Below are positions 1-64,000 of a stretch of 64,000 nucleotides of DNA, one piece after another. Position 1 is the stretch's first letter, and each line of letters opens with the position of its first letter. Position numbers and translations under genes: made by a program. Below the pieces are notes generated by a model, which saw only the letters and a program-made list of their open reading frames with translations, was not told the DNA's origin and made no database searches. Origin of the DNA: Pigmentiphaga sp. NML080357 (lineage in GTDB: Bacteria > Pseudomonadota > Gammaproteobacteria > Burkholderiales > Burkholderiaceae_B); the NCBI RefSeq assembly GCF_002188465.1, contig NZ_NINW01000049.1, positions 558,001 to 622,000 of the forward strand, read 5' to 3'.

Positions 1-28
1 TTGCGTAATTATTGTACGCAATGCGTAA
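1..28. promoter_or_regulatory. Candidate IclR-type operator at the window edge
   Basis: Positions 1-21 form a perfect inverted repeat, TTGCGTA-N7-TACGCAA, followed at once by another half-site, TGCGTAA (22-28). A very similar palindrome lies just upstream of the IclR gene (955-981), so both probably bind that regulator. The regulator reads leftwards and stops at 113, so this site would control a leftward gene that starts outside the window. The regulator assignment is inferred from proximity and shared half-sites. Confidence 0.5.
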
Positions 29-112
29 AAACAGAACTGACGATAACACCTAGCCTCGTCGTTCGTCGAGGTACCGTCGCGGGCAGCGTTCCCCGCCGCC
101 GGGGGGCAGACG

Positions 113-940
113 CTAGAGGCCGTAGCCCAGGCGCCTGCTGACGGCTCCTGCCGCCCCACGCACGGCCCCGGCGATCTCGCCTTCGGGCGCGGGGTCGAAG
201 GCGCCGGAAGGCCCGAGCGCGGTCATGACCACGGTGACGCTGCCGTCGGCGTTGAAAACGGGCGCCGCGACGGCACTGATGCCGTTGAGCATCAGGTCGC
301 GCACGGGTGCGCAGCCCTGGTTCCGGATCTGCTCGAACAGGCGGTCCGCCGCCGGCCGGTCCGCCACCTGGCGGCGCTGGTCCGCCGTCGCGCCGTCCAG
401 CTCCCTCGCGATCAGCGCGTCCAGCACGGCCGAGCGGCAGAAGGCGCCGAAGGCGCGGCCGGTGGCCGACCACAGCACCGGCATGACCGATCCCACGCGC
501 ACGTTGACGGCGACCGGCTGCGCCGGTTCGCTCCAGCGCACGATGGTCGGGCCGCAATTGCCCAGTACGGAGACGAAGCACGACAGGTTGTGCGACTCGT
601 TCAGCCGCGCCAGTTCGGTCGAAGCCAGGGTCAGCGCATCCGATTGGCGCATGGCGGCCAGGCCGATGGCCAGCGATTCGGGGCCGAGCAGATACCGCGA
701 GGTGACCGGGTCCTGGATGACGAAGTCGGCCTCCACCAGGCTGGCGAGGTAGCGGTGGACCTTGGCGGGACTCTCGCCCAGCCGTCCCGCCAGCGCGGTG
801 AGCGAGGCGGCCCCGCCCATGGCGGCCAGGGTCTTGAGCACCGTCATGCCGGTGCCGGCCGACTGCACCTTGCTGCGGCGGGATGCGGTCTTGGTTGCCG
901 GCGTGCCGGTCGTCGAGGCGGGGGAGGGCTTGCTTGCCAT
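113..940 (-). CDS. IclR family transcriptional regulator
   Basis: A 275-residue protein with the usual IclR layout: an N-terminal winged helix-turn-helix (roughly residues 33-90, with the recognition segment around SPAKVHRYLASL) and a C-terminal effector-binding domain. The length fits the family (about 250-280). A basic, Ser/Thr-rich N-terminal tail of about 30 residues precedes the DNA-binding domain. The ATG at 940 is the first in-frame start below the palindrome at 955-981, which suits autoregulation. The effector is unknown; IclR proteins often control catabolism of aromatic or organic acids encoded nearby, and the likely target lies left of the window. Confidence 0.88.
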   Translation of the reverse strand: MASKPSPASTTGTPATKTASRRSKVQSAGTGMTVLKTLAAMGGAASLTALAGRLGESPAKVHRYLASLVEADFVIQDPVTSRYLLGPESLAIGLAAMRQSDALTLASTELARLNESHNLSCFVSVLGNCGPTIVRWSEPAQPVAVNVRVGSVMPVLWSATGRAFGAFCRSAVLDALIARELDGATADQRRQVADRPAADRLFEQIRNQGCAPVRDLMLNGISAVAAPVFNADGSVTVVMTALGPSGAFDPAPEGEIAGAVRGAAGAVSRRLGYGL

Positions 941-954
941 GAAAGGGCCTGGGG

Positions 955-981
955 TTGCGCAACGAGCGATATGTTACGCAA
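955..981. promoter_or_regulatory. Candidate operator upstream of the IclR gene
   Basis: TTGCGCAAC-N9-GTTACGCAA, a near-perfect inverted repeat 15 bases upstream of the regulator's ATG. It shares the TTGCGYA/TRCGCAA half-sites with the palindrome at 1-21. It lies in the 109-base divergent gap between the IclR gene and the DUF6152 gene, so it could affect both promoters. Seen directly as sequence; regulator identity is inferred. Confidence 0.55.
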
Positions 982-1049
982 AGGTGGACGCTATCTCGCG
1001 TCATGGCTTGCCGCTATAGTGGTCGTCTCATCTCCCGCAGGAGGCGCGC

Positions 1050-1430
1050 ATGTCCCTACGATCAACGGCAATCCTCGTCGCCGCGCTGGCCATCGCGGCA
1101 GGCACAGCCACCGCCTGGGCCCATCACGGCTGGTCCTGGGCCGAGGCCGAGCAAATGCAGCTGCGCGGGGTCGTCAAGCAGGTGCAGATCGCTCCGCCGC
1201 ATCCCTGGCTGGACGTGCAGACCGCCGATGACGGCCTTTGGCGGGTCGAGCTGGGCAACCCGTCCCAAACGCAGCGCGCGGGCTTCGTGGAAGGGTCGGC
1301 CAAGCCCGGCGACGCCGTCGTCGCCACCGGCAACCGTTCGCAAGACCGCGCCGAGAAGCGCATGAAGGCGGTGCAGATCTCGGTGGGCGGCAAGACCTAC
1401 GACATCTATCCCGAACGCATCCGGCGCTGA
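1050..1430 (+). CDS. DUF6152-type periplasmic protein
   Basis: A 126-residue exported protein. Residues 1-25 are a clear Sec signal peptide ending in TAWAHH. The mature part resembles the DUF6152 family: an early HHGW motif, then a small beta-rich domain with the phrase HPWLDVQ and a C-terminal DIYPERI. The function of the family is unknown; the His-rich mature N-terminus may bind a metal, but that is speculation. An AGGAGG ribosome site (near 1039) precedes the ATG. It is followed after 5 bases by a small membrane protein gene, probably in the same transcript. Confidence 0.72.
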   Translation: MSLRSTAILVAALAIAAGTATAWAHHGWSWAEAEQMQLRGVVKQVQIAPPHPWLDVQTADDGLWRVELGNPSQTQRAGFVEGSAKPGDAVVATGNRSQDRAEKRMKAVQISVGGKTYDIYPERIRR

Positions 1431-1435
1431 CCCGC

Positions 1436-1900
1436 ATGCTCGAATGGCTGGAGAGCCTGCCTCACGCCGCCGTGCTGCGGCACTCAGGCACGGCCTACCT
1501 GTTCGTCAACGCCGCGCATATTGCCTCCATAGGCGTGCTGCTGGGCGCCATCGTGGCCCTCGACTTGCGCTTGCTGGGGGTGTTCCCGGCCCTGCCGCTG
1601 GCGTCGGCCGGGCCGTTCCTGTCCCGCATGGCCGCCGCCGGGCTGGTCCTGGCGATGCTCACGGGATTCTGGCTGTTCTCGGTGCGGCCGGCCGAATATG
1701 CGGCCAACCCCGCGTTTCTGGCCAAGCTCGGTCTGCTTGCGCTCGGCATCCTGAATGCCGCGGTCCTGCACCGGAGCCGCGCGTGGCGCCGGGCCCTCGG
1801 AGAGCCGCGGGTGCCCCTGACCGTCCGCGCCCAGGCCGCCGGGTCCATGCTGGTCTGGCTGTCGGCCATCCTGGCGGGCCGGTGGATCGGCTTCCTGTAG
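1436..1900 (+). CDS. Small integral membrane protein, DUF6644/DUF2214-like
   Basis: A 154-residue hydrophobic protein with about four membrane helices. The N-terminal pattern (LEWLESLPHAAVLRHSG, then LFVNAAHIASIGVLLGAIVALDLRLLG) matches the DUF6644/DUF2214 type of membrane protein, which often sits next to a DUF6152 gene. No enzymatic motif is visible. The start chosen is the ATG at 1436, 5 bases after the upstream stop; a longer open frame exists upstream but overlaps the DUF6152 gene. It may work with the exported neighbour, but the role is unknown. Confidence 0.65.
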   Translation: MLEWLESLPHAAVLRHSGTAYLFVNAAHIASIGVLLGAIVALDLRLLGVFPALPLASAGPFLSRMAAAGLVLAMLTGFWLFSVRPAEYAANPAFLAKLGLLALGILNAAVLHRSRAWRRALGEPRVPLTVRAQAAGSMLVWLSAILAGRWIGFL

Positions 1901-1966
1901 ACGGGTTTGTACCGGGGGAGGCGTACGGTTCAGCGGCGCCGTCTGGCCCCGCACGCCGCAGGTCTT

Positions 1967-2407
1967 TCAGGACAGCGCGGCCAGCCCTGCGCGCAATTCG
2001 TCCGCCGAGAGCCCGTCCAGCGCGGATTCGATCGCCCTGTGGGTGGCGCGCCAGATCGGCAGCGCCCGAGCCAGCGCCGCGTGCCCCTTGTCGGTCAGGA
2101 CCAGCAGACGGCTGCGCCGGTCCGCGGGATCCACTTCCACGCGCACCAGCCCTTCGCGCTCGAGCGGCTTCAAGGCCGCGGTGAGCGTCGTCCTGTCCAT
2201 GGCCAGCAACCGGGCCACGGGCGCCATGGGCGGCGGCTCCGGACGATTGAGCGACATCAGCAGCGAAAACTGCCCATTGGTCAAGCCCACGGGCCGCAGG
2301 GCCTCGTCGAAGCGCTTGCCCAGCGCCCGTGCGGCGCGCTGCACGTGAAGGCACAGGCAGGCATCGCGTACCTCGAGCGTGGCGGCGAACGGAATTTTCT
2401 TTGACAT
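1967..2407 (-). CDS. MarR family transcriptional regulator
   Basis: A 146-residue winged-helix regulator of the MarR family. Visible elements are the helix 3-4 region (LTNGQFSLLMSL), the recognition helix (MDRTTLTAALKPLEREGLV) and the wing motif DPADRRSRLLVLTDKG, all in the expected order and spacing. The length is typical. It is divergent from the DUF1428 gene at 2514, and the gap holds a TTGATATCAA palindrome 15 bases from its start codon, the kind of site MarR proteins bind. It probably represses itself and the 2514 gene until a ligand binds; the ligand is not predictable. Confidence 0.88.
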   Translation of the reverse strand: MSKKIPFAATLEVRDACLCLHVQRAARALGKRFDEALRPVGLTNGQFSLLMSLNRPEPPPMAPVARLLAMDRTTLTAALKPLEREGLVRVEVDPADRRSRLLVLTDKGHAALARALPIWRATHRAIESALDGLSADELRAGLAALS

Positions 2408-2421
2408 GGTCCGTTTATTAT

Positions 2422-2433
2422 GTTGATATCAAC
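2422..2433. promoter_or_regulatory. MarR-type operator palindrome
   Basis: GTTGATATCAAC is a perfect 12-base palindrome in the MarR/DUF1428 divergent gap. It contains TTGATATCAA, close to operators known for several MarR-family repressors. Its position just upstream of the regulator's ATG suits autorepression. Confidence 0.55.
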
Positions 2434-2513
2434 GTAAATGTCAAATTGGCGATGCATGATCGCTACCAGGGATGGCGTTCATCCCGCCCATTCAGTCCGC
2501 AAGGAGACCGACG

Positions 2514-2867
2514 ATGAAGTACGTAGAAGGGTTTGTCGCAGCCGTGCCCGCCGCCAACAAGGAGCTCTACCGCAAGCACGCCGCCGACGCGGCGCCGCTG
2601 TTCAAGGAGTTCGGCGTCACGCGCATGGTCGAATGCTGGGGGGACGACGTGCCGGAGGGCAAGCTCACCGATTTTCGCCGCGCCGTCCAGGCCAAGGACG
2701 ACGAGGTCGTGGTGTTCAGCTGGTTCGAGTACCCGTCGAAAGAGGTGCGCGACGCCGCCGTGCAGAAAATGATGACCGATCCGCGCATGCAGGCCATGGG
2801 CGAGACCATGCCCTTCGACGGCAAGCGGATGATCATCGGCGGCTTCGTTCCCCTCCTGGACGTATAG
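2514..2867 (+). CDS. DUF1428 domain-containing protein
   Basis: A 117-residue soluble protein that looks like a DUF1428 member (ferredoxin-like alpha+beta fold). It opens MKYVEGFVAAVP and contains VECWGDDVPEGK and DPRMQAMGETMPFDGKRMIIGGF, all characteristic. The function of the family is not established; members often accompany small stress or antibiotic-response genes. The ATG at 2514 has an AAGGAG site at 2501-2506. It is divergent from the MarR gene and followed by the VOC pseudogene, so the three may form one regulated unit. Confidence 0.82.
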   Translation: MKYVEGFVAAVPAANKELYRKHAADAAPLFKEFGVTRMVECWGDDVPEGKLTDFRRAVQAKDDEVVVFSWFEYPSKEVRDAAVQKMMTDPRMQAMGETMPFDGKRMIIGGFVPLLDV

Positions 2868-2876
2868 GGGAAGCCG

Positions 2877-3353
2877 ATGGCCAAGGTTACTCAGCACCTC
2901 TGGTTCGCCGCCGACATGGACGCGGCGATCCGCTTCTATACATCGCTGATCCCCGGCTCGTCGATCGAGTGGACGACGCCGATTCCCGCGGATACCCCGA
3001 GCGGGCCGGCCGGCAGCGTGCACCTTGCCTCGTTCAAGCTGGGTGACCAGCGCTACATGGCGATCGAGGCCGGGCCGCTGGATCCGTTCAATCACTCTTT
3101 CTCGATCCACGTCGAGTGCGAGGACCAGGCCGAGGTCGACCGCCTTTGGGATGCGCTGAAGGAAGGCGGTTCGATCGAGCGGTGCGGCTGGCTGCGCGAT
3201 TGATGGGGACTGTGCTGGCAGATCGTGCCCAAGCGCCTGGGCGAGCTGATGCAGAGCGGCGATCCGGCCGCGGCCAAGCGAGTGTCCGAGGCCATGCTCA
3301 AGATGGTGAAGCTGGACGTTGCGGGCCTGGAGGCGGCGGCGCGGGGAGGCTAG
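2877..3353 (+). pseudogene. VOC/PhnB-like protein gene interrupted by an in-frame TGA
   Basis: The frame encodes a VOC (glyoxalase/PhnB-like) protein starting MAKVTQHLWFAADMDAAIRFY, but a TGA at 3201-3203 stops it after 108 residues. The same frame continues without a shift (WGLCWQIVPKRLGELM) to a TAG at 3351. Relatives normally read CGWLKDRWGLSWQIVP here, so the TGA sits where an Arg codon is expected; a single C-to-T change (CGA to TGA) explains it. The missing third holds the last beta strands of the domain, so the short product is probably inactive. Sequencing error or a very recent mutation are both possible. Confidence 0.8.
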
Positions 3354-3369
3354 GAGTCCGGGGCGCGGG

Positions 3370-3840
3370 CTATGCCTGGCTTTCCAGCGGCTTGCGGAAA
3401 TACACCACCCGCTCGGTTTCCTCGAACCCCAGGGCCTGGTGCATGCGGTGCGAGGCGATCGCGTCGGCCGCCGCATCGGAAGCGAATTCCATGCAACCCA
3501 TGGACCGCGCCCAGTCCTCGGCCGCCCCGCATAGCCGCCGCGCTATGCCTTGGCGCCGCCGGTCAGGGACCACGTAGATGCCTTCGAGAAAGCCGACGGG
3601 CGTAGACGTGCAACCGTTCACGTAGTCGTGCCGCAGCGAGGCTTCGGCAAAACCCACGGCGCGGCCCTGGTCATCGCGGGCGATCCACGCCACTTCCGTG
3701 CCCGCCCCGGCCAGCATCGCCTCGAGCTCTTCCCGATGCGACGCAAGCGTGTCCCCTGGCCACAGGGCGTCGCGCATCCGCGCCCATTCGTCGATGTCGG
3801 CGGGACCGCAGCGTTCGATGGAGCAGGCGTCGTTTTTCAT
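3370..3840 (-). CDS. GNAT acetyltransferase resembling aminoglycoside 6'-N-acetyltransferase
   Basis: A 156-residue GNAT protein that resembles chromosomal AAC(6')-I enzymes along its whole length: WARMRDALWPGD near the start, AEASLRHDYVNG, then VGFLEGIYVVPDRRRQGIARRL (the acetyl-CoA-binding motif A) and the ending FASDAAADAIASHRMHQALGFEETERVVYFRK. These enzymes use acetyl-CoA to acetylate the 6'-amino group of aminoglycosides. It is the last gene of the RND efflux operon and starts inside the stop of the channel gene (ATGA, 3837-3840), so it is translated with the pump. Similarity is recognised by eye; the real substrate may be another amine. Confidence 0.78.
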   Translation of the reverse strand: MKNDACSIERCGPADIDEWARMRDALWPGDTLASHREELEAMLAGAGTEVAWIARDDQGRAVGFAEASLRHDYVNGCTSTPVGFLEGIYVVPDRRRQGIARRLCGAAEDWARSMGCMEFASDAAADAIASHRMHQALGFEETERVVYFRKPLESQA

Positions 3841-5390
3841 TGCGTGGTCGATCCCGTGGACGTTTCGTTGCGCGACGAGGCAAGCGCGTCCGCATGCCAG
3901 CCTCCTCCCAGCGCGGCGATGAGGTTTACGCTCGCCGCGAGCCGGTTGCCCAGCAGCGACAACGCGGTGCGCTCGTTGCTGAGCGCCGCCGTCTGCACCG
4001 ACACCACGCTCAGGTAGTCGATCAGGCCGGATTCGAACTGGTTGGTGGTCAGCCGCAGCGACTCGCGCGCCGCGTCGAGGGCGCGCTGTTGCACGACCTG
4101 CTCTTCCTCCATGACGCGCAACTGGGACAGGTAGTTCTCCACTTCAGCCAGCGCCGACAGCACGGTCTGCCGGTAGGCCGCGACCTGCTGGTCGTAGGTG
4201 GCTTCGGCTTGCCGGGTCTGTGCGCGCCGCAGGCCGGCATCGAACAGGGGGGCGGCGAGCGCGGGGCCGAGCGACCAGAAGCGGGCCGGCGCGGTCAGCC
4301 AGTCGGAGAATTGCGAACTGCGATAGCCGAGCGAGGCGGACAGGGTCAGCGAGGGGAAATAGGCCGCCTGGGCGACGCCGATGCGGGCATTGGCCGCCTG
4401 TACCTGGCGCTCCGCGGCGGCGATGTCGGGCCGGCGTTCCAGCAGTTCCGACGGCAAGCCCACCGGAATGGCGGGCAGCACGGCGCGGAAGTCGGCCGGG
4501 GCGAGGCTGAACGCGGAGGGCGGCTGCCCCACCAGGATCGCAATGGCGTGCTCCAGCTGGGCGCGCTGCCAGCGCAGGTCGACGGCCTGGGCGCGCGTGG
4601 ATTCCAGCTGCGTGCGGGCCTGGGCGATCTCGGCCTTGGCCGCGACGCCTACCGCATAGCGGTTCTCGTTCAGGCGCAGCGAACGTTCATAGACTTTGAT
4701 CGTGGCCTCGAGCAGCCGTTGCTGCTCGTCCATGATGCGCAATTGAAAATAGCTGCGCGCCAGTTCGGCCTGCGCGCTCAGGTGGGCATTGGCCAGGTTG
4801 GCCGCGCTGGCCTGCGCGCTGGCGGTGTCGGCCTCGACGCTGCGCCGGATCCGCCCCCAAAGATCGGCCTCCCAGCTGGCGGTGGCATTCATGCTGAACT
4901 GGTTGCGTATGCTTTGCGAGCCGCCCTGGCTGATCACGACGCCGCTGCTGTTGGTGGTGGTGCTGCTGCTCGTGCCGGTGCCGCTGCGGGTGGCCGAGGC
5001 GTTGGCGCTGACACTGGGGAACTGGCCGGCGCGCGTGGCCTGCAGCACCGCCATGGCTTGCCGGTATTGGGCCTCGGCCTGGGCGACGGTCTGGTTGGCG
5101 GTCGCCACCTGGACCATGAGGCGCGACAGCTCGGGGTCGCCGAAGACCTCCCACCATGGTCCGCGGTGCGCGTCGTCGCGCGGCTCGGCGGCTTTCCAGC
5201 CGGCCGCTTCCTTGAACTGGACGCCGCTGGCGACGGTCGGCCGCACGTAGTCGGGCCCCATGGCGCAAGCCCCCAGCATGGTGATCAGGGCGATGCCGGC
5301 CGCCACGCGCGCGCCGGCGGCGAACGTACGGCGGCGGGACGGCAGGGGTTTGGAGGGCGTGCCCGCCCGCGCGGGCCACGTCTTGCTCAT
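3837..5390 (-). CDS. NodT-family RND outer-membrane channel lipoprotein
   Basis: A 517-residue outer-membrane factor of the OprM/NodT type, the exit duct of a tripartite efflux pump. The N-terminus has a basic stretch, a hydrophobic segment and a lipobox (LITMLGAC), followed by MGPDYVRP, the standard start of mature OprM-like proteins. Two repeated helical/strand regions follow, with the family phrases [34 protein letters not shown] (split here between two repeats) and [10 protein letters not shown]. The open frame runs much further upstream, but the ATG at 5390 overlaps the stop of the permease gene by 4 bases and begins the signal peptide. A Ser/Thr-rich stretch of about 25 residues (near 120-140) is a variable loop. 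Confidence 0.92.
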
Positions 5391-8300
5391 AGATTGTCTC
5401 CGGGTAGCGCCAGGCCCGCGGATCGCGGACGGCCCCAGCGCCGTTGCGCCCGCAGGTGCAGGCGGTCGAGGTACAGATAGACCACGGGCGTGGTGAACAG
5501 CGTCAGCAACTGGCTGACGACGAGCCCGCCGACGATGGTGATGCCCAGCGGCTGGCGCAGCTCGGCGCCGGCGCCGGTGCTGATGACCAGCGGCACGGCG
5601 CCCAGGATGGCGGCCATCGTGGTCATCAGGATGGGGCGGAACCGCATCAGGCAGGCCTCGTGGATGGCCTCGCGCGAGCTCAGCCCGCGCCGCCGCTCGG
5701 CATCGAGCGCGAAGTCCACCATCATGATCGCGTTTTTCTTGACGATGCCGATCAGCAGGAAGACGCCGATCAGCGCGATGAGCGTGAACTCGCGCCCGAG
5801 CATCATCAGCGCCAGCAGCGCTCCCAGCCCCGCCGACGGCAGGGTCGAGAGGATGGTGAGCGGATGGATGTAGCTCTCGTAGAGCATGCCCAGCACCAGA
5901 TACATGGTGACGAGCGCCGCCAGGATCAGCCATGGCTGCGCGCTGAGCGCCGACTGCAGCGCCTTGGCGCTGCCCGCGAAGCCGGCCTGGATCTCGGTGG
6001 TGGGCAGGCTGATGCGCGCCACCGCGTCGTTGATCGCGCGCGTGGCCTGTTCCAGCGACACGCCGGGCGCGAGGTTGAACGAAATGGTGTCGGCGGCGAA
6101 CTGGCTCTCGTGCGAGACGCTCAGCGGCGCATTGGTCATGCGCCACTTCGCGAAGGCCGACAGCGGCACCCGGCTGCCGTCCGCGGTGATGACGTTGACC
6201 TTTTCCAGCGCCCCGGCATCCTGGGCGAAGCGCTGGTCGACCTCCATCACCACCCGGTACTGGTTGAGCGGGTTGTAGATGACCGAGACCTGCCGCTGGC
6301 TGAAGGAGTTGTTCAGCACCGCCGCGATCATGGACATGTTCACACCCAGGCGCGTGGCCGTCTCGCGGTCGATCTCCAGCGAGATCTGCCGCCCCTTGTC
6401 CTCGACGTCGACGTCGATGTCGGTCAGCTCGGGCAGCGCCGCCAGCGCGCGCGTGACGCGCGGCATCCAGGTCCGCAGCACCGACAGCTCGGACGCCATC
6501 AAGGAATATTGGTAGCCGGAATTTGACATGCGCGCGCCGATGCGGATGTCCTGGTTGGGCATCAGGAACATGCGTGCGCCCGGCACGTTGCCCAGCTTGC
6601 CGCGCAGGCGGTTCATGACCTCGTCCACCGAAACCTTGCGTTCGGCCAGCGGCTTGAGCTGGATCATCATGAAACTGGTGTTGCTGCCGCCGCGTCCGCC
6701 GCTGTAGCCCACCATGCTCTCGACCGCCGGGTCGGCCAGCACCACCTTGCGGAAATATTCCAGCTTGGGCCGCATGGCCTGGAACGAGGTGCCCTGGTCG
6801 GCGCGGATGAAACCCATCAATTGCCCGGTGTCCTGCTGCGGGAAGAAGCCCTTCGGGACCTTCACGTACAGGTACACGTTCAGCCCGATGACCACCAGCA
6901 GCACGACCAGCGTCAGCAGCGAATGCCGCAGTACCCACTGCAGCGCCTTGCCGTAGCCGCGCGTCATGCCGGACAGGAGCGATTCCAGCGCGCGCGCCAC
7001 CCGGCCCGGGGGCCGCTCTTCGCGCGCGGGCCGCAGCATGCGCGCGCACATCATGGGCGTGAGCGTGACCGACACGATCAGCGAGATCAGGATGGCCGCC
7101 GACAGGGTGACCGAGAATTCGCGGAACAGGCGGCCCACGATGTCGCCCATCAGCAGGATGGGAATGAAGACCGCCACCAGCGACAGGCTCATCGACAACA
7201 CGGTGAAGCCCACCTCGCGCGAGCCGAGCAGCGCCGCGCGCAGCGGCGACATGCCGGTCTCCAGGTGACGGGCGATGTTCTCCAGCACCACGATCGCGTC
7301 GTCGACGACGAAGCCGGTGGCCACGATCAGCGCCATCAGCGACATGGTATTGAGCGAGTAGCCGCACAGGTACATGACGGCGAAGGTGGCGATGAGCGAG
7401 ACCGGCACCGCCACGCTGGGTATCAGCGCGGCGCGCACGTTGCGCAGGAACAGCAGCACGACCAGGATGACCAGGATGACCGCGATGATGAGCGTGTGCT
7501 CGGCCTCGGCTAGCGAGGCGCGGATGCTGGGCGTGCGGTCCTGGGCCACGGTCAGGGCGACGTCGCCGGGCAGCAGGGCGCGCATCTGCGGCAGGGCCTC
7601 GTGGATGCGGTCCACCGTCTCGATGATGTTGGCGTCGGCCTGCCGTCCCACCACCAGCAGGATGGCCGGGCTGTTGTTGAGGAACCCCATGTTGAACAGG
7701 TCTTCCACCGAGTCCTCGACCCGCGCCACGTCGCTCAACAGCACGGGCGAGCCGTTGCGGTAGGCCACGACCAGCCCGCGGTATTCCCGGGCCTTGCGCA
7801 GCTGGTCGTTGGTGGCGACCAGCCAGCTGGTCTCGTCGTTCTCCAGCATGCCCTTGGGGCCGCGCGCGTTGGCGTTGTTCAGCGCGGTGCGCACCTCGTC
7901 GAGCGCGATGCCGTACTGGTTGAGAGCCGTGGGGTTCAGTTCCACCCGCACCGCCGGCAGCGAACTGCCGCCCACCTGCACGTCGCTAACACCCTTGATC
8001 TGCGCGATGCGCTGGGCGAGGATGGTGGAGCCGACGTCGTAGAGCTGTCCCTGGTCTAGCGTCGCGGAGGTGAGCGCCAGCACCATGATCGGCGCCGACG
8101 CCGGGTTGCGCTTGGTGTAGGTCGGGTTGCTGCGCAGGGAAGAAGGCAGCATGTTGCGGGCGGCATTGATGGCCCCCTGCACGTCGCGCGCGGCGCCGTC
8201 GATGTCGCGGCTCAGGTCGAACTGCAGCGTGATGCTGGTCGAGCCCTGCGTGCTGCGCGAGGTCATCTCGCTGATGCCGGCGATGCTGCCCAGCGAGCGC

Positions 8301-8503
8301 TCCAGCGGCGTGGCGACGCTCGAGGCCATGGTTTCGGGGCTCGCCCCCGGCAGGCTGGCCCGCACCGATATGGTGGGGAAATCGACCTGCGGCAGCGGCG
8401 CCACCGGCAGCTTGACGAAGGCCAGCGCGCCGGCAAGCACCACCGCGATCGACAGCAGCACGGTGGCCACCGGCCGCATGATGAACGGCGCCGAAATATT
8501 CAT
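5387..8503 (-). CDS. mdtC: RND efflux permease, MdtC-like
   Basis: A 1038-residue inner-membrane proton-drug antiporter of the HAE1 RND family. It has twelve predicted membrane helices with two large periplasmic loops. The proton-relay residues are visible: the Asp pair in TM4 ([14 protein letters not shown]) and the Lys in TM10 ([15 protein letters not shown]). The N-terminus ([21 protein letters not shown], one residue over a short motif) and its place after another permease match MdtC, which pairs with MdtB in a 2:1 heterotrimer in E. coli. Four-base overlaps join it to both neighbours. Likely substrates are bile-salt-like or novobiocin-like compounds by analogy only. Confidence 0.92.
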
Positions 8504-11500
8504 GGCGCACCGCCCGCCTGGCCTGCCGAGACCGCGCGGCGGCCGCGCCTTCGATTCATCGCGTGCCCCAGGCGGTCGAACATCAGGTAGATGACCGGGG
8601 TGGTGAACAGCGTGAGCAGCTGGCTGACCAGCAGCCCGCCCACCATGACGATGCCGAGCGGCTGGCGCAGCTCGGCGCCGCTACCCGTGCTGAGCATCAG
8701 CGGCACGGCGCCGAACAGGGCGGCGCAGGTGGTCATCAGGATGGGCCGGAAGCGCAGCAGCGCCGCCTGGTGGATGGCGTCGCGCGGCGCCATGCCCTGC
8801 TTGCGCTCGGCTTCGAGCGCGAAGTCGATCATCATGATGGCATTCTTCTTGACGATGCCGATCAGGAGGATGATGCCGATGATCCCGATCATGTCGAGGT
8901 CGCTGCCGGCGAGCATCAGCGCCAGCAGCGCGCCCACGCCGGCCGAGGGCAGCGTGGACAGGATGGTGATGGGATGGATGTAGCTCTCGTAGAGCACGCC
9001 CAGCACGATATACATCGTCGCGATGGCGGCCAGGATCAGCAGCAGCGTGCTGTTGAGCGAGGCCTGGAAGGCCTGGGCCGCGCCCTGGAAGCTGGTCTGT
9101 ATGCCCAGCGGCATGCCGATGTCGCGCTCGGCCTGCAGGATCGCGTCCACGGCGCTGCTGAGCGAGGCGCCGGGCGCCAGGTTGAACGATACCGTGGCGG
9201 ACGGGAACTGACCCAGATGGCTGATGGACAGGGGCGTCGTCCGTTCGGACACGCGCACGATGTTGGTCAGCGGCACCTGCTTGCCGTCGGTGGTGCGGAC
9301 GTAGATCTGCGACAGCGAGGCCGGGCTCTGCCGGAACTGCGGGGCCACTTCCAGCACGACCCGGTACTGGTTGGCCTGGGTGAAGATGGTCGATATCAGC
9401 CGCTGGCCCAGCGCGTCGTACAGGGCGTTGTTGATGTCGGCCGCGGTCACGCCGAGCCGGGAGGCGGCGTTGCGGTCGATCTCGACGTAGGTCTGCAGTC
9501 CGCGGTCCTGCAGGTCGTGGTTCACGTCGGCCAGCTGCGGCAGCGACTGCAGCCGCTCGACCAGCTTGCGCGTCCATATGCCCAGGTTCTCCAGGTCGGG
9601 GTCCTGCAGCGTGAATTGGTACTGGGTGCGGCTGACGCTGTCCTCGATGGTCAGGTCTTGTACCGGCTGCATGTAGAGCCGAATGTCCTCGAGCTTGTCG
9701 AGCTCGGGCTGCAGGCGGGCGATGACCTGCGCCGCCGAGGCGCCGCGTTCGCCGTGGGGCTTCAGGTTGATCTGCAGCCGCCCGCTGTTGAGGGTGGCGT
9801 TGGTGCCGTCCACGCCGATGAAGGAAGACAGGCTGGCGACGTCCGGGTCACGCAGGATGATGTCGGCCGCGGCCTGCTGGCGCCGTGCCATGGCGGCAAA
9901 GGACACCGACGGCGAGCTTTCGCTGATGGCCTGGATGACGCCGGTGTCTTGCTGCGGAAAGAAGCCCTTGGGAATCGCCACGTACAGCAGCACGGTCAGC
10001 AGCAGGGTGCCCAGCGCCACCAGCAGGGTCAGCGGCTGGTGGGCAAGCACCCGCTGCAGCATGCGGTCATAGCCGGCGATGATGCGGTCGAACCATTGGC
10101 CGCTCTTGCGGTAGAACCATCCTTGTTCCTCGTCCGGGATGTGGCGCAGGTATTTCGAACACATCATGGGCGTCAGGCTCAGCGACACCACCAGCGAGAT
10201 CAGGATGGCCACCGCCAGCGTGATCGCGAATTCGCGGAACAGCCGGCCGATCACGTCGCCCATGAACAGCAGCGGGATGAGCACGGCGATCAGCGAGAAG
10301 GTGAGCGAAATCAGGGTGAAGCCGATCTGCGCGGCGCCCTTGAGCGCCGCCTGCGCAGGCGTCTCGCCCTGCTCGAGGTAGCGGGCGATGTTCTCGATCA
10401 TGACGATGGCGTCGTCCACCACGAAGCCGGTGGCGATGGTCAGCGCCATCAGCGTCAGGTTGTTGATGCTGAACCCGGCCAGGTACATGATGCCGAAGGT
10501 GCCGATCAGCGACAGCGGCACGACCACGCTGGGAATGATGGTGGCCGTGAGGTTGCGCAGGAAGACGAAGGTCACCATCACCACCAGCGCGACCGCCAGC
10601 ATCAGTTCGAACTGCACGTCCTTGACCGAGGAACGTATGGATTCGGTCCGGTCGGAGAGCACCGTGACGTCCAGCGTGCTGGGCAGTGCTGCCTGCAGGT
10701 CGGGCAGCAGCCGGCGGATGTTGTCCACCACCTGGATCACGTTGGCGCCCGGCTGGCGCTGCACGTTGAGCAGGATCGCGGGCTTGCCGTTGGCCCAGGC
10801 CGCCTGGCGGATGTTCTCGGCGTCCTGCACGGTCTCGGCCACGTCCGACAGGCGCACCGGCGCGTTGTTGGTATAGGCGATGATGAGGTCGCGGTATTGC
10901 TCGACGGTCTTGAGCTGGTCGTTGGCGTCGAGCGTGGTCGCCCGCGTGGGTCCGTCGAAGTTGCCCTTGGGCTGGTTGACGTTGGCGCCGGTGATGGCGG
11001 TGCGGATATTGCTCAGGTTAAGCCCGTAGGCCGCCAGGGCCTGCGGATTGGCGCGGATGCGCACGGCCGGCCGCTGGCCGCCGGCGATGCTTACCAGGCC
11101 CACGCCCGAGACCTGCGAAATCTTCTGCGCCATGCGCGTATCGATCAGGTCGCGCACCTGGTAGAGCGGCAGGGTGGGGGAACTGATGGCAAGCGTCAGG
11201 ACCGGCGTGTCAGCCGGGTTGACCTTGTTGTAGATGGGCGGGGTGGGCAGGTCGCCGGGCAGCAGGTTCGACCCGGCATTGATCGCCGCCTGCACTTCCT
11301 GTTCGGCCACGTCCAGCGGCAGGTCGAGGTTGAACTTGAGCGTGATGACCGAGGCGCCGCCGGAGCTGATGGACGACATCTGGTTGAGTCCCGGCATCTG
11401 CCCGAACTGGCGCTCGAGCGGCGCGGTCACCAGCGAAGTCATGACGTCGGGACTGGCGCCGGGATATTGCGTGACCACCTGGATCGTCGGGTAGTCCACC

Positions 11501-11616
11501 TCGGGCAGCGCCGACACCGGCAGCATCCTGTAGGCGATCAGACCCGACAGCAGGATCGCCAACATCGCCAGCGAGGTGGCGATGGGCCGCAGGATGAATA
11601 TCCGCGACGGATTCAT
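8500..11616 (-). CDS. mdtB: RND efflux permease, MdtB-like
   Basis: A 1038-residue RND permease, exactly as long as the next gene but clearly diverged from it. It begins [20 protein letters not shown] and carries the TM4 Asp pair ([18 protein letters not shown]) and the TM10 Lys ([19 protein letters not shown]). It is the first of two tandem permease genes after the adaptor gene, as in mdtABC of enterobacteria and muxABC of Pseudomonas. The two proteins probably assemble into one heterotrimeric pump rather than two pumps. Start and stop both overlap neighbours by 4 bases, so translation is coupled. Confidence 0.92.
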
Positions 11617-12923
11617 GGCGCGGCGCGTCCCGTCGCGCGGCGGCGGGCGCCCTGGTTGGCGCCGCGTTGCAACTGGCCGCCGGCGGCCTCGGGCACCGTT
11701 TCCGTGCCGGTCACGACCTGCACCTGGGCGCCGTCGCGCAGGCGGTCGACGCCTTCCACCACGACCCGGTCACCGGGCTTGAGGCCATCGAGCACGGCGA
11801 CCCGTTCGCCATCCGCCGGACCGAGCTTGAGCACGCGCAGCGCGACCGTGTTGTCTTCCTTGACCACATAAACGAACGTGCCGGGCGTGCCGCGCTGCAC
11901 GGCGCCGGTAGGAATGACGGTGGCGCCGGCCAGCGTGCGCACGTGCAGCCGCACGTTGACGAACTGGTTGGGAAAGAGGCTTTCGTCCTTGTTGTCGAAG
12001 CGGGCCTTGAGCTTGACGGTGCCGGTGGTGGTGTCGATCTGGTTGTCGACCGTGGTCAGCACGCCGTCGGCGATGTGACGGATGTCGGCCCGGTCGTAGG
12101 CCTGCACGGTCAAGGTCTTGCCGGCCCGCAACGGTGTCAGGACGTCGGGCAGGTCGCCCTCGGCGATGGTGAACAGCACGGAAATGGGCTGGGTCTGGGT
12201 GATGATCACCAGTCCGTTGGTGTCGCTGCTGCGGACCAGGTTGCCCTGATCGACCTGGCGCAGGCCCAGCCGGCCCGAAATGGGCGCGGTGACGCGAGTG
12301 TAGTCGAGCTGCAGCCGGGCGTTGTCCACCGCCGCCTGGTTGGTCTTGAGCGTCCCTTCGTACTGGCGCACCAGGGCCGTCTGGGTGTCGACCTGCTGGC
12401 GCGCGATGGAGTCCTGCGCGTAGAGCGTCTGGTAGCGTTCGAGGTCGCGGCGGGCGTTGTCCAGTTGGGCGCGGTTCTGCTCCAGGGTGCCCTGGGCCTG
12501 CGCCAGCGCCACCTGGTAGGGGCGGGGATCGATCTGCACCAGCAGGTCGCCGGCCTTGACGAGCTGGCCTTCCTGGAAGAGCACTTTCAGCAGTTCGCCG
12601 TCGACCTTGCTGCGCACGGTGACCGTGTTATAGGAAGTGACCGTGCCGAGCGCCTTGATGTAGACCTTCATGTCCTCGGCGCGCGCCGCCACGACCCGGA
12701 CCGGCGTCGGCATCTGGAAGGCGGCGGCGCCGGGTCCGGCCGGGCCCCGTGCGCCCGGACCGCCGCCTGCGGCCGGCGCGGGCCGATGGCTCGCGTGCCA
12801 CCACCAGTATCCGGCACCGGCCAGGATCACGGCGATCGCCAGCCAGAGCCAGCGCCGTTTTTTCTTGCCGTTCGACATGGAGGAAGAAGGTGCCCGCTCG
12901 GGCTGGGGGGGGATGTCGGCCAT
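11613..12923 (-). CDS. mdtA: RND periplasmic adaptor subunit, MdtA-like
   Basis: A 436-residue membrane-fusion protein that links the permeases to the outer-membrane channel. After a polar N-terminus comes one membrane anchor ([18 protein letters not shown]), a Gly/Pro-rich linker, then the lipoyl half-motifs ([20 protein letters not shown] and [19 protein letters not shown], each at most 20 residues), a coiled-coil hairpin between them, and the beta-barrel and membrane-proximal domains. The basic Gln-rich tail after residue 415 is variable. It is the first gene of the five-gene operon; the ATG at 12923 was chosen because it leaves the cytoplasmic tail intact, but an ATG 15 codons later is also possible. 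comF ends 139 bases upstream on the same strand. Confidence 0.9.
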
Positions 12924-13062
12924 GGAGTTCCGGAAAAGGCTTGCTGAATCTCGCCGCGCGGAAAAAAGCCCGCATCGCGGCGCCCTCTAAGGTATTCCAG
13001 TTGCACCTCAAAGTGTTGACAAGGACCCGGGGTTTGAAATCGATCGAAATCGTTTGTTCGCG

Positions 13063-13869
13063 TCAGCCGCGCCATTCTGCCCGTGGCCGCCGCGGCGGGG
13101 CGGCTGGGAATTGCCCGGGGGTGCGCGCGGCAGCCAGCGCCACGACCGATGCCGCCCCGGCGGCGCGGAGCGCGGCTGCCGCCGCGTGCATGGTGCTGCC
13201 GGTGGTCATGACGTCGTCGACCAGGCCGATGTGCAACCCGCGCGCGCGGGGAGAAGAAGCATACAGGTTTTGCGCGGCCTGGCGCCTGCCCAGCCGCCCC
13301 AGGCTGCTTTGCTTGGCCTGTTCCCGGTCGCGCCGCAGGAGGTCGCGCCGTACTGGCAGTTCCAGGTCCCTGCCCAGCGCCCGGGCGATTTCCGCCGCAG
13401 GATTGAAGCCGCGGCGCCGCAGCGACGCGGTGGAGGCCGGAATGGGAACCAATACGGTCGCCGGAGCCAGGGGCAGGACGTGGTGGCGCACGGCTTCGGC
13501 CAGCAGGTTCCCGAGCAGGTCCGCCCGTCCATAGCGCAGGCCGTTCTTCAATTGCAGGATCAAGGCGTCGGCCGGCGGGGCGTAGTCGAAGGCGATGATG
13601 GTCCGTTCGAAGGCGGTCGCGCGCTCCGCGCAATCGGGGCACGCCGTGTCGTGTTCCGGCAGCGGCAGGGCGCAGCGGCCGCAGCGCCAGGGCAGGCCGA
13701 GCGAGGCCGGCGTGCGCGCAGCCCAGCAGACGGACTCTTCGCACGCCGCGCAGAGCAGGCCGCCGCGGCTGCGGGCGGCGCACAGCGGGCAATCGGACGG
13801 AACGAGCGCCCGAAGCATGGCGGCGGCGAAGCGCCACCGCGGCAAGGGCAGGCGGGGGAGCGTGGGCAT
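13063..13869 (-). CDS. comF: ComF family protein (phosphoribosyltransferase-like)
   Basis: A 268-residue ComF/GntX-type protein. The N-terminal half carries a double zinc-ribbon-like set of cysteines (CPLCAARSRGGLLCAAC and CGRCALPLPEHDTACPDC). The C-terminal half is a phosphoribosyltransferase fold with the PRPP-binding signature GLHIGLVDDVMTTGSTMHAA. Relatives take part in DNA uptake in competent bacteria or in use of foreign DNA; the exact activity is unsettled. The start at 13869 (MPTLPRLPLP) gives the usual length; the frame is open further upstream but overlaps the divergent promoter region. The methyltransferase gene is divergent, 167 bases away. Confidence 0.85.
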   Translation of the reverse strand: MPTLPRLPLPRWRFAAAMLRALVPSDCPLCAARSRGGLLCAACEESVCWAARTPASLGLPWRCGRCALPLPEHDTACPDCAERATAFERTIIAFDYAPPADALILQLKNGLRYGRADLLGNLLAEAVRHHVLPLAPATVLVPIPASTASLRRRGFNPAAEIARALGRDLELPVRRDLLRRDREQAKQSSLGRLGRRQAAQNLYASSPRARGLHIGLVDDVMTTGSTMHAAAAALRAAGAASVVALAAARTPGQFPAAPPRRPRAEWRG

Positions 13870-14036
13870 GAAAAACCTGGCAGTGGCATCATGGAGGCTG
13901 GCTGCGCGCCCGTGGGCGCCATCGGGCCGGGGCGGCGGCCCGGCGCCGGGGTGGGTCCGCGGGCCGTTTCCGCCGTGCCGCGGCGGGGCGGCCGTGTGGC
14001 AGTTTAAGGATTCTTCGGATATTTGCGCGGTACCCA

Positions 14037-14981
14037 ATGACAGAAAACTCCCATCCGGAACGCCTGCCGTCGCTGCCGCTGGTGCGCGAACACGTGGCGC
14101 GCCAGTTCGGGCGCCGCGGCGACCTGGAGGCGGGGCAGTTCCTCTACGGCGAGATCGGCGTCCGCATGTTCGAGCGGCTCGACTACATACGCCTGGCTCC
14201 CAAGGCCATCCTGGACGCGGGCTGCGGGGCCGGGGCGGCATACGCCCGCCTGCACGAGCGCTATCCCGGGGCGGCCTATACCGGCCTGGACCTGAGCGGG
14301 GCGGTGCTGGAGCATGCTCGCCGGCGCCACCTGCCGTCCCTGGGCGCGCGCCTGCGGCAATCGGCGCTGAAGCTGGCGGGGCGCGCCGCATCGGGGCTGC
14401 CGGCGTTCATCGAGGCCGACATGGGCGCGACCGGCCTGGCGCCGGAATCGCAGGATCTCGTCTGGTCCAACATGGCGCTGCACTGGCATCCCGAGCCTCA
14501 TGCGGTGCTGGCCGAATGGCGCCGCGTCCTGCGCACGGGAGGCCTGGCGATGTTCAGCTGCCTCGGGCCGGGGACGTTCCGCGAATTGCGCGACGCGGTG
14601 GCGCGGGCCGGGTTGGATACGGCCACGCCGAGCTTCGTGGACATGCACGATTTCGGCGATCTGCTGATCGAAAGCGGATTCGCCGACCCGGTCATGGACC
14701 AGGAGACGCTCACGTTCACCTATCGGCACGTGGACAGCCTGCTCGACGACGTGCGCCGGCTGGGCGGCAATCCCGCGCGCGGCCGCAGGCGAGGGCTCGC
14801 CACGCCCGCGTGGCGGCGCAGGCTCGCCGACGCGCTCGAGGCCGGGCGCGGCCCGGACGGCCTGATCCGGCTTACCGCCGAGGTCGCGTACGGCCATGCA
14901 TGGCGCGCCGCGTCGTACCGCGCCGCGCCCGGCGAGACGCGCATTCCGGTCTCCTCGATCGGCCGCGGCGGCATGCGTTGA
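14037..14981 (+). CDS. SAM-dependent methyltransferase, BioC-like
   Basis: A 314-residue class I methyltransferase. Motif I is AILDAGCGAGAAY (near residue 58) with an acidic residue ending strand 2 (TGLDLSG), and motif IV-like NMALHWHPEPHAVLAEW follows. The arrangement VRNHVARQFGRR-like start, ALHW motif and GLAMFSCLGPGTFRELRDA resemble BioC, which methylates malonyl-ACP at the start of biotin synthesis, and its mitochondrial relative NDUFAF5. No other bio gene is nearby, so the BioC role is a best guess; a protein or quinone-pathway methyltransferase cannot be excluded. Divergent from comF. Confidence 0.72.
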   Translation: MTENSHPERLPSLPLVREHVARQFGRRGDLEAGQFLYGEIGVRMFERLDYIRLAPKAILDAGCGAGAAYARLHERYPGAAYTGLDLSGAVLEHARRRHLPSLGARLRQSALKLAGRAASGLPAFIEADMGATGLAPESQDLVWSNMALHWHPEPHAVLAEWRRVLRTGGLAMFSCLGPGTFRELRDAVARAGLDTATPSFVDMHDFGDLLIESGFADPVMDQETLTFTYRHVDSLLDDVRRLGGNPARGRRRGLATPAWRRRLADALEAGRGPDGLIRLTAEVAYGHAWRAASYRAAPGETRIPVSSIGRGGMR

Positions 14982-15002
14982 GCCTGCTCAAAGCACCTCG
15001 GG

Positions 15003-15032
15003 TTGCTGGGGTCGTCTGGCAACCCGTATAAT
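15003..15032 (+). promoter_or_regulatory. Probable sigma-70 promoter of the cta (cox) cluster
   Basis: TTGCTG at 15003-15008 and a consensus TATAAT at 15027-15032, with an 18-base spacer, lie 140 bases upstream of the coxB start. The transcript would have a 5' leader of about 130 bases. The -10 match is perfect; the -35 is fair. Confidence 0.55.
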
Positions 15033-15171
15033 CCTGCGATTCTATGCGCTCGCAACATAATTATTTTCCAATGCGCATGGTTGAGGAGTTTTGTGGCGGA
15101 GGGGGCCCGCGCAAGCTGCGCACGGTTTCGGCCGCCTGAATAACACTAAACGCTGTTCTTCGAGGTCGGAC

Positions 15172-16332
15172 ATGAAGAAGTGGTTGGGTGGGTCGTTGGG
15201 GGCGATGGTGGTCAACATGTTGGCCAGCAGCGCTGCACTTGCCGTCAATGACAGTGTCGGCGGCCCGAAAGTCAATCAGCTCAATCTGCACGAGCCGGTC
15301 ACCAGCATCGCGGCGCAGATCGAATGGCTGCACTGGATGATGCTGGGCATTTGCCTGGTCATCTTCATCGGCGTGTTCGCGGTGATGTTCTATTCCATCT
15401 GGGCACACCGCAAGTCCCGGGGCGTCAAACCCGCCTCCTTCCACGAGAGCATAGGCGTCGAAGTCGCCTGGACCGTCATCCCGTTCCTGATCGTCATCGG
15501 CATGGCGCTGCCGGCCACCAAGACCGTGGTCGCGATGAAGGACACCTCCAACGCCGACCTCACCGTCAAGGCAACCGGCTACCAGTGGAAATGGGGTTAC
15601 GACTACCTCAACGGCGAGGGCGAGGGCATTTCCTTCCTGTCCAACCTGTCCACCCCCATGGCCCAGCGCACCGGCGCCGAGCCCAAGGGCGACAACTACC
15701 TGATCGAGGTCGACAATCCCCTGGTCGTGCCGGTCAACAAGAAGGTCCGCGTCATCACTACCGCCAATGACGTCATCCATGCCTGGATGGTGCCGGCCTT
15801 CGGCGTGAAGCAGGACGCCATCCCCGGTTTCGTGCGCGATACCTGGTTCCGGGCCGAGAAAATCGGCGAATTCCGCGGCCAGTGCGCCGAGCTTTGTGGC
15901 AAGGACCACGCCTTCATGCCCATCGTGGTGAAGGTGGTGTCCGAAGAAGACTATAGTAAGTGGGTCGAAGAACAGAAGGCCAAGATGGCCGCGCTCGCCG
16001 ACGATCCCAACAAGACCTGGACGGCCGACGAGCTCAAGACCCGCGGCGAAAAGGTGTTCGCGTCCAATTGCGTGGCCTGTCATCAGGCCAACGGCAAGGG
16101 CGTGCCGGGCACCTTCCCCGCGCTGGACGCCGACCCGACCGTACTGGGCCCCAAGGACAAGCAGATCGAGACCGTGCTCAAGGGCCGCCCAGGCACCGCC
16201 ATGGCCTCGTTCGCGCACCTGTCCGACGTGGAGATCGCCGCTGTCATCACCTACACCCGCCATGCCTGGAGCAATGCGGGCAAGGGCCAGGATCCCGTCG
16301 TGCAGCCGGCCGACGTGAAATCCGCCCGCTAG
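15172..16332 (+). CDS. ctaC: Cytochrome c oxidase subunit II with C-terminal cytochrome c domain
   Basis: A 386-residue subunit II of an aa3-type oxidase. It has a signal peptide, two membrane helices (about 50-75 and 95-115) and a cupredoxin domain with the CuA ligands in CAELCGKDHAFM plus the upstream His of HAWMVP. Unlike mitochondrial subunit II it carries a fused cytochrome c domain near residues 285-370, with haem motif CVACH and a probable distal Met in TAMASFAH; this is the caa3-like form common in Burkholderiales. It accepts electrons from cytochrome c. The start at 15172 gives the signal peptide directly; an earlier frame start at 15091 would add unrelated residues. Confidence 0.95.
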   Translation: MKKWLGGSLGAMVVNMLASSAALAVNDSVGGPKVNQLNLHEPVTSIAAQIEWLHWMMLGICLVIFIGVFAVMFYSIWAHRKSRGVKPASFHESIGVEVAWTVIPFLIVIGMALPATKTVVAMKDTSNADLTVKATGYQWKWGYDYLNGEGEGISFLSNLSTPMAQRTGAEPKGDNYLIEVDNPLVVPVNKKVRVITTANDVIHAWMVPAFGVKQDAIPGFVRDTWFRAEKIGEFRGQCAELCGKDHAFMPIVVKVVSEEDYSKWVEEQKAKMAALADDPNKTWTADELKTRGEKVFASNCVACHQANGKGVPGTFPALDADPTVLGPKDKQIETVLKGRPGTAMASFAHLSDVEIAAVITYTRHAWSNAGKGQDPVVQPADVKSAR

Positions 16333-16439
16333 GGCCGAGCGGCCGCTTGGGTCGGCCATGCAGTACCGGTTCAGTTTTCACATATTGATGCCTTCGTCAC
16401 GATAGCGAAGACGGCAGTACGGAGCAGCAAGGAGCCATC

Positions 16440-18041
16440 ATGAGCAGCACCGCGATCGATCACGCCCACGGGCACGATCATGACGACCACGCCCACGGCC
16501 ATCCGACTGGCTGGCGGCGCTGGCTGTTCGCCACGAACCACAAAGACATCGGTACGATGTACCTGATCTTCTCCTTCACGATGCTGCTGGAGGGGGGGCT
16601 GCTCGCGCTGCTGCTGCGTACCGAGCTGTTCGAGCCGGGCATCCAGTTCTTCCGGCCCGAGCTGTTCAACCAGTTCACCACCATGCACGGCCTGATCATG
16701 GTGTTCGGCGCGATCATGCCGGCCTTCGTCGGCTTCGCGAACTGGATGATCCCGCTGCAGATCGGCGCCTCCGACATGGCCTTCGCGCGGATGAACAACT
16801 TCAGCTTCTGGCTGCTGCCCGTCGCCGCCATCCTGCTGACCGTGTCGTTCTTCGTGCCGGGCGGCGCCACCGCCGCAGGCTGGACGCTCTATGCGCCGCT
16901 GTCGGTCCAGATGGGCCCCGGCATGGACTTCGCGATCTTCGCGGTCCACATCATGGGCGCTTCGTCCATCATGGGCGCGATCAACATCATCGTCACGATC
17001 CTGAACATGCGCGCGCCCGGCATGACGCTGATGAAGATGCCGCTGTTCTGCTGGACCTGGCTCATCACCGCCTACCTGCTGATCGCCGTGATGCCCGTGC
17101 TGGCCGGCGCCATCACCATGGTGCTGACCGACCGCCACTTCGGCACCTCGTTCTTCAACGCGGCCGGCGGCGGCGATCCCGTCATGTACCAGCACATCTT
17201 CTGGTTCTTCGGGCATCCCGAGGTCTACATCATGATCCTGCCGGCCTTCGGCATCGTGTCGTCGATCGTGCCGGTGTTCGCCCGCAAGCGCCTGTTCGGC
17301 TATGCCTCGATGGTGTATGCCACCGCGTCGATCGCCATCCTGTCGTTCATCGTGTGGGCCCACCACATGTTCACGACCGGCATGCCCGTCACCGGCCAGC
17401 TGTTCTTCATGTACGCCACCATGCTGATCGCCGTGCCCACCGGCGTGAAGATCTTCAACTGGCTGGCGACCATGTGGCGCGGCGCGATGACCTTCGAAAC
17501 CCCGATGCTGTTCGCCATCGGCTTCATCTTCGTGTTCACCATGGGTGGTTTCACCGGCCTGATCCTCGCCGTGGCGCCGATCGACATCCAGGTGCAGGAT
17601 ACCTACTACGTGGTGGCGCACTTCCATTACGTGCTGGTGGCGGGTTCGCTGTTCGCGCTGTTCGGTGGCACCTACTACTGGCTGCCCAAGTGGACGGGCG
17701 TCATGTACGACGAAAAGCTGGGCAAGATCCATTTCTGGTCGTCGCTGATCTCGTTCAACGTCACCTTCTTCCCGATGCACTTCCTGGGCCTGGCCGGCAT
17801 GCCCCGCCGCTATGCCGACTATGCCGCGCAATTCACCGACTTCCACCAGATCGCCACCATCGGCGCCTTCTGGTTCGGCCTGTCGCAGCTGTTGTTCCTG
17901 TACGTGGTGTTGAAGGCGTATCGCGGCCACGGCGAGCCGGCGCCCGCCAATCCGTGGGGTGCCGAGGACGGCGGCCTGGAATGGACGCTGCCTTCGCCGG
18001 CTCCGTACCACTCGTTCGAAACGCCGCCCATGGTCAAGTAA
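16440..18041 (+). CDS. ctaD: Cytochrome c oxidase subunit I
   Basis: A 533-residue haem-copper oxidase subunit I with about twelve helices. Ligands are visible: the low-spin haem a His in [14 protein letters not shown], the CuB His in FFGHPEVYI (the cross-linked His-Tyr segment), the His pair in WAHHMF, and the His residues of HFHYVL for haem a3 and haem a. The Glu of GHPEVY marks an A1-type D-channel. A His-rich tail ([14 protein letters not shown]) opens the protein. It is the catalytic core reducing oxygen and pumping protons. It follows ctaC after 107 bases and precedes a tiny assembly protein gene without a gap. Confidence 0.97.
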
Positions 18042-18152
18042 ATGGTGACTCCCGAGCAGCGCCGGCGCAACCGGCGCACGGGCCTTGCGCTGGCACTTCT
18101 GGTTGCCGTTTTCTTCCTGGCGGTGATCCTGCGCAAGGTCTGGATGGGGTAG
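18042..18152 (+). CDS. Cytochrome oxidase small assembly protein (36 residues)
   Basis: A 36-residue open frame that begins on the base after the ctaD stop codon. It has a basic N-terminus (EQRRRNRRTG), one membrane helix (LALALLVAVFFLAVILRKVW) and nothing else. Its position between ctaD and cox11, its length and its layout match the small assembly protein found at this spot in many betaproteobacteria. It may help insert copper or stabilise Cox11. It is short enough to be overlooked by ordinary gene prediction; the lack of a gap to ctaD suggests translational coupling. Confidence 0.7.
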   Translation: MVTPEQRRRNRRTGLALALLVAVFFLAVILRKVWMG

Positions 18153-18221
18153 GTCACCTCCCACGCGCCTGCGGCGACATGCATGGAGGCGTGGAGGGCG
18201 CTAGGTAGAGAGCAGGTGCTT

Positions 18222-18809
18222 ATGGAAAAGTCGGATCAGGGAGTGGACAACCGCCGGATGCTCGGCAAGCTGGCCGTCATCATCGCGCTGATGTTCGGCT
18301 TCGGGTACGCGCTGGTGCCGATGTATCGCGCCATCTGCGAGATCACGGGCATCAACGTGCTGACGAAGGTGGACGAGGACGCGGCCCGCTTCGCGCGCAG
18401 TACGCAAGTGGATACCAGCCGGACGGTCAGGATCGTGTTCGACGCGAACATCCATGGGCCGTGGCGGTTCCGCCCCGTGCAGGGTTCGATGGACGTCAAT
18501 CCGGGCGAACTGGCCACCATCGTCTACGAAATCGCCAACCAGCAGGATCGCGAGATGGCCGGGCAGGCCATCCCGAGCTACGCCCCCATGCTGGCCGGCC
18601 AGTACTTCAAGAAGCTCGAGTGCTTCTGCTTTTCGCAGCAGGACCTGAAGGCGCGCGAGACGCGCCAGTTTCCCGTGGTTTTCGTGGTGGACCCCAAGCT
18701 GCCGAAGGACGTGCATACGATCACGCTGTCCTACACCTTCTTCGAGGTGGGCGGCCGGTCGGCCGGCGCGCAGCCCGCGGCAGGCGCGCGGCCGGAGGAC
18801 AAGAGTTGA
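18222..18809 (+). CDS. ctaG: Cytochrome c oxidase assembly protein Cox11/CtaG
   Basis: A 195-residue copper chaperone that delivers copper to the CuB site of subunit I. It has one membrane anchor (LAVIIALMFGFGYALVPMYRA) and a periplasmic immunoglobulin-like domain with the copper-binding CFCF motif (KKLECFCFSQQ). An earlier in-frame ATG at 18183 would add 13 residues; the one at 18222 gives the usual length and was preferred. The stop overlaps the TTG start of the next gene, so the two are probably coupled. Confidence 0.93.
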   Translation: MEKSDQGVDNRRMLGKLAVIIALMFGFGYALVPMYRAICEITGINVLTKVDEDAARFARSTQVDTSRTVRIVFDANIHGPWRFRPVQGSMDVNPGELATIVYEIANQQDREMAGQAIPSYAPMLAGQYFKKLECFCFSQQDLKARETRQFPVVFVVDPKLPKDVHTITLSYTFFEVGGRSAGAQPAAGARPEDKS

Positions 18810-19021
18810 GCGACGACCTGAAGTCGGCGGCCGGCCGCAAGCTCAACTTCTTCCAGACCCTGGGCGCGGTGCTGTGGTCGTTCACGGGCTTGAGGCGCGG
18901 TGCGGACTACCGCAACGATGCCGCCAAGCTCAATCCTATCTATGTCATCATCGCCGGCATCCTGATGGCGGTGGTGTTCGTGGTGGTGCTGCTGCTGATC
19001 GTCAGGGCGGTCGTCAGCTAG
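18806..19021 (+). CDS. DUF2970 small membrane protein
   Basis: A 71-residue protein beginning at a TTG that overlaps the ctaG stop (TTGA). It has a short polar N-terminus (ending FFQTLGAVLWSFTGLRRGADY) and one C-terminal membrane helix (IYVIIAGILMAVVFVVVLLL). This matches DUF2970 proteins, which lie in cytochrome oxidase clusters of betaproteobacteria. No function is established; an assembly or stability role is plausible from position. A GGAGG site at 18794-18798 supports the TTG start. Confidence 0.75.
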   Translation: MSDDLKSAAGRKLNFFQTLGAVLWSFTGLRRGADYRNDAAKLNPIYVIIAGILMAVVFVVVLLLIVRAVVS

Positions 19022-19094
19022 AAGAACAAGGATGGCCGGGAGGCCGTTTTCCAAATCATGTGCGGTTTTGTGGAATTCGCGAAGGAGAGTTGAG

Positions 19095-19970
19095 ATGAGT
19101 GCAAGTCACTCGGTTCCCGGCAAGGAGGCGCCGTACTATTTCGTGCCGGCCCCGTCCATGCATCCCGCCACGGCAAGCCTGGCGTTGCTGTTCTTCCTCC
19201 TGGGCATGGCCCTGTGGGTCAACGGCGTGGGCGTCGGGCCATGGTTCGTGCTGGCGGGCGTGCTCGGCTTCCTGTTCGTGCTCTACCGCTGGTTCGGCGA
19301 TGCCATTGCCGAGTCCACCGGCGGGCTCTACAGCAAGCGCGTCGATGTCTCGTACCGCTGGAGCATGAGCTGGTTCATCTTCTCCGAGGTCATGTTCTTC
19401 GCGGCGTTCTTCGGCGCCCTGTTCTATGCCCGCGTGTACACCACGCCGTGGCTGTCCGATCTCGACAACAGGATGGTGCTGTGGCCCGACTTCACCGGCG
19501 TCTGGCCGAACACGGGTCCGGCCGGCACCATCGAGCCCTTCACGGCGATGGGACCCTTCTGGATCCCCACCATCAACACGGCCCTGCTGCTGACCTCGGG
19601 CGTGACGCTCACCATCTCGCACCACGCGCTGCTGGCCAACAACCGTGCCCGCGCCGCGCTCTGGCTCTTCATCACCATCCTGCTGGGCGCGATCTTCATG
19701 GGCTGTCAGGCCTATGAATATTTCCACGCGTACACCGAGCTGAACCTGAAGCTCACCTCGGGCGCCTTCGGCTCGACTTTCTACATGCTGACGGGTTTCC
19801 ACGGTTTCCACGTCACGATGGGCGCCATCATGCTGGCCGTGATGCTGCGCCGCCTGCTCCGGGGCGACTTCACGCCTACCCATCATTTCGGTTTCGAAGG
19901 CGCCGCCTGGTACTGGCACTTCGTCGACGTGGTGTGGCTGGGCCTGTACCTGTTCGTCTACTGGTTCTGA
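19095..19970 (+). CDS. ctaE: Cytochrome c oxidase subunit III
   Basis: A 291-residue subunit III with seven predicted membrane helices. Family marks include SWFIFSEVMFFAAFFGALFYAR, here split over TM3, the NTALLLTSGVTLTISHH segment, and the C-terminal GFHGFHVTMGAIML and WHFVDVVWLGLYLFVYW. It stabilises subunit I and supports proton uptake. The ATG at 19095 follows GAAGGAGAG. A strong terminator-like hairpin follows 14 bases after the stop and closes the ctaC-E group. Confidence 0.96.
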   Translation: MSASHSVPGKEAPYYFVPAPSMHPATASLALLFFLLGMALWVNGVGVGPWFVLAGVLGFLFVLYRWFGDAIAESTGGLYSKRVDVSYRWSMSWFIFSEVMFFAAFFGALFYARVYTTPWLSDLDNRMVLWPDFTGVWPNTGPAGTIEPFTAMGPFWIPTINTALLLTSGVTLTISHHALLANNRARAALWLFITILLGAIFMGCQAYEYFHAYTELNLKLTSGAFGSTFYMLTGFHGFHVTMGAIMLAVMLRRLLRGDFTPTHHFGFEGAAWYWHFVDVVWLGLYLFVYWF

Positions 19971-19984
19971 CAGGCGTTTCCTCG

Positions 19985-20024
19985 CGTCGCCCCCGCCCGT
20001 GGTCGGCGCGGGGTGCGACGTTTT
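19985..20024 (+). terminator. Rho-independent terminator after ctaE
   Basis: CGTCGC-CCCCGC pairs with GCGGGG-T-GCGACG (one bulged T), loop of 11 bases, then TTTT at 20021-20024. It sits just after the ctaE stop. The rest of the gap to 20242 shows no convincing gene. Confidence 0.65.
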
Positions 20025-20242
20025 GCCGTACCCGCGGCCCGAGGGGGTGGGGCAAAATAAGGGGTGGCGCAGTGGCCGCGGACCCCTTCTCGGCTGGCAG
20101 GCTGCCCGTTCCGATCTAGCCGTGTTCCGGTGCAACCCCACGAAACCCGCCAGCTCGCCCGATTTCCGGGGTAGGCAGGCGGATCCGGCCCGGCCGGTCC
20201 GTCGCGGCGGGGTTTCCCAGGGCACGCGCCGGGGCGCGCCGG

Positions 20243-20443
20243 TCACTTGAAGCCGCTGGCCTGTATCCAGCCCATCCAGTGGGCGAACAGCACGAACAGG
20301 AACAGCAGGACGGACAGGCCGATGCGCGCGGTAAGCGCATAGACCATGCGTTTGCTCTTGCCGGTGTCCTTCATCAGGAAAACGAGTGCCGAACCCAGAC
20401 TGTAAAGAATGCCGATGAAGGCTATGGCGACCACGAAGCGCAT
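20243..20443 (-). CDS. DUF2909 family small membrane protein
   Basis: A 66-residue protein with two membrane helices (VVAIAFIGILYSLGSALVFL and LSVLLFLFVLFAHWMGWI) joined by a basic loop (KDTGKSKRMVYALTAR). This fits DUF2909, often called a twin-transmembrane protein, usually found beside SURF1 in betaproteobacterial oxidase clusters. An AGGAGGAG site lies just upstream on the minus strand, supporting the ATG at 20443. It is divergent from SURF1 by 57 bases. No biochemical role is known. Confidence 0.8.
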   Translation of the reverse strand: MRFVVAIAFIGILYSLGSALVFLMKDTGKSKRMVYALTARIGLSVLLFLFVLFAHWMGWIQASGFK

Positions 20444-20500
20444 CGTATTTCTCCTCCTGCCTGGCATTATCGCAGGCGCGGGGAATTGACGGAGGCGGCC

Positions 20501-21280
20501 TTGGGTGCATCTCCCGCGGTGGCGCGCCGGCTCGGCCGCCGCAAGTCCTGGCTGGCGCTGGTGCTGCTGGCGGCGACGGTCGCGGCGACCGTGTCGCTCG
20601 GCCGCTGGCAGTTGGACCGGGCGGCGGAAAAGCGCGCGGTCCTGGCACAGGTCGAGGCGGGGCGCCAGCTGCCGCCGCTAAGGCTGGCACCGTCGCTGAC
20701 GGGGGACGAACTGGTGCCGTGGCGGCCGGCGCAGGCTTCGGGACATTGGCTGGCCGATCGCACGGTATTGCTGGAGAACCGCATGTCCGGCGGTCGCCCG
20801 GGGTTCTGGGTGGTGACGCCGCTGGCACTCGACCAGGGCGGTCCGGCCGGGGCGGTCGCGGTCTTGCGCGGCTGGCTGCCTCGCCCCATGCCGGACGGGC
20901 CGGTAGCCGTCGAGACGCCGTCCGGGCCGGTTACGGTGCGCGGCGTGCTGGTTCCGCACATTCCGCGCCTGCTCGACCTGGGCGCATTGGGTGGCCATCC
21001 GGAGCGCCTGTCGCCGGAATGGCCGGGCGAGGCCGGCGAGCCGCCTCGTGTGCAGAACCTGGAGCTGGAGCCTTACGCACAAGCGGCAGGGCTCGCGCTG
21101 TTGCCGGCCGTGCTCGAGCAGACCGAAGCGGCCGGGGACGGGCTGGTCCGTGATTGGGCGGGCCCGCCCACGAATATCGATACGCATCGCGGATACGCGC
21201 TGCAGTGGTTTTCCTTCGCGGCCATCGCCGCCATCGCATTTGGAGTCCTCCTTGTCCGAACCCTCCGCTCGACACGCTGA
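20501..21280 (+). CDS. SURF1 family cytochrome oxidase biogenesis protein
   Basis: A 259-residue SURF1/Shy1 protein with two membrane helices, one near each end (SWLALVLLAATVAATVSLG and ALQWFSFAAIAAIAFGVLL). Landmarks are LGRWQLDRAAEKRA, VLLENRMSGGRPGFWVVTPL and GWLPRP. SURF1 helps haem A delivery to subunit I. There is no close ATG; a TTG at 20501 with ACGGAGG 5 bases upstream is the best start, and a GTG at 20519 is the alternative. The 3' end overlaps the next gene by 29 bases. Confidence 0.85.
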   Translation: MGASPAVARRLGRRKSWLALVLLAATVAATVSLGRWQLDRAAEKRAVLAQVEAGRQLPPLRLAPSLTGDELVPWRPAQASGHWLADRTVLLENRMSGGRPGFWVVTPLALDQGGPAGAVAVLRGWLPRPMPDGPVAVETPSGPVTVRGVLVPHIPRLLDLGALGGHPERLSPEWPGEAGEPPRVQNLELEPYAQAAGLALLPAVLEQTEAAGDGLVRDWAGPPTNIDTHRGYALQWFSFAAIAAIAFGVLLVRTLRSTR

Positions 21281-21899
21281 CGCCCGGCGGTCCGCTCCTC
21301 CGAAGCGCTCCCTGTTCTCGCTGTACGCGGTGCTGGCGGTATGCGCGGCACCCGTCGTCGCGGCGGCCCTCGTCTATTTCCTCGACTGGCGCCCCGAGGG
21401 AGCCGGCACCAACTACGGCGACCTCGTCGAGCCCCAGCGCCCGGTTCCGGAAGCCTCGCAGCTGCAATTGACCGACCTGGACGGTACGCCGTTCGACCTG
21501 CGCAGCCTGACCGGCAAATGGGTGATGCTTGCCGCCGATGGCGGCGACTGCGGCGAAGACTGCGCCAAGAAGCTCTACATCATGCGCCAGACCCACGCCA
21601 GCACGGGCAAGAACGTGACGCGCATCGAACGCGTGTGGCTGATCCTCGACGACGAGCCGGTACCCACGATCGTGATCCGTGCCTATGAAGGCACGCACAT
21701 GGTGCGGGCGAATGCCGAGCAGGTGGCGCGTTTTCTGGCCCTGCCCGAAGGAGTGACCCCCACCGCGCAGGCGCTGCGGCAGCACATCTGGCTGATCGAT
21801 CCGCGCAACAACCAGATGCTGCGCTTTCCCGAGAATCCCGATCCCACGCAATTGCGCCAGGACATCGGCAAGCTGCTGCATGCGTCGCGCATAGGGTAG
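21252..21899 (+). CDS. Membrane-anchored SCO/thioredoxin-like protein of the oxidase cluster
   Basis: A 215-residue protein with an N-terminal membrane anchor (SLFSLYAVLAVCAAPVVAAA) and a periplasmic domain that reads like a shortened SCO fold: LTDLDGTPFDLRSLTGKWVML, then DCGEDCAKKLYIMRQ, where a CxxxC pair sits in the SCO copper-binding position. The distal SCO His was not found, so copper binding is uncertain. It lies between SURF1 and ctaA, inside the biogenesis genes. The start is a TTG at 21252 with TGGAG upstream. Usually annotated only as a hypothetical transmembrane protein. Confidence 0.7.
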   Translation: MSEPSARHADARRSAPPKRSLFSLYAVLAVCAAPVVAAALVYFLDWRPEGAGTNYGDLVEPQRPVPEASQLQLTDLDGTPFDLRSLTGKWVMLAADGGDCGEDCAKKLYIMRQTHASTGKNVTRIERVWLILDDEPVPTIVIRAYEGTHMVRANAEQVARFLALPEGVTPTAQALRQHIWLIDPRNNQMLRFPENPDPTQLRQDIGKLLHASRIG

Positions 21900-21904
21900 G
21901 CGAG

Positions 21905-22957
21905 ATGGAAACGGTACAGCCGTCCGCGGACCGGACCGCCCGCATACGGGCCCGCTATGCCAAGCTCGTAGCGGTCACCATGTTCCTGACCTTCGACCTC
22001 ATCATGTTCGGCGCCTTCGTGCGGCTCACCGATTCGGGGCTCGGCTGCCCCGACTGGCCGGGCTGCTACGGCAAGGCCTCGCCCATCGGCGCCCTGCATG
22101 ACATCCACGCCGCCGCGGCGGCCATGCCCGAGGGACCGGTTACACTATCGAAGGCCTGGATAGAAATGGTCCACCGCTACGCGGGCACCTTGCTGGGCAT
22201 CCTGATCATCGCGATCGTGGTGATGGCATGGCGCCATCGCAAGGCGCTCGCGCAGTCGCCCTGGCTGGCAACGGTGATCCTGCCCGCCGTCTGCCTGCAA
22301 GGCGCCTTCGGGGCATGGACGGTCACCCACTTGCTCATGCCGGCCGTCGTCACGGCGCATCTGCTGGGAGGCATCAGCCTGCTGGCGCTGCTGACCTGGC
22401 TATCGGCCAGGCAGACGGTGCTGCCCGACATTCCGGGGGAAGCCGGCAGATGGTGGGGGTACGCCGCCTTCGGCCTGGCGCTGCTCTATACCCAGCTGGC
22501 GCTGGGCGGCTGGGTCAGCACCAATTACGCGGCCCTGGCCTGCATGGATTTTCCGACCTGCCACGGGCAGTGGGTGCCGGAGATGGATTTCCACGGCGGC
22601 TACTCGATCCTGCGTGCGCTGGGCGAGCTGCCTTCGGGCGAGATCATCTCGCAGAGCGCGCTGACCGCGATCCACTGGACGCATCGCAACTTCGCGTTCG
22701 TGGTGCTGGTCTATCTGGGTTGGCTGGCGCTCAAGCTGCGCCGCTACGATGGCCTCAGGGGGCCGTCGCACGCGCTGCTGGCCATGCTGGGCGTGCAGCT
22801 TCTTACGGGGTTGACCAGCATTTTCCTGCAATGGCCTATAGTGATTGCCGTGCTGCATAACGGCGGAGCCGCCGTCCTGACCGTTCTGTGCGTGACGCTG
22901 CTGGTCAGGCTGTCGCGGGTCCGACGCGCGCCCGATTACCGTGCGCGCGCTTTTTGA
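21905..22957 (+). CDS. ctaA: Haem A synthase (COX15/CtaA family)
   Basis: A 350-residue, eight-helix membrane enzyme that oxidises the methyl group of haem O to make haem A. Family motifs: FGAFVRLTDSGLGCPDWPG near the start, MVHRYAGTLLG with a haem-ligand His, and a second His in IHWTHRNFAF. It starts 5 bases after the preceding stop and ends 15 bases before ctaB, so SURF1 through ctaB look like one operon. It completes the cofactor needed by the ctaD product. Confidence 0.94.
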   Translation: METVQPSADRTARIRARYAKLVAVTMFLTFDLIMFGAFVRLTDSGLGCPDWPGCYGKASPIGALHDIHAAAAAMPEGPVTLSKAWIEMVHRYAGTLLGILIIAIVVMAWRHRKALAQSPWLATVILPAVCLQGAFGAWTVTHLLMPAVVTAHLLGGISLLALLTWLSARQTVLPDIPGEAGRWWGYAAFGLALLYTQLALGGWVSTNYAALACMDFPTCHGQWVPEMDFHGGYSILRALGELPSGEIISQSALTAIHWTHRNFAFVVLVYLGWLALKLRRYDGLRGPSHALLAMLGVQLLTGLTSIFLQWPIVIAVLHNGGAAVLTVLCVTLLVRLSRVRRAPDYRARAF

Positions 22958-22972
22958 TGTTCCGGGTTCCTC

Positions 22973-23857
22973 ATGGATAGCATTAGCGTGTCTACCGTCG
23001 GTTTGCGTCTTCGGCAATATTGGGTGCTCACCAAGCCCCGGGTAAGCCAGCTGGCCGTATTCTGTGCGGTGATCGGCATGTTCCTCGCCACGCCCGCGGT
23101 GCCGCCGTGGCGCACCGTGGTGGCGGCGACGATCGGCATCTGGCTGCTCGCGGCCGCGGCTTTCGCCATCAACTGCCTGATCGAAGAACAGATCGACGCC
23201 CGCATGGCGCGCACCGCCCATCGGCCCAGCGCGCGGGGCGACATCGGCGCCCTGCAGATCATCGCGATGTCGGGCGTGGTCGGCGGGCTCGGCATGCTGG
23301 TGCTCTACACCCTGGTCAATCCGCTCACCATGTGGCTGACCTTCGCCACGTTCGTCGGCTATGCCGTCATCTACACCGTGATCCTCAAGCCGCGCACGCC
23401 GCAGAACATCGTCATTGGCGGGCTGTCCGGCGCGATGCCGCCCGCGCTGGGGTGGGCGGCGGTGGCCAACAGCGTACCGGCCGAAGCCTGGCTGCTGGTG
23501 TTGATCATCTTCATCTGGACTCCGCCGCATTTCTGGGCGCTGGCGCTGTACCGCACCAAGGACTACGAGAACGCCGGATTGCCCATGCTGCCGGTCACGC
23601 ATGGGCAGAAGATCACGCGCCTGCATATCCTGCTGTATTCGGTGGCGCTGTTCGCCACCTCGGTGCTGCCGTACGTCATCCGCATGAGCGGCCTGGTCTA
23701 CCTGGTGAGCGCCGTGGCGCTGGGCGCGGTGTTCGTGGGCTATGCCTGGAAGCTCTACCGCCAGTACAGAGACGACCTGGCCCGCCGGCTGTTCCGGTTC
23801 TCGATTTTGTACCTGGCGCTCTTGTTTGCCGCGCTGCTGGTCGACCATTGGCTATAG
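22973..23857 (+). CDS. ctaB: Protohaem IX farnesyltransferase (haem O synthase)
   Basis: A 294-residue UbiA-type prenyltransferase with about eight or nine helices. The two Asp-rich regions are visible in altered form: [19 protein letters not shown] near residue 65 (the family motif has an N/DxxxDxxxxRT pattern) and the second loop around [28 protein letters not shown] marks the start. It attaches a farnesyl group to haem B, giving haem O for CtaA. Located directly after ctaA and before the SCO gene. Confidence 0.94.
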
Positions 23858-23917
23858 GGCACCGCTCCCCAGCAGTACGCCAGTAACCGTCGCTTTATCT
23901 GCCTGCCGAGGATATTC

Positions 23918-24520
23918 ATGACTGCCGATTTTCGCGTTTCCCGCCGTTTCGTCCTGCGCAGCGGGGCCGCCGCGATCGCAGCGGCCTTGCTCGCCGCCTG
24001 CGGAAAGAAGCCGTCGTTCAACAGCACCGACGTGAGCGGATCGGATCTCGGAACGGATCTGTCGTTGACCGACTTCAACGGCAACCCCCGGACCCTGCAG
24101 GACTTCAAGGGCAAGGTGCTGGTGGTGTTCTTCGGCTTCGTGCAGTGCCCCGACGTTTGCCCGACGGCCCTGGCCGAGTTCAAGCAGGTGAAGAACCAGC
24201 TCGGCCAGGACGGCGAGCGGCTGCAGGTGGTGTTCGTCACGGTCGACCCCGAGCGGGATACGCCGGAAATCCTGCGTGAGTACGTCACCCAGTTCGATCC
24301 CAGCTTCCTCGGCTTGCGCGGCGATGCCGACGCGACCGCCCGCGTGGCCAAGTCGTTCAAGGTGTTCTATGCCAAGGTGCCCGGCAAGGAACCCGGTTCC
24401 TACACCGTGGACCATACCGCCGGCGTCTACATCTACGACCCCGAAGGCCACCTGCGCCTCTTCGCCCGCCACAACACCGGCGCCGAAGCCCTGACCAGCG
24501 ACATCCGGCAGCTGCTGTAG
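23918..24520 (+). CDS. SCO1/SenC copper chaperone, lipoprotein with a twin-arginine signal
   Basis: A 200-residue SCO protein for CuA assembly of subunit II. The copper site is complete: CPDVC (CxxxC) near residue 75 and the His of VDHTAGVYIYDP. The N-terminus reads SRRFVLRSGAAAIAAALLAAC: a twin-arginine pair followed by a lipobox, so it is probably exported by Tat as a lipoprotein. The gene ends the cta biogenesis operon (61 bases after ctaB) and is followed directly by GC-rich repeats. Confidence 0.92.
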   Translation: MTADFRVSRRFVLRSGAAAIAAALLAACGKKPSFNSTDVSGSDLGTDLSLTDFNGNPRTLQDFKGKVLVVFFGFVQCPDVCPTALAEFKQVKNQLGQDGERLQVVFVTVDPERDTPEILREYVTQFDPSFLGLRGDADATARVAKSFKVFYAKVPGKEPGSYTVDHTAGVYIYDPEGHLRLFARHNTGAEALTSDIRQLL

Positions 24521-24800
24521 GGGGGGAAGTCCACCCCCTTGCGGCCTTCGGCCGCTCCCCCTCAAGGGGGCGGCCCTAGCGGACCGGAAGGGAAGTCCAC
24601 CCCACGGGGCCTGTGGCCCCGCCCCTCAAGGGGCATCCGACTCCGCCGGTCCCTTCGGCTTGCTGCCAATGTGGCAAAAAGACGCCGCCCCTCGCCAGCC
24701 TGGTTGTACCCCAGGGCACAGCGGATCCGGCTTTGCCGGTCCGCCAGTGCCGCCCCCTTGAGGGGGACGCGCGAAGCGCGGAGGGGGTGGGCTTTCTCCC
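24521..24800. repeat. Composite GC-rich palindromic repeat block
   Basis: About 280 bases without a gene. 24534-24572 is an inverted block (CCCCCTTG / CGGCCTTCGGCCG / CAAGGGGG) that recurs in reverse at 37948-37987. 24721-24756 holds a stem-loop, GCGGATCCGGC-TTT-GCCGGTCCGC, followed by CAGTGCCGCCCC; the same 36 bases recur at 48364-48399 and, reversed, at 45902-45937. More weakly palindromic CCCCTCAAGGGG units lie between. No open frame here looks coding. Confidence 0.75.
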
Positions 24801-24802
24801 AT

Positions 24803-24831
24803 AAAAAAACGGGACACCGTGAGGTGTCCCG
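24803..24831 (-). terminator. Stand-alone terminator on the minus strand
   Basis: CGGGACACC (24810-24818) pairs perfectly with GGTGTCCCG (24823-24831) around a GTGA loop; the A run at 24803-24809 is a U tract on the minus strand. No protein gene on that strand ends here, and the rpoH transcript is already terminated at 25097-25129, so it probably ends a separate short RNA. Confidence 0.75.
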
Positions 24832-24950
24832 TCAACATATCCGCCTCAAGTGGGGGGGAGGGAGGAGAAAAGCAGAGGCGGACGTATCGGCTGGTACCGG
24901 CAAACTGCGCCGGAAGAAACGTCGAAGCGGGGGGAAGCCCGACGTTCCGA
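24803..24950 (-). ncRNA. Candidate small RNA with two C-rich hairpin loops
   Basis: Reading the minus strand from about 24950 down to 24803: a hairpin with a 7-base perfect stem AACGTCG/CGACGTT (24918-24924 with 24940-24946) presents a loop with six consecutive C; a second hairpin with an 8-base perfect stem (24840-24847 with 24875-24882) presents a long loop containing CUCCUCCCUCCCCCCC; then comes the terminator. Loops of this type can pair with Shine-Dalgarno sequences. The layout resembles anti-Shine-Dalgarno RNAs with exposed C-rich loops known in other proteobacteria. The 5' end and promoter were not identified. A 130-codon open frame on this strand has no coding character. Confidence 0.5.
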
Positions 24951-25087
24951 CGCGCAAGGCGTTGCACCCACGCGCGTCCCACCTGATGGTTAGGTTCCAT
25001 TAAGCTCCAGAAGTTCACGCGCTACCCGTGGTTTCACGTAAATTTCCGCCAGATGCGTAACGAAACGTGACGATTGCCAGGTGCCCG

Positions 25088-25129
25088 AAAACAAAAGGCG
25101 GTTTCCGGGAGATTTTCCCGGAAACCGCC
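25088..25129 (-). terminator. Terminator of rpoH
   Basis: A 14-base perfect stem (25097-25110 with 25116-25129) around a 5-base loop, followed on the minus strand by a U-rich tract (A-rich AAAACAAAA at 25088-25096 on the plus strand). It lies 29 bases past the rpoH stop. Confidence 0.85.
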
Positions 25130-25157
25130 CTGCGACGGTAGAGCGCAACGCTGGGGA

Positions 25158-26069
25158 TCAGGCGTACTCGGCCAGTGCGCCACGCATCTTGGTCATGGCG
25201 CGCGCCTCGATCTGGCGGATGCGTTCCGCGGAGACGCCGAATTCGTCGGCCAGTTCCTGCAGCGTGGCGCCACCTTCGTCCTTCAGCCAGCGCGCCTCGA
25301 TGATGCGGCGCGAGCGGTCGTCCAGGCTTTCCAGGGCGTGTTGCAGCCCGTGGCCATGGAGTTCGTCGCGACGGCGTTCTTCCAGGATGGAGCTCGGCTC
25401 GTGCTGGCCTTCGTCCGATAGATAGGCGATGGGCGCAAACTCGGTCTCGCCGTCGTCGGTGCGTCCTTCGAGGGCCATGTCCTGGCCCGAGAGCCGGACT
25501 TCCATTTCCGTCACGTCTTGCGGACGCACGTTCAGGCTGGCGGCGATTTCCTCCACCTGCTCGGGCGTGAGCGCATGGCTGTCCGGTTTGAGGCTGCGCA
25601 GGTTGAAGAACAGCTTGCGCTGGGCCTTGGTGGTGGCCACCTTGACCAGGCGCCAGTTCTTCAGGATGTATTCGTGGATTTCGGCCTTCACCCAGTGGAT
25701 GGCGAACGAAACCAGCCTTACGCCGCGGTTGGGGTCGAAGCGCTTGACGGCCTTCATCAGGCCGACGTTGCCTTCCTGGATCAGGTCCGCATGCGGCAGG
25801 CCGTAGCCCAGGTACTGCCGGGCGATGGCGACCACCAGGCGCAGGTGCGACAACACCAGCTCGCGGGCGGCGTTCAGGTCCTGCTTTTCTTGATAGCGCT
25901 GGGCCAGCTCGTGTTCCTGCTCGGCGGTGAGCACGGGCAGGCGGTTGACGGCGCCGATATAGGCTTCGATCGTGCCAAGCGCGCCAGGGTTGGCAATGGC
26001 AAGTGCCAGCGCGCCGGGGCCGCTTGTGGCGGGAACTAGGGCGTTGGACTGATTCGACGAACGTTTCAT
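25158..26069 (-). CDS. rpoH: RNA polymerase sigma factor RpoH (sigma-32)
   Basis: A 303-residue heat-shock sigma factor. Visible are region 2 (LVLSHLRLVVAIARQYLGYGLPHADLIQEGNVGL, here described in part, and FDPNRGVRLVSFAIHWVKAEI), the RpoH box (QRKLFFNLRSLK) that separates it from RpoD, and region 4 (LQELADEFGVSAERIRQIEARA). The ATG at 26069 is preceded on the minus strand by GGAGGTAAG and gives the normal length; a longer open frame upstream runs through the CIRCE element and is not used. It directs transcription of chaperone and protease genes. A perfect CIRCE upstream points to additional control by HrcA. Confidence 0.95.
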   Translation of the reverse strand: MKRSSNQSNALVPATSGPGALALAIANPGALGTIEAYIGAVNRLPVLTAEQEHELAQRYQEKQDLNAARELVLSHLRLVVAIARQYLGYGLPHADLIQEGNVGLMKAVKRFDPNRGVRLVSFAIHWVKAEIHEYILKNWRLVKVATTKAQRKLFFNLRSLKPDSHALTPEQVEEIAASLNVRPQDVTEMEVRLSGQDMALEGRTDDGETEFAPIAYLSDEGQHEPSSILEERRRDELHGHGLQHALESLDDRSRRIIEARWLKDEGGATLQELADEFGVSAERIRQIEARAMTKMRGALAEYA

Positions 26070-26095
26070 AAACGGCTTACCTCCATGCAAGAAGG

Positions 26096-26122
26096 TTAGC
26101 ACTCCGGGGCAAAGAGTGCTAA
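26096..26122 (-). promoter_or_regulatory. CIRCE element (HrcA operator) upstream of rpoH
   Basis: TTAGCACTC-N9-GAGTGCTAA, an exact match to the CIRCE consensus with the correct 9-base spacer, centred about 40 bases upstream of the rpoH ATG. HrcA binds CIRCE and represses heat-shock genes until heat removes it. Promoter hexamers of rpoH could not be fixed with confidence. Confidence 0.88.
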
Positions 26123-26312
26123 TCGGTCTTTTTGATGACGTCGATAGAACAAGCTGATGGCTGTGCAGTGCAGCAAGGAAGCGCACCCGCGTCCGCAAAT
26201 ACTTCTATCGTGCCGGCGGGCGGGGCGGAGCGACGCAATCAGGGTCTCATGCTGCATAGACCATGAAATCGGCGTATCGTTCGCGGAAATCAGCAACTTC
26301 CGTACCTTCGGC

Positions 26313-26333
26313 ATTGGTGCGTCCCTAATTAAT
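26313..26333 (+). repeat. Left copy of a repeat flanking the RAYT-like gene
   Basis: TGGTGCGTCCCTAATTAAT ends immediately before the ATG of the RAYT-like gene. A near copy, TGGTGCGTCCCTTATTTAAT, lies just after the gene at 27044-27063. Such flanking sequences may be what remains of the gene's mobilisation. Confidence 0.55.
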
Positions 26334-26334
26334 C

Positions 26335-27024
26335 ATGGCTCGTCTTCCCCGCTTGTACGCCCCGGACCTTCCGCATCTCGCCCAGGCCCGGTTCACCGTT
26401 CCCTTGTCGGCGGGCGGCGAGGGCGGCGCCATGCTGGACCAGGTCGCATCCTGGGCGGTAGCCGACGCAAAGCAGTACGGAGTCGCCGTCCACGGATGGA
26501 CGCTTACTTTCGACCAGTTGCTGCTGCTGGCTACCCCGGCGGGGCCCAATGGCATTTCCAGCCTGGTCCAGTCGCTGGGCCGCCGGCTGGCCGCGCGTCT
26601 GCATATCGGCCGGGTGTTCGCGGGCAGGTTCCGCTCCACGCTGGTGGAGCCCGGCGCATGGGTCCTGCCCAGCCTGATCTGGCTGGAGACGGCGCCGCTG
26701 CGCCAGGGGTTGGCGGCGGATGCCGAACTCTGGCGCTGGTCGTCGGCCGCCGCCCACATGGGTGCGGCGCCGGGCGGCTCGCTGCAGGACCACGCCGACT
26801 ACTGGGCTTGCGGCAATACGCCGTTCGATCGCCAGGCCAATTATCGCGCGATGGTGCTGGAAGGGCTGCCCGCGGCCACGTCGGCACGCATCGAACAGGC
26901 ATTGCATGGCCAATGGGCGCTGGGCGGGCCGGCTTTCGTGCAGGGCCTGGAAGCGACCAGCAGCCGCCGACCTGCCGCCGCCAAGCGCGGCCGGCCGCGC
27001 AAGACGCCGGCCGCGGCCGAATAG
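26335..27024 (+). CDS. RAYT (REP-associated transposase)-like protein lacking catalytic residues
   Basis: A 229-residue protein that follows the Y1/REP-associated transposase pattern: opening MARLPRLYAPDLPHLAQARF, a later RVFAGRFRSTLVEPG and WLETAPLRQGLAADAELWRWSSAAAHMG (corresponds to the usual ENPVRAGLV-WSSYRAH region). The catalytic elements are gone: the HUH motif (MPNHVHLL) is LTFDQLLL (residues 57-64), and the nucleophilic Tyr after RR is Leu85. A C-terminal AT-hook-like KRGRPRK remains. The frame is intact, so it is either a decayed but unbroken relic or a domesticated DNA-binding protein. Similar MARLPRL-type proteins are, as I recall, common in betaproteobacteria and are annotated as transposases. 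Confidence 0.72.
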   Translation: MARLPRLYAPDLPHLAQARFTVPLSAGGEGGAMLDQVASWAVADAKQYGVAVHGWTLTFDQLLLLATPAGPNGISSLVQSLGRRLAARLHIGRVFAGRFRSTLVEPGAWVLPSLIWLETAPLRQGLAADAELWRWSSAAAHMGAAPGGSLQDHADYWACGNTPFDRQANYRAMVLEGLPAATSARIEQALHGQWALGGPAFVQGLEATSSRRPAAAKRGRPRKTPAAAE

Positions 27025-27033
27025 CCGCCAAAA

Positions 27034-27050
27034 TGCACGACAATGGTGCG
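27034..27050. promoter_or_regulatory. NtrC-like site upstream of gltB
   Basis: TGCAC-N5-TGGTGCG matches the NtrC consensus TGCAC-N5-TGGTGCA at all but the last base, 236 bases upstream of the gltB start. Nitrogen control of gltBD would make sense. However, the right half belongs to the repeat that flanks the RAYT-like gene, so the match may be accidental. Confidence 0.35.
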
Positions 27051-27105
27051 TCCCTTATTTAATTTCCAGGTTTTCAGCCCCGAATAATAATTGGGGACGT
27101 TCCCC
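27044..27105 (+). repeat. Right flank of the RAYT-like gene with a REP-like palindrome
   Basis: 27044-27063 nearly repeats 26315-26333. At 27093-27105, GGGGA-CGT-TCCCC forms a short palindrome followed by GTTTTATTTTT; this could terminate the RAYT transcript and also resembles the GGGGAC-GTCCCC palindromes that accompany some RAYT genes. The remainder up to gltB (27116-27285) holds no clear feature beyond a ribosome site. Confidence 0.45.
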
Positions 27106-27285
27106 GTTTTATTTTTCTTGCGCCGCCTGATGCGCCGCAGTATCGTCGCTTTCCCGCGGCGCGCCATGCGTGCGTGCGCCGCGGTGCGAGTGTCGGCCGG
27201 TGGCGCGCATGACTGCGCTGCCCGCCCTCGATGTCCCAGTACCCGGGTTCGTCCTCGCCGAACGAATCCCCCAGCGGAGCGCACC

Positions 27286-32073
<4,788 letters not shown>

Positions 32074-32218
32074 GGCCGCATCGCGGCCGTGGCGGACCGG
32101 GCGCGAGGGCGCGTGCGGTCCGGCCTCGCGGCGGCAAGGCGAACAGTAACGAATCGGAAGCCGGGCGCAAGGCGTCGATGCCGTGCCCGGCATCAAACAG
32201 AATTGTCAGGAAAGAGTC

Positions 32219-33688
32219 ATGGGTAAGGTCACCGGATTTCTGGAATACCAGCGTCTGCAGGAAGCGGCCGAAGCGCCGGAGGTGCGCGTCAAGCACTGGA
32301 AGGAGTTCGTCCTCCACCTGAACACCGAGCAGGCGAAGCAGCAGGGCGCGCGCTGCATGGACTGCGGCATTCCGTTCTGCACCAACGGCTGTCCGGTCAA
32401 CAACATCATTCCGGACTGGAACGACCTGGTCTATCGCCAGAACTGGAAGCAGGCCCTGGCGGTGCTGCACTCCACCAACAACTTCCCCGAGTTCACGGGC
32501 CGCATCTGCCCCGCGCCCTGCGAAGCCGCGTGCACGCTCAACATCAATAATGACGCCGTCGGCATCAAGTCGATCGAGCATGCCATCATCGATCATGGCT
32601 GGGAGCACGGCTGGGTCACGCCCCTGCCGCCCAAGGCCAAGACCGGCAAGAAGGTGGCCGTGGTCGGTTCCGGCCCCGCCGGCCTGGCTTGCGCCCAGCA
32701 GCTGGCGCGCGCCGGCCACGACGTGACGGTGTTCGAGAAGAGCGACCGCGTCGGCGGGCTGCTGCGCTACGGCATTCCCGATTTCAAGCTGGAGAAGTGG
32801 CAGATCGACCGCCGCATGGCCCAGATGGAGCAGGAGGGCGTGGTGTTCCGTCCGTCGACCTTCGTCGGCCGCGCCGAGGACGCCAAGGCGCTGGGCATCT
32901 CCGCCACCGTCAAGACGCCCGAGGAATTGCAGGCCGAGTTCGACGCCATCGTCATCTCCGGCGGGGCGGAAACCCCGCGCGACCTGCCGGTGCCGGGCCG
33001 CGAGCTGCAAGGCGTGCATTTCGCGATGGATTTCCTGCGCCAGCAGAACAAGGTGGTGGCCGGCGACAAGGTCAAGGACCAGATCGTCGCCACGGGCAAG
33101 CACGTGGTCGTGATCGGCGGCGGCGACACCGGCTCGGACTGCGTCGGCACGAGCAATCGCCATGGCGCCGCGTCGGTGACCCAGTTCGAGGTGATGCCGC
33201 AGCCCCCCGCCACCGAGAACAAGGAGCTGACCTGGCCGTACTGGCCGCTCAAGCTGCGTACGTCGTCCTCGCACGAGGAAGGAGTGGAGCGCGACTGGGC
33301 GGTGTCCACCAAGACCTTCAAGGGCAAGAACGGCAAGGTGACCTCGCTGGTGGCGTGCCGGGTCGAATGGGTGCGCGGTGACAACGGCCAGATGAAGATG
33401 GCCGAGGTCGAGGGCTCCGAGTTCGAGATCCCGGCCGACCTGGTGCTGTTTGCAATGGGGTTCGTGTCGCCCGTGCAACAAGTCCTGGATGCGTTCGGCG
33501 TCGAGCGCGACGCGCGCGGCAACGCCCGGGCCAATACCGAGGACTACCGTACCAGCGTGGACAAGGTCTTCGCCGCCGGCGACATGCGGCGCGGGCAGTC
33601 GCTGGTGGTGTGGGCGATCCGCGAAGGCCGGCAGTGCGCCGCTTCCGTGGACAGTTTCCTGATGGGCTCGACCGAGCTGCCGCGCTGA
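32219..33688 (+). CDS. gltD: Glutamate synthase, small subunit
   Basis: A 489-residue FAD- and Fe-S-containing subunit that passes electrons from NADPH to GltB. It has an N-terminal cysteine-rich region ([19 protein letters not shown] and [14 protein letters not shown]), an FAD-binding Rossmann motif ([18 protein letters not shown]) and a second dinucleotide motif ([16 protein letters not shown]). The ATG at 32219 follows CAGGAAAGAG. A 145-base gap separates it from gltB; they are almost certainly cotranscribed. The next gene, mlaF, is 442 bases away; that gap shows only a GC-rich stem (33701-33708 with 33724-33731) without a U tract and a TAGAAT at 34052-34057 that could be a -10 box for mlaF, with no clear -35. 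Confidence 0.95.
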
Positions 33689-34130
33689 GCGGAGGGCGCC
33701 GCGTCCGGTCCGCCGCCCCCGGGCCGGACGCGCGCCGAGGCGCCCGTGGGGCGCAAGCGTCGCTTAAAAACTTCTTAACAGCGCTCCGGCAGACTTCTCC
33801 CGCGCGCCACGCCTGTGTCCGGCGCTGGTTTCCAGCCGATACAAGGAGCGGCCGGACTGTTGTAAAAACGTAAACCCGCGCGGGACGCCGTGGTTCATAA
33901 TCTGCACTCCCGCGCGAGGGCTGCGCCGACGGCCGTCCGGGCCGGCTGCCGGCACGCGCGAGCGTCCTTTCCCTGGAAGGGCAGTGCTACGTTTCCCCGA
34001 CAATACCCGTTGCCAGGCTAGGGTAACCCCGGTATCGAGACGGGCTGCTGTTAGAATCCCCCGCTGATTTCCCTCGAATTCGCTGATACTTTCGTCAAGC
34101 AACGCCCATCTTTTCAATTCTTCCGCTTAC

Positions 34131-34970
34131 ATGCCCGATTCGGCACGATCTTCTCAATCCTCCGACGTCGCACTGGCCTTCGACCGTCTGTCGGTAGGCT
34201 ATGGCGACCGTACGATCCTGCAGAACATCGACATGCAGGTCCGGCGCGGGCAGGTGGTCGCGATCATGGGCGGCTCGGGGTCGGGAAAGACTACCCTGCT
34301 GCGTGCCGCGACGGGGCAGCTTTCCCCCCAGGCGGGACGAGTGGTGACGCTGGGCGAGGATCTCTCCGCGCTGTCGGGCGATCGTCTGTTCGCGCTGCGC
34401 AAGCGCATGGGCGTGTTGTTCCAGCAGGGCGCGCTGTTCACCGACCTGGACGTCTACGAGAACGTGGCCTTTCCGCTGCGCGAGCACACGTCGATGACCG
34501 AGCCGGAGATCCTCGAGCGCGTGCTGTCCAAGCTGGACGCGGTCGGGCTGAAGGCCGCCGCGTTCCTGCGTACGTCCGAGATCTCCGGGGGCATGGCGCG
34601 GCGTGTCGCGCTGGCCCGCGCCGTGGTGCTGGAACCCGAACTCATCCTCTATGACGAGCCCTTTGCCGGCCTGGATCCCATTTCCATGGGGGTGACGGCG
34701 CAATTGATACGCACCATGACCGATCGGCTGGGATGCGCCTCGGTCCTGATCACGCACGACGTGCAGGAGTCGTTCCACATTACCGATCAGGTCTACCTGC
34801 TGGGGCGGGGGTCGCTCGTGGCCAGCGGGACGCCGGCCGAACTGTCCGCCTCCAAGGATCCGTTCGTGCATCAATTCCTCCATGGCGAGCCCGACGGCCC
34901 GGTGGCCTTCGAGTATCCCGAAACGCCGGCCTATCGCGCCTGGCTCGAACGCCAGCGGAGGGCACGCTGA
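34131..34970 (+). CDS. mlaF: Phospholipid transport ABC ATPase MlaF
   Basis: A 279-residue ABC ATPase that powers the MlaFED complex moving phospholipids between inner and outer membranes. Walker A is GGSGSGKTT (residues 47-55), the signature is [13 protein letters not shown], Walker B is [13 protein letters not shown], and the switch His follows in LITHD. The first gene of the mla operon, joined to mlaE by a one-base overlap (TGATG). The C-terminal tail ([19 protein letters not shown]) is typical of betaproteobacterial MlaF. Confidence 0.94.
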
Positions 34971-35758
34971 TGGCCGCGCTCACCCGTTTCCTGATCGGCC
35001 TGGGCGCCGGCACGCGCACCTCGATCGCCGGCCTGGGCGCCTTTGCCCGGTTCTTCGCGCAGCTCCTGCTCAAGAGCGGCACGGCGTTGCGGCGGCCGCG
35101 GCTGGTGGTGCAGCAAGTCCACTTCATCGGCAATTATTCGCTGGTGATTATCGCCGTATCGGGGCTGTTCGTCGGCTTCGTGCTGGGGCTCCAGGGGTAC
35201 TACACGCTCAATCGCTACGGCTCGGAGCAGGCGCTGGGCCTGCTGGTCGCGCTCAGCCTGGTGCGAGAGCTCGGCCCGGTCGTGACCGCGCTCCTGTTCG
35301 CGGGGCGCGCCGGCACGTCGCTGACCGCGGAGATCGGGCTGATGAAGGCCGGCGAGCAGCTGTCGGCCATGGAAGTCATGGCCGTCGATCCGGTTCGGCG
35401 AGTCCTGGTTCCGCGCTTCTGGGGCGGCATCATCGCCATGCCGCTGCTGGCCGCCGTATTCTCGGCAGTCGGCATACTGGGCGGCTGGGGCGTGGGCGTG
35501 CAGCTCATCGGCGTGGACGAAGGGGCCTTCTGGTCGCAGATGCAGAACGGAGTCGACGTCTGGGAAGACGTGGGCAACGGCGTGCTCAAGAGCCTCGTCT
35601 TCGGCGTGGCGGTGACGCTGATCGCGCTCTACCAGGGCTACCACGCCACGGCGACGCCGGAAGGCGTATCGCGCGCGACCACGCGCACCGTCGTGGCGGG
35701 GTCGCTGGCCGTGCTGGGCCTGGACTTCCTGCTCACGGCCTGGATGTTCGGCAATTGA
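34970..35758 (+). CDS. mlaE: Phospholipid transport permease MlaE
   Basis: A 262-residue MlaE permease with about five or six helices. Conserved parts: [27 protein letters not shown] (TM1-2 region), [38 protein letters not shown] (the cytoplasmic coupling segment, in part) and [13 protein letters not shown]. It forms the membrane core of MlaFED with MlaD as the periplasmic ring. The start overlaps the mlaF stop. An 85-base gap precedes mlaD. Confidence 0.94.
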
Positions 35759-35843
35759 ATGACGCGGCGCCCGCTCGTGGGCGCCCGCGGTGAAGAACTG
35801 GCAAGGACGCGCCGCGCGGGCGGGGAGTCCGGAGGAATACGAA

Positions 35844-36341
35844 ATGTCGCGAGAGAAAGTCGATCTCTGGGTGGGAATCTTCGTGCTGCTGGGCGCGCTC
35901 GCCTTGGTGTTCCTGGCGCTCAAGGCAGGCAACCTGCTGAACGTGCTGGCGGTCGGCAAGACCTATTCGGTGACGGCCAACTTCGACAACATCGGAGGGC
36001 TCAAGCCGCGGGCGCCGGTCAAGAGCGCCGGCGTCGTCGTGGGCCGCGTCTCGAGCATTACGTTCGACGACAAGATGTTCCAGGGCGTGGTGACCCTGGA
36101 CCTGGATGCCCGCTACGTGTTTCCCACCGATTCGTCCGCCAAGATCCTGACCTCGGGGCTGTTGGGCGAGCAGTACATCGGCATCGAGCCCGGCGGCGAC
36201 GACAAGAACTTCGTCGCCGGCGACAAGATCCGTTATACCCAGAGTGCGGTCGTGCTCGAGAATCTGATCAGCCAGTTCCTCTACAGCAAGGCGGCCGAGG
36301 GGAGCAACTCCGGATCGGGTGGCGAGTCCGCCCCGAAATGA
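35844..36341 (+). CDS. mlaD: Outer membrane lipid asymmetry protein MlaD (MCE domain)
   Basis: A 165-residue protein with one N-terminal membrane helix (VGIFVLLGALALVFLALK) and one MCE domain (YSVTANFDNIGGLKPRAPVKSAGVVVGRV, in part, through GLLGEQYIGIEPGG). Six copies form the hydrophobic channel of MlaFED. The start at 35844 has GGAGG at 35831-35835 and gives the standard length; the frame extends 18 codons upstream. The C-terminus is Ser/Gly-rich. Confidence 0.94.
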   Translation: MSREKVDLWVGIFVLLGALALVFLALKAGNLLNVLAVGKTYSVTANFDNIGGLKPRAPVKSAGVVVGRVSSITFDDKMFQGVVTLDLDARYVFPTDSSAKILTSGLLGEQYIGIEPGGDDKNFVAGDKIRYTQSAVVLENLISQFLYSKAAEGSNSGSGGESAPK

Positions 36342-36351
36342 CGACAAGCGA

Positions 36352-37143
36352 ATGAATATGAATAAGAAATTCCTGGCAATCGTGCTGGCGGCCGGCCTCG
36401 CCGGCTGTGCCACCGCACCCGAAGGCCGGCCGGCCGATCCGCGGGACCCGCTGGAAGGGTTCAACCGCAGCGTGTACAAGTTCAACGACACGGTCGACCG
36501 GGCCGTGCTCAAGCCGGTGGCGCAGGGCTATGTGGACGTGGTGCCGTCGCCGGTTCGCAGCTGCGTGCGCAACATGTTCGCCAACGTGGGCGACGTGATG
36601 TCCGCTATCAACAGCTTCCTGCAGAATCGCGCACCCGATGGCATCAACACCACCTTCCGGGTATTGCTGAACACCACCATGGGCGTGTTCGGCTGCTTCG
36701 ACCTCGCCACGCAGAACGGGCTGCCGCGCAACAAGGCCGATTTCGGCCAGACCCTGGGCGTCTGGGGCGTCGGCTCGGGGCCGTACCTGGTGCTGCCGTT
36801 CCTGGGCCCCAGCACCGTCCGCGACGCCGGCGGCACGGCGGTCGATTTCGTCGCCGATCCGGTGGCCGTCCGCAACATCGACAACATCCCGGTGCGCAAC
36901 ACGGTGTACGGGCTGCGGGTCGTCAATGCGCGCGCCAACCTGCTGGAAGTGGGCAACCTGCTCGACCAGGTTGCGCTCGATCCCTATAGCTTCACGCGCG
37001 ACGCCTACCTGCAGCGCCGGGCAAGCCTGATCCGCGGCGTAAAATCGGAGGATGGCGATCTGCCGGATTATTCGCTGCCCAATTACGACGATGATGACGA
37101 GCCTGCGGCGCCCGCTCCCGCATCGGGCAAGCCGCAACAATAA
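36352..37143 (+). CDS. mlaA: Outer membrane lipoprotein MlaA (VacJ)
   Basis: A 263-residue lipoprotein. The signal peptide ends in a lipobox (LAAGLAGC, Cys near residue 20), followed by RDPLEGFNRSVYKFNDTVDR and GVWGVGSGPYLVLPFLGPSTVRDA, both typical of MlaA. It forms the donut-shaped outer-membrane component that extracts misplaced phospholipids and hands them to MlaC. In E. coli mlaA is elsewhere; here it lies inside the operon between mlaD and mlaC, as in other betaproteobacteria. The start may be 36352 or the ATG two codons later. Confidence 0.93.
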   Translation: MNMNKKFLAIVLAAGLAGCATAPEGRPADPRDPLEGFNRSVYKFNDTVDRAVLKPVAQGYVDVVPSPVRSCVRNMFANVGDVMSAINSFLQNRAPDGINTTFRVLLNTTMGVFGCFDLATQNGLPRNKADFGQTLGVWGVGSGPYLVLPFLGPSTVRDAGGTAVDFVADPVAVRNIDNIPVRNTVYGLRVVNARANLLEVGNLLDQVALDPYSFTRDAYLQRRASLIRGVKSEDGDLPDYSLPNYDDDDEPAAPAPASGKPQQ

Positions 37144-37158
37144 GGACAAGGATTTCCC

Positions 37159-37821
37159 ATGGTTTTCAAGCATGTGACGATGACCGCGGCCGCGCCGCGG
37201 GGGTTTGCGTGGCTGGCCGCGCTGTTCCTGGGCCTGGCGCTCGCCCTGGCGGGCGCCCGCGCCCATGCGCAGAACCCCGGTTCGCCGGAGGCGCTGGTCC
37301 AGAAAGTAACGGGCGAGGTCCTGGCCGCGATCAAGTCCGATCCGTCGGTGCAGTCCGGCAATCCCCAGCGGCTGCTGCAGCTGGTGGATGAAAAGATCCT
37401 TCCGTACGTCGATTTCGAAAAGACGACGCGCCTGGCTGCCGGCCGCTACTGGCGCCAGGCCACGCCCGACCAGCAAAAGGCGTTGGTCAAGGAGTTCCGC
37501 ACCACGCTGGTGCGGACCTACAGCGGAGCGGTATCGTCGGTGAAACAGCAGACGGCCGTGGAGTTGCGCCCCTCGCACTACCCGGCCGATGCCACCGACG
37601 TGGTCGTGAAGACCGTCATCAAGCAGCCGGCCGGCGATCCCATCCCCGTGGACTACCGGATGGAAAAGGAAAGCCAGGGCTGGAAGATCTATGACGTCAA
37701 CGTGCTGGGCGTCTGGCTGATCGAGAACTACCGCAACCAGTTTTCGCAGCAGATCAGCCAGAACGGCATCGACGGCCTGATCAAGTCGCTGGCGGAGCGC
37801 AACCGCCAGTTCGAGCGGTAG
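37159..37821 (+). CDS. mlaC: Periplasmic phospholipid-binding protein MlaC
   Basis: A 220-residue MlaC (Tol_tol_Ttg2 family) protein. A long signal peptide ends at ARAHA-QNP (near residue 38). The mature region has the family run EKILPYVDFEKTTRLAAGRYW and DYRMEKESQGWKIYDVNVLG. It shuttles phospholipid between MlaA and MlaFED. It is the last recognisable mla gene here: no mlaB (STAS) gene follows; a GC-rich repeat block does. Confidence 0.93.
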   Translation: MVFKHVTMTAAAPRGFAWLAALFLGLALALAGARAHAQNPGSPEALVQKVTGEVLAAIKSDPSVQSGNPQRLLQLVDEKILPYVDFEKTTRLAAGRYWRQATPDQQKALVKEFRTTLVRTYSGAVSSVKQQTAVELRPSHYPADATDVVVKTVIKQPAGDPIPVDYRMEKESQGWKIYDVNVLGVWLIENYRNQFSQQISQNGIDGLIKSLAERNRQFER

Positions 37822-37825
37822 AAGT

Positions 37826-37999
37826 CCCCCCTACGCGCTGACGCGCGCCCCGAATGGTATAGACCCCAGCCGCTAAGCGGCAGCCCCCCGAGGGGGTCGG
37901 GACCCGCCTTGGGGCGGCCCTGCGCCGGGTCTCGTGGGGGGCTTTCCTTCCCCTTGAGGGGAGCGGCCGAAGGCCGCAAGGGGTAGGCTTCCCTCCCAT
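37826..37999. repeat. GC-rich palindromic repeat block after mlaC
   Basis: Begins 5 bases after the mlaC stop with CCCCCCTACGCGCTGAC, a unit also seen at 39979-39994 and, with two changes, at 45866-45885. It then holds CCCCCCGAGGGGG and, at 37948-37987, the CCCCTTGAGGGG / GCGGCCGAAGGCCGC / AAGGGG module found in reverse at 24534-24572. A consensus TATAAT (38005-38010) follows and may be a promoter -10 box for the ABC exporter genes, though no good -35 is seen. Confidence 0.7.
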
Positions 38000-38119
38000 T
38001 GGCTTATAATGGGGGATTCGCCCGGCATCTGCCGGGATTGCGCTTTTTGAGCCTCCCCTGCGCGTGCGAGCCGGTTGCAGGCCGTTTTGTGGGCGCGGAA
38101 GCGTTTTTCTATTCAAGCC

Positions 38120-39109
38120 ATGTCATCCGCCGTTCGTATCGAACATGTTTCCAAGGTCTATCCCAAGCAGACGAGCTTGTGGCGGCGCGTGGGTGCTGGC
38201 GCGGCCGGGGAAGGGTTTCAGGCGCTGAACGACGTCAGCCTCGAGATCGCACCTGGCGAGTTCTTCGGCCTGCTAGGGCCCAACGGGGCCGGCAAGACGT
38301 CGCTGATCGCCATCCTGGCGGGCCTGTCCAAGGCCACGACCGGGCAGGTGTCGATCTGCGGCTACGACGTCGCCACGCAGTTCCGGGCCGCGCGCCGCGC
38401 GCTGGGCGTGGTGCCGCAGGAACTGGTGTTCGATCCGTTCTTCACCGTGCGCGAGACGCTGCGCATCCAGTCCGGCTATTTCGGGCTGCGCAACAACGAT
38501 GACTGGATCGACGAGATCCTCGAGAACCTGGGCCTGACCTCCAAGGCCGACGAGAACATGCGCGCGCTGTCGGGCGGCATGAAGCGGCGGGTGCTGGTCG
38601 CCCAGGCCCTGGTGCATCGGCCGCCGGTGATCGTGCTGGACGAACCCACCGCGGGGGTGGACGTCGACTTGCGGCGTACGCTGTGGCAGTTCATCTCGCG
38701 GCTGAACCGGATGGGGCACACCATATTGCTGACTACGCATTACCTCGAAGAAGCCGAGGAGCTGTGCGGCCGCATCGCCATGCTCAAGGCCGGGCGCATC
38801 GTGGCGCTGGACACCACCCGGGCGCTGCTGGCCAAGGTCGGCGGTTCGCGCCTGGTGCTGCACATGGGCGCTTCGGGGTGGCCCGAGGGCAAGAACCGGG
38901 CGCTGGACGAACGCCTGGTCCAGCGCCAGGGCAATCGCGCCGTGCTCCGCCTGGACAACAGCACCGAGCTGGAGACGCTGCTGGCCCAGGTGCGCACGGC
39001 CGGTGGCGTGATCGAGGGCATCGAGGTCCTGCCCGCCGATCTGGAAGACGCCTTCCTCGACATCATGCACGGCGCCTCGGCGCCCGCGGCGCTGGAGAAG
39101 GCGGCATGA
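38120..39109 (+). CDS. ABC-2 type exporter, ATPase subunit (YadG-like)
   Basis: A 329-residue ABC ATPase. Walker A is [10 protein letters not shown] (near residue 58), the Q-loop is VPQEL, the signature is LSGGMKRRVLVAQAL, and Walker B is VIVLDEPTAGVDVDLR with His in LLTTHYLEE. The long C-terminal domain (after residue 240) is usual for YadG-type exporter ATPases. Its partner permease follows after 10 bases. The substrate is unknown; its place between mla and ibaG-murA is conserved in Burkholderiales and hints at an envelope role. Confidence 0.88.
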   Translation: MSSAVRIEHVSKVYPKQTSLWRRVGAGAAGEGFQALNDVSLEIAPGEFFGLLGPNGAGKTSLIAILAGLSKATTGQVSICGYDVATQFRAARRALGVVPQELVFDPFFTVRETLRIQSGYFGLRNNDDWIDEILENLGLTSKADENMRALSGGMKRRVLVAQALVHRPPVIVLDEPTAGVDVDLRRTLWQFISRLNRMGHTILLTTHYLEEAEELCGRIAMLKAGRIVALDTTRALLAKVGGSRLVLHMGASGWPEGKNRALDERLVQRQGNRAVLRLDNSTELETLLAQVRTAGGVIEGIEVLPADLEDAFLDIMHGASAPAALEKAA

Positions 39110-39119
39110 GGGCGATGCG

Positions 39120-39968
39120 ATGAGCGCGGTCCAGCCTACCGATCGTCGGACCGAGGCCGAGCAGGGCGCCAGGCCTGCCGGCTTCATTGGCCTGCAGCCC
39201 AACCTGAATGCGGGATCCGGTTTCCTGACCCTGTTCTACAAGGAAATGCTCCGGTTCTGGAAAGTCGGTTTCCAGACCGTCGCCGCGCCTGTGGTCACGG
39301 CCGTGCTGTACCTGCTGATCTTTGCCCACGTGCTGGAAGGGCGGGTCACGGTGTACGAAACGGTGCCATATACGGCGTTCCTGATCCCCGGGCTCATGAT
39401 GATGAGCATGCTGCAGAACGCCTTCGCCAATTCGTCGTCGTCGCTGATGCAGAGCCGCGTCACCGGCAACCTGGTGTTCATGCTGCTGCCGCCGTTGACC
39501 CATTGGGAATTCTTCTGGGCCTACGTGCTGGCCGCGATCGTGCGGGCGCTGTTCGTCGGCCTGGGCATCTACGCCGTATCGCTGTTCTTCGCCGAGCCGC
39601 GCTTTGCCGAACCGCTGTGGATGCTGGTGTTCGCCGTGCTCGGCAGCGGCATCATGGGGGTGCTCGGGCTGATCGCGGGCATCTGGGCCGAGAAGTTCGA
39701 CCAGATGGCGGCCTTCCAGAATTTCCTGATCGTGCCTGCCACCTTCTTGTCCGGGGTATTCTATTCCGTGCATTCGCTGCCGCCGTTCTGGCAGGCCGTG
39801 TCGCACTGGAACCCCATCTTCTACACCATAGACGGCTTCCGTTATGGGTTTTTCGGCGTCGCGGACGTTTCCCCCTGGCATAGCCTGGCGGTTGTCGCCG
39901 GGACTTTCGTGCTGGTGGCTTCGTTCGCGCTGCGGCTGTTGTCCACCGGCTACAAACTTCGCTATTGA
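39120..39968 (+). CDS. ABC-2 type exporter, permease subunit (YadH-like)
   Basis: A 282-residue membrane protein with six helices and an N-terminal amphipathic stretch (GFLTLFYKEMLRFWKVGFQT). The ABC-2 signature region is present (YTAFLIPGLMMMSML and GILWAEKFDQMAAFQNFLI-like GIWAEKFDQMAAFQNFLIVP, with TFLSGVFYSVHSLP). It pairs with the upstream ATPase. The substrate is unknown. A short repeat fragment (39979-39994) follows its stop. Confidence 0.88.
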   Translation: MSAVQPTDRRTEAEQGARPAGFIGLQPNLNAGSGFLTLFYKEMLRFWKVGFQTVAAPVVTAVLYLLIFAHVLEGRVTVYETVPYTAFLIPGLMMMSMLQNAFANSSSSLMQSRVTGNLVFMLLPPLTHWEFFWAYVLAAIVRALFVGLGIYAVSLFFAEPRFAEPLWMLVFAVLGSGIMGVLGLIAGIWAEKFDQMAAFQNFLIVPATFLSGVFYSVHSLPPFWQAVSHWNPIFYTIDGFRYGFFGVADVSPWHSLAVVAGTFVLVASFALRLLSTGYKLRY

Positions 39969-39978
39969 GATGAGAGTA

Positions 39979-39994
39979 TCCCCCTACGCGCTGA
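39979..39994 (+). repeat. Short copy of the intergenic repeat unit
   Basis: CCCCCTACGCGCTGAC, 10 bases after the permease stop, identical over 16 bases to the start of the block after mlaC (37827-37842). It looks like a truncated member of the same family. Confidence 0.55.
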
Positions 39995-40051
39995 CTCGGG
40001 CCGTGTACTTTCATCGGCTGCGCGTCGCGCGCAGTGTTTCGGACAACTAAG

Positions 40052-40303
40052 ATGAGTACCATGCTTCCCACTCCCGAGCAGGTCCGGCAGTACATTCTCG
40101 ACGGACTGTCTTGCGAGCATGTCGATGTGCAGGGCGACGGCCAGCATTTCGAGGCGCTCATCGTCAGTTCCGAATTCGCCGGCAAGCGTCCCATCGCGCG
40201 GCACCAATTGGTCTATGCCGCATTGGGCGAGCGCATGCGCGAGGAAATCCACGCATTGTCGATGCGCACTCTCACTCCACAAGAATTCAAGGCGGGCAAT
40301 TGA
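40052..40303 (+). CDS. ibaG: BolA family protein (IbaG-like)
   Basis: An 83-residue BolA-type protein, with the class II KH-like fold. The helix-turn-helix signature [31 protein letters not shown] (in part) and a conserved His in HFEALIVS and a Cys in LSCEHVDVQ fit IbaG/YrbA, which with monothiol glutaredoxins handles Fe-S clusters and affects envelope homeostasis. The ATG at 40052 was chosen; one at 40061 is possible. The stop overlaps the murA start by one base, so the two are coupled, as in many proteobacteria. Confidence 0.87.
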
Positions 40304-41589
40304 TGGATAAGCTGCAGATCACCGGCGGTCGTCCCCTGCGTGGGGAAGTCGAGGTGTCGGGGGCGAAGAACGCCGCGCTGCCCTGCCTGTGCGCTTCGCT
40401 GCTGACCGCCGATGCGGTGACGCTCGAGAACGTGCCGCAGCTCAACGACATCGGCACCACGCTGCGCCTCTTGCGCCGCCTTGGCGTCAAGGCCGAACGC
40501 CACGGCAGCGAGGACGAACCGGGCGATCGCGTCACGCTCGAGGCGAGTCAGGTCGATTCGTTGGAAGCGCCGTACGAGCTGGTCAAGACCATGCGGGCCT
40601 CCATCCTGGTGCTGGGACCGCTGCTGGCCCGATTCGGCGAGGCGCGGGTCAGCTTGCCCGGGGGCTGCGCCATCGGCCAGCGGCCCATCGACCAGCACAT
40701 CAAGGGGCTGGCGGCCATGGGCGCCGACATCAGCATCGAGCACGGTTTCGTGGTTGCGCGCGCGAAGCGCCTGAAAGGCGCCGCCATACGCACCGACATG
40801 GTTACCGTGACCGGGACCGAGAACCTGCTCATGGCCGCGGTGCTGGCCGAAGGGCTGACGGTGCTGGAGAACGCGGCGCGCGAGCCCGAGATCGTCGATC
40901 TGGCGGAAATGCTCATCAAGATGGGCGCGCGCATCAGCGGCCACGGCACGGACCGCATCGTGGTCGAGGGCGTCGCCCGGCTGCACGGCACGACCCACCG
41001 CGTCATGCCCGATCGCATCGAGGCCGGCACCTTCCTGTGCGCGGTGGGGGCGGTGGGCGGTGAAATCGTGCTGCGCAACGCCGATCCGGCCAGCATGGGC
41101 GCCACGCTCGACAAGCTTGCGGAGGCCGGCGTGGCCATCGAATGCGGTACCGACTGGGTCCAGGCCGGCATGCGCGGCCGCCCGCGCGCCGTGGGCTTTC
41201 GCACGCTCGAGTATCCCGGTTTCGCCACCGACATGCAGGCCCAGCTGATGGCCTTGAACGCCATCGCCGAAGGGACGGCGGTCATTACCGAGACGATCTT
41301 CGAGAACCGCTACATGCACGTCCAGGAGCTGCGGCGCCTGGGCGCGGACATCGAGATCGACGGCCACACGGCCGTGGTCAAGGGCGTGGCTCGCCTGTCC
41401 GGGGCCATCGTCATGGCGACCGATCTGCGGGCCTCGGCCAGCCTGGTCATCGCAGGCCTGGTCGCCGACGGCCAGACCGTCATCGACCGCATCTACCACC
41501 TGGATCGCGGCTACGAGCACATGGAGCGCAAGCTCCTGCGCCTGGGCGCCGACATCCGCCGCGTGAGCGGCGGTGGAGGGCAGGCATGA
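40303..41589 (+). CDS. murA: UDP-N-acetylglucosamine 1-carboxyvinyltransferase
   Basis: A 428-residue MurA, the first committed enzyme of peptidoglycan synthesis, transferring enolpyruvate from PEP to UDP-GlcNAc. The substrate-binding Lys-Asn is in [10 protein letters not shown] (residues 20-24 region), and the PEP-binding catalytic Cys, the fosfomycin target, is present in [15 protein letters not shown]. The C-terminal [16 protein letters not shown] is conserved. Overlaps ibaG; followed 40 bases later by hisG. Confidence 0.96.
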
Positions 41590-41629
41590 CGGTACGCCGA
41601 GCCCCGGCCTCGTATCAGGAGGTAGCGCG

Positions 41630-42319
41630 ATGAGCGCCTTCGCCCCGGCCGACCCCGGTGCGCCGATCACGCTGGCGCTGTCCAAGGGCCGCATCTTCAC
41701 CGAGACCATGCCGCTGCTGGCCGAGGCCGGCATCACGGTGGCCGAGGATCCGGAGAAGTCGCGCAAGCTCATCCTGCCCACCAGCGATCCGGGCGTACGC
41801 ATCATCATCGTGCGCGCCTCGGACGTGCCGACCTATGTCCAGTATGGGGCCGCCGACCTGGGTGTGGCCGGCAAGGACGTGCTGATCGAGCACACCGCCC
41901 AGCATCCTGGCGTGCTGTACCAGCCCGTGGACCTGCGCATCGGCAAGTGCCGGCTGTGCGTGGCGGTGCCCGACGGGTTCGACTACGCGAGCGCCGTGCG
42001 CCAGGGCGCCCGCCTGCGCGTGGCTACCAAATACGTGCAGGCCGCGCGCGAGCATTTCGCCGCCAAGGGCGTGCACGTGGATCTCATCAAGCTCTACGGC
42101 TCGATGGAGCTCGCGCCGCTGGTCGGGCTGGCCGACGTGATCGTCGACCTGGTGTCCACCGGCGGCACGCTGCGCGCCAACAACCTGGTCGCGGTCGAAG
42201 ATATCATGGACATATCGTCGCGCCTGGTGGTGAACCAGGCGGCCCTGAAAACGCGGCGACACCGGTTGCAGCCTCTGATCGACGCCTTCGCGCGCGCCAG
42301 CCTGGCCATGCCGGCCTGA
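41630..42319 (+). CDS. hisG: ATP phosphoribosyltransferase, short form
   Basis: A 229-residue short-form HisG that joins ATP and PRPP in the first step of histidine synthesis. Landmarks: [27 protein letters not shown] and the PRPP loop [15 protein letters not shown]. The short form lacks the regulatory domain and needs HisZ, which is not in this window. A CAGGAGGT site precedes the ATG at 41630. It opens the his gene group; a 133-base gap separates it from hisD. Confidence 0.95.
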
Positions 42320-42452
42320 CCAAGCGCCGCGCGAGACGCTCGAAGCGCGGCCTGCCCCCCCGCGCCATGCAGAGGCTGCGTTGTCCATTGCCGCCGCGCC
42401 TCCCGGCGCGGGGCCGGGCTGCCCTCCGGAAACCGACTTTGCAGAGCTAGTT

Positions 42453-43790
42453 ATGTCCCTCATCAACCGACTCGACACCCGTAGCGACGACTTCCGAGCC
42501 CGCCTGCAATCGCTGCTGGCCTTCGAAGCGTCCGAAGACGCTTCCATCGAACGGGCGGTGGCCGATATCCTGCTGGACGTGCGCACGCGCGGCGACGGCG
42601 CCGTGCTCGAATATACCCATCGCTTCGATCGGGTGCAGGCCTCGTCCATCCAGGAGCTGGACATCCCGCGCGCCGACTGGGCCGCGGCCCTCGACGCGCT
42701 GCCGCGCGACCAGCGCCTGGCGCTGGAGGCGGCCGCCGACCGCATCCGCGCCTACCACGAGCGCCAGCGCGCCGAGACCTGGACCTACACCGAGGCCGAC
42801 GGCACCGTACTGGGGCAGAAGGTCACGCCGCTGGACCGCGTGGGGCTCTACGTGCCCGGCGGCAAGGCGGCCTATCCGTCGTCGCTGCTGATGAACGCCA
42901 TCCCGGCCAAGGTGGCCGGCGTCGGGGAAGTCGTCATGGTCACGCCCACGCCCGACGGCGTGCGCAATCCCATGGTGCTCGCGGCCGCCGCCATCGCCGG
43001 CGTGGACCGCGCGATCGCCATCGGCGGCGCCCAGGCCGTGGGCGCGCTGGCCTACGGCACGCCGTCCATCGCGCCGGTGGACAAGATAGTCGGCCCGGGC
43101 AATGCCTACGTCGCGGCCGCCAAGCGGCGCGTGTACGGCACCGTGGGCATCGACATGATCGCGGGTCCCAGCGAGATTCTCGTCATCTGCGACGGCAAGA
43201 CGCCGGCCGACTGGATCGCCATGGACCTGTTCTCCCAGGCCGAGCACGACGAACTGGCCCAGGCCATCCTGCTGTGTCCCGACGCTGCCTATGTCGACGC
43301 CGTGGAGGCCGCCATCGCCCGGCTGCTGCCGACCATGCCGCGCGCCGACATCATCCGCACCAGCCTGGCCAACCGCGGCGCGCTGATCCTCGTGCGGGAC
43401 CTGGCCGAGGCGTGCGCCATCGCCAACGACATCGCCCCGGAACACCTGGAGATCTCGACCGCCGAGCCCGAGCGCTGGGCCGACCTGATCCGGCACGCCG
43501 GCGCCATCTTCATGGGGCCGCACAGTTCCGAATCGCTGGGCGACTATTGCGCGGGACCCAACCACGTGCTGCCGACCTCGCGCACCGCGCGGTTCTCTTC
43601 GCCGCTGGGCGTGTACGATTTCCAGAAACGGTCCAGCCTGATCAAGGTATCGGGCGCCGGCGCGCAGACCCTGGGACGCGTTGCCGCCACCCTGGCCTAC
43701 GGCGAGGGGCTGCAGGCGCATGCGCGCAGCGCCGAATACCGCCTGGACGATGGTCCGGCCGCCCAAGGGCAGCCTGCCGGCTCGCCATGA
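42453..43790 (+). CDS. hisD: Histidinol dehydrogenase
   Basis: A 445-residue zinc enzyme for the last two oxidations of histidine synthesis. Conserved elements: [27 protein letters not shown] (in part), [12 protein letters not shown], the zinc-binding [12 protein letters not shown] and EHLEI, and [21 protein letters not shown]. It overlaps the possible upstream start of hisB by four bases. No hisC gene follows, unlike many his operons. Confidence 0.96.
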
Positions 43791-43831
43791 AACCGACGCC
43801 GCCCCTTCAACGAGACTACCCGGAAACGATC

Positions 43832-44419
43832 ATGCGCACCGCCGAGATCACCCGCAATACCAACGAAACGCGCATCCGCGCGGTCGTCAACCTCGACGGC
43901 ACCGGCAAGCAGAACCTGCAGACCGGCGTGCCGTTCCTGGACCACATGCTCGACCAGATCGTGCGCCACGGCCTGATCGACATCGACATCGTGGCCGAGG
44001 GCGACCTGCACATCGACGCCCACCATACGGTGGAGGACGTCGGTATTACGCTCGGCCAGGCGGTGGCCAAGGCGGTCGGCAACAAGGCCGGCATCCGCCG
44101 CTATGGCCACGCCTACGTGCCGCTGGACGAGGCGCTTTCGCGCGTGGTGGTGGATTTCTCGGGCCGCCCCGGCCTGGAGTTCCACGTGCCGTTCACGCGC
44201 GCGATGATCGGCCAGTTCGACGTCGACCTGACGCGCGAATTCTTCCAGGGTTTCGTCAACCACGCCCTGGTGACCTTGCACGTCGACAACCTGCGCGGCG
44301 TCAATGCCCATCACCAGTGCGAGACGGTGTTCAAGGCCTTCGGCCGGGCCCTGCGCATGGCGCTCGAGGTCGATCCGCGCGCCGGCGGCGCCGTGCCGTC
44401 GACCAAGGGGGTGCTATGA
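43832..44419 (+). CDS. hisB: Imidazoleglycerol-phosphate dehydratase
   Basis: A 195-residue monofunctional HisB with the metal-binding His motifs [10 protein letters not shown] and [17 protein letters not shown]. It dehydrates imidazole-glycerol phosphate. An upstream ATG at 43787, overlapping the hisD stop (ATGA), is in frame and would add 15 residues ([15 protein letters not shown]); coupling would favour it, family length favours 43832. The end overlaps hisH by 4 bases. Confidence 0.94.
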
Positions 44420-45048
44420 CCCGCATTGCCGTCGTCGACTACGGCATGGGCAACCTGCGCTCGGTTGCCCGGGCGCTCGAACACGTCGCTCCCGAGGCCG
44501 AGGTGCGCATCTGCAGCGATGCGGCCGGGGTGCGGGCCGCCGACCGGGTGGTGTTTCCGGGCCAGGGCGCGATGCCCGATTGCATGCGGTACCTGGAGGA
44601 AACCGGCCTGCGAGAGGCCGTGGTCGAAGCCTCCCGGACCAAGCCGCTGCTGGGCGTGTGCGTGGGCGAGCAAATGCTGTTCCAGCGCAGCGAAGAGGGC
44701 CCTGCGGACGGCCTGGGCATATTCGAGGGCGAGGTGGTCCGCTTCGCCGGCCCTCCCTTCGAGGGGCCGGAACGCCTGAAGGTGCCGCACATGGGCTGGA
44801 ACCGCGTGCGCCAGACGCTATCCCATCCCCTCTGGGACGGCGTGGCCGACGGGACCTATTTCTACTTCGTCCACAGCTACTACGTGGCGCCTGCCGATCT
44901 AGGGGTAATTGCCGGGCAATCCGATTACGGCCTCGCCTTTACCTGCGCGGTAGCGAGAGATAACATCTTTGCAACCCAGTTCCACCCCGAGAAAAGCGCC
45001 GGCGCGGGCTTGCGCATTTACCAGAATTTCGTGGGATGGAACCCATGA
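44416..45048 (+). CDS. hisH: Imidazole glycerol phosphate synthase, glutaminase subunit
   Basis: A 210-residue class I glutaminase that supplies ammonia to HisF. The nucleophile Cys is in [11 protein letters not shown], and the His-Glu pair in ATQFHPEKS completes the triad. PHMGWNRV is the family phrase near the oxyanion region. It starts within the hisB stop codon (ATGA). Following gap to hisA is 84 bases. Confidence 0.95.
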
Positions 45049-45132
45049 ACCCCGCCCGCCGAGGTACGGCTGCTCTTTTTCGCCTAGTCGCCCAGTCAGT
45101 GCTTCCCGATACGAACGACACCCTGATTCGCC

Positions 45133-45885
45133 ATGCTTCTCATTCCCGCGATTGATCTCAAAGACGGTCGTTGTGTCCGCCTGCGCCAGGGCGATCTCGA
45201 CGATGCCACCGTGTTCTCCGAAGAACCCGCCGCCATGGCCACCCATTGGCTGGACCAGGGAGCGCGCCGGCTGCACCTGGTCGATCTGAACGGCGCCGTG
45301 GCCGGCAAGCCCAAGAACGAGGCGTCCATCAAGGCCATCGTCGAGGCCCTGGGCGACGAAATCCCCGTCCAGATCGGCGGCGGCATCCGCGACCTCGACA
45401 CCATCGAGCGCTACCTGGACAACGGCATTTCCTACGTCATCATCGGTACCGCCGCGGTCAAGAACCCGGGATTCCTGCACGACGCCTGCAGTGCCTTTCC
45501 CGGACAGATCATCGTCGGGCTCGACGCCAAGGACGGCAAGGTGGCCACCGATGGCTGGAGCAAGCTGACCGGCCACGACGTGACCGACCTGGCCAAGAAA
45601 TTCGAGGACTACGGCTGCTCGTCCATCATCTACACCGACATCGGCCGCGACGGCATGCTGTCGGGCGTCAACGTCGAGGCCACGGTCAAGCTGGCCCAGC
45701 ACGTCCGCATTCCCGTCATTGCCTCGGGAGGCATCGCCAACCTGACCGACATCGAGAAGCTCTGCGCGGTGGAGGACGAAGGCGTGGAAGGCGCCATCCT
45801 GGGCCGCAGCATCTACGAGGGCACGCTGGATTTCCAGGCGGCGCAGGCCCGGGCAGATGAATTGAGCCCCCCCCCTGCGCCCTGA
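45133..45885 (+). CDS. hisA: ProFAR isomerase
   Basis: A 250-residue TIM-barrel isomerase. The catalytic Asp pair is visible: [14 protein letters not shown] near the start and [14 protein letters not shown] in the second half; phosphate-binding GGGIRD and ASGGIA also appear. It isomerises ProFAR to PRFAR for HisF. The last residues (SPPPAP) are encoded by the C-rich start of a repeat block that invades the 3' end, so the natural C-terminus has been altered or extended by the repeat. Confidence 0.95.
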
Positions 45886-45975
45886 CGGGCGCCCCCCCAG
45901 GGGGGCGGCACTGGCGGACCGGCAAAGCCGGATCCGCGGTGCCCTGGGGTACCACTGGGCTGGCGGGGGAGCGGC
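45866..45975. repeat. GC-rich palindromic repeat between hisA and hisF
   Basis: Begins inside the hisA coding end with CCCCCCCCTGCGCCCTGAC (45867-45885), a relative of the unit after mlaC. It then has CCCCCCAGGGGGG and, at 45902-45937, the reverse complement of the stem-loop core found at 24721-24756 and 48364-48399. It interrupts the his gene cluster with a 199-base gap between hisA and hisF. Confidence 0.75.
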
Positions 45976-46084
45976 GATTTTGTGGGGCGTTGCTTCTCGG
46001 CGGCGTGGGGGGAATCGGCGTATCGTATAGGGCTGACCTGGGGTGTTTTTCGCTCCAGGTGACGAGTATTTTTGGAATTCTGTG

Positions 46085-46860
<776 letters not shown>

Positions 46861-46861
<1 letters not shown>

Positions 46862-47292
46862 TGGCGGCCACGACCGATACCCTTTCCGCGGACCAGGAAG
46901 CCTGGCTCGACGCCATCGTCTACGACGAACATGGCCTGGTGCCCGGCATTGCGCAGGACGTGACGACCGACAAGGTCATCATGTTCGCGTTCCTGAACCG
47001 CGAGTCGCTGCGCGAGACCCTGCGCACCGGCAATGCCACCTATTGGTCGCGTTCGCGCAACCGCCTGTGGCGCAAGGGCGAGGAGTCCGGACACGTGCAG
47101 CGTGTGCGCGAGATCCGGCTCGATTGCGATGGCGACGTGGTCTTGCTGCGGGTCGAGCAGGTCGGCGGCATCGCCTGCCATACCGGGCGCGAGCGCTGTT
47201 TCTACCGCCGCCTGGAAACCGAAGGCGAGGGCGGCGCGCGGTGGGTCGAGACCGACCCGGTCCTCAAGGATCCGGAGAGCATCTACAAATGA
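46861..47292 (+). CDS. hisI: Phosphoribosyl-AMP cyclohydrolase
   Basis: A 143-residue metal-dependent cyclohydrolase for histidine step three. The metal-binding core is intact: [20 protein letters not shown], the [13 protein letters not shown] acidic motif, and the [11 protein letters not shown] cysteines. It carries a C-terminal extension after residue 120 without a HisE domain; HisE is a separate gene immediately downstream, overlapping by 4 bases. Confidence 0.95.
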
Positions 47293-47630
47293 ACGATTTC
47301 CTGGCGCGGCTGGCCGACACGATCGCCAGCCGCCGGCCCGACCGGGGCGGTTCGCCCGATTCGTCCTATGTGGCCCGCCTGCTCAGCAAGGGACCTGACG
47401 GCATCCTGAAGAAGATCGGCGAGGAGGCCACCGAGACGGTGATGGCGGCCAAGGATGGCGTGCCCGAAAAGATCATTTACGAGACCGCCGATCTCTGGTT
47501 TCATTGCCTCGTCATGCTGGAGTATTACGGTTTGCGTCCCGAACAGGTCGTCGCCGAGCTCGCGCGGCGCGAGGGCTTGTCGGGTTTGGATGAAAAGGCC
47601 GCGAGAAGCGGCAACGCCACGAACCAATGA
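47289..47630 (+). CDS. hisE: Phosphoribosyl-ATP pyrophosphatase
   Basis: A 113-residue all-helical MazG-like pyrophosphatase for histidine step two. The signature is [30 protein letters not shown] (in part), with the acidic metal-binding pair in GEEATE and the downstream [13 protein letters not shown]. It starts in the hisI stop (ATGA) and is followed after one base by the HIT gene, so the latter belongs to the same operon. Confidence 0.95.
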
Positions 47631-47631
47631 G

Positions 47632-47985
47632 ATGAGCGACAACTGTATTTTCTGCAAGATCGCGCGGGGGGAGATCCCCTCGCGCAAGGTCTACGAAGAC
47701 GACGAGATCTTCGCCTTCCACGACATCAACCCCATCGCGCCCGTGCACTTTCTGGTCATTCCCAAGCGGCACGTCGCCTCGCTGCAGGAGGTGGCCGCAA
47801 GCGACGTACCGCTGTTGGGTAGAATGCAAGTTCTGATCCCCCGCCTGGCGCTCGAACAGGGCTGCCGCCCCGGGCCCGAAGGGGGGTTCCGTCTGGTCGC
47901 CAACAACGGCGCGGACGGCGGGCAGGAGGTGCCGCACCTGCACTATCACGTGATAGGCGGCCCTCGCCCCTGGAAGCGCAACTGA
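47632..47985 (+). CDS. HIT family purine nucleoside phosphoramidase (HinT-like)
   Basis: A 117-residue histidine-triad protein. It begins DNCIFCKIARGEIPSRKVYEDD and carries the triad HLHYHV near the end, with FHDINPIAPVHFLVIPKRH between. HinT-type enzymes hydrolyse AMP-lysine and related phosphoramidates. Its position after hisE and before tatA is conserved in Burkholderiales. The ATG at 47632 is one base after the hisE stop. Confidence 0.92.
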   Translation: MSDNCIFCKIARGEIPSRKVYEDDEIFAFHDINPIAPVHFLVIPKRHVASLQEVAASDVPLLGRMQVLIPRLALEQGCRPGPEGGFRLVANNGADGGQEVPHLHYHVIGGPRPWKRN

Positions 47986-48046
47986 GCCGGCGGTTTCCGC
48001 CCGTATTTGACTGGACGATTATCCGCCGCAAGGCGTGGAGCATGTA

Positions 48047-48286
48047 ATGGGTAGCTTTAGCATTTGGCACTGGCTGGTTGTTCTCGTGATCGTGGTCCTG
48101 ATCTTCGGCACCAAGAAGCTGAAGAATCTCGGGCAGGATCTCGGCGGCGCCGTGAAGGGATTCAAGGAAGGCATGAAGGAAGGCGGCGACGCCGCGGCTT
48201 CGAACTCGGAAAGCACCTCCGCCGATCCCAAGCGCGTTTCCGCCGACACGATCGACGTGGAAGCCAAAGAAAAAGAACGGACCTGA
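48047..48286 (+). CDS. tatA: Sec-independent translocase protein TatA
   Basis: A 79-residue TatA with a single membrane helix ([16 protein letters not shown]), the [22 protein letters not shown] amphipathic helix split around residues 22-45, and a polar tail. It forms the pore of the Tat system, which exports folded proteins with RR signals. The ATG at 48047 was chosen; a GTG four codons earlier is in frame. A GC-rich repeat separates it from tatB. Confidence 0.93.
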
Positions 48287-48344
48287 TAGGGCCTCCCTCC
48301 AGATCCATGACTAACACGAAGGCGCTCCGCGCCATGACAACAAC

Positions 48345-48450
48345 CTGCCCATCCGAGGGCACTGCGGATCCGGCTTTGCCGGTCCGCCAGTGCCGCCCCT
48401 CGAGGGGCGCGGTCGAAGACCGCCCGGGGTGGGCTTCCCCCCACAGGCGC
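48345..48450. repeat. GC-rich palindromic repeat between tatA and tatB
   Basis: 48364-48399 is identical over about 36 bases to the stem-loop core at 24721-24756 (GCGGATCCGGC-TTT-GCCGGTCCGC and following CAGTGCCGCCCC). It continues with CCTCGAGG and GGGGTGGGCTTCCCCCC, similar to the end of the block near 24780-24800. It widens the tatA-tatB gap to 167 bases, unusual in a tat operon. Confidence 0.75.
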
Positions 48451-48453
48451 TGA

Positions 48454-49101
48454 ATGTTCGACGTCAGTTTTACCGAACTTCTCACCATCGGGGTGGTGGC
48501 GCTGATCGTCATCGGCCCCGAGCGGCTGCCCAAGGTGGCCCGTACCGTCGGCCACCTGCTGGGCCGGGCCCAGCGCTACGTCAGCGACGTCAAGAGCGAC
48601 ATCCGGCGCGAAATGGAGCTCGAGGAATTGCGCAACCTGCGCAAGGAAATGGAAGACGCCGCGCGCTCGCTCGAGACCACCGTCAGGACCAACGTCGACG
48701 ACCTGAACAAAGGGTTCAACGAAGTCCAGCAAACCGTCGAGGAAGCCGCGCGCGAAGTCAAGGCCGCCGCGTCGGAGTCGCTGCCGGAGCCTTCGGCGGA
48801 TGCTGCCGCGGATACGGCCGCGATCGGTACCGATGCCGGCCACGGCCAGCCCGCGCCCGAGCCGCAGGCGCCGCGCCCGGCCCCGACAGCAGCCGGCCCG
48901 GCGGCTGCAGCGACTGCCGCGGCCACCCCGCCGGCCGAGCCTGGCGCGGCCGCCGGCGAGCCGGCACCCGCGCAAGACGCCTTGCCCGATCATGACCCGG
49001 CCCAGGGTTCGCTGTTCCCGGCCGACCTGCTGCCGCCGGCTGTCAATCAACCTGCCGCCGGCCAGCCGGCCGAGGCATCGACGGTACGCGAAAGAACGTG
49101 A
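48454..49101 (+). CDS. tatB: Sec-independent translocase protein TatB
   Basis: A 215-residue TatB: one N-terminal helix (FDVSFTELLTIGVVALIVIG), the conserved PERLPKVARTVG, a long amphipathic region to about residue 105, and an extended Ala/Pro-rich, low-complexity tail. It binds twin-arginine signals together with TatC. TatB is longer here than in E. coli (171 residues) because of the tail. The end overlaps the tatC GTG start by 4 bases. Confidence 0.93.
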   Translation: MFDVSFTELLTIGVVALIVIGPERLPKVARTVGHLLGRAQRYVSDVKSDIRREMELEELRNLRKEMEDAARSLETTVRTNVDDLNKGFNEVQQTVEEAAREVKAAASESLPEPSADAAADTAAIGTDAGHGQPAPEPQAPRPAPTAAGPAAAATAAATPPAEPGAAAGEPAPAQDALPDHDPAQGSLFPADLLPPAVNQPAAGQPAEASTVRERT

Positions 49102-49862
49102 CTGAAAAAGACGCATCGCAAGAGGACAGCTTCATCTCGCACCTGGTGGAGCTGCGCGACCGGCTGCTCAGGGCCATCATCGCCGTGGTCGCCGTGTTCA
49201 TCGTGCTGTTCCTCTATCCTGGCGCCTCGGCCATCTACGACGTGCTGGCACAGCCCATGCTGGCCACGCTGCCCCCCGGCACCCGCATGATCGCCACCGG
49301 CGTCATCACGCCGTTCATGGTGCCGGTCAAGGTGACGCTGCTGGCGTCCTTCGTGATCGCGCTGCCTTTCGTGCTGTACCAGGCCTGGGCCTTCGTCGCG
49401 CCGGGCCTCTACCAGCACGAGAAGCGGCTGGCGCTGCCGCTCATCGTGTCCAGCACCGTGCTGTTCCTGGCGGGCATGGCTTTCTGCTATTTCGTTGTCT
49501 TCAAGACCGTCTTCCATTTCATCGCCACCTTCGCGCCGCAATCCATCACGCCCGCCCCGGACATCGAGGCCTACCTGAACTTCGTCATGACGATGTTCCT
49601 GGCGTTCGGGCTGACGTTCGAGGTGCCGGTGGCCGTGGTGCTGCTGGTCAAGACCGGCGTGACCACCGTCGCCAAGCTGTCGGCGGCGCGCGGGTACGTG
49701 GTGGTGGGGGCTTTCGTGCTGGCCGCGGTGGTCACGCCGCCGGATGTTGTCAGCCAGTTCCTGTTGGCGGTACCTTTATGCGTGCTCTACGAGCTGGGCC
49801 TGCTGGCGGCCCGGTTCATCAAGAAGCGCGAATCGGATTCGACCGCCATCGAGAAAGTCTGA
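49098..49862 (+). CDS. tatC: Sec-independent translocase protein TatC
   Basis: A 254-residue six-helix membrane protein, the main receptor for twin-arginine signals. Family elements: FISHLVELRDRLLRAI at the start, PFVLYQAWAFVAPGLYQHEKR and FGLTFEVPVAVVLLV. It begins with GTG inside the tatB stop (GTGA). Likely clients in this window are the Rieske protein PetA and the SCO lipoprotein. Confidence 0.95.
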   Translation: MTEKDASQEDSFISHLVELRDRLLRAIIAVVAVFIVLFLYPGASAIYDVLAQPMLATLPPGTRMIATGVITPFMVPVKVTLLASFVIALPFVLYQAWAFVAPGLYQHEKRLALPLIVSSTVLFLAGMAFCYFVVFKTVFHFIATFAPQSITPAPDIEAYLNFVMTMFLAFGLTFEVPVAVVLLVKTGVTTVAKLSAARGYVVVGAFVLAAVVTPPDVVSQFLLAVPLCVLYELGLLAARFIKKRESDSTAIEKV

Positions 49863-49939
49863 GCCCGGCCGCCCCTTGTGCCGCACCCGGCCGGGGGCAG
49901 GGGATTCCATTCCAGAACGAACAACAAGTGGGGACCTTC

Positions 49940-51088
49940 ATGTTTTCCTTGAGCAAACTGGGCGTGGCCATGGGCCTTGCCGTCTTCGCCGTGGCCGCTC
50001 AGGCCGACATCACCGTGGGCGTCAACGTGTCGGCCACCGGCCCGGCCGCGTCGCTGGGCATACCCGAGAAGAACACGTTCGCCCTGATGCCCAAGACCAT
50101 CGCGGGCCAGAAGGTCAACTACATCGTTCTGGACGATGCCAGCGACACCACGACCGCTGTCAAGAACGCGCGCCGCTTCGTGACCGAGGACAAGGTCGAC
50201 GTGATGGTCGGATCCACCATCACGCCCAACTCGCTGGCCATGGTCGATGTCGCCGCCGAGACCGGCACGCCGGTCATTTCCATGGCGGCCTCGGCCATCA
50301 TCGTGGAGCCGCAGGACGCCAAGAAGCGCTGGGCGTTCAAGACCCCGCAGAACGACGCCGAGATGGCCAAAGCCATCGTCGAGCACATGCAGGGCCAGAA
50401 GGTCAAGACGGTCGCCTTTATCGGGTTTGCCGACGCCTATGGCGAGGGCTGGTACCAGGAGTTCTCCAAGGTGGCGCAGGCCGCGGGCATCAAGGTGCTG
50501 ACCAACGAGCGCTACAACCGCACCGACACCTCCGTCACCGGCCAGGTGCTGAAGATGATCGCGGCCAAGCCCGATGCCGTGCTGATCGGCGCCGCCGGCA
50601 CGCCCGCCGCACTGCCCCAGAAAACGCTGAAGGAACGCGGCTACCGCGGCAAGTACTACCAGACCCACGGCGTGGCCAACAACGATTTCCTGCGCGTGGG
50701 CGGCAAGGACATCGAAGGCACTTTCCTGCCGGCCGGCCCGGTGCTGGTATCCGCCCAGCTGCCTGCGGACAACCCGGTCAAGGCTTCGGCCACGGAGTAC
50801 GTCCAGAAGTACGAGGCCGCCTACGGCAAGGGCTCGGTGTCCACTTTCGGCGCTCATGCCTGGGACGCCGGCAAGCTGATCGAGGCCGCGGTGCCGGTCG
50901 CGCTCAAGAAGGCGCAGCCGGGCACGCCGGAGTTCCGCGCAGCCTTGCGCGACGCGCTGGAAAACGTCAAGAATGTGGCCGGCGCGCATGGGGTGTTCAA
51001 CATGAGCGCCACGGACCACGTCGGCCTGGACAACCGGTCGCGCGTGATGGTGACCGTCGAAAACGGTGCCTGGAAGCTCATTAAATAA
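49940..51088 (+). CDS. Branched-chain amino-acid-type ABC substrate-binding protein
   Basis: A 382-residue periplasmic binding protein of the Leu/Ile/Val type (type I fold). The signal peptide ends at AVAAQA-DITVG, and the mature part reads VGVNVSATGPAASLGIPEKN and DDASDTTTAVKNARRFV. It delivers ligand to the permeases encoded next. Substrate is not certain: this class includes binders of branched-chain and other amino acids and of aromatic acids. The ATG at 49940 gives a compact signal peptide; the open frame runs 54 codons upstream into the tatC end. Confidence 0.88.
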   Translation: MFSLSKLGVAMGLAVFAVAAQADITVGVNVSATGPAASLGIPEKNTFALMPKTIAGQKVNYIVLDDASDTTTAVKNARRFVTEDKVDVMVGSTITPNSLAMVDVAAETGTPVISMAASAIIVEPQDAKKRWAFKTPQNDAEMAKAIVEHMQGQKVKTVAFIGFADAYGEGWYQEFSKVAQAAGIKVLTNERYNRTDTSVTGQVLKMIAAKPDAVLIGAAGTPAALPQKTLKERGYRGKYYQTHGVANNDFLRVGGKDIEGTFLPAGPVLVSAQLPADNPVKASATEYVQKYEAAYGKGSVSTFGAHAWDAGKLIEAAVPVALKKAQPGTPEFRAALRDALENVKNVAGAHGVFNMSATDHVGLDNRSRVMVTVENGAWKLIK

Positions 51089-51133
51089 TCTCCAGACGGA
51101 ACAGGGCGGACCTCCGGCCCTGCCGGAGTCGAC

Positions 51134-52168
51134 ATGGATTTGCAGATCGCCCTTTTCCTCATCCAGGACGGCGTCGTCAACGGCGCCATCTATGCCCTGC
51201 TGGGCATGGCGCTGGTCCTGGCCTTCACGGTCACGCGCGTGGTCTTCATCCCCCAGGGCGAATTCGTCGCCTGGGGGGCGCTGACGCTGGCCGCGCTGCA
51301 GGCCGGCAAGCTGCCGGGCACGGTATGGCTGCTGGTCATCGGCGGTTGCGCGGTCATGGTGGTGGAGCTCTGGAGCGCCTGGCGCCAAGGGGACTGGCGC
51401 CACATTCCGCGGGCGGCGGGCTGGAATCTGCTCTATCCGGCCGTCATCTTCGCGGTGGCACGGTTCGTCGACTTCCAGGACTTCCCGCTGGCGGTCCAGA
51501 TCGTCTTCGCGCTGCTGGCCGTGGTGCCCATGGGGCCGATGGTATGGCGCCTGGCTTTCCAGCCGGTGGCCGAGAGCAGCGTACTGGTGCTGCTGATCGT
51601 CTCGGTCGCGGTGCACGTCGCCATGGTGGGCCTGGGTTTGCTGTTCTTCGGCGCCGAAGGGTCGCGCACGCCCCCTTTCTCCGAGGGCAGCTTCGAACTG
51701 GGCGGCATACCCATTTCGGCCCAGACCCTGTGGGTGGTGGGCTGCTCCATCGTGCTCATCTTCGCGCTGACCGTGGTGTTCGGCCGCACCCTGTACGGCA
51801 AGGCCCTGCGCGCCACCGCCGTCAACCGGGTAGGCGCCCGGCTGATGGGCATACCGACCAGCCTGGCCGGCAAGCTGAGCTTTACGCTGTGCGCGCTGAT
51901 CGGCGCGTTCTCAGGCATCCTCATCGCGCCCATCACCACCATCTACTATGACACCGGCTTCCTGATCGGCCTGAAGGGGTTCGTGGCCGCCATCATCGCC
52001 GGCCTGGCGAGCTATCCCCTTGCGGCGGCGGGCGCCGTCCTGGTCGGCCTGCTCGAAGCCTTCTCGTCGTTCGCCGCCAGCGCGTACAAGGAGGTCATCG
52101 TGTTCACGCTGATCATCCCCGTGCTGATCTGGCGTTCGCTTGCCTCCCGTCACGTGGAGGAAGAATGA
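51134..52168 (+). CDS. Branched-chain amino-acid-type ABC permease (LivH-like)
   Basis: A 344-residue permease with about eight or nine helices. Marks of the LivH family: IQDGVVNGAIYALLGMALVLAF at the start, and TVVFGRTLYGKALRATAVNRVGARLMGI (in part) with ATAVNRVGARLMG as the cytoplasmic EAA-like loop. Located between the binding-protein gene and the fused permease/ATPase gene. Overlaps the next gene by 4 bases. Confidence 0.88.
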   Translation: MDLQIALFLIQDGVVNGAIYALLGMALVLAFTVTRVVFIPQGEFVAWGALTLAALQAGKLPGTVWLLVIGGCAVMVVELWSAWRQGDWRHIPRAAGWNLLYPAVIFAVARFVDFQDFPLAVQIVFALLAVVPMGPMVWRLAFQPVAESSVLVLLIVSVAVHVAMVGLGLLFFGAEGSRTPPFSEGSFELGGIPISAQTLWVVGCSIVLIFALTVVFGRTLYGKALRATAVNRVGARLMGIPTSLAGKLSFTLCALIGAFSGILIAPITTIYYDTGFLIGLKGFVAAIIAGLASYPLAAAGAVLVGLLEAFSSFAASAYKEVIVFTLIIPVLIWRSLASRHVEEE

Positions 52169-53985
52169 TGCGGCTGCGTCCCATCTGGTTCGTCGGCGCC
52201 GGCATCGTCCTGCTGGTCGCGGCCGTGTTCGGCATGTCGGAATTCACCGTCACGCTGCTCAACTACATAGGCTTGTACGCCCTGGTCGCCCTGGGGCTGG
52301 TCCTGCTCACCGGGGTGGGCGGCCTGACTTCGTTCGGCCAGGCGGCTTTCGTGGGGCTGGGCGCCTACACCAGCGCCTGGCTGTCCATTGCCACGCTGCC
52401 GCCCGCCTTCGCCTGGCTGGGGGGCTCGCCCTGGCTCGGCCTGGCCGCAGGCCTCGTCGTGACGGGCGTCGCCGCCTGGGTATTGGGCGCCATCGCGCTG
52501 CGCCTGTCGGGGCACTACCTGCCGCTGGGCACCATCGCCTGGGGCCTGAGCCTGTATTTTCTTTTCGGGACGCTGGACTTCCTCGGCGGCCACACCGGGC
52601 TGTCGGGCCTGCCGCCGATCTCGATATTCGGGCTCGACCTGTCCAAGGGCCGGCACCTGTTCTGGCTGATCTGGGCCGTGCTGCTGCTGGCCATGCTGGT
52701 GGTCAGCAACCTGCTCGATTCGCGCGAAGGGCGCGCCATCCGGGCCCTCAAGGGGGGCATGGTGATGGCCGAATCGATGGGGGTGGACACCGCGCGCTCG
52801 CGCATCGCCATCTTCATGATCGCCGCCCTGCTGGCCTGCGTCTCGGGCTGGCTCTACGCCCATATGCAACGCTTCGTGAACCCCACGCCGTTCGGGCTGC
52901 ATATCGGCATCGAGTATCTGTTCATGGCGGTCATCGGCGGCGCGGGGCAGGTCTGGGGCGCGCTGGTCGGTGCGGGCCTGGTCACCATGCTCAAGCAATG
53001 GCTGCAGGACCTGCTGCCCGCCCTGGTGGGAGCCTCGGGCAATTTCGAAAGCATCGTCTTCGGCATCCTGCTCGTAGTGGCGCTGCAGCGCGCTCCGGAC
53101 GGCCTCTGGCCCGTCATCGTGCGGCTGGCCCGGCGGTTCCTGCCGCTGGCGCATGCCGAGCGCGCCATCGATGATGAGGCGCCGCCGCTGGCGCGCCGCG
53201 TGCAGCCGGCGCACGGCGAAATCGTGCTCGAGGCCCAGGGCCTGACCAAGCAGTTCGGCGGCCTGGTGGCCAACAACAACATCAGTTTTTCCGTGCCGGC
53301 GGGCGAGGTGCTGGCCCTGATCGGCCCCAACGGCGCCGGCAAGAGCACGATGTTCAACCTCTTGTCCGGCGTGGACGATCCCACCTCGGGACGGGTGATC
53401 TTCCGTGGCCAGGACGTCACCGGCCGACCCTCCCGGACGATCGCGGCGCTCGGCCTGGGCCGTACCTTCCAGCACGTGCGGCTGTTGCCGCAGATGACCG
53501 TGCTCGAGAACATCGCCCTCGGGGCTCATTTGCGCGAGCGCAAGGGCCTGTTGTCCGGCCTGGTGCTCGGCAGCCTGCACCTGGAGCGCCGGGAGGAGTC
53601 CCGGCTGCTGGCCGAGGCGGCCCGCCAGGCGCGCCGCGTGGGCCTGGGCGACGCGCTGCACCTGCCGGCGGGTTCGCTGCCGCTGGGCAAGCAGCGCATG
53701 CTGGAGATCGCCCGCGCGCTCTGTGCCGATCCCTGCCTGCTGCTGCTGGACGAGCCGGCCGCCGGCCTGCGCTATCTCGAGAAGCAGGCCTTGTCCGAAA
53801 CCCTGCGCGCCCTGCGCGCCGAGGGCATGGCCATCCTGCTGGTCGAACACGACATGGATTTCGTCATGGGCCTGGCCGACCGCGTGGTCGTGATGGAATT
53901 CGGCGAAAAAATCGCCGAGGGCTTGCCCGAGGAAGTGCAGCGCGACCCGCGCGTGCTCGAAGCCTATCTGGGAGGTGTGGAATGA
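52165..53985 (+). CDS. Fused LivM-like permease and LivG-like ATPase
   Basis: A 606-residue fusion. Residues 1-330 form a LivM-type permease ([41 protein letters not shown]), and residues 350-606 a LivG-type ATPase with Walker [10 protein letters not shown], signature [15 protein letters not shown] (a degenerate LSGG), Walker [12 protein letters not shown] and a His switch in EHDMD. Usually two separate proteins; fused forms occur in some betaproteobacteria. The signature begins LPLG, not LSGG, which is worth noting but found in some LivG-like proteins. It starts within the previous stop (ATGA) and ends with the same overlap to livF. Confidence 0.9.
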
Positions 53986-54728
53986 CGGGTCCGGCGGCAG
54001 CGGCCGCGCCATTGCTCGAGGTCTCGGGCCTGTCCGTCTCCTACGGCAAGGTCGAGGCGCTCCATGGCATAGACTTGACGGTGCCGGCAGGCACCATCGT
54101 GACGGTGATCGGACCCAACGGCGCCGGCAAGACCACCTTGCTGTCGGCCATCATGGGCCTGCTGCCCGCGCGCGGCACCGTCAGCGTGGACGGCCGGCTC
54201 CAGCGGCGGGTCGACATCGAGCACATGGTCGCCGCCGGCCTGAACCTCGTGCCCGAAAAGCGCGAGCTGTTCGGCGAGATGAGCGTCGAGGACAACCTGC
54301 TGCTCGGCGCCTTCCAGCGCTATCGCACCGGCCACCGCGACCAGGCCGCTTCCATGGAAGAGGTCTACGCGCTGTTCCCGCGGTTGAAGGAACGCCGCCG
54401 CCAGCTGGCCGCCACGCTCTCGGGCGGCGAGCGGCAGATGCTGGCGCTGGGGCGGGCCCTCATGGCCAAGCCGCGGCTGCTGCTGCTGGACGAGCCGTCG
54501 CTGGGCCTGGCCCCGCGCATCGTCAAGGAAATCTTCCTCATCATCGCCGAGCTGCGGCGGCGCGGCGTGGCAATCCTGCTGGTCGAGCAGAACGCGCGGG
54601 CCGCTCTGCAGACCGCCGACTATGCCTACGTCCTGGAGACCGGGCAGGTAATCTTGTCCGGGCCGGCCCACGAGCTGGCGGACGACCCGCGGGTGGTGGA
54701 AAGCTACCTGGGGCTGGGGAAGCGGTAG
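53982..54728 (+). CDS. Branched-chain amino-acid-type ABC ATPase (LivF-like)
   Basis: A 248-residue ABC ATPase with Walker [13 protein letters not shown], signature [15 protein letters not shown], Walker [14 protein letters not shown] and the LivF-style EQNARAAL switch. It pairs with the ATPase half of the fused protein. It is the last gene of the transporter operon, and its TAG stop faces that of the htrA gene across two bases. Sequences after residue 200 resemble other LivF proteins. Confidence 0.92.
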
Positions 54729-54730
54729 GC

Positions 54731-55909
<1,179 letters not shown>

Positions 55910-55945
55910 GTGCAAAATACTTTTCCCTAGCGTAGGAGGTTGACA

Positions 55946-56770
55946 ATGATCGCAGGCGGGCAGGCCTCAAGGCAAACCGGTGCACCAAACCAGGGCGCCG
56001 GCGGCGTGGCCGCCGAGGAGCTTGCATCGTGGCTGGCGGCTGAGCTGCAGGTCGACAGGTTCCGCGACTACTGTCCGAACGGCTTGCAGGTCGAGGGCCG
56101 CCCGGTGGTGCGACATATTATCGCCGCCGTGACCGCCTCCGAGGCCGCCATCCGCCACGCCATCGCGGTGGGGGCGGACGGCCTGCTGGTCCATCACGGC
56201 TGGTTCTGGAAGAACGAGGACCCTCGCGTGCGCGGCACCCGGCGTACCCGGCTGTCGCTGGTGCTGGGGCACGATCTCAATCTGTTCGCCTACCATCTTC
56301 CCTTGGACGCCCATCCCCGGTGGGGCAACAACGCGCAACTGGCCGAGGTGCTGGGCCTGGCGCCCCACCTGGTGGAGGGCACGGTCCAGACCGCCGGCCA
56401 CGATAGCCTGATATGGCTCGGCCAGGCGCCTGGCCTGGCCACCGTGGGCGAACTTGCCGCCCGGATCGCCGAGCGGCTGCAACGCGAACCCCTGCTGATC
56501 GGCGACCCCTCCCGCCCGGCGGGCCGCGTGGCCTGGTGCACCGGAGCCGCCCAGGGCATGCTGCAGGACGCCATCGACGCCGGCGCCCAGACCTACATCA
56601 CCGGCGAGATCTCCGAACCGACCGTCCACCTCGCCCGCGAAACCGGCACCGCCTTCCTCGCCGCCGGCCACCATGCCACCGAACGCTACGGCGTCCAGGC
56701 CCTGGGCCAAGCCATCGCCGACCGCTTCGGCATCCGGGTCGATTTTGTCGACATCGACAACCCGGTGTAG
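55946..56770 (+). CDS. Nif3-like dinuclear metal centre protein
   Basis: A 274-residue NIF3/YbgI-type protein. It has the metal-binding His-rich segments GLLVHHGWFWKN, YHLPLDAHP and a C-terminal AAGHHATERYG, and NGLQVEG near the start. Related proteins form hexameric toroids with a di-metal centre and were tied to GTP cyclohydrolase-like folding and cofactor metabolism; function remains unsettled. TAGGAGGT (55933-55940) supports the ATG at 55946. Confidence 0.88.
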   Translation: MIAGGQASRQTGAPNQGAGGVAAEELASWLAAELQVDRFRDYCPNGLQVEGRPVVRHIIAAVTASEAAIRHAIAVGADGLLVHHGWFWKNEDPRVRGTRRTRLSLVLGHDLNLFAYHLPLDAHPRWGNNAQLAEVLGLAPHLVEGTVQTAGHDSLIWLGQAPGLATVGELAARIAERLQREPLLIGDPSRPAGRVAWCTGAAQGMLQDAIDAGAQTYITGEISEPTVHLARETGTAFLAAGHHATERYGVQALGQAIADRFGIRVDFVDIDNPV

Positions 56771-56789
56771 GGGGTGGGCTTCCCCGGAT

Positions 56790-57230
56790 CTACCGCTTCA
56801 ACAGGTCGCGGATTTCCCGCAGCAGCGCCACTTCTTCCGGCGGCGCGGCGGGGGCGGGGGGCGGGGCTTCGCGCTCGAACCTTGCCTTGGCGCGGTTCAT
56901 GAGCTTGATCATCCAGAAAATGACGAAGGCCAGCAGGATGAAGTTGATCAGAATGGTCAGGAAATTGCCCCAGCCGAGCAGGGTGGCGCCGGCCTTGCTG
57001 AGCGCGTCGTAGGTCTGCGGGCCGGTGTAGTCGGCCGGCGCCCGCAGGACGATGAACTTGTTGCTGAAGTCGACGCTGCCGCCAAGGATGAAATTGACCA
57101 GCGGCATGATGATGTCTTTCACCACGGAATCGACGATCTTGCCGAACGCGCCGCCGATGATCACGCCGACGGCCAGATCGATGACATTGCCCCGCATCGC
57201 GAATTCGCGAAATTCTTTCATGACGCTCAT
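56790..57230 (-). CDS. mscL: Large-conductance mechanosensitive channel MscL
   Basis: A 146-residue channel, somewhat longer than the E. coli protein (136). Visible are the N-terminal amphipathic helix ([30 protein letters not shown], in part), pore helix TM1, TM2 ([23 protein letters not shown]) and the C-terminal bundle [15 protein letters not shown]. It opens at high membrane tension during osmotic downshock. Convergent with the Nif3-like gene (19-base gap). Confidence 0.96.
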
Positions 57231-57452
57231 TGGGTACCTCCCTGCCTGGTTATTCTCGCGGGCAAGTATCTCTTATTTTTTTCTTCCACGGGAACTCGGC
57301 CGTGGCGCGCGGCCCCGAATGTGCTACGAAGTCTGTCAGGCCCCGTAGGCATTGCGTTATACTCGAAGGTTACTATAAGGCGCCGGTACGCCAAGAGCGC
57401 CAATCTGCTTTCAAGTGCTTAAAAGAGAAGAAGTAATCTTGAGGGTCAATCA

Positions 57453-58061
57453 ATGAGTCAGGACAAAGTGGTAGACGCCGACCGCCGATTTTGGGTCGGA
57501 ACCACCTGTGCCGTAGGGGGAGTCGCGGCTGTAGGCGTGGCCGTCCCTTTCGTCAGCACGTTCGCCCCGTCTGAACGGGCGAAGGCGGCGGGAGCCCCGG
57601 TGGAGGTCGAGGTAGGAGACATGCAGCCGGGCGAAATGCGCACCGTCGAATGGCGGGGCAAGCCGGTATGGATCATACGTCGCACGCCCGAGCAGCTCGC
57701 CACGCTGAAGGAAGTCGACGGCCAGCTCGCCGATCCCAACTCCGAGCGCAATCCCAACGAAATCACGCCCGAGTACGCGCGTAACGAGTACCGCTCGATC
57801 AAGCCCGAGTACTTCGTCGCCGTCGGCATCTGTCCGCATCTCGGCTGCTCGCCCACCGCCCGGTTCGCCACCGGCGCCCAGCCCAACCTGCCGGCCGATT
57901 GGCACGGCGGCTTTCTGTGCCCCTGCCACGGCTCGACCTTCGACATGGCCGGCCGGGTGTACAAGAACAAGCCGTCGCCGGACAACCTGACGATACCTCC
58001 CTACGAGTTCGTGTCGGACACCAAGATCATGGTCGGTGTCGACAAGAACAACAAGGCCTGA
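57453..58061 (+). CDS. petA: Ubiquinol-cytochrome c reductase, Rieske iron-sulphur subunit
   Basis: A 202-residue Rieske protein of the bc1 complex. The twin-arginine-type N-terminus (DADRRFWVGTTCAVGGVA) precedes a membrane helix, so export is probably Tat-dependent. The 2Fe-2S ligands lie in CPHLGC and CPCHGS. It takes electrons from ubiquinol to cytochrome c1. The upstream 222-base gap includes a TATACT (57358-57363) that may be the -10 box of the petABC promoter. Confidence 0.96.
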   Translation: MSQDKVVDADRRFWVGTTCAVGGVAAVGVAVPFVSTFAPSERAKAAGAPVEVEVGDMQPGEMRTVEWRGKPVWIIRRTPEQLATLKEVDGQLADPNSERNPNEITPEYARNEYRSIKPEYFVAVGICPHLGCSPTARFATGAQPNLPADWHGGFLCPCHGSTFDMAGRVYKNKPSPDNLTIPPYEFVSDTKIMVGVDKNNKA

Positions 58062-58180
58062 GCGTCAGTCATCGCAGCGACGCAGGCGATACGCCGCGTC
58101 CAGTTAAACGAAGCCATCGAAACACGTCGGCGTTGCGGGACACGCAGCGTCGAACCCGCCGAGCAAAAGGAGCAGCAGCC

Positions 58181-59566
58181 ATGGCTGGCGAGAAGAATGT
58201 CGAGACTACCGGCCTCCTGGGCTGGATCGACGCCCGCTTTCCGCTCACCTCGACCTGGAAAGCGCACCTGTCCGAGTACTACGCGCCGAAGAACTTCAAC
58301 TTCTGGTATTTCTTCGGTTCGCTGGCGCTCCTGGTGCTGGTCATCCAGATCGTGACCGGGATTTTCCTGGTCATGCACTACAAGCCCGACGCCGAACGCG
58401 CGTTCCAGTCGGTCGAATACATCATGCGCGAAGTGCCGTGGGGCTGGCTGGTCCGCTACATGCACTCCACCGGCGCCTCCATGTTCTTCGTGGTGGTCTA
58501 CCTGCACATGCTGCGCGGGCTGTTCTACGGCTCCTACCGCAAGCCCCGCGAGCTGGTCTGGATCTTCGGCGTCGCCATCTTCCTGTGCCTGATGGCCGAG
58601 GCCTTCATGGGCTACCTGCTGCCGTGGGGGCAGATGTCCTACTGGGGCGCCCAGGTGATCGTCAACCTGTTCTCGGCCATTCCCTTCATCGGCCCCGACC
58701 TGGCGATCCTGATCCGCGGCGACTACGTCGTGTCCGACGCCACGCTGAACCGCTTCTTCTCGTTCCACGTCATCGCCGTGCCGCTGGTACTGCTGGGCCT
58801 GGTGGTCGCGCACATCATCGCGCTGCACGAAGTGGGCTCCAACAATCCCGACGGCGTCGAGATCAAGGAGAAAAAGGACGCCAACGGCATTCCGCTCGAC
58901 GGCATCCCGTTCCACCCCTACTACTCCGTGCACGACCTGTTCGGCGTGGCCATCTTCCTGATGATCTTCAGCGCGATCGTCTTCTTCGCGCCGGAAATGG
59001 GCGGGTACTTCCTCGAGTACAACAACTTCATCCCGGCCGATCCGCTCAAGACCCCGCCGCACATCGCGCCCGTCTGGTACTTCACGCCGTTCTATTCGAT
59101 GCTGCGTGCCTGCACCGACGACTTCACCTGGGTCCTGGCGTTCTTCGCCGTGGTGGCCGCGCTCTGGTTCCTGTTCAAGAGCCGCCTGGGCACGACCGCC
59201 AAGGTCGCCGTGGCCGTGGTGCTGGTGGCCATCGCCGTGCTGCTGCGGGTCTGGGACGCCAAGTTCTGGGGCGTGCTCACCATGGGCGGCGCGGTCGTCA
59301 TCCTGTTCTTCCTGCCCTGGCTGGACCACTCCCCGGTCAAGTCCATCCGCTACCGTCCGGGCTGGCACAAGTGGATCTATGGCGTATTCATCGTCAATTT
59401 CCTGGTGCTGGGCTACCTGGGCACGCAGCCGCCCAGCGAAGTCTTCAACATCATTTCGCAGATCGGCACGATCCTCTACCTCGGCTTCTTCCTGCTGATG
59501 CCGTTCTGGAGCCGGCTTGGCACGTTCAAGCCGGTGCCTGAACGAGTCACCTTTTCTGCCCACTGA
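58181..59566 (+). CDS. petB: Ubiquinol-cytochrome c reductase, cytochrome b subunit
   Basis: A 461-residue cytochrome b with eight or nine membrane helices. Haem ligands are the His pairs in RYMHSTGASMFFVVVYLHML and in FSFHVIAVPLVLLGLVVAHI; the Qo-site motif PEMGG stands in place of the usual PEWY-type. The C-terminal extension (after residue 400) is common in proteobacteria. It oxidises ubiquinol and moves electrons across the membrane. AAAGGAGCAGCAGCC precedes the ATG at 58181. Confidence 0.96.
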   Translation: MAGEKNVETTGLLGWIDARFPLTSTWKAHLSEYYAPKNFNFWYFFGSLALLVLVIQIVTGIFLVMHYKPDAERAFQSVEYIMREVPWGWLVRYMHSTGASMFFVVVYLHMLRGLFYGSYRKPRELVWIFGVAIFLCLMAEAFMGYLLPWGQMSYWGAQVIVNLFSAIPFIGPDLAILIRGDYVVSDATLNRFFSFHVIAVPLVLLGLVVAHIIALHEVGSNNPDGVEIKEKKDANGIPLDGIPFHPYYSVHDLFGVAIFLMIFSAIVFFAPEMGGYFLEYNNFIPADPLKTPPHIAPVWYFTPFYSMLRACTDDFTWVLAFFAVVAALWFLFKSRLGTTAKVAVAVVLVAIAVLLRVWDAKFWGVLTMGGAVVILFFLPWLDHSPVKSIRYRPGWHKWIYGVFIVNFLVLGYLGTQPPSEVFNIISQIGTILYLGFFLLMPFWSRLGTFKPVPERVTFSAH

Positions 59567-59623
59567 GGATGCCCAACGGCGCCGGCGGTGCTCCGCCGGC
59601 CCGACAGACTAACGGATATCAAG

Positions 59624-60460
59624 ATGAAGAAGCTGCTCGGTGTACTGATGTTGATGCTGGCCTGCACGGGGGTGCAGGCCGCCGAAGGCGGGTACCACCT
59701 GGAGACGGCGCCCGTGCGCCTGAACGACCTGCCTTCCCTGCAAAACGGGGCCAAACTGTTCGTCAACTATTGCCTCAACTGTCATTCCGCCTCGTCCATG
59801 CGGTACAATCGCCTCCGGGACATCGGCCTGACCGACGAACAGATCAAGGACAACCTGCTGTTTACGGGCGGTAAAGTCGGCGACATGATGACCGTTGCCA
59901 TGAGCGCCAAAGAGGCGAAGGAATGGTTCGGCGCCGCACCCCCCGATCTGTCGGTCATAGCCAGGGCGAAATCCGTCAACGCGGGTCCGTCCGGCGCCGA
60001 TTACCTCTACACCTACCTGCGTACGTTCTACCGCGACGACTCCCGGCCTACCGGCTGGAACAACCTGGTGTTTCCGAACGTGGGCATGCCCCACGTCCTC
60101 TGGGAGCGCCAGGGCCCGCGCGAGCTCACCACCGTTGCCATGCACAAGGGCGAGGGCGAGCACGGCTGGGAGCGCGTGACGACTACCTACGACGTGAACG
60201 GCGTCGCCACCGTCAAGCACGAGCCGGTGGAGAACTACCATGGCCACGAAACGATGGAAACACGTTTCACGGCCAAGGACCCCGCCAGGGCGGCGGCCTA
60301 CGACAACGACGTGGCCGACCTGGTGGCGTTCATGTCGTGGATGGCCGAGCCCGTGAAGCAGCATCGCGTGCGTCTGGGGGTGTGGGTGCTGATTTTCCTG
60401 GCTTTCTTCACGGTCATCGCCTGGCGTTTGAACGCCGTGTACTGGAAGGACGTCAAGTAG
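59624..60460 (+). CDS. petC: Ubiquinol-cytochrome c reductase, cytochrome c1 subunit
   Basis: A 278-residue cytochrome c1: signal peptide (MKKLLGVLMLMLACTGVQA), haem c site CLNCH (near residue 48), a distal Met probably in the AMSAKEAKEWFG-to-GVGMPH region, and a C-terminal membrane anchor (LGVWVLIFLAFFTVIAWRLN). It passes electrons to soluble cytochrome c, which feeds the CtaCDE oxidase. The ATG at 59624 is preceded by AACGGATATCAAG, a weak site. Confidence 0.95.
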   Translation: MKKLLGVLMLMLACTGVQAAEGGYHLETAPVRLNDLPSLQNGAKLFVNYCLNCHSASSMRYNRLRDIGLTDEQIKDNLLFTGGKVGDMMTVAMSAKEAKEWFGAAPPDLSVIARAKSVNAGPSGADYLYTYLRTFYRDDSRPTGWNNLVFPNVGMPHVLWERQGPRELTTVAMHKGEGEHGWERVTTTYDVNGVATVKHEPVENYHGHETMETRFTAKDPARAAAYDNDVADLVAFMSWMAEPVKQHRVRLGVWVLIFLAFFTVIAWRLNAVYWKDVK

Positions 60461-60544
60461 TTCTCGAACTACCTTCCCGGGGCCAGCATCCGTTTGGATG
60501 GCTGGCCCTTTAACGTTTTTACATCTCTCTCTGGAGACCCCGCC

Positions 60545-61156
60545 ATGATGGTGCTTTACTCCGGAACCACGTGTCCGTTCTCCCAACGCTGCCGGTTCGT
60601 GCTGTTCGAAAAGGGCATGGATTTCGAAATCCGCGACGTCGACCTCTACAACAAGCCCGAGGACATCGCCGTCATGAATCCCTACGGCCAGGTTCCCATC
60701 CTGGTCGAGCGCGATCTGGTGCTGTACGAGTCGAACATCATCAACGAGTACATCGACGAGCGCTTCCCGCATCCGCAGCTGATGCCGGCCGATCCGGTGA
60801 TGCGCGCCCGGGCCCGCCTGTTCCTGTTCAATTTCGAGAAGGAACTCTTCGTCCACGTCAGCACGCTGGAGGCCCGCGAGAGCCGCGCCGACGAGAAAGG
60901 CCTCGAGCAGGCCCGCCAGCAGATCCGTGACCGGCTCTCGCAGCTGGCGCCGATATTCCTGAAAAACAAGTTTATGCTTGGTGAAGAGTTCTCGATGCTC
61001 GACGTGGCCATCGCGCCGCTGCTGTGGAGACTCGACCACTATGGCATCGAGTTGCCGAAGAATGCCGCGCCGCTGCAGAAGTACGCCGAGCGTATTTTCT
61101 CGCGTCCGGCCTATATCGAAGCGCTGACGCCGTCCGAAAAGGTCATGCGTCGCTGA
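60545..61156 (+). CDS. sspA: Stringent starvation protein A (GST-like)
   Basis: A 203-residue SspA with a glutathione-S-transferase fold but no catalytic thiolate site. Family marks: VLYSGTTCPFSQRCRFVLFEKGMDFEI and NPYGQVPILVERDLVLYESNIINEYIDERFP (in part). In E. coli it binds RNA polymerase and helps stress responses, acid tolerance and phage P1 late transcription. It sits between petC and sspB, as in other proteobacteria. The start is 60545 or the ATG at the next codon. Confidence 0.93.
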   Translation: MMVLYSGTTCPFSQRCRFVLFEKGMDFEIRDVDLYNKPEDIAVMNPYGQVPILVERDLVLYESNIINEYIDERFPHPQLMPADPVMRARARLFLFNFEKELFVHVSTLEARESRADEKGLEQARQQIRDRLSQLAPIFLKNKFMLGEEFSMLDVAIAPLLWRLDHYGIELPKNAAPLQKYAERIFSRPAYIEALTPSEKVMRR

Positions 61157-61253
61157 TGCGAGGCGGCCGGACCATCAGGCGGCAACCCGCGGCGGACCGG
61201 CTTGCCGCCGCTGCCGCGCGGAGGCCGCGCCGCGCCGTGCCAGGGGTGTAACC

Positions 61254-61787
61254 ATGAGCGAAATCTCCACCAAGCCTTACCTGATCCGTGCGCTGCACGA
61301 GTGGTGCACCGACAACGGCTACACGCCCCACATCGCGGTCACCGTCGACGAACGGGTCGTCGTGCCGCGCGAGCATGTCAAGAACGGCGAGATCGTGCTG
61401 AACGTCGGCCGCCTGGCCACGCACAAGCTGCAGCTGGGCAACGAGTTCATCGAATTCCAGGCGCGCTTCAGCGGCGTGGCGCGGCAGATTTCCGTGCCCG
61501 TCGATGCGGTAACGGCCATCTATGCGCGCGAAACCGGGCATGGCATGGCCTTCGAAGCCGGGCCTCCCGCCTCCGCGGGAAGCGGCGCGCAACCCGACAG
61601 CCCGGTGGTCGAGGATGCTCCGGAGGCCGAGACGCAGGAAAACGCCTCCGCCAGCCGCCCGCAGCTTTCCGCGGTGCCGGCGAGCGAAGCGCCGTCCTCG
61701 GATCCGGAAGGGGGCCCCGACGATACCGATCCCGCTCCTTCGGGCGGCCCGGACCGCGGCCGGCCGAAGCTCACGGTCATCAAGTAA
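61254..61787 (+). CDS. sspB: ClpXP protease specificity-enhancing factor SspB
   Basis: A 177-residue SspB. The first 110 residues hold the ssrA-tag-binding domain (PYLIRALHEWCTDNGYTPHIAV and NEFIEFQARFSGVARQI); a flexible acidic, Pro/Ser-rich linker leads to the C-terminal ClpX-binding tail (GRPKLTVIK). It delivers ssrA-tagged peptides from stalled ribosomes to ClpXP. Begins 97 bases after sspA. Confidence 0.94.
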   Translation: MSEISTKPYLIRALHEWCTDNGYTPHIAVTVDERVVVPREHVKNGEIVLNVGRLATHKLQLGNEFIEFQARFSGVARQISVPVDAVTAIYARETGHGMAFEAGPPASAGSGAQPDSPVVEDAPEAETQENASASRPQLSAVPASEAPSSDPEGGPDDTDPAPSGGPDRGRPKLTVIK

Positions 61788-61931
61788 GTCCTTTCACGAG
61801 CCGGCGGAGCTGTCGCTTCGCCGTGCTTCTTTCCGTTCCCATCCATCGGCGCATAAAGAACCTCGAAAACATTCGTTAGCCGTCGGTGCGTCGATCGCTA
61901 TGCTGGCTCTCCCTTGCAAGGAGAGTCATCC

Positions 61932-62747
61932 ATGAGCATCGTCCACTCTGGTTCCGACACGGCTACGCCGTTCATCTCGGCCGAAACGCTGGCGGCAGGC
62001 TTGGCCGAGGGCGGAGTGTCGCCGGTGTACGTGGCCCTGGACGCCGGCCCGCCTCCGCCAGCATTGATTCCCGGGTCCATCGAAACCGCGTTGCCAACGC
62101 ACTACGCCGAACCCGGCGATCCCGCTCGCGGACGTCTACCGCTCCCCGCGCGCGAGGTGGTTCGGCGTTGGTCGTCGGCGGCCGCGTTGGATCGTGGAGG
62201 CTGCATCGTCGTTTATGACGCCGGTACGGGCTCCGCAGCGGCGAGGGCCTGGTGGGTATTGACCTGGGCCGGGCTGCCGGGCGTGCGCATTCTCGACGGG
62301 GGCCTCAACGCGTGGATCGCCCGGGGTGGCGAAGCTGCAGCGCCGGGCCCGCAAGCCACCGCGCCCCGGTTGACCGCGATCGATACCGAGGCCATCGCGG
62401 GGAATCCGCAGGCCTATCGCCTGTTCGACGCGCGGGCCGTCTCGGCCTATACCGGGGACGGCGGGCAGCCTTCTCATTTGCCGGGGGCGGTCAGCAGCCC
62501 CGCCGGAATCTGGCAGGACGCGAACGGCCGGCTGTTGCCTCTCGACCAGCGCCAGGCTCTTGCGCGCAAGCTCGGCCTCTTCGACGATGACGAGCGGCCG
62601 GTAGTGGCCTACTGCGGATCGGGCGTGGCGGCCTCGTACTGGATCGCCGCCGTGCAGGACCTGGGAGTCAAGGTATCGTTGTACGCAGGCTCATGGAGCG
62701 CCTGGTCCAGCGATCCGGCACGTTTGGCGGCCACGGCGCCGGCGTAG
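61932..62747 (+). CDS. Rhodanese-family sulfurtransferase (two domains)
   Basis: A 271-residue two-rhodanese-domain protein. The first domain is inactive; the second holds the Cys loop in VVAYCGSGVAAS, near the CGSGVT(A) form of 3-mercaptopyruvate sulfurtransferases, where CRKGVT would mean thiosulfate sulfurtransferase. It may transfer sulfur from mercaptopyruvate. The ATG at 61932 has AAGGAGAG upstream, half of which pairs with CTCTCC (61907-61912), a possible hairpin over the ribosome site. Confidence 0.86.
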   Translation: MSIVHSGSDTATPFISAETLAAGLAEGGVSPVYVALDAGPPPPALIPGSIETALPTHYAEPGDPARGRLPLPAREVVRRWSSAAALDRGGCIVVYDAGTGSAAARAWWVLTWAGLPGVRILDGGLNAWIARGGEAAAPGPQATAPRLTAIDTEAIAGNPQAYRLFDARAVSAYTGDGGQPSHLPGAVSSPAGIWQDANGRLLPLDQRQALARKLGLFDDDERPVVAYCGSGVAASYWIAAVQDLGVKVSLYAGSWSAWSSDPARLAATAPA

Positions 62748-62780
62748 CGGTCGTCGATTTCCATTACAATCCGGCCTTCT

Positions 62781-62856
62781 GCCGGTGTAGCTCAGTTGGT
62801 AGAGCAGCTCACTTGTAATGAGAAGGTCGAGGGTTCGATTCCTTTCACCGGCACCA
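62781..62856 (+). tRNA. tRNA-Thr (anticodon UGU)
   Basis: A complete 76-base cloverleaf: 7-base acceptor stem GCCGGTG/CACCGGC, D-arm with AGTTGGTA, anticodon loop CTTGTAA with anticodon TGT, TTCGATT T-loop and an encoded CCA end. The 27-43 position at the top of the anticodon stem is a G-A mismatch and the T stem uses two G-U pairs, both tolerated. TACAAT at 62765-62770 may be its -10 box. Confidence 0.97.
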
Positions 62857-62876
62857 ATACCCGCGGCAGTCTGTGA

Positions 62877-63749
62877 CTACACGGATCCAGAAACCCCCGG
62901 AAACTCAGTGTTGACGGGGGTTTTGCATTCAGAGCCGCCCAGTGTCGCCGAAATCCGGTCCGCTGTTGCCTGCAGCTTGGCCAGATATCGCTCGACGGCC
63001 TGCTCGGGAGTCAGTACCGACGAGAACCAGGTCAATCCCAGCGTGGCCACGGTGGCGTCGCCCTGCCGGACAGGGATGGCCATGGTGCAGGATTGCTTGC
63101 TGAATTCCAGGTCTCTGAGGGCGTAGCCGCGGGCGCGCGTGGTCTCGAGAATGCGCTTCAGGTTTGCCGGGTCGTGCGCCAGGCGGTCTTCATCGCGGCC
63201 GCTTTGGCGGACGACGCCCAGGATGAGCTCCTGCTCCTCGGCCGAGCAGAACGCAAGGTAGGCGCGTCCCAGCGCGCGCCCCACCATGCTGCGCCGGAGG
63301 TTGATCGACGAATGCAGGAGCGACAGCGGGGACTGCGGGATCGTGCTGTAGCGAACCACCATCGCGTCGACATCGAACAGCGCCAGCGTGGTGGGCCATT
63401 TGATTTCACGCGTGAGCTCGTCGCAGAACGGCGCGGCGACTTCGATGACCCGCGGACCGTGAACATACCCGCAATTGAGCGACGCGACGCCCGCGGCAAG
63501 GTAGTAGGCGCCGAAGCGCGAGGATTGTCCGACCAGGCCCTTGGCCTCGAATGTGCGAAGCAGGCGAGCGATCGTGGCCTTGGGGATGGCGGTGCGGCGG
63601 TAGAGGTCGTCTATCGTCGACACGGGTTGACGATTGAGCGCCTGGAGCAGCTCGATCGCGCGTTCGACGCTCCGGATGCCGGTCCGGATGGGCGAGGCCG
63701 GACGTCCGGGGGCGGGTGTAGCCGCGATAGTCCTGGGTGTGGAAACCAT
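62877..63749 (-). CDS. IclR family transcriptional regulator
   Basis: A 290-residue IclR protein: helix-turn-helix near residues 22-80 (IRSVERAIELLQAL, and ATIARLLRTFEAKGLV as recognition segment) and the C-terminal effector domain. It is unlike the first IclR gene in sequence beyond family marks. Its last 17 residues (CKTPVNTEFPGVSGSV and neighbours) are encoded by DNA that also forms the tRNA-Thr terminator, so the tail is unlikely to be functional. It reads in the same direction as the partial gene upstream of it (49-base gap). The effector is unknown. Confidence 0.87.
   Translation of the reverse strand: MVSTPRTIAATPAPGRPASPIRTGIRSVERAIELLQALNRQPVSTIDDLYRRTAIPKATIARLLRTFEAKGLVGQSSRFGAYYLAAGVASLNCGYVHGPRVIEVAAPFCDELTREIKWPTTLALFDVDAMVVRYSTIPQSPLSLLHSSINLRRSMVGRALGRAYLAFCSAEEQELILGVVRQSGRDEDRLAHDPANLKRILETTRARGYALRDLEFSKQSCTMAIPVRQGDATVATLGLTWFSSVLTPEQAVERYLAKLQATADRISATLGGSECKTPVNTEFPGVSGSV
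62892..62924 (+). terminator. Terminator of tRNA-Thr
   Basis: AACCCCCG (62892-62899) pairs with CGGGGGTT (62915-62922), then TT; loop of 15 bases with possible extra AAC/GTT pairs. It lies 35 bases past the tRNA CCA end and overlaps the 3' coding end of the minus-strand IclR gene. Confidence 0.7.
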
Positions 63750-63798
63750 GCGAAACAGTATAAGTGCGCCGTTCGCGGGCCGTGCCGGCGGTGCCTGG

Positions 63799-64000
63799 CT
63801 ATGCCTCGCCTGCCAGGCGGTCCCGCGCGCGGGCGGCCATATGGGTCCGATAGGTGCTCAGCCGGTAACCCAGGTCCGGTTCGATCGTCTCGACATGCAT
63901 GGAGACGGCCATGGGCAGTCTGTCGCTCAAGGGCTTGAGCCGCTCCAAGGCCGCCGCGAATATCCGGTCTGTCGAGGCTTTTTGCGTGCCTGGGTCCCGG
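63799..64000 (-). CDS. C-terminal end of an unidentified protein (partial)
   Basis: The window edge cuts a minus-strand open frame that ends with TAG at 63799-63801. The visible 66 residues read RDPGTQKASTDRIFAAAL, then PLSDRLPMAVSMHVETIEPD, LGYRLSTYRTHMAARARD and RLAGEA. Codon use is GC3-rich as in the neighbours, so it is probably real. I do not recognise the family. It is followed by the IclR gene at 62877 with a 49-base gap, so the two may form a unit. Confidence 0.5.
   Translation of the reverse strand, partial: RDPGTQKASTDRIFAAALERLKPLSDRLPMAVSMHVETIEPDLGYRLSTYRTHMAARARDRLAGEA

Follow-up and report, generated by a model that had tools for sequence, protein, structure and literature searches.

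In the window, the whole 64,000-nucleotide stretch of Pigmentiphaga sp. NML080357 DNA analysed here, the minus strand at 24803-24981 looks like a genuine, independent small regulatory RNA gene beside rpoH, and its predicted product is very probably the ortholog of CT_521 of Bordetella pertussis. The structure of this RNA, the exposure of its loops, its covariation, the conservation of its promoter and its synteny are established computationally. We consider it highly likely that this CT_521 ortholog, ~171-180 nt long in Pigmentiphaga, is transcribed by an ECF sigma factor, assisted by Hfq and active in trans as a broad anti-Shine-Dalgarno repressor. An earlier note on this DNA had the core idea right, but the kind of RNA that it described has already been published.

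Layout and folding of the minus-strand locus

The predicted full transcript (24803..24981, minus strand) is ~179 nt long, its start being placed ~8 nt after a CTAA element. We put the 5' end at ~24981 because a conserved promoter-like element (25016-24990) sits upstream, and with that 5' end the hairpin at 24978-24949 (hairpin A, 24949..24978) belongs to the predicted transcript. Four minus-strand elements follow: hairpin B (24916..24948), with an 8-nt loop holding CCCCCC; a small hairpin C without a C-rich loop (24897..24913); the core hairpin (24833..24889), whose 27-nt loop (24848-24874) contains the putative anti-Shine-Dalgarno seed UCUCCUCCCUCCCCCCC; and an intrinsic terminator (24803..24832), with a 10-11-bp stem at 24832-24809 and seven T at 24809-24803. 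The second C-rich hairpin of the locus has a long CUCCUCCCUCCCCCCC loop and precedes the terminator. The earlier note had drawn the RNA at 24803..24950; its 5' end probably falls ~30 nt short and leaves out hairpin A.

Folding supports the architecture of two minus-strand hairpins with C-rich loops and a terminator. The stretch 24950-24800 folds at -64.2 kcal/mol against a shuffled mean of -41.1 (s.d. 3.3; z = -7.0), a value matched by 0 of 200 dinucleotide shuffles, and the 178-nt version of the RNA gives z = -6.1. Both C-rich motifs, that of hairpin B and that of the core, are predicted to be unpaired, with mean probabilities of 0.86-1.00 across 11 Pigmentiphaga sequences. Duplexes with a Shine-Dalgarno string, or with the ribosome site of the locus's own rpoH, came to -8.1 to -15.0 kcal/mol, compared with 0.2 to -1.5 kcal/mol for a non-Shine-Dalgarno string; these values only restate the complementarity between the RNA and Shine-Dalgarno sequences.

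No protein gene appears to use the sRNA terminator, as the earlier note had proposed. The upstream neighbour rpoH (sigma-32; 25158..26069, minus strand, ATG at 26069) scored 408 bits against TIGR02392 (cut-off 323) with a protein query that carried one extra residue ahead of the true start, and it has a terminator-like hairpin of its own, with a 16-pair stem, at 25095..25131 on the minus strand, apart from that of the sRNA. The convergent neighbour, a SCO1/SenC family gene (23918..24520; PF02630, 157 bits), lies on the plus strand. The interval 24520-24790, from the SCO1/SenC gene to the sRNA terminator, holds repeated GC-rich palindromic blocks of the CCCCCTTGAGGGGG type, spotted by eye and perhaps REP-like elements. 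On the far side of rpoH, a perfect operator, TTAGCACTC-N9-GAGTGCTAA, which we take to be CIRCE by name and consensus, occupies 26096-26122 (minus strand), 26 nt ahead of the rpoH ATG, and suggests HrcA control of rpoH. Of 80 loci, 76 had a CIRCE-like site ahead of rpoH; such sites have been described for betaproteobacterial rpoH.

Conservation and synteny

Close relatives retain the hairpins. A DNA search recovered the locus in 10 of the 11 Pigmentiphaga genomes with E values of at most 1.3e-29, and in the eleventh, carrying a divergent copy (G001), at E 0.0455 only; the covariance model R1 found the RNA in all 11, scoring the divergent copy at 50.8 bits. To cover the wider family, a pattern scan with one genome per species returned 98 stretches with 99 matches. 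The pattern fixed TTCTCCTC, CCCYCCC and GARRCRGRT, so these letters are conserved by construction, whereas the promoter, the 5' stem arm, the terminator and the rpoH synteny were free of it. Titles of the 98 stretches named Alcaligenaceae genera or carried generic Alcaligenaceae, Burkholderiaceae or Burkholderiales labels. From its named members we infer that the 43-genus family concerned is the Alcaligenaceae, to which we take each named genus, Pigmentiphaga included, to belong.

Alignment A1 and model R1 were built from the first 80 of the 98 stretches. A1 comprises 31 sequences plus the window, after removal of one stretch lacking a T run (L121), 14 repeated or identical sequences and 35 near-duplicates at 93%. 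Across these 32 sequences, 97.2% of core cells are paired and both sides have changed in 13 of 18 pairs; core covariation reached 0.406, compared with 0.203 when shuffled and at most 0.113 when slid. Covariation thus backs the core hairpin and the terminator, and the core hairpin, with covariation in its stem, forms the core of the family. Both a plus-strand 154-aa frame and a minus-strand 130-aa frame stay open across the region, but close relatives differ in length by 1-2 nt, which, together with the compensatory pair changes, fits an RNA, and we give practically no credence to a short encoded protein.

The other C-loop hairpin has a narrower distribution. The two hairpins had been presented as one design; the core hairpin is indeed the family core, and the first is a Pigmentiphaga feature outside that core. 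In five named Pigmentiphaga loci the core starts 122-123 nt after CTAA, compared with 52-70 nt elsewhere, and the added part holds hairpin B in 11 of 11 genomes, with its run of 5-7 C kept on stems of differing sequence. Hairpin B may be a second anti-Shine-Dalgarno loop.

The position beside rpoH, singled out in the earlier note as perhaps no accident, is conserved: 86 of 91 testable matches have a co-oriented rpoH 110-369 nt upstream, a count that leaves out eight matches with no rpoH and at most 437 nt of upstream sequence, a limit set after seeing the data. The five exceptions are both matches of L070 (1.0 and 4.8 kb after rpoH), L072, L109 and L141. Within Pigmentiphaga, rpoH is found within 1.5 kb of the sRNA in 9 of 11 genomes. 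L070 (Achromobacter pulmonis ANB-1; by position, G172 contig C25) has two rpoH-side sRNA copies 3.7 kb apart, identical over the printed stretch, neither with the usual -35.

Such regular placement on the rpoH strand is also what a terminator region would show, and the structure could simply back up termination of rpoH or form its 3' UTR, with no independent role. Of 65 loci in a crude scan, just 27 had a terminator-like hairpin separating rpoH from the sRNA promoter, so that elsewhere rpoH read-through may contribute to sRNA levels, and in a genome of another family (L248) a similar C-rich hairpin follows the aligned end of rpoH by 26 nt. In the window, however, rpoH has its own terminator and a conserved promoter-like element lies in between, and elsewhere the sRNA persists with such an element in the few genomes where no upstream rpoH was found (L008/L141, L012, L072 and L109). 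The CU-rich loop, needless for termination, is kept across genera, although the search pattern partly fixed it. CT_521 itself has its own promoter, and deletion of its -10 alters the levels of some targets (PMC12235514, in the passages at hand), which makes the terminator reading unlikely. We judge that reading very improbable, and the case of a terminator simply ending rpoH read-through does not apply at this locus.

Outside its own family the RNA is weakly represented. At E <=0.001, R1 matched 180 of 268 family genomes in 36 of 43 genera, a few of them weakly. Its 27 matches among 399 genomes of the order sample comprised 11 in the same family and 16 elsewhere at 29-40 bits; of these 16, only L248 has rpoH alongside, 14 show none in the fetched stretch, and the stretch for the remaining one, L259, reached just 151 nt upstream. 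A scan of 40 rpoH 3' regions (39 from other families and one own-family genome without an R1 match) gave a qualifying C/U run in two, compared with 69 of 71 in the positive control. Because out-of-family matches are weak and such C/U runs rare, the rpoH-linked RNA is mainly a trait of this family.

Among the exceptions, L248 (G478, family f19) has a C/U-rich hairpin with the stem CCGCCTC...GAGGCGG 26 nt after the aligned rpoH end, apparently forming the 3' end of rpoH; at that place two further genomes from the same family have no qualifying C/U run. Six further weak out-of-family matches (L246, L247, L251, L256, L258 and L259) show CUCCUC-like loops before terminators, had no Rfam match at the gathering threshold and are possibly unrelated anti-Shine-Dalgarno RNAs.

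The promoter-like element and its candidate sigma factor

Upstream of the predicted start, a -35-like GAACTT (25011..25016, minus strand) and a -10-like CTAA (24990..24993, minus strand; context CCTAACC) form a predicted ECF/sigma-E-type promoter. The motif [G/A]AACT[T/A]-N17-C[T/C]AA was present in 90 of 96 matches with at least 150 nt upstream, three matches with less being left out, and the GAACTT-type -35, of the sigma-E (ECF02) kind, thus stands at a fixed distance in these 90. Other spacings between 10 and 25 yielded two loci at 21, one at 22 and no more, and shuffled controls matched in 4 of 4,800 cases. The element is kept at L072, L109 and L008/L141, where no rpoH was found upstream; the sequence is AAACTT-N16-TCAAA at L012, where an upstream rpoH was likewise not found, and in the divergent Pigmentiphaga copy of G001.

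As a yardstick for the sigma-E (ECF02) consensus we used the rpoH sites of these same loci. Upstream of rpoH, [G/A]AACT[T/C/A]-N16-TCNRA occurred in 46 of 80 loci (eight of 88 were left out because their rpoH start fell outside the locus or no more than 150 nt from its edge), with TCGAA in 34 of the 46; in the first 66 loci, spacings of 12-21 other than 16 gave three matches, all at 17. The -35, the spacing and G.C.AA are common to the sRNA and rpoH promoters; the differences lie in letters one and three of TCNNA. At the sRNA the -10 is mostly G[A/C]CTAA, with G at position 21 in 77 of 90 sites and A or C at position 22 in all 90; set against TCNNA, the spacing is equivalent and C, A and A are kept, and the first T is missing in every one of the 90.

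That missing T weakens the assignment. Since none of the 90 sites has the initial T of TCNNA at position 22, another ECF sigma factor is possible, and the same sRNA might instead be driven by such a factor, or by a housekeeping sigma factor with an activator, its likeness to the rpoH promoter being partial: the rpoH sites of the same loci carry TCGAA in 34 of 46 cases. Yet the two promoters have the same -35, an equivalent spacing and G.C.AA in the -10, the divergent G001 copy has TCAAA, and a simple sigma-70 scan of 24400-26400 returned no housekeeping promoter. We regard a driver other than sigma-E as a serious possibility, though the less likely one.

Our preferred reading is an ECF promoter from which sigma-E (RpoE/SigE), the likeliest factor, would begin transcription at ~24981. 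The conserved element points to possible induction of the sRNA by a cell-envelope stress factor. In vitro, SigE of Bordetella bronchiseptica transcribes fam, the rpoH homologue of that species, from a promoter similar to the sigma-E consensus (PMC3490749, in the part at hand).

Several scans were negative. GAACTT-N17-CTRA was not enriched in the Pigmentiphaga sp. NML080357 genome (4 sites versus 8 for the reversed control), and an earlier count of the promoter motif there gave 1 versus 4; the counts yield no regulon because they do not exceed the reversed control. No sigma-E-like site was seen upstream of rpoH in the three Pigmentiphaga loci scanned, nor a similar promoter within 900 nt of rpoE in 10 Pigmentiphaga genomes. 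In open-licence PMC, among the matches listed, no report of sigma-E control of CT_521 was found; the rseA mutant blot in PMC12235514 is reported for CT_532, and CT_521 is unmentioned there in the passages at hand.

Kinship with known RNAs and meaning for the Alcaligenaceae

As described in the available passages of PMC12235514, CT_521 is a ~120-nt, Hfq-dependent RNA encoded between bp3747 and rpoH (bp3748), whose C/T-rich seed pairs with Shine-Dalgarno-like motifs in vivo. Outside the classical species it is well conserved in its 3' part and terminator only. Its levels fall without Hfq and rise when RNase III or RNase E is mutated, and RIL-seq in B. pertussis joined it to 22 partners with a Shine-Dalgarno-like target motif; together with CT_433 (S17) it accounts for >73% of sRNA-mRNA chimeras (PMC12235514). 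In a promoter mutant lacking 12 bp of the -10 region, bp0572 and bp0913 transcripts increased, tcfA decreased both as transcript and as secreted protein, and the amounts of PT and FHA were unchanged (PMC12235514). Because tcfA fell and PT and FHA amounts did not change, not all CT_521 effects are simple repression.

The Pigmentiphaga RNA matches CT_521 in several respects. Both follow rpoH directly on its strand, with a C/T-rich stretch immediately before an intrinsic terminator, and CT_521 has its own promoter (PMC12235514), as predicted for the Pigmentiphaga RNA. With the start set 8 nt after CTAA, predicted lengths were 118-123 nt in ten Bordetella loci, near the ~120 nt published for CT_521 (PMC12235514), and 171-180 nt in 11 Pigmentiphaga genomes (175-180 nt in six named loci). 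By prediction, then, the Pigmentiphaga RNA is ~50-60 nt longer than CT_521, with an extra hairpin carrying a run of 5-7 C, and its core loop carries UCUCCUCCCUCCCCCCC, in place of types such as CUUCUCCUCUUUCCCCUCCCC in other genera. Orthology with CT_521 rests on synteny, architecture and other Bordetella, since B. pertussis is outside the 98 named loci. The proposal of an independent sRNA with exposed anti-Shine-Dalgarno loops gains support from this ortholog, which is expressed and pairs with Shine-Dalgarno-like motifs (PMC12235514, same passages).

By extension, Hfq would stabilise the Pigmentiphaga RNA, and the C/U-rich loop of its core hairpin would pair with purine-rich Shine-Dalgarno regions of many mRNAs, the second C-rich loop perhaps pairing too. 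Such pairing would lower the translation and stability of target mRNAs. Sigma-E control, translational repression in Pigmentiphaga and the role of hairpin B are thus proposals drawn from the conserved features and the published ortholog.

S17 (CT_433) of B. pertussis is similar in being Hfq-dependent, with a C/U-rich anti-Shine-Dalgarno seed before its terminator and many targets; it differs in its locus (bp3151-bp3152), its sigma-A promoter, its processing by RNase E to ~70 nt and its apparent bvg control (PMC11722255, in the passages at hand).

Kinship with RF02278, the betaproteobacterial Rfam family named for toxicity on overexpression, had also been hinted at, and is not supported. Membership was rejected: at the gathering threshold the whole window gave tRNA only, and 24500-25180 had no RF02278 match at E <=10. 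In those 681 bases the same relaxed search listed Pseudomon-groES, ylbH and ar14, all far under their gathering scores (ar14: 13.7 bits against 58.8). The design is admittedly the same, with a C/U-rich unpaired stretch, hairpins and a terminator, and S17/CT_433 has been likened to RF02278 (PMC11722255, same passages). Against this, the rpoH-side copy of another Pigmentiphaga genome (G010) reached only 26.2 bits (cut-off 50), and true members, two tandem RF02278 genes of 70.2 bits each, sit 535 nt apart elsewhere in the Pigmentiphaga sp. NML080357 genome (contig C14:15579-15641 and 16114-16176). That the locus is one of these toxic double-hairpin RNAs is, in our view, extremely unlikely. Two close RF02278 copies occur in eight other Pigmentiphaga genomes, one in G001 and none over the cut-off in G010. 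It is plausible that the locus RNA works like that family. RF02278, ncS27 and the double-hairpin RNAs of Burkholderia cenocepacia (PMC5688073) likewise expose CU-rich stretches complementary to ribosome-binding sites. The RF02278 model is unmatched at the rpoH-side locus, its tandem genes lying on contig C14.

Further afield, CcsR and ar14 are stress-induced alphaproteobacterial sRNAs with C-rich loops. They resemble the locus RNA in their anti-Shine-Dalgarno loops and stress control, although the ar14 model is a poor match here. MicA and RybB, the sigma-E sRNAs of enterobacteria, use Hfq and repress by pairing, with seeds near the 5' end and porin mRNAs as targets. Proposed sigma-E control, Hfq and repression by pairing would be common ground with the locus RNA, which has an anti-Shine-Dalgarno loop instead of a 5' seed. 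MicA is discussed in PMC12235514, in the passages at hand.

New here are the transcript start, probably at ~24981, the family range of R1, the rpoH synteny, the fixed-spacing promoter and the Pigmentiphaga C-loop hairpin. They extend a hub sRNA, recently reported from Bordetella, into an RNA family that is supported by structure and spans the bacterial family, without an Rfam match here and set apart from RF02278. The sigma-E-type promoter supplies a testable hypothesis of control that the passages of PMC12235514 at hand leave unmentioned; if it is right, envelope stress in Bordetella, Achromobacter and their relatives would act through this sRNA.

More broadly, we propose, as an idea whose chances fall somewhat short of even, that across the Alcaligenaceae sigma-E couples envelope stress to broad translational repression through an rpoH-side anti-Shine-Dalgarno hub RNA. 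If so, one stress sigma factor would raise chaperone capacity through rpoH and lower the load of new protein through the sRNA at a single locus, and in many members the neighbouring rpoH would itself answer to sigma-E-type and HrcA-type control. CT_521, which is one of the two principal riboregulatory hubs in B. pertussis, would then be a functional counterpart of MicA and RybB with a different targeting principle, and Pigmentiphaga would carry a two-loop version of this hub RNA.
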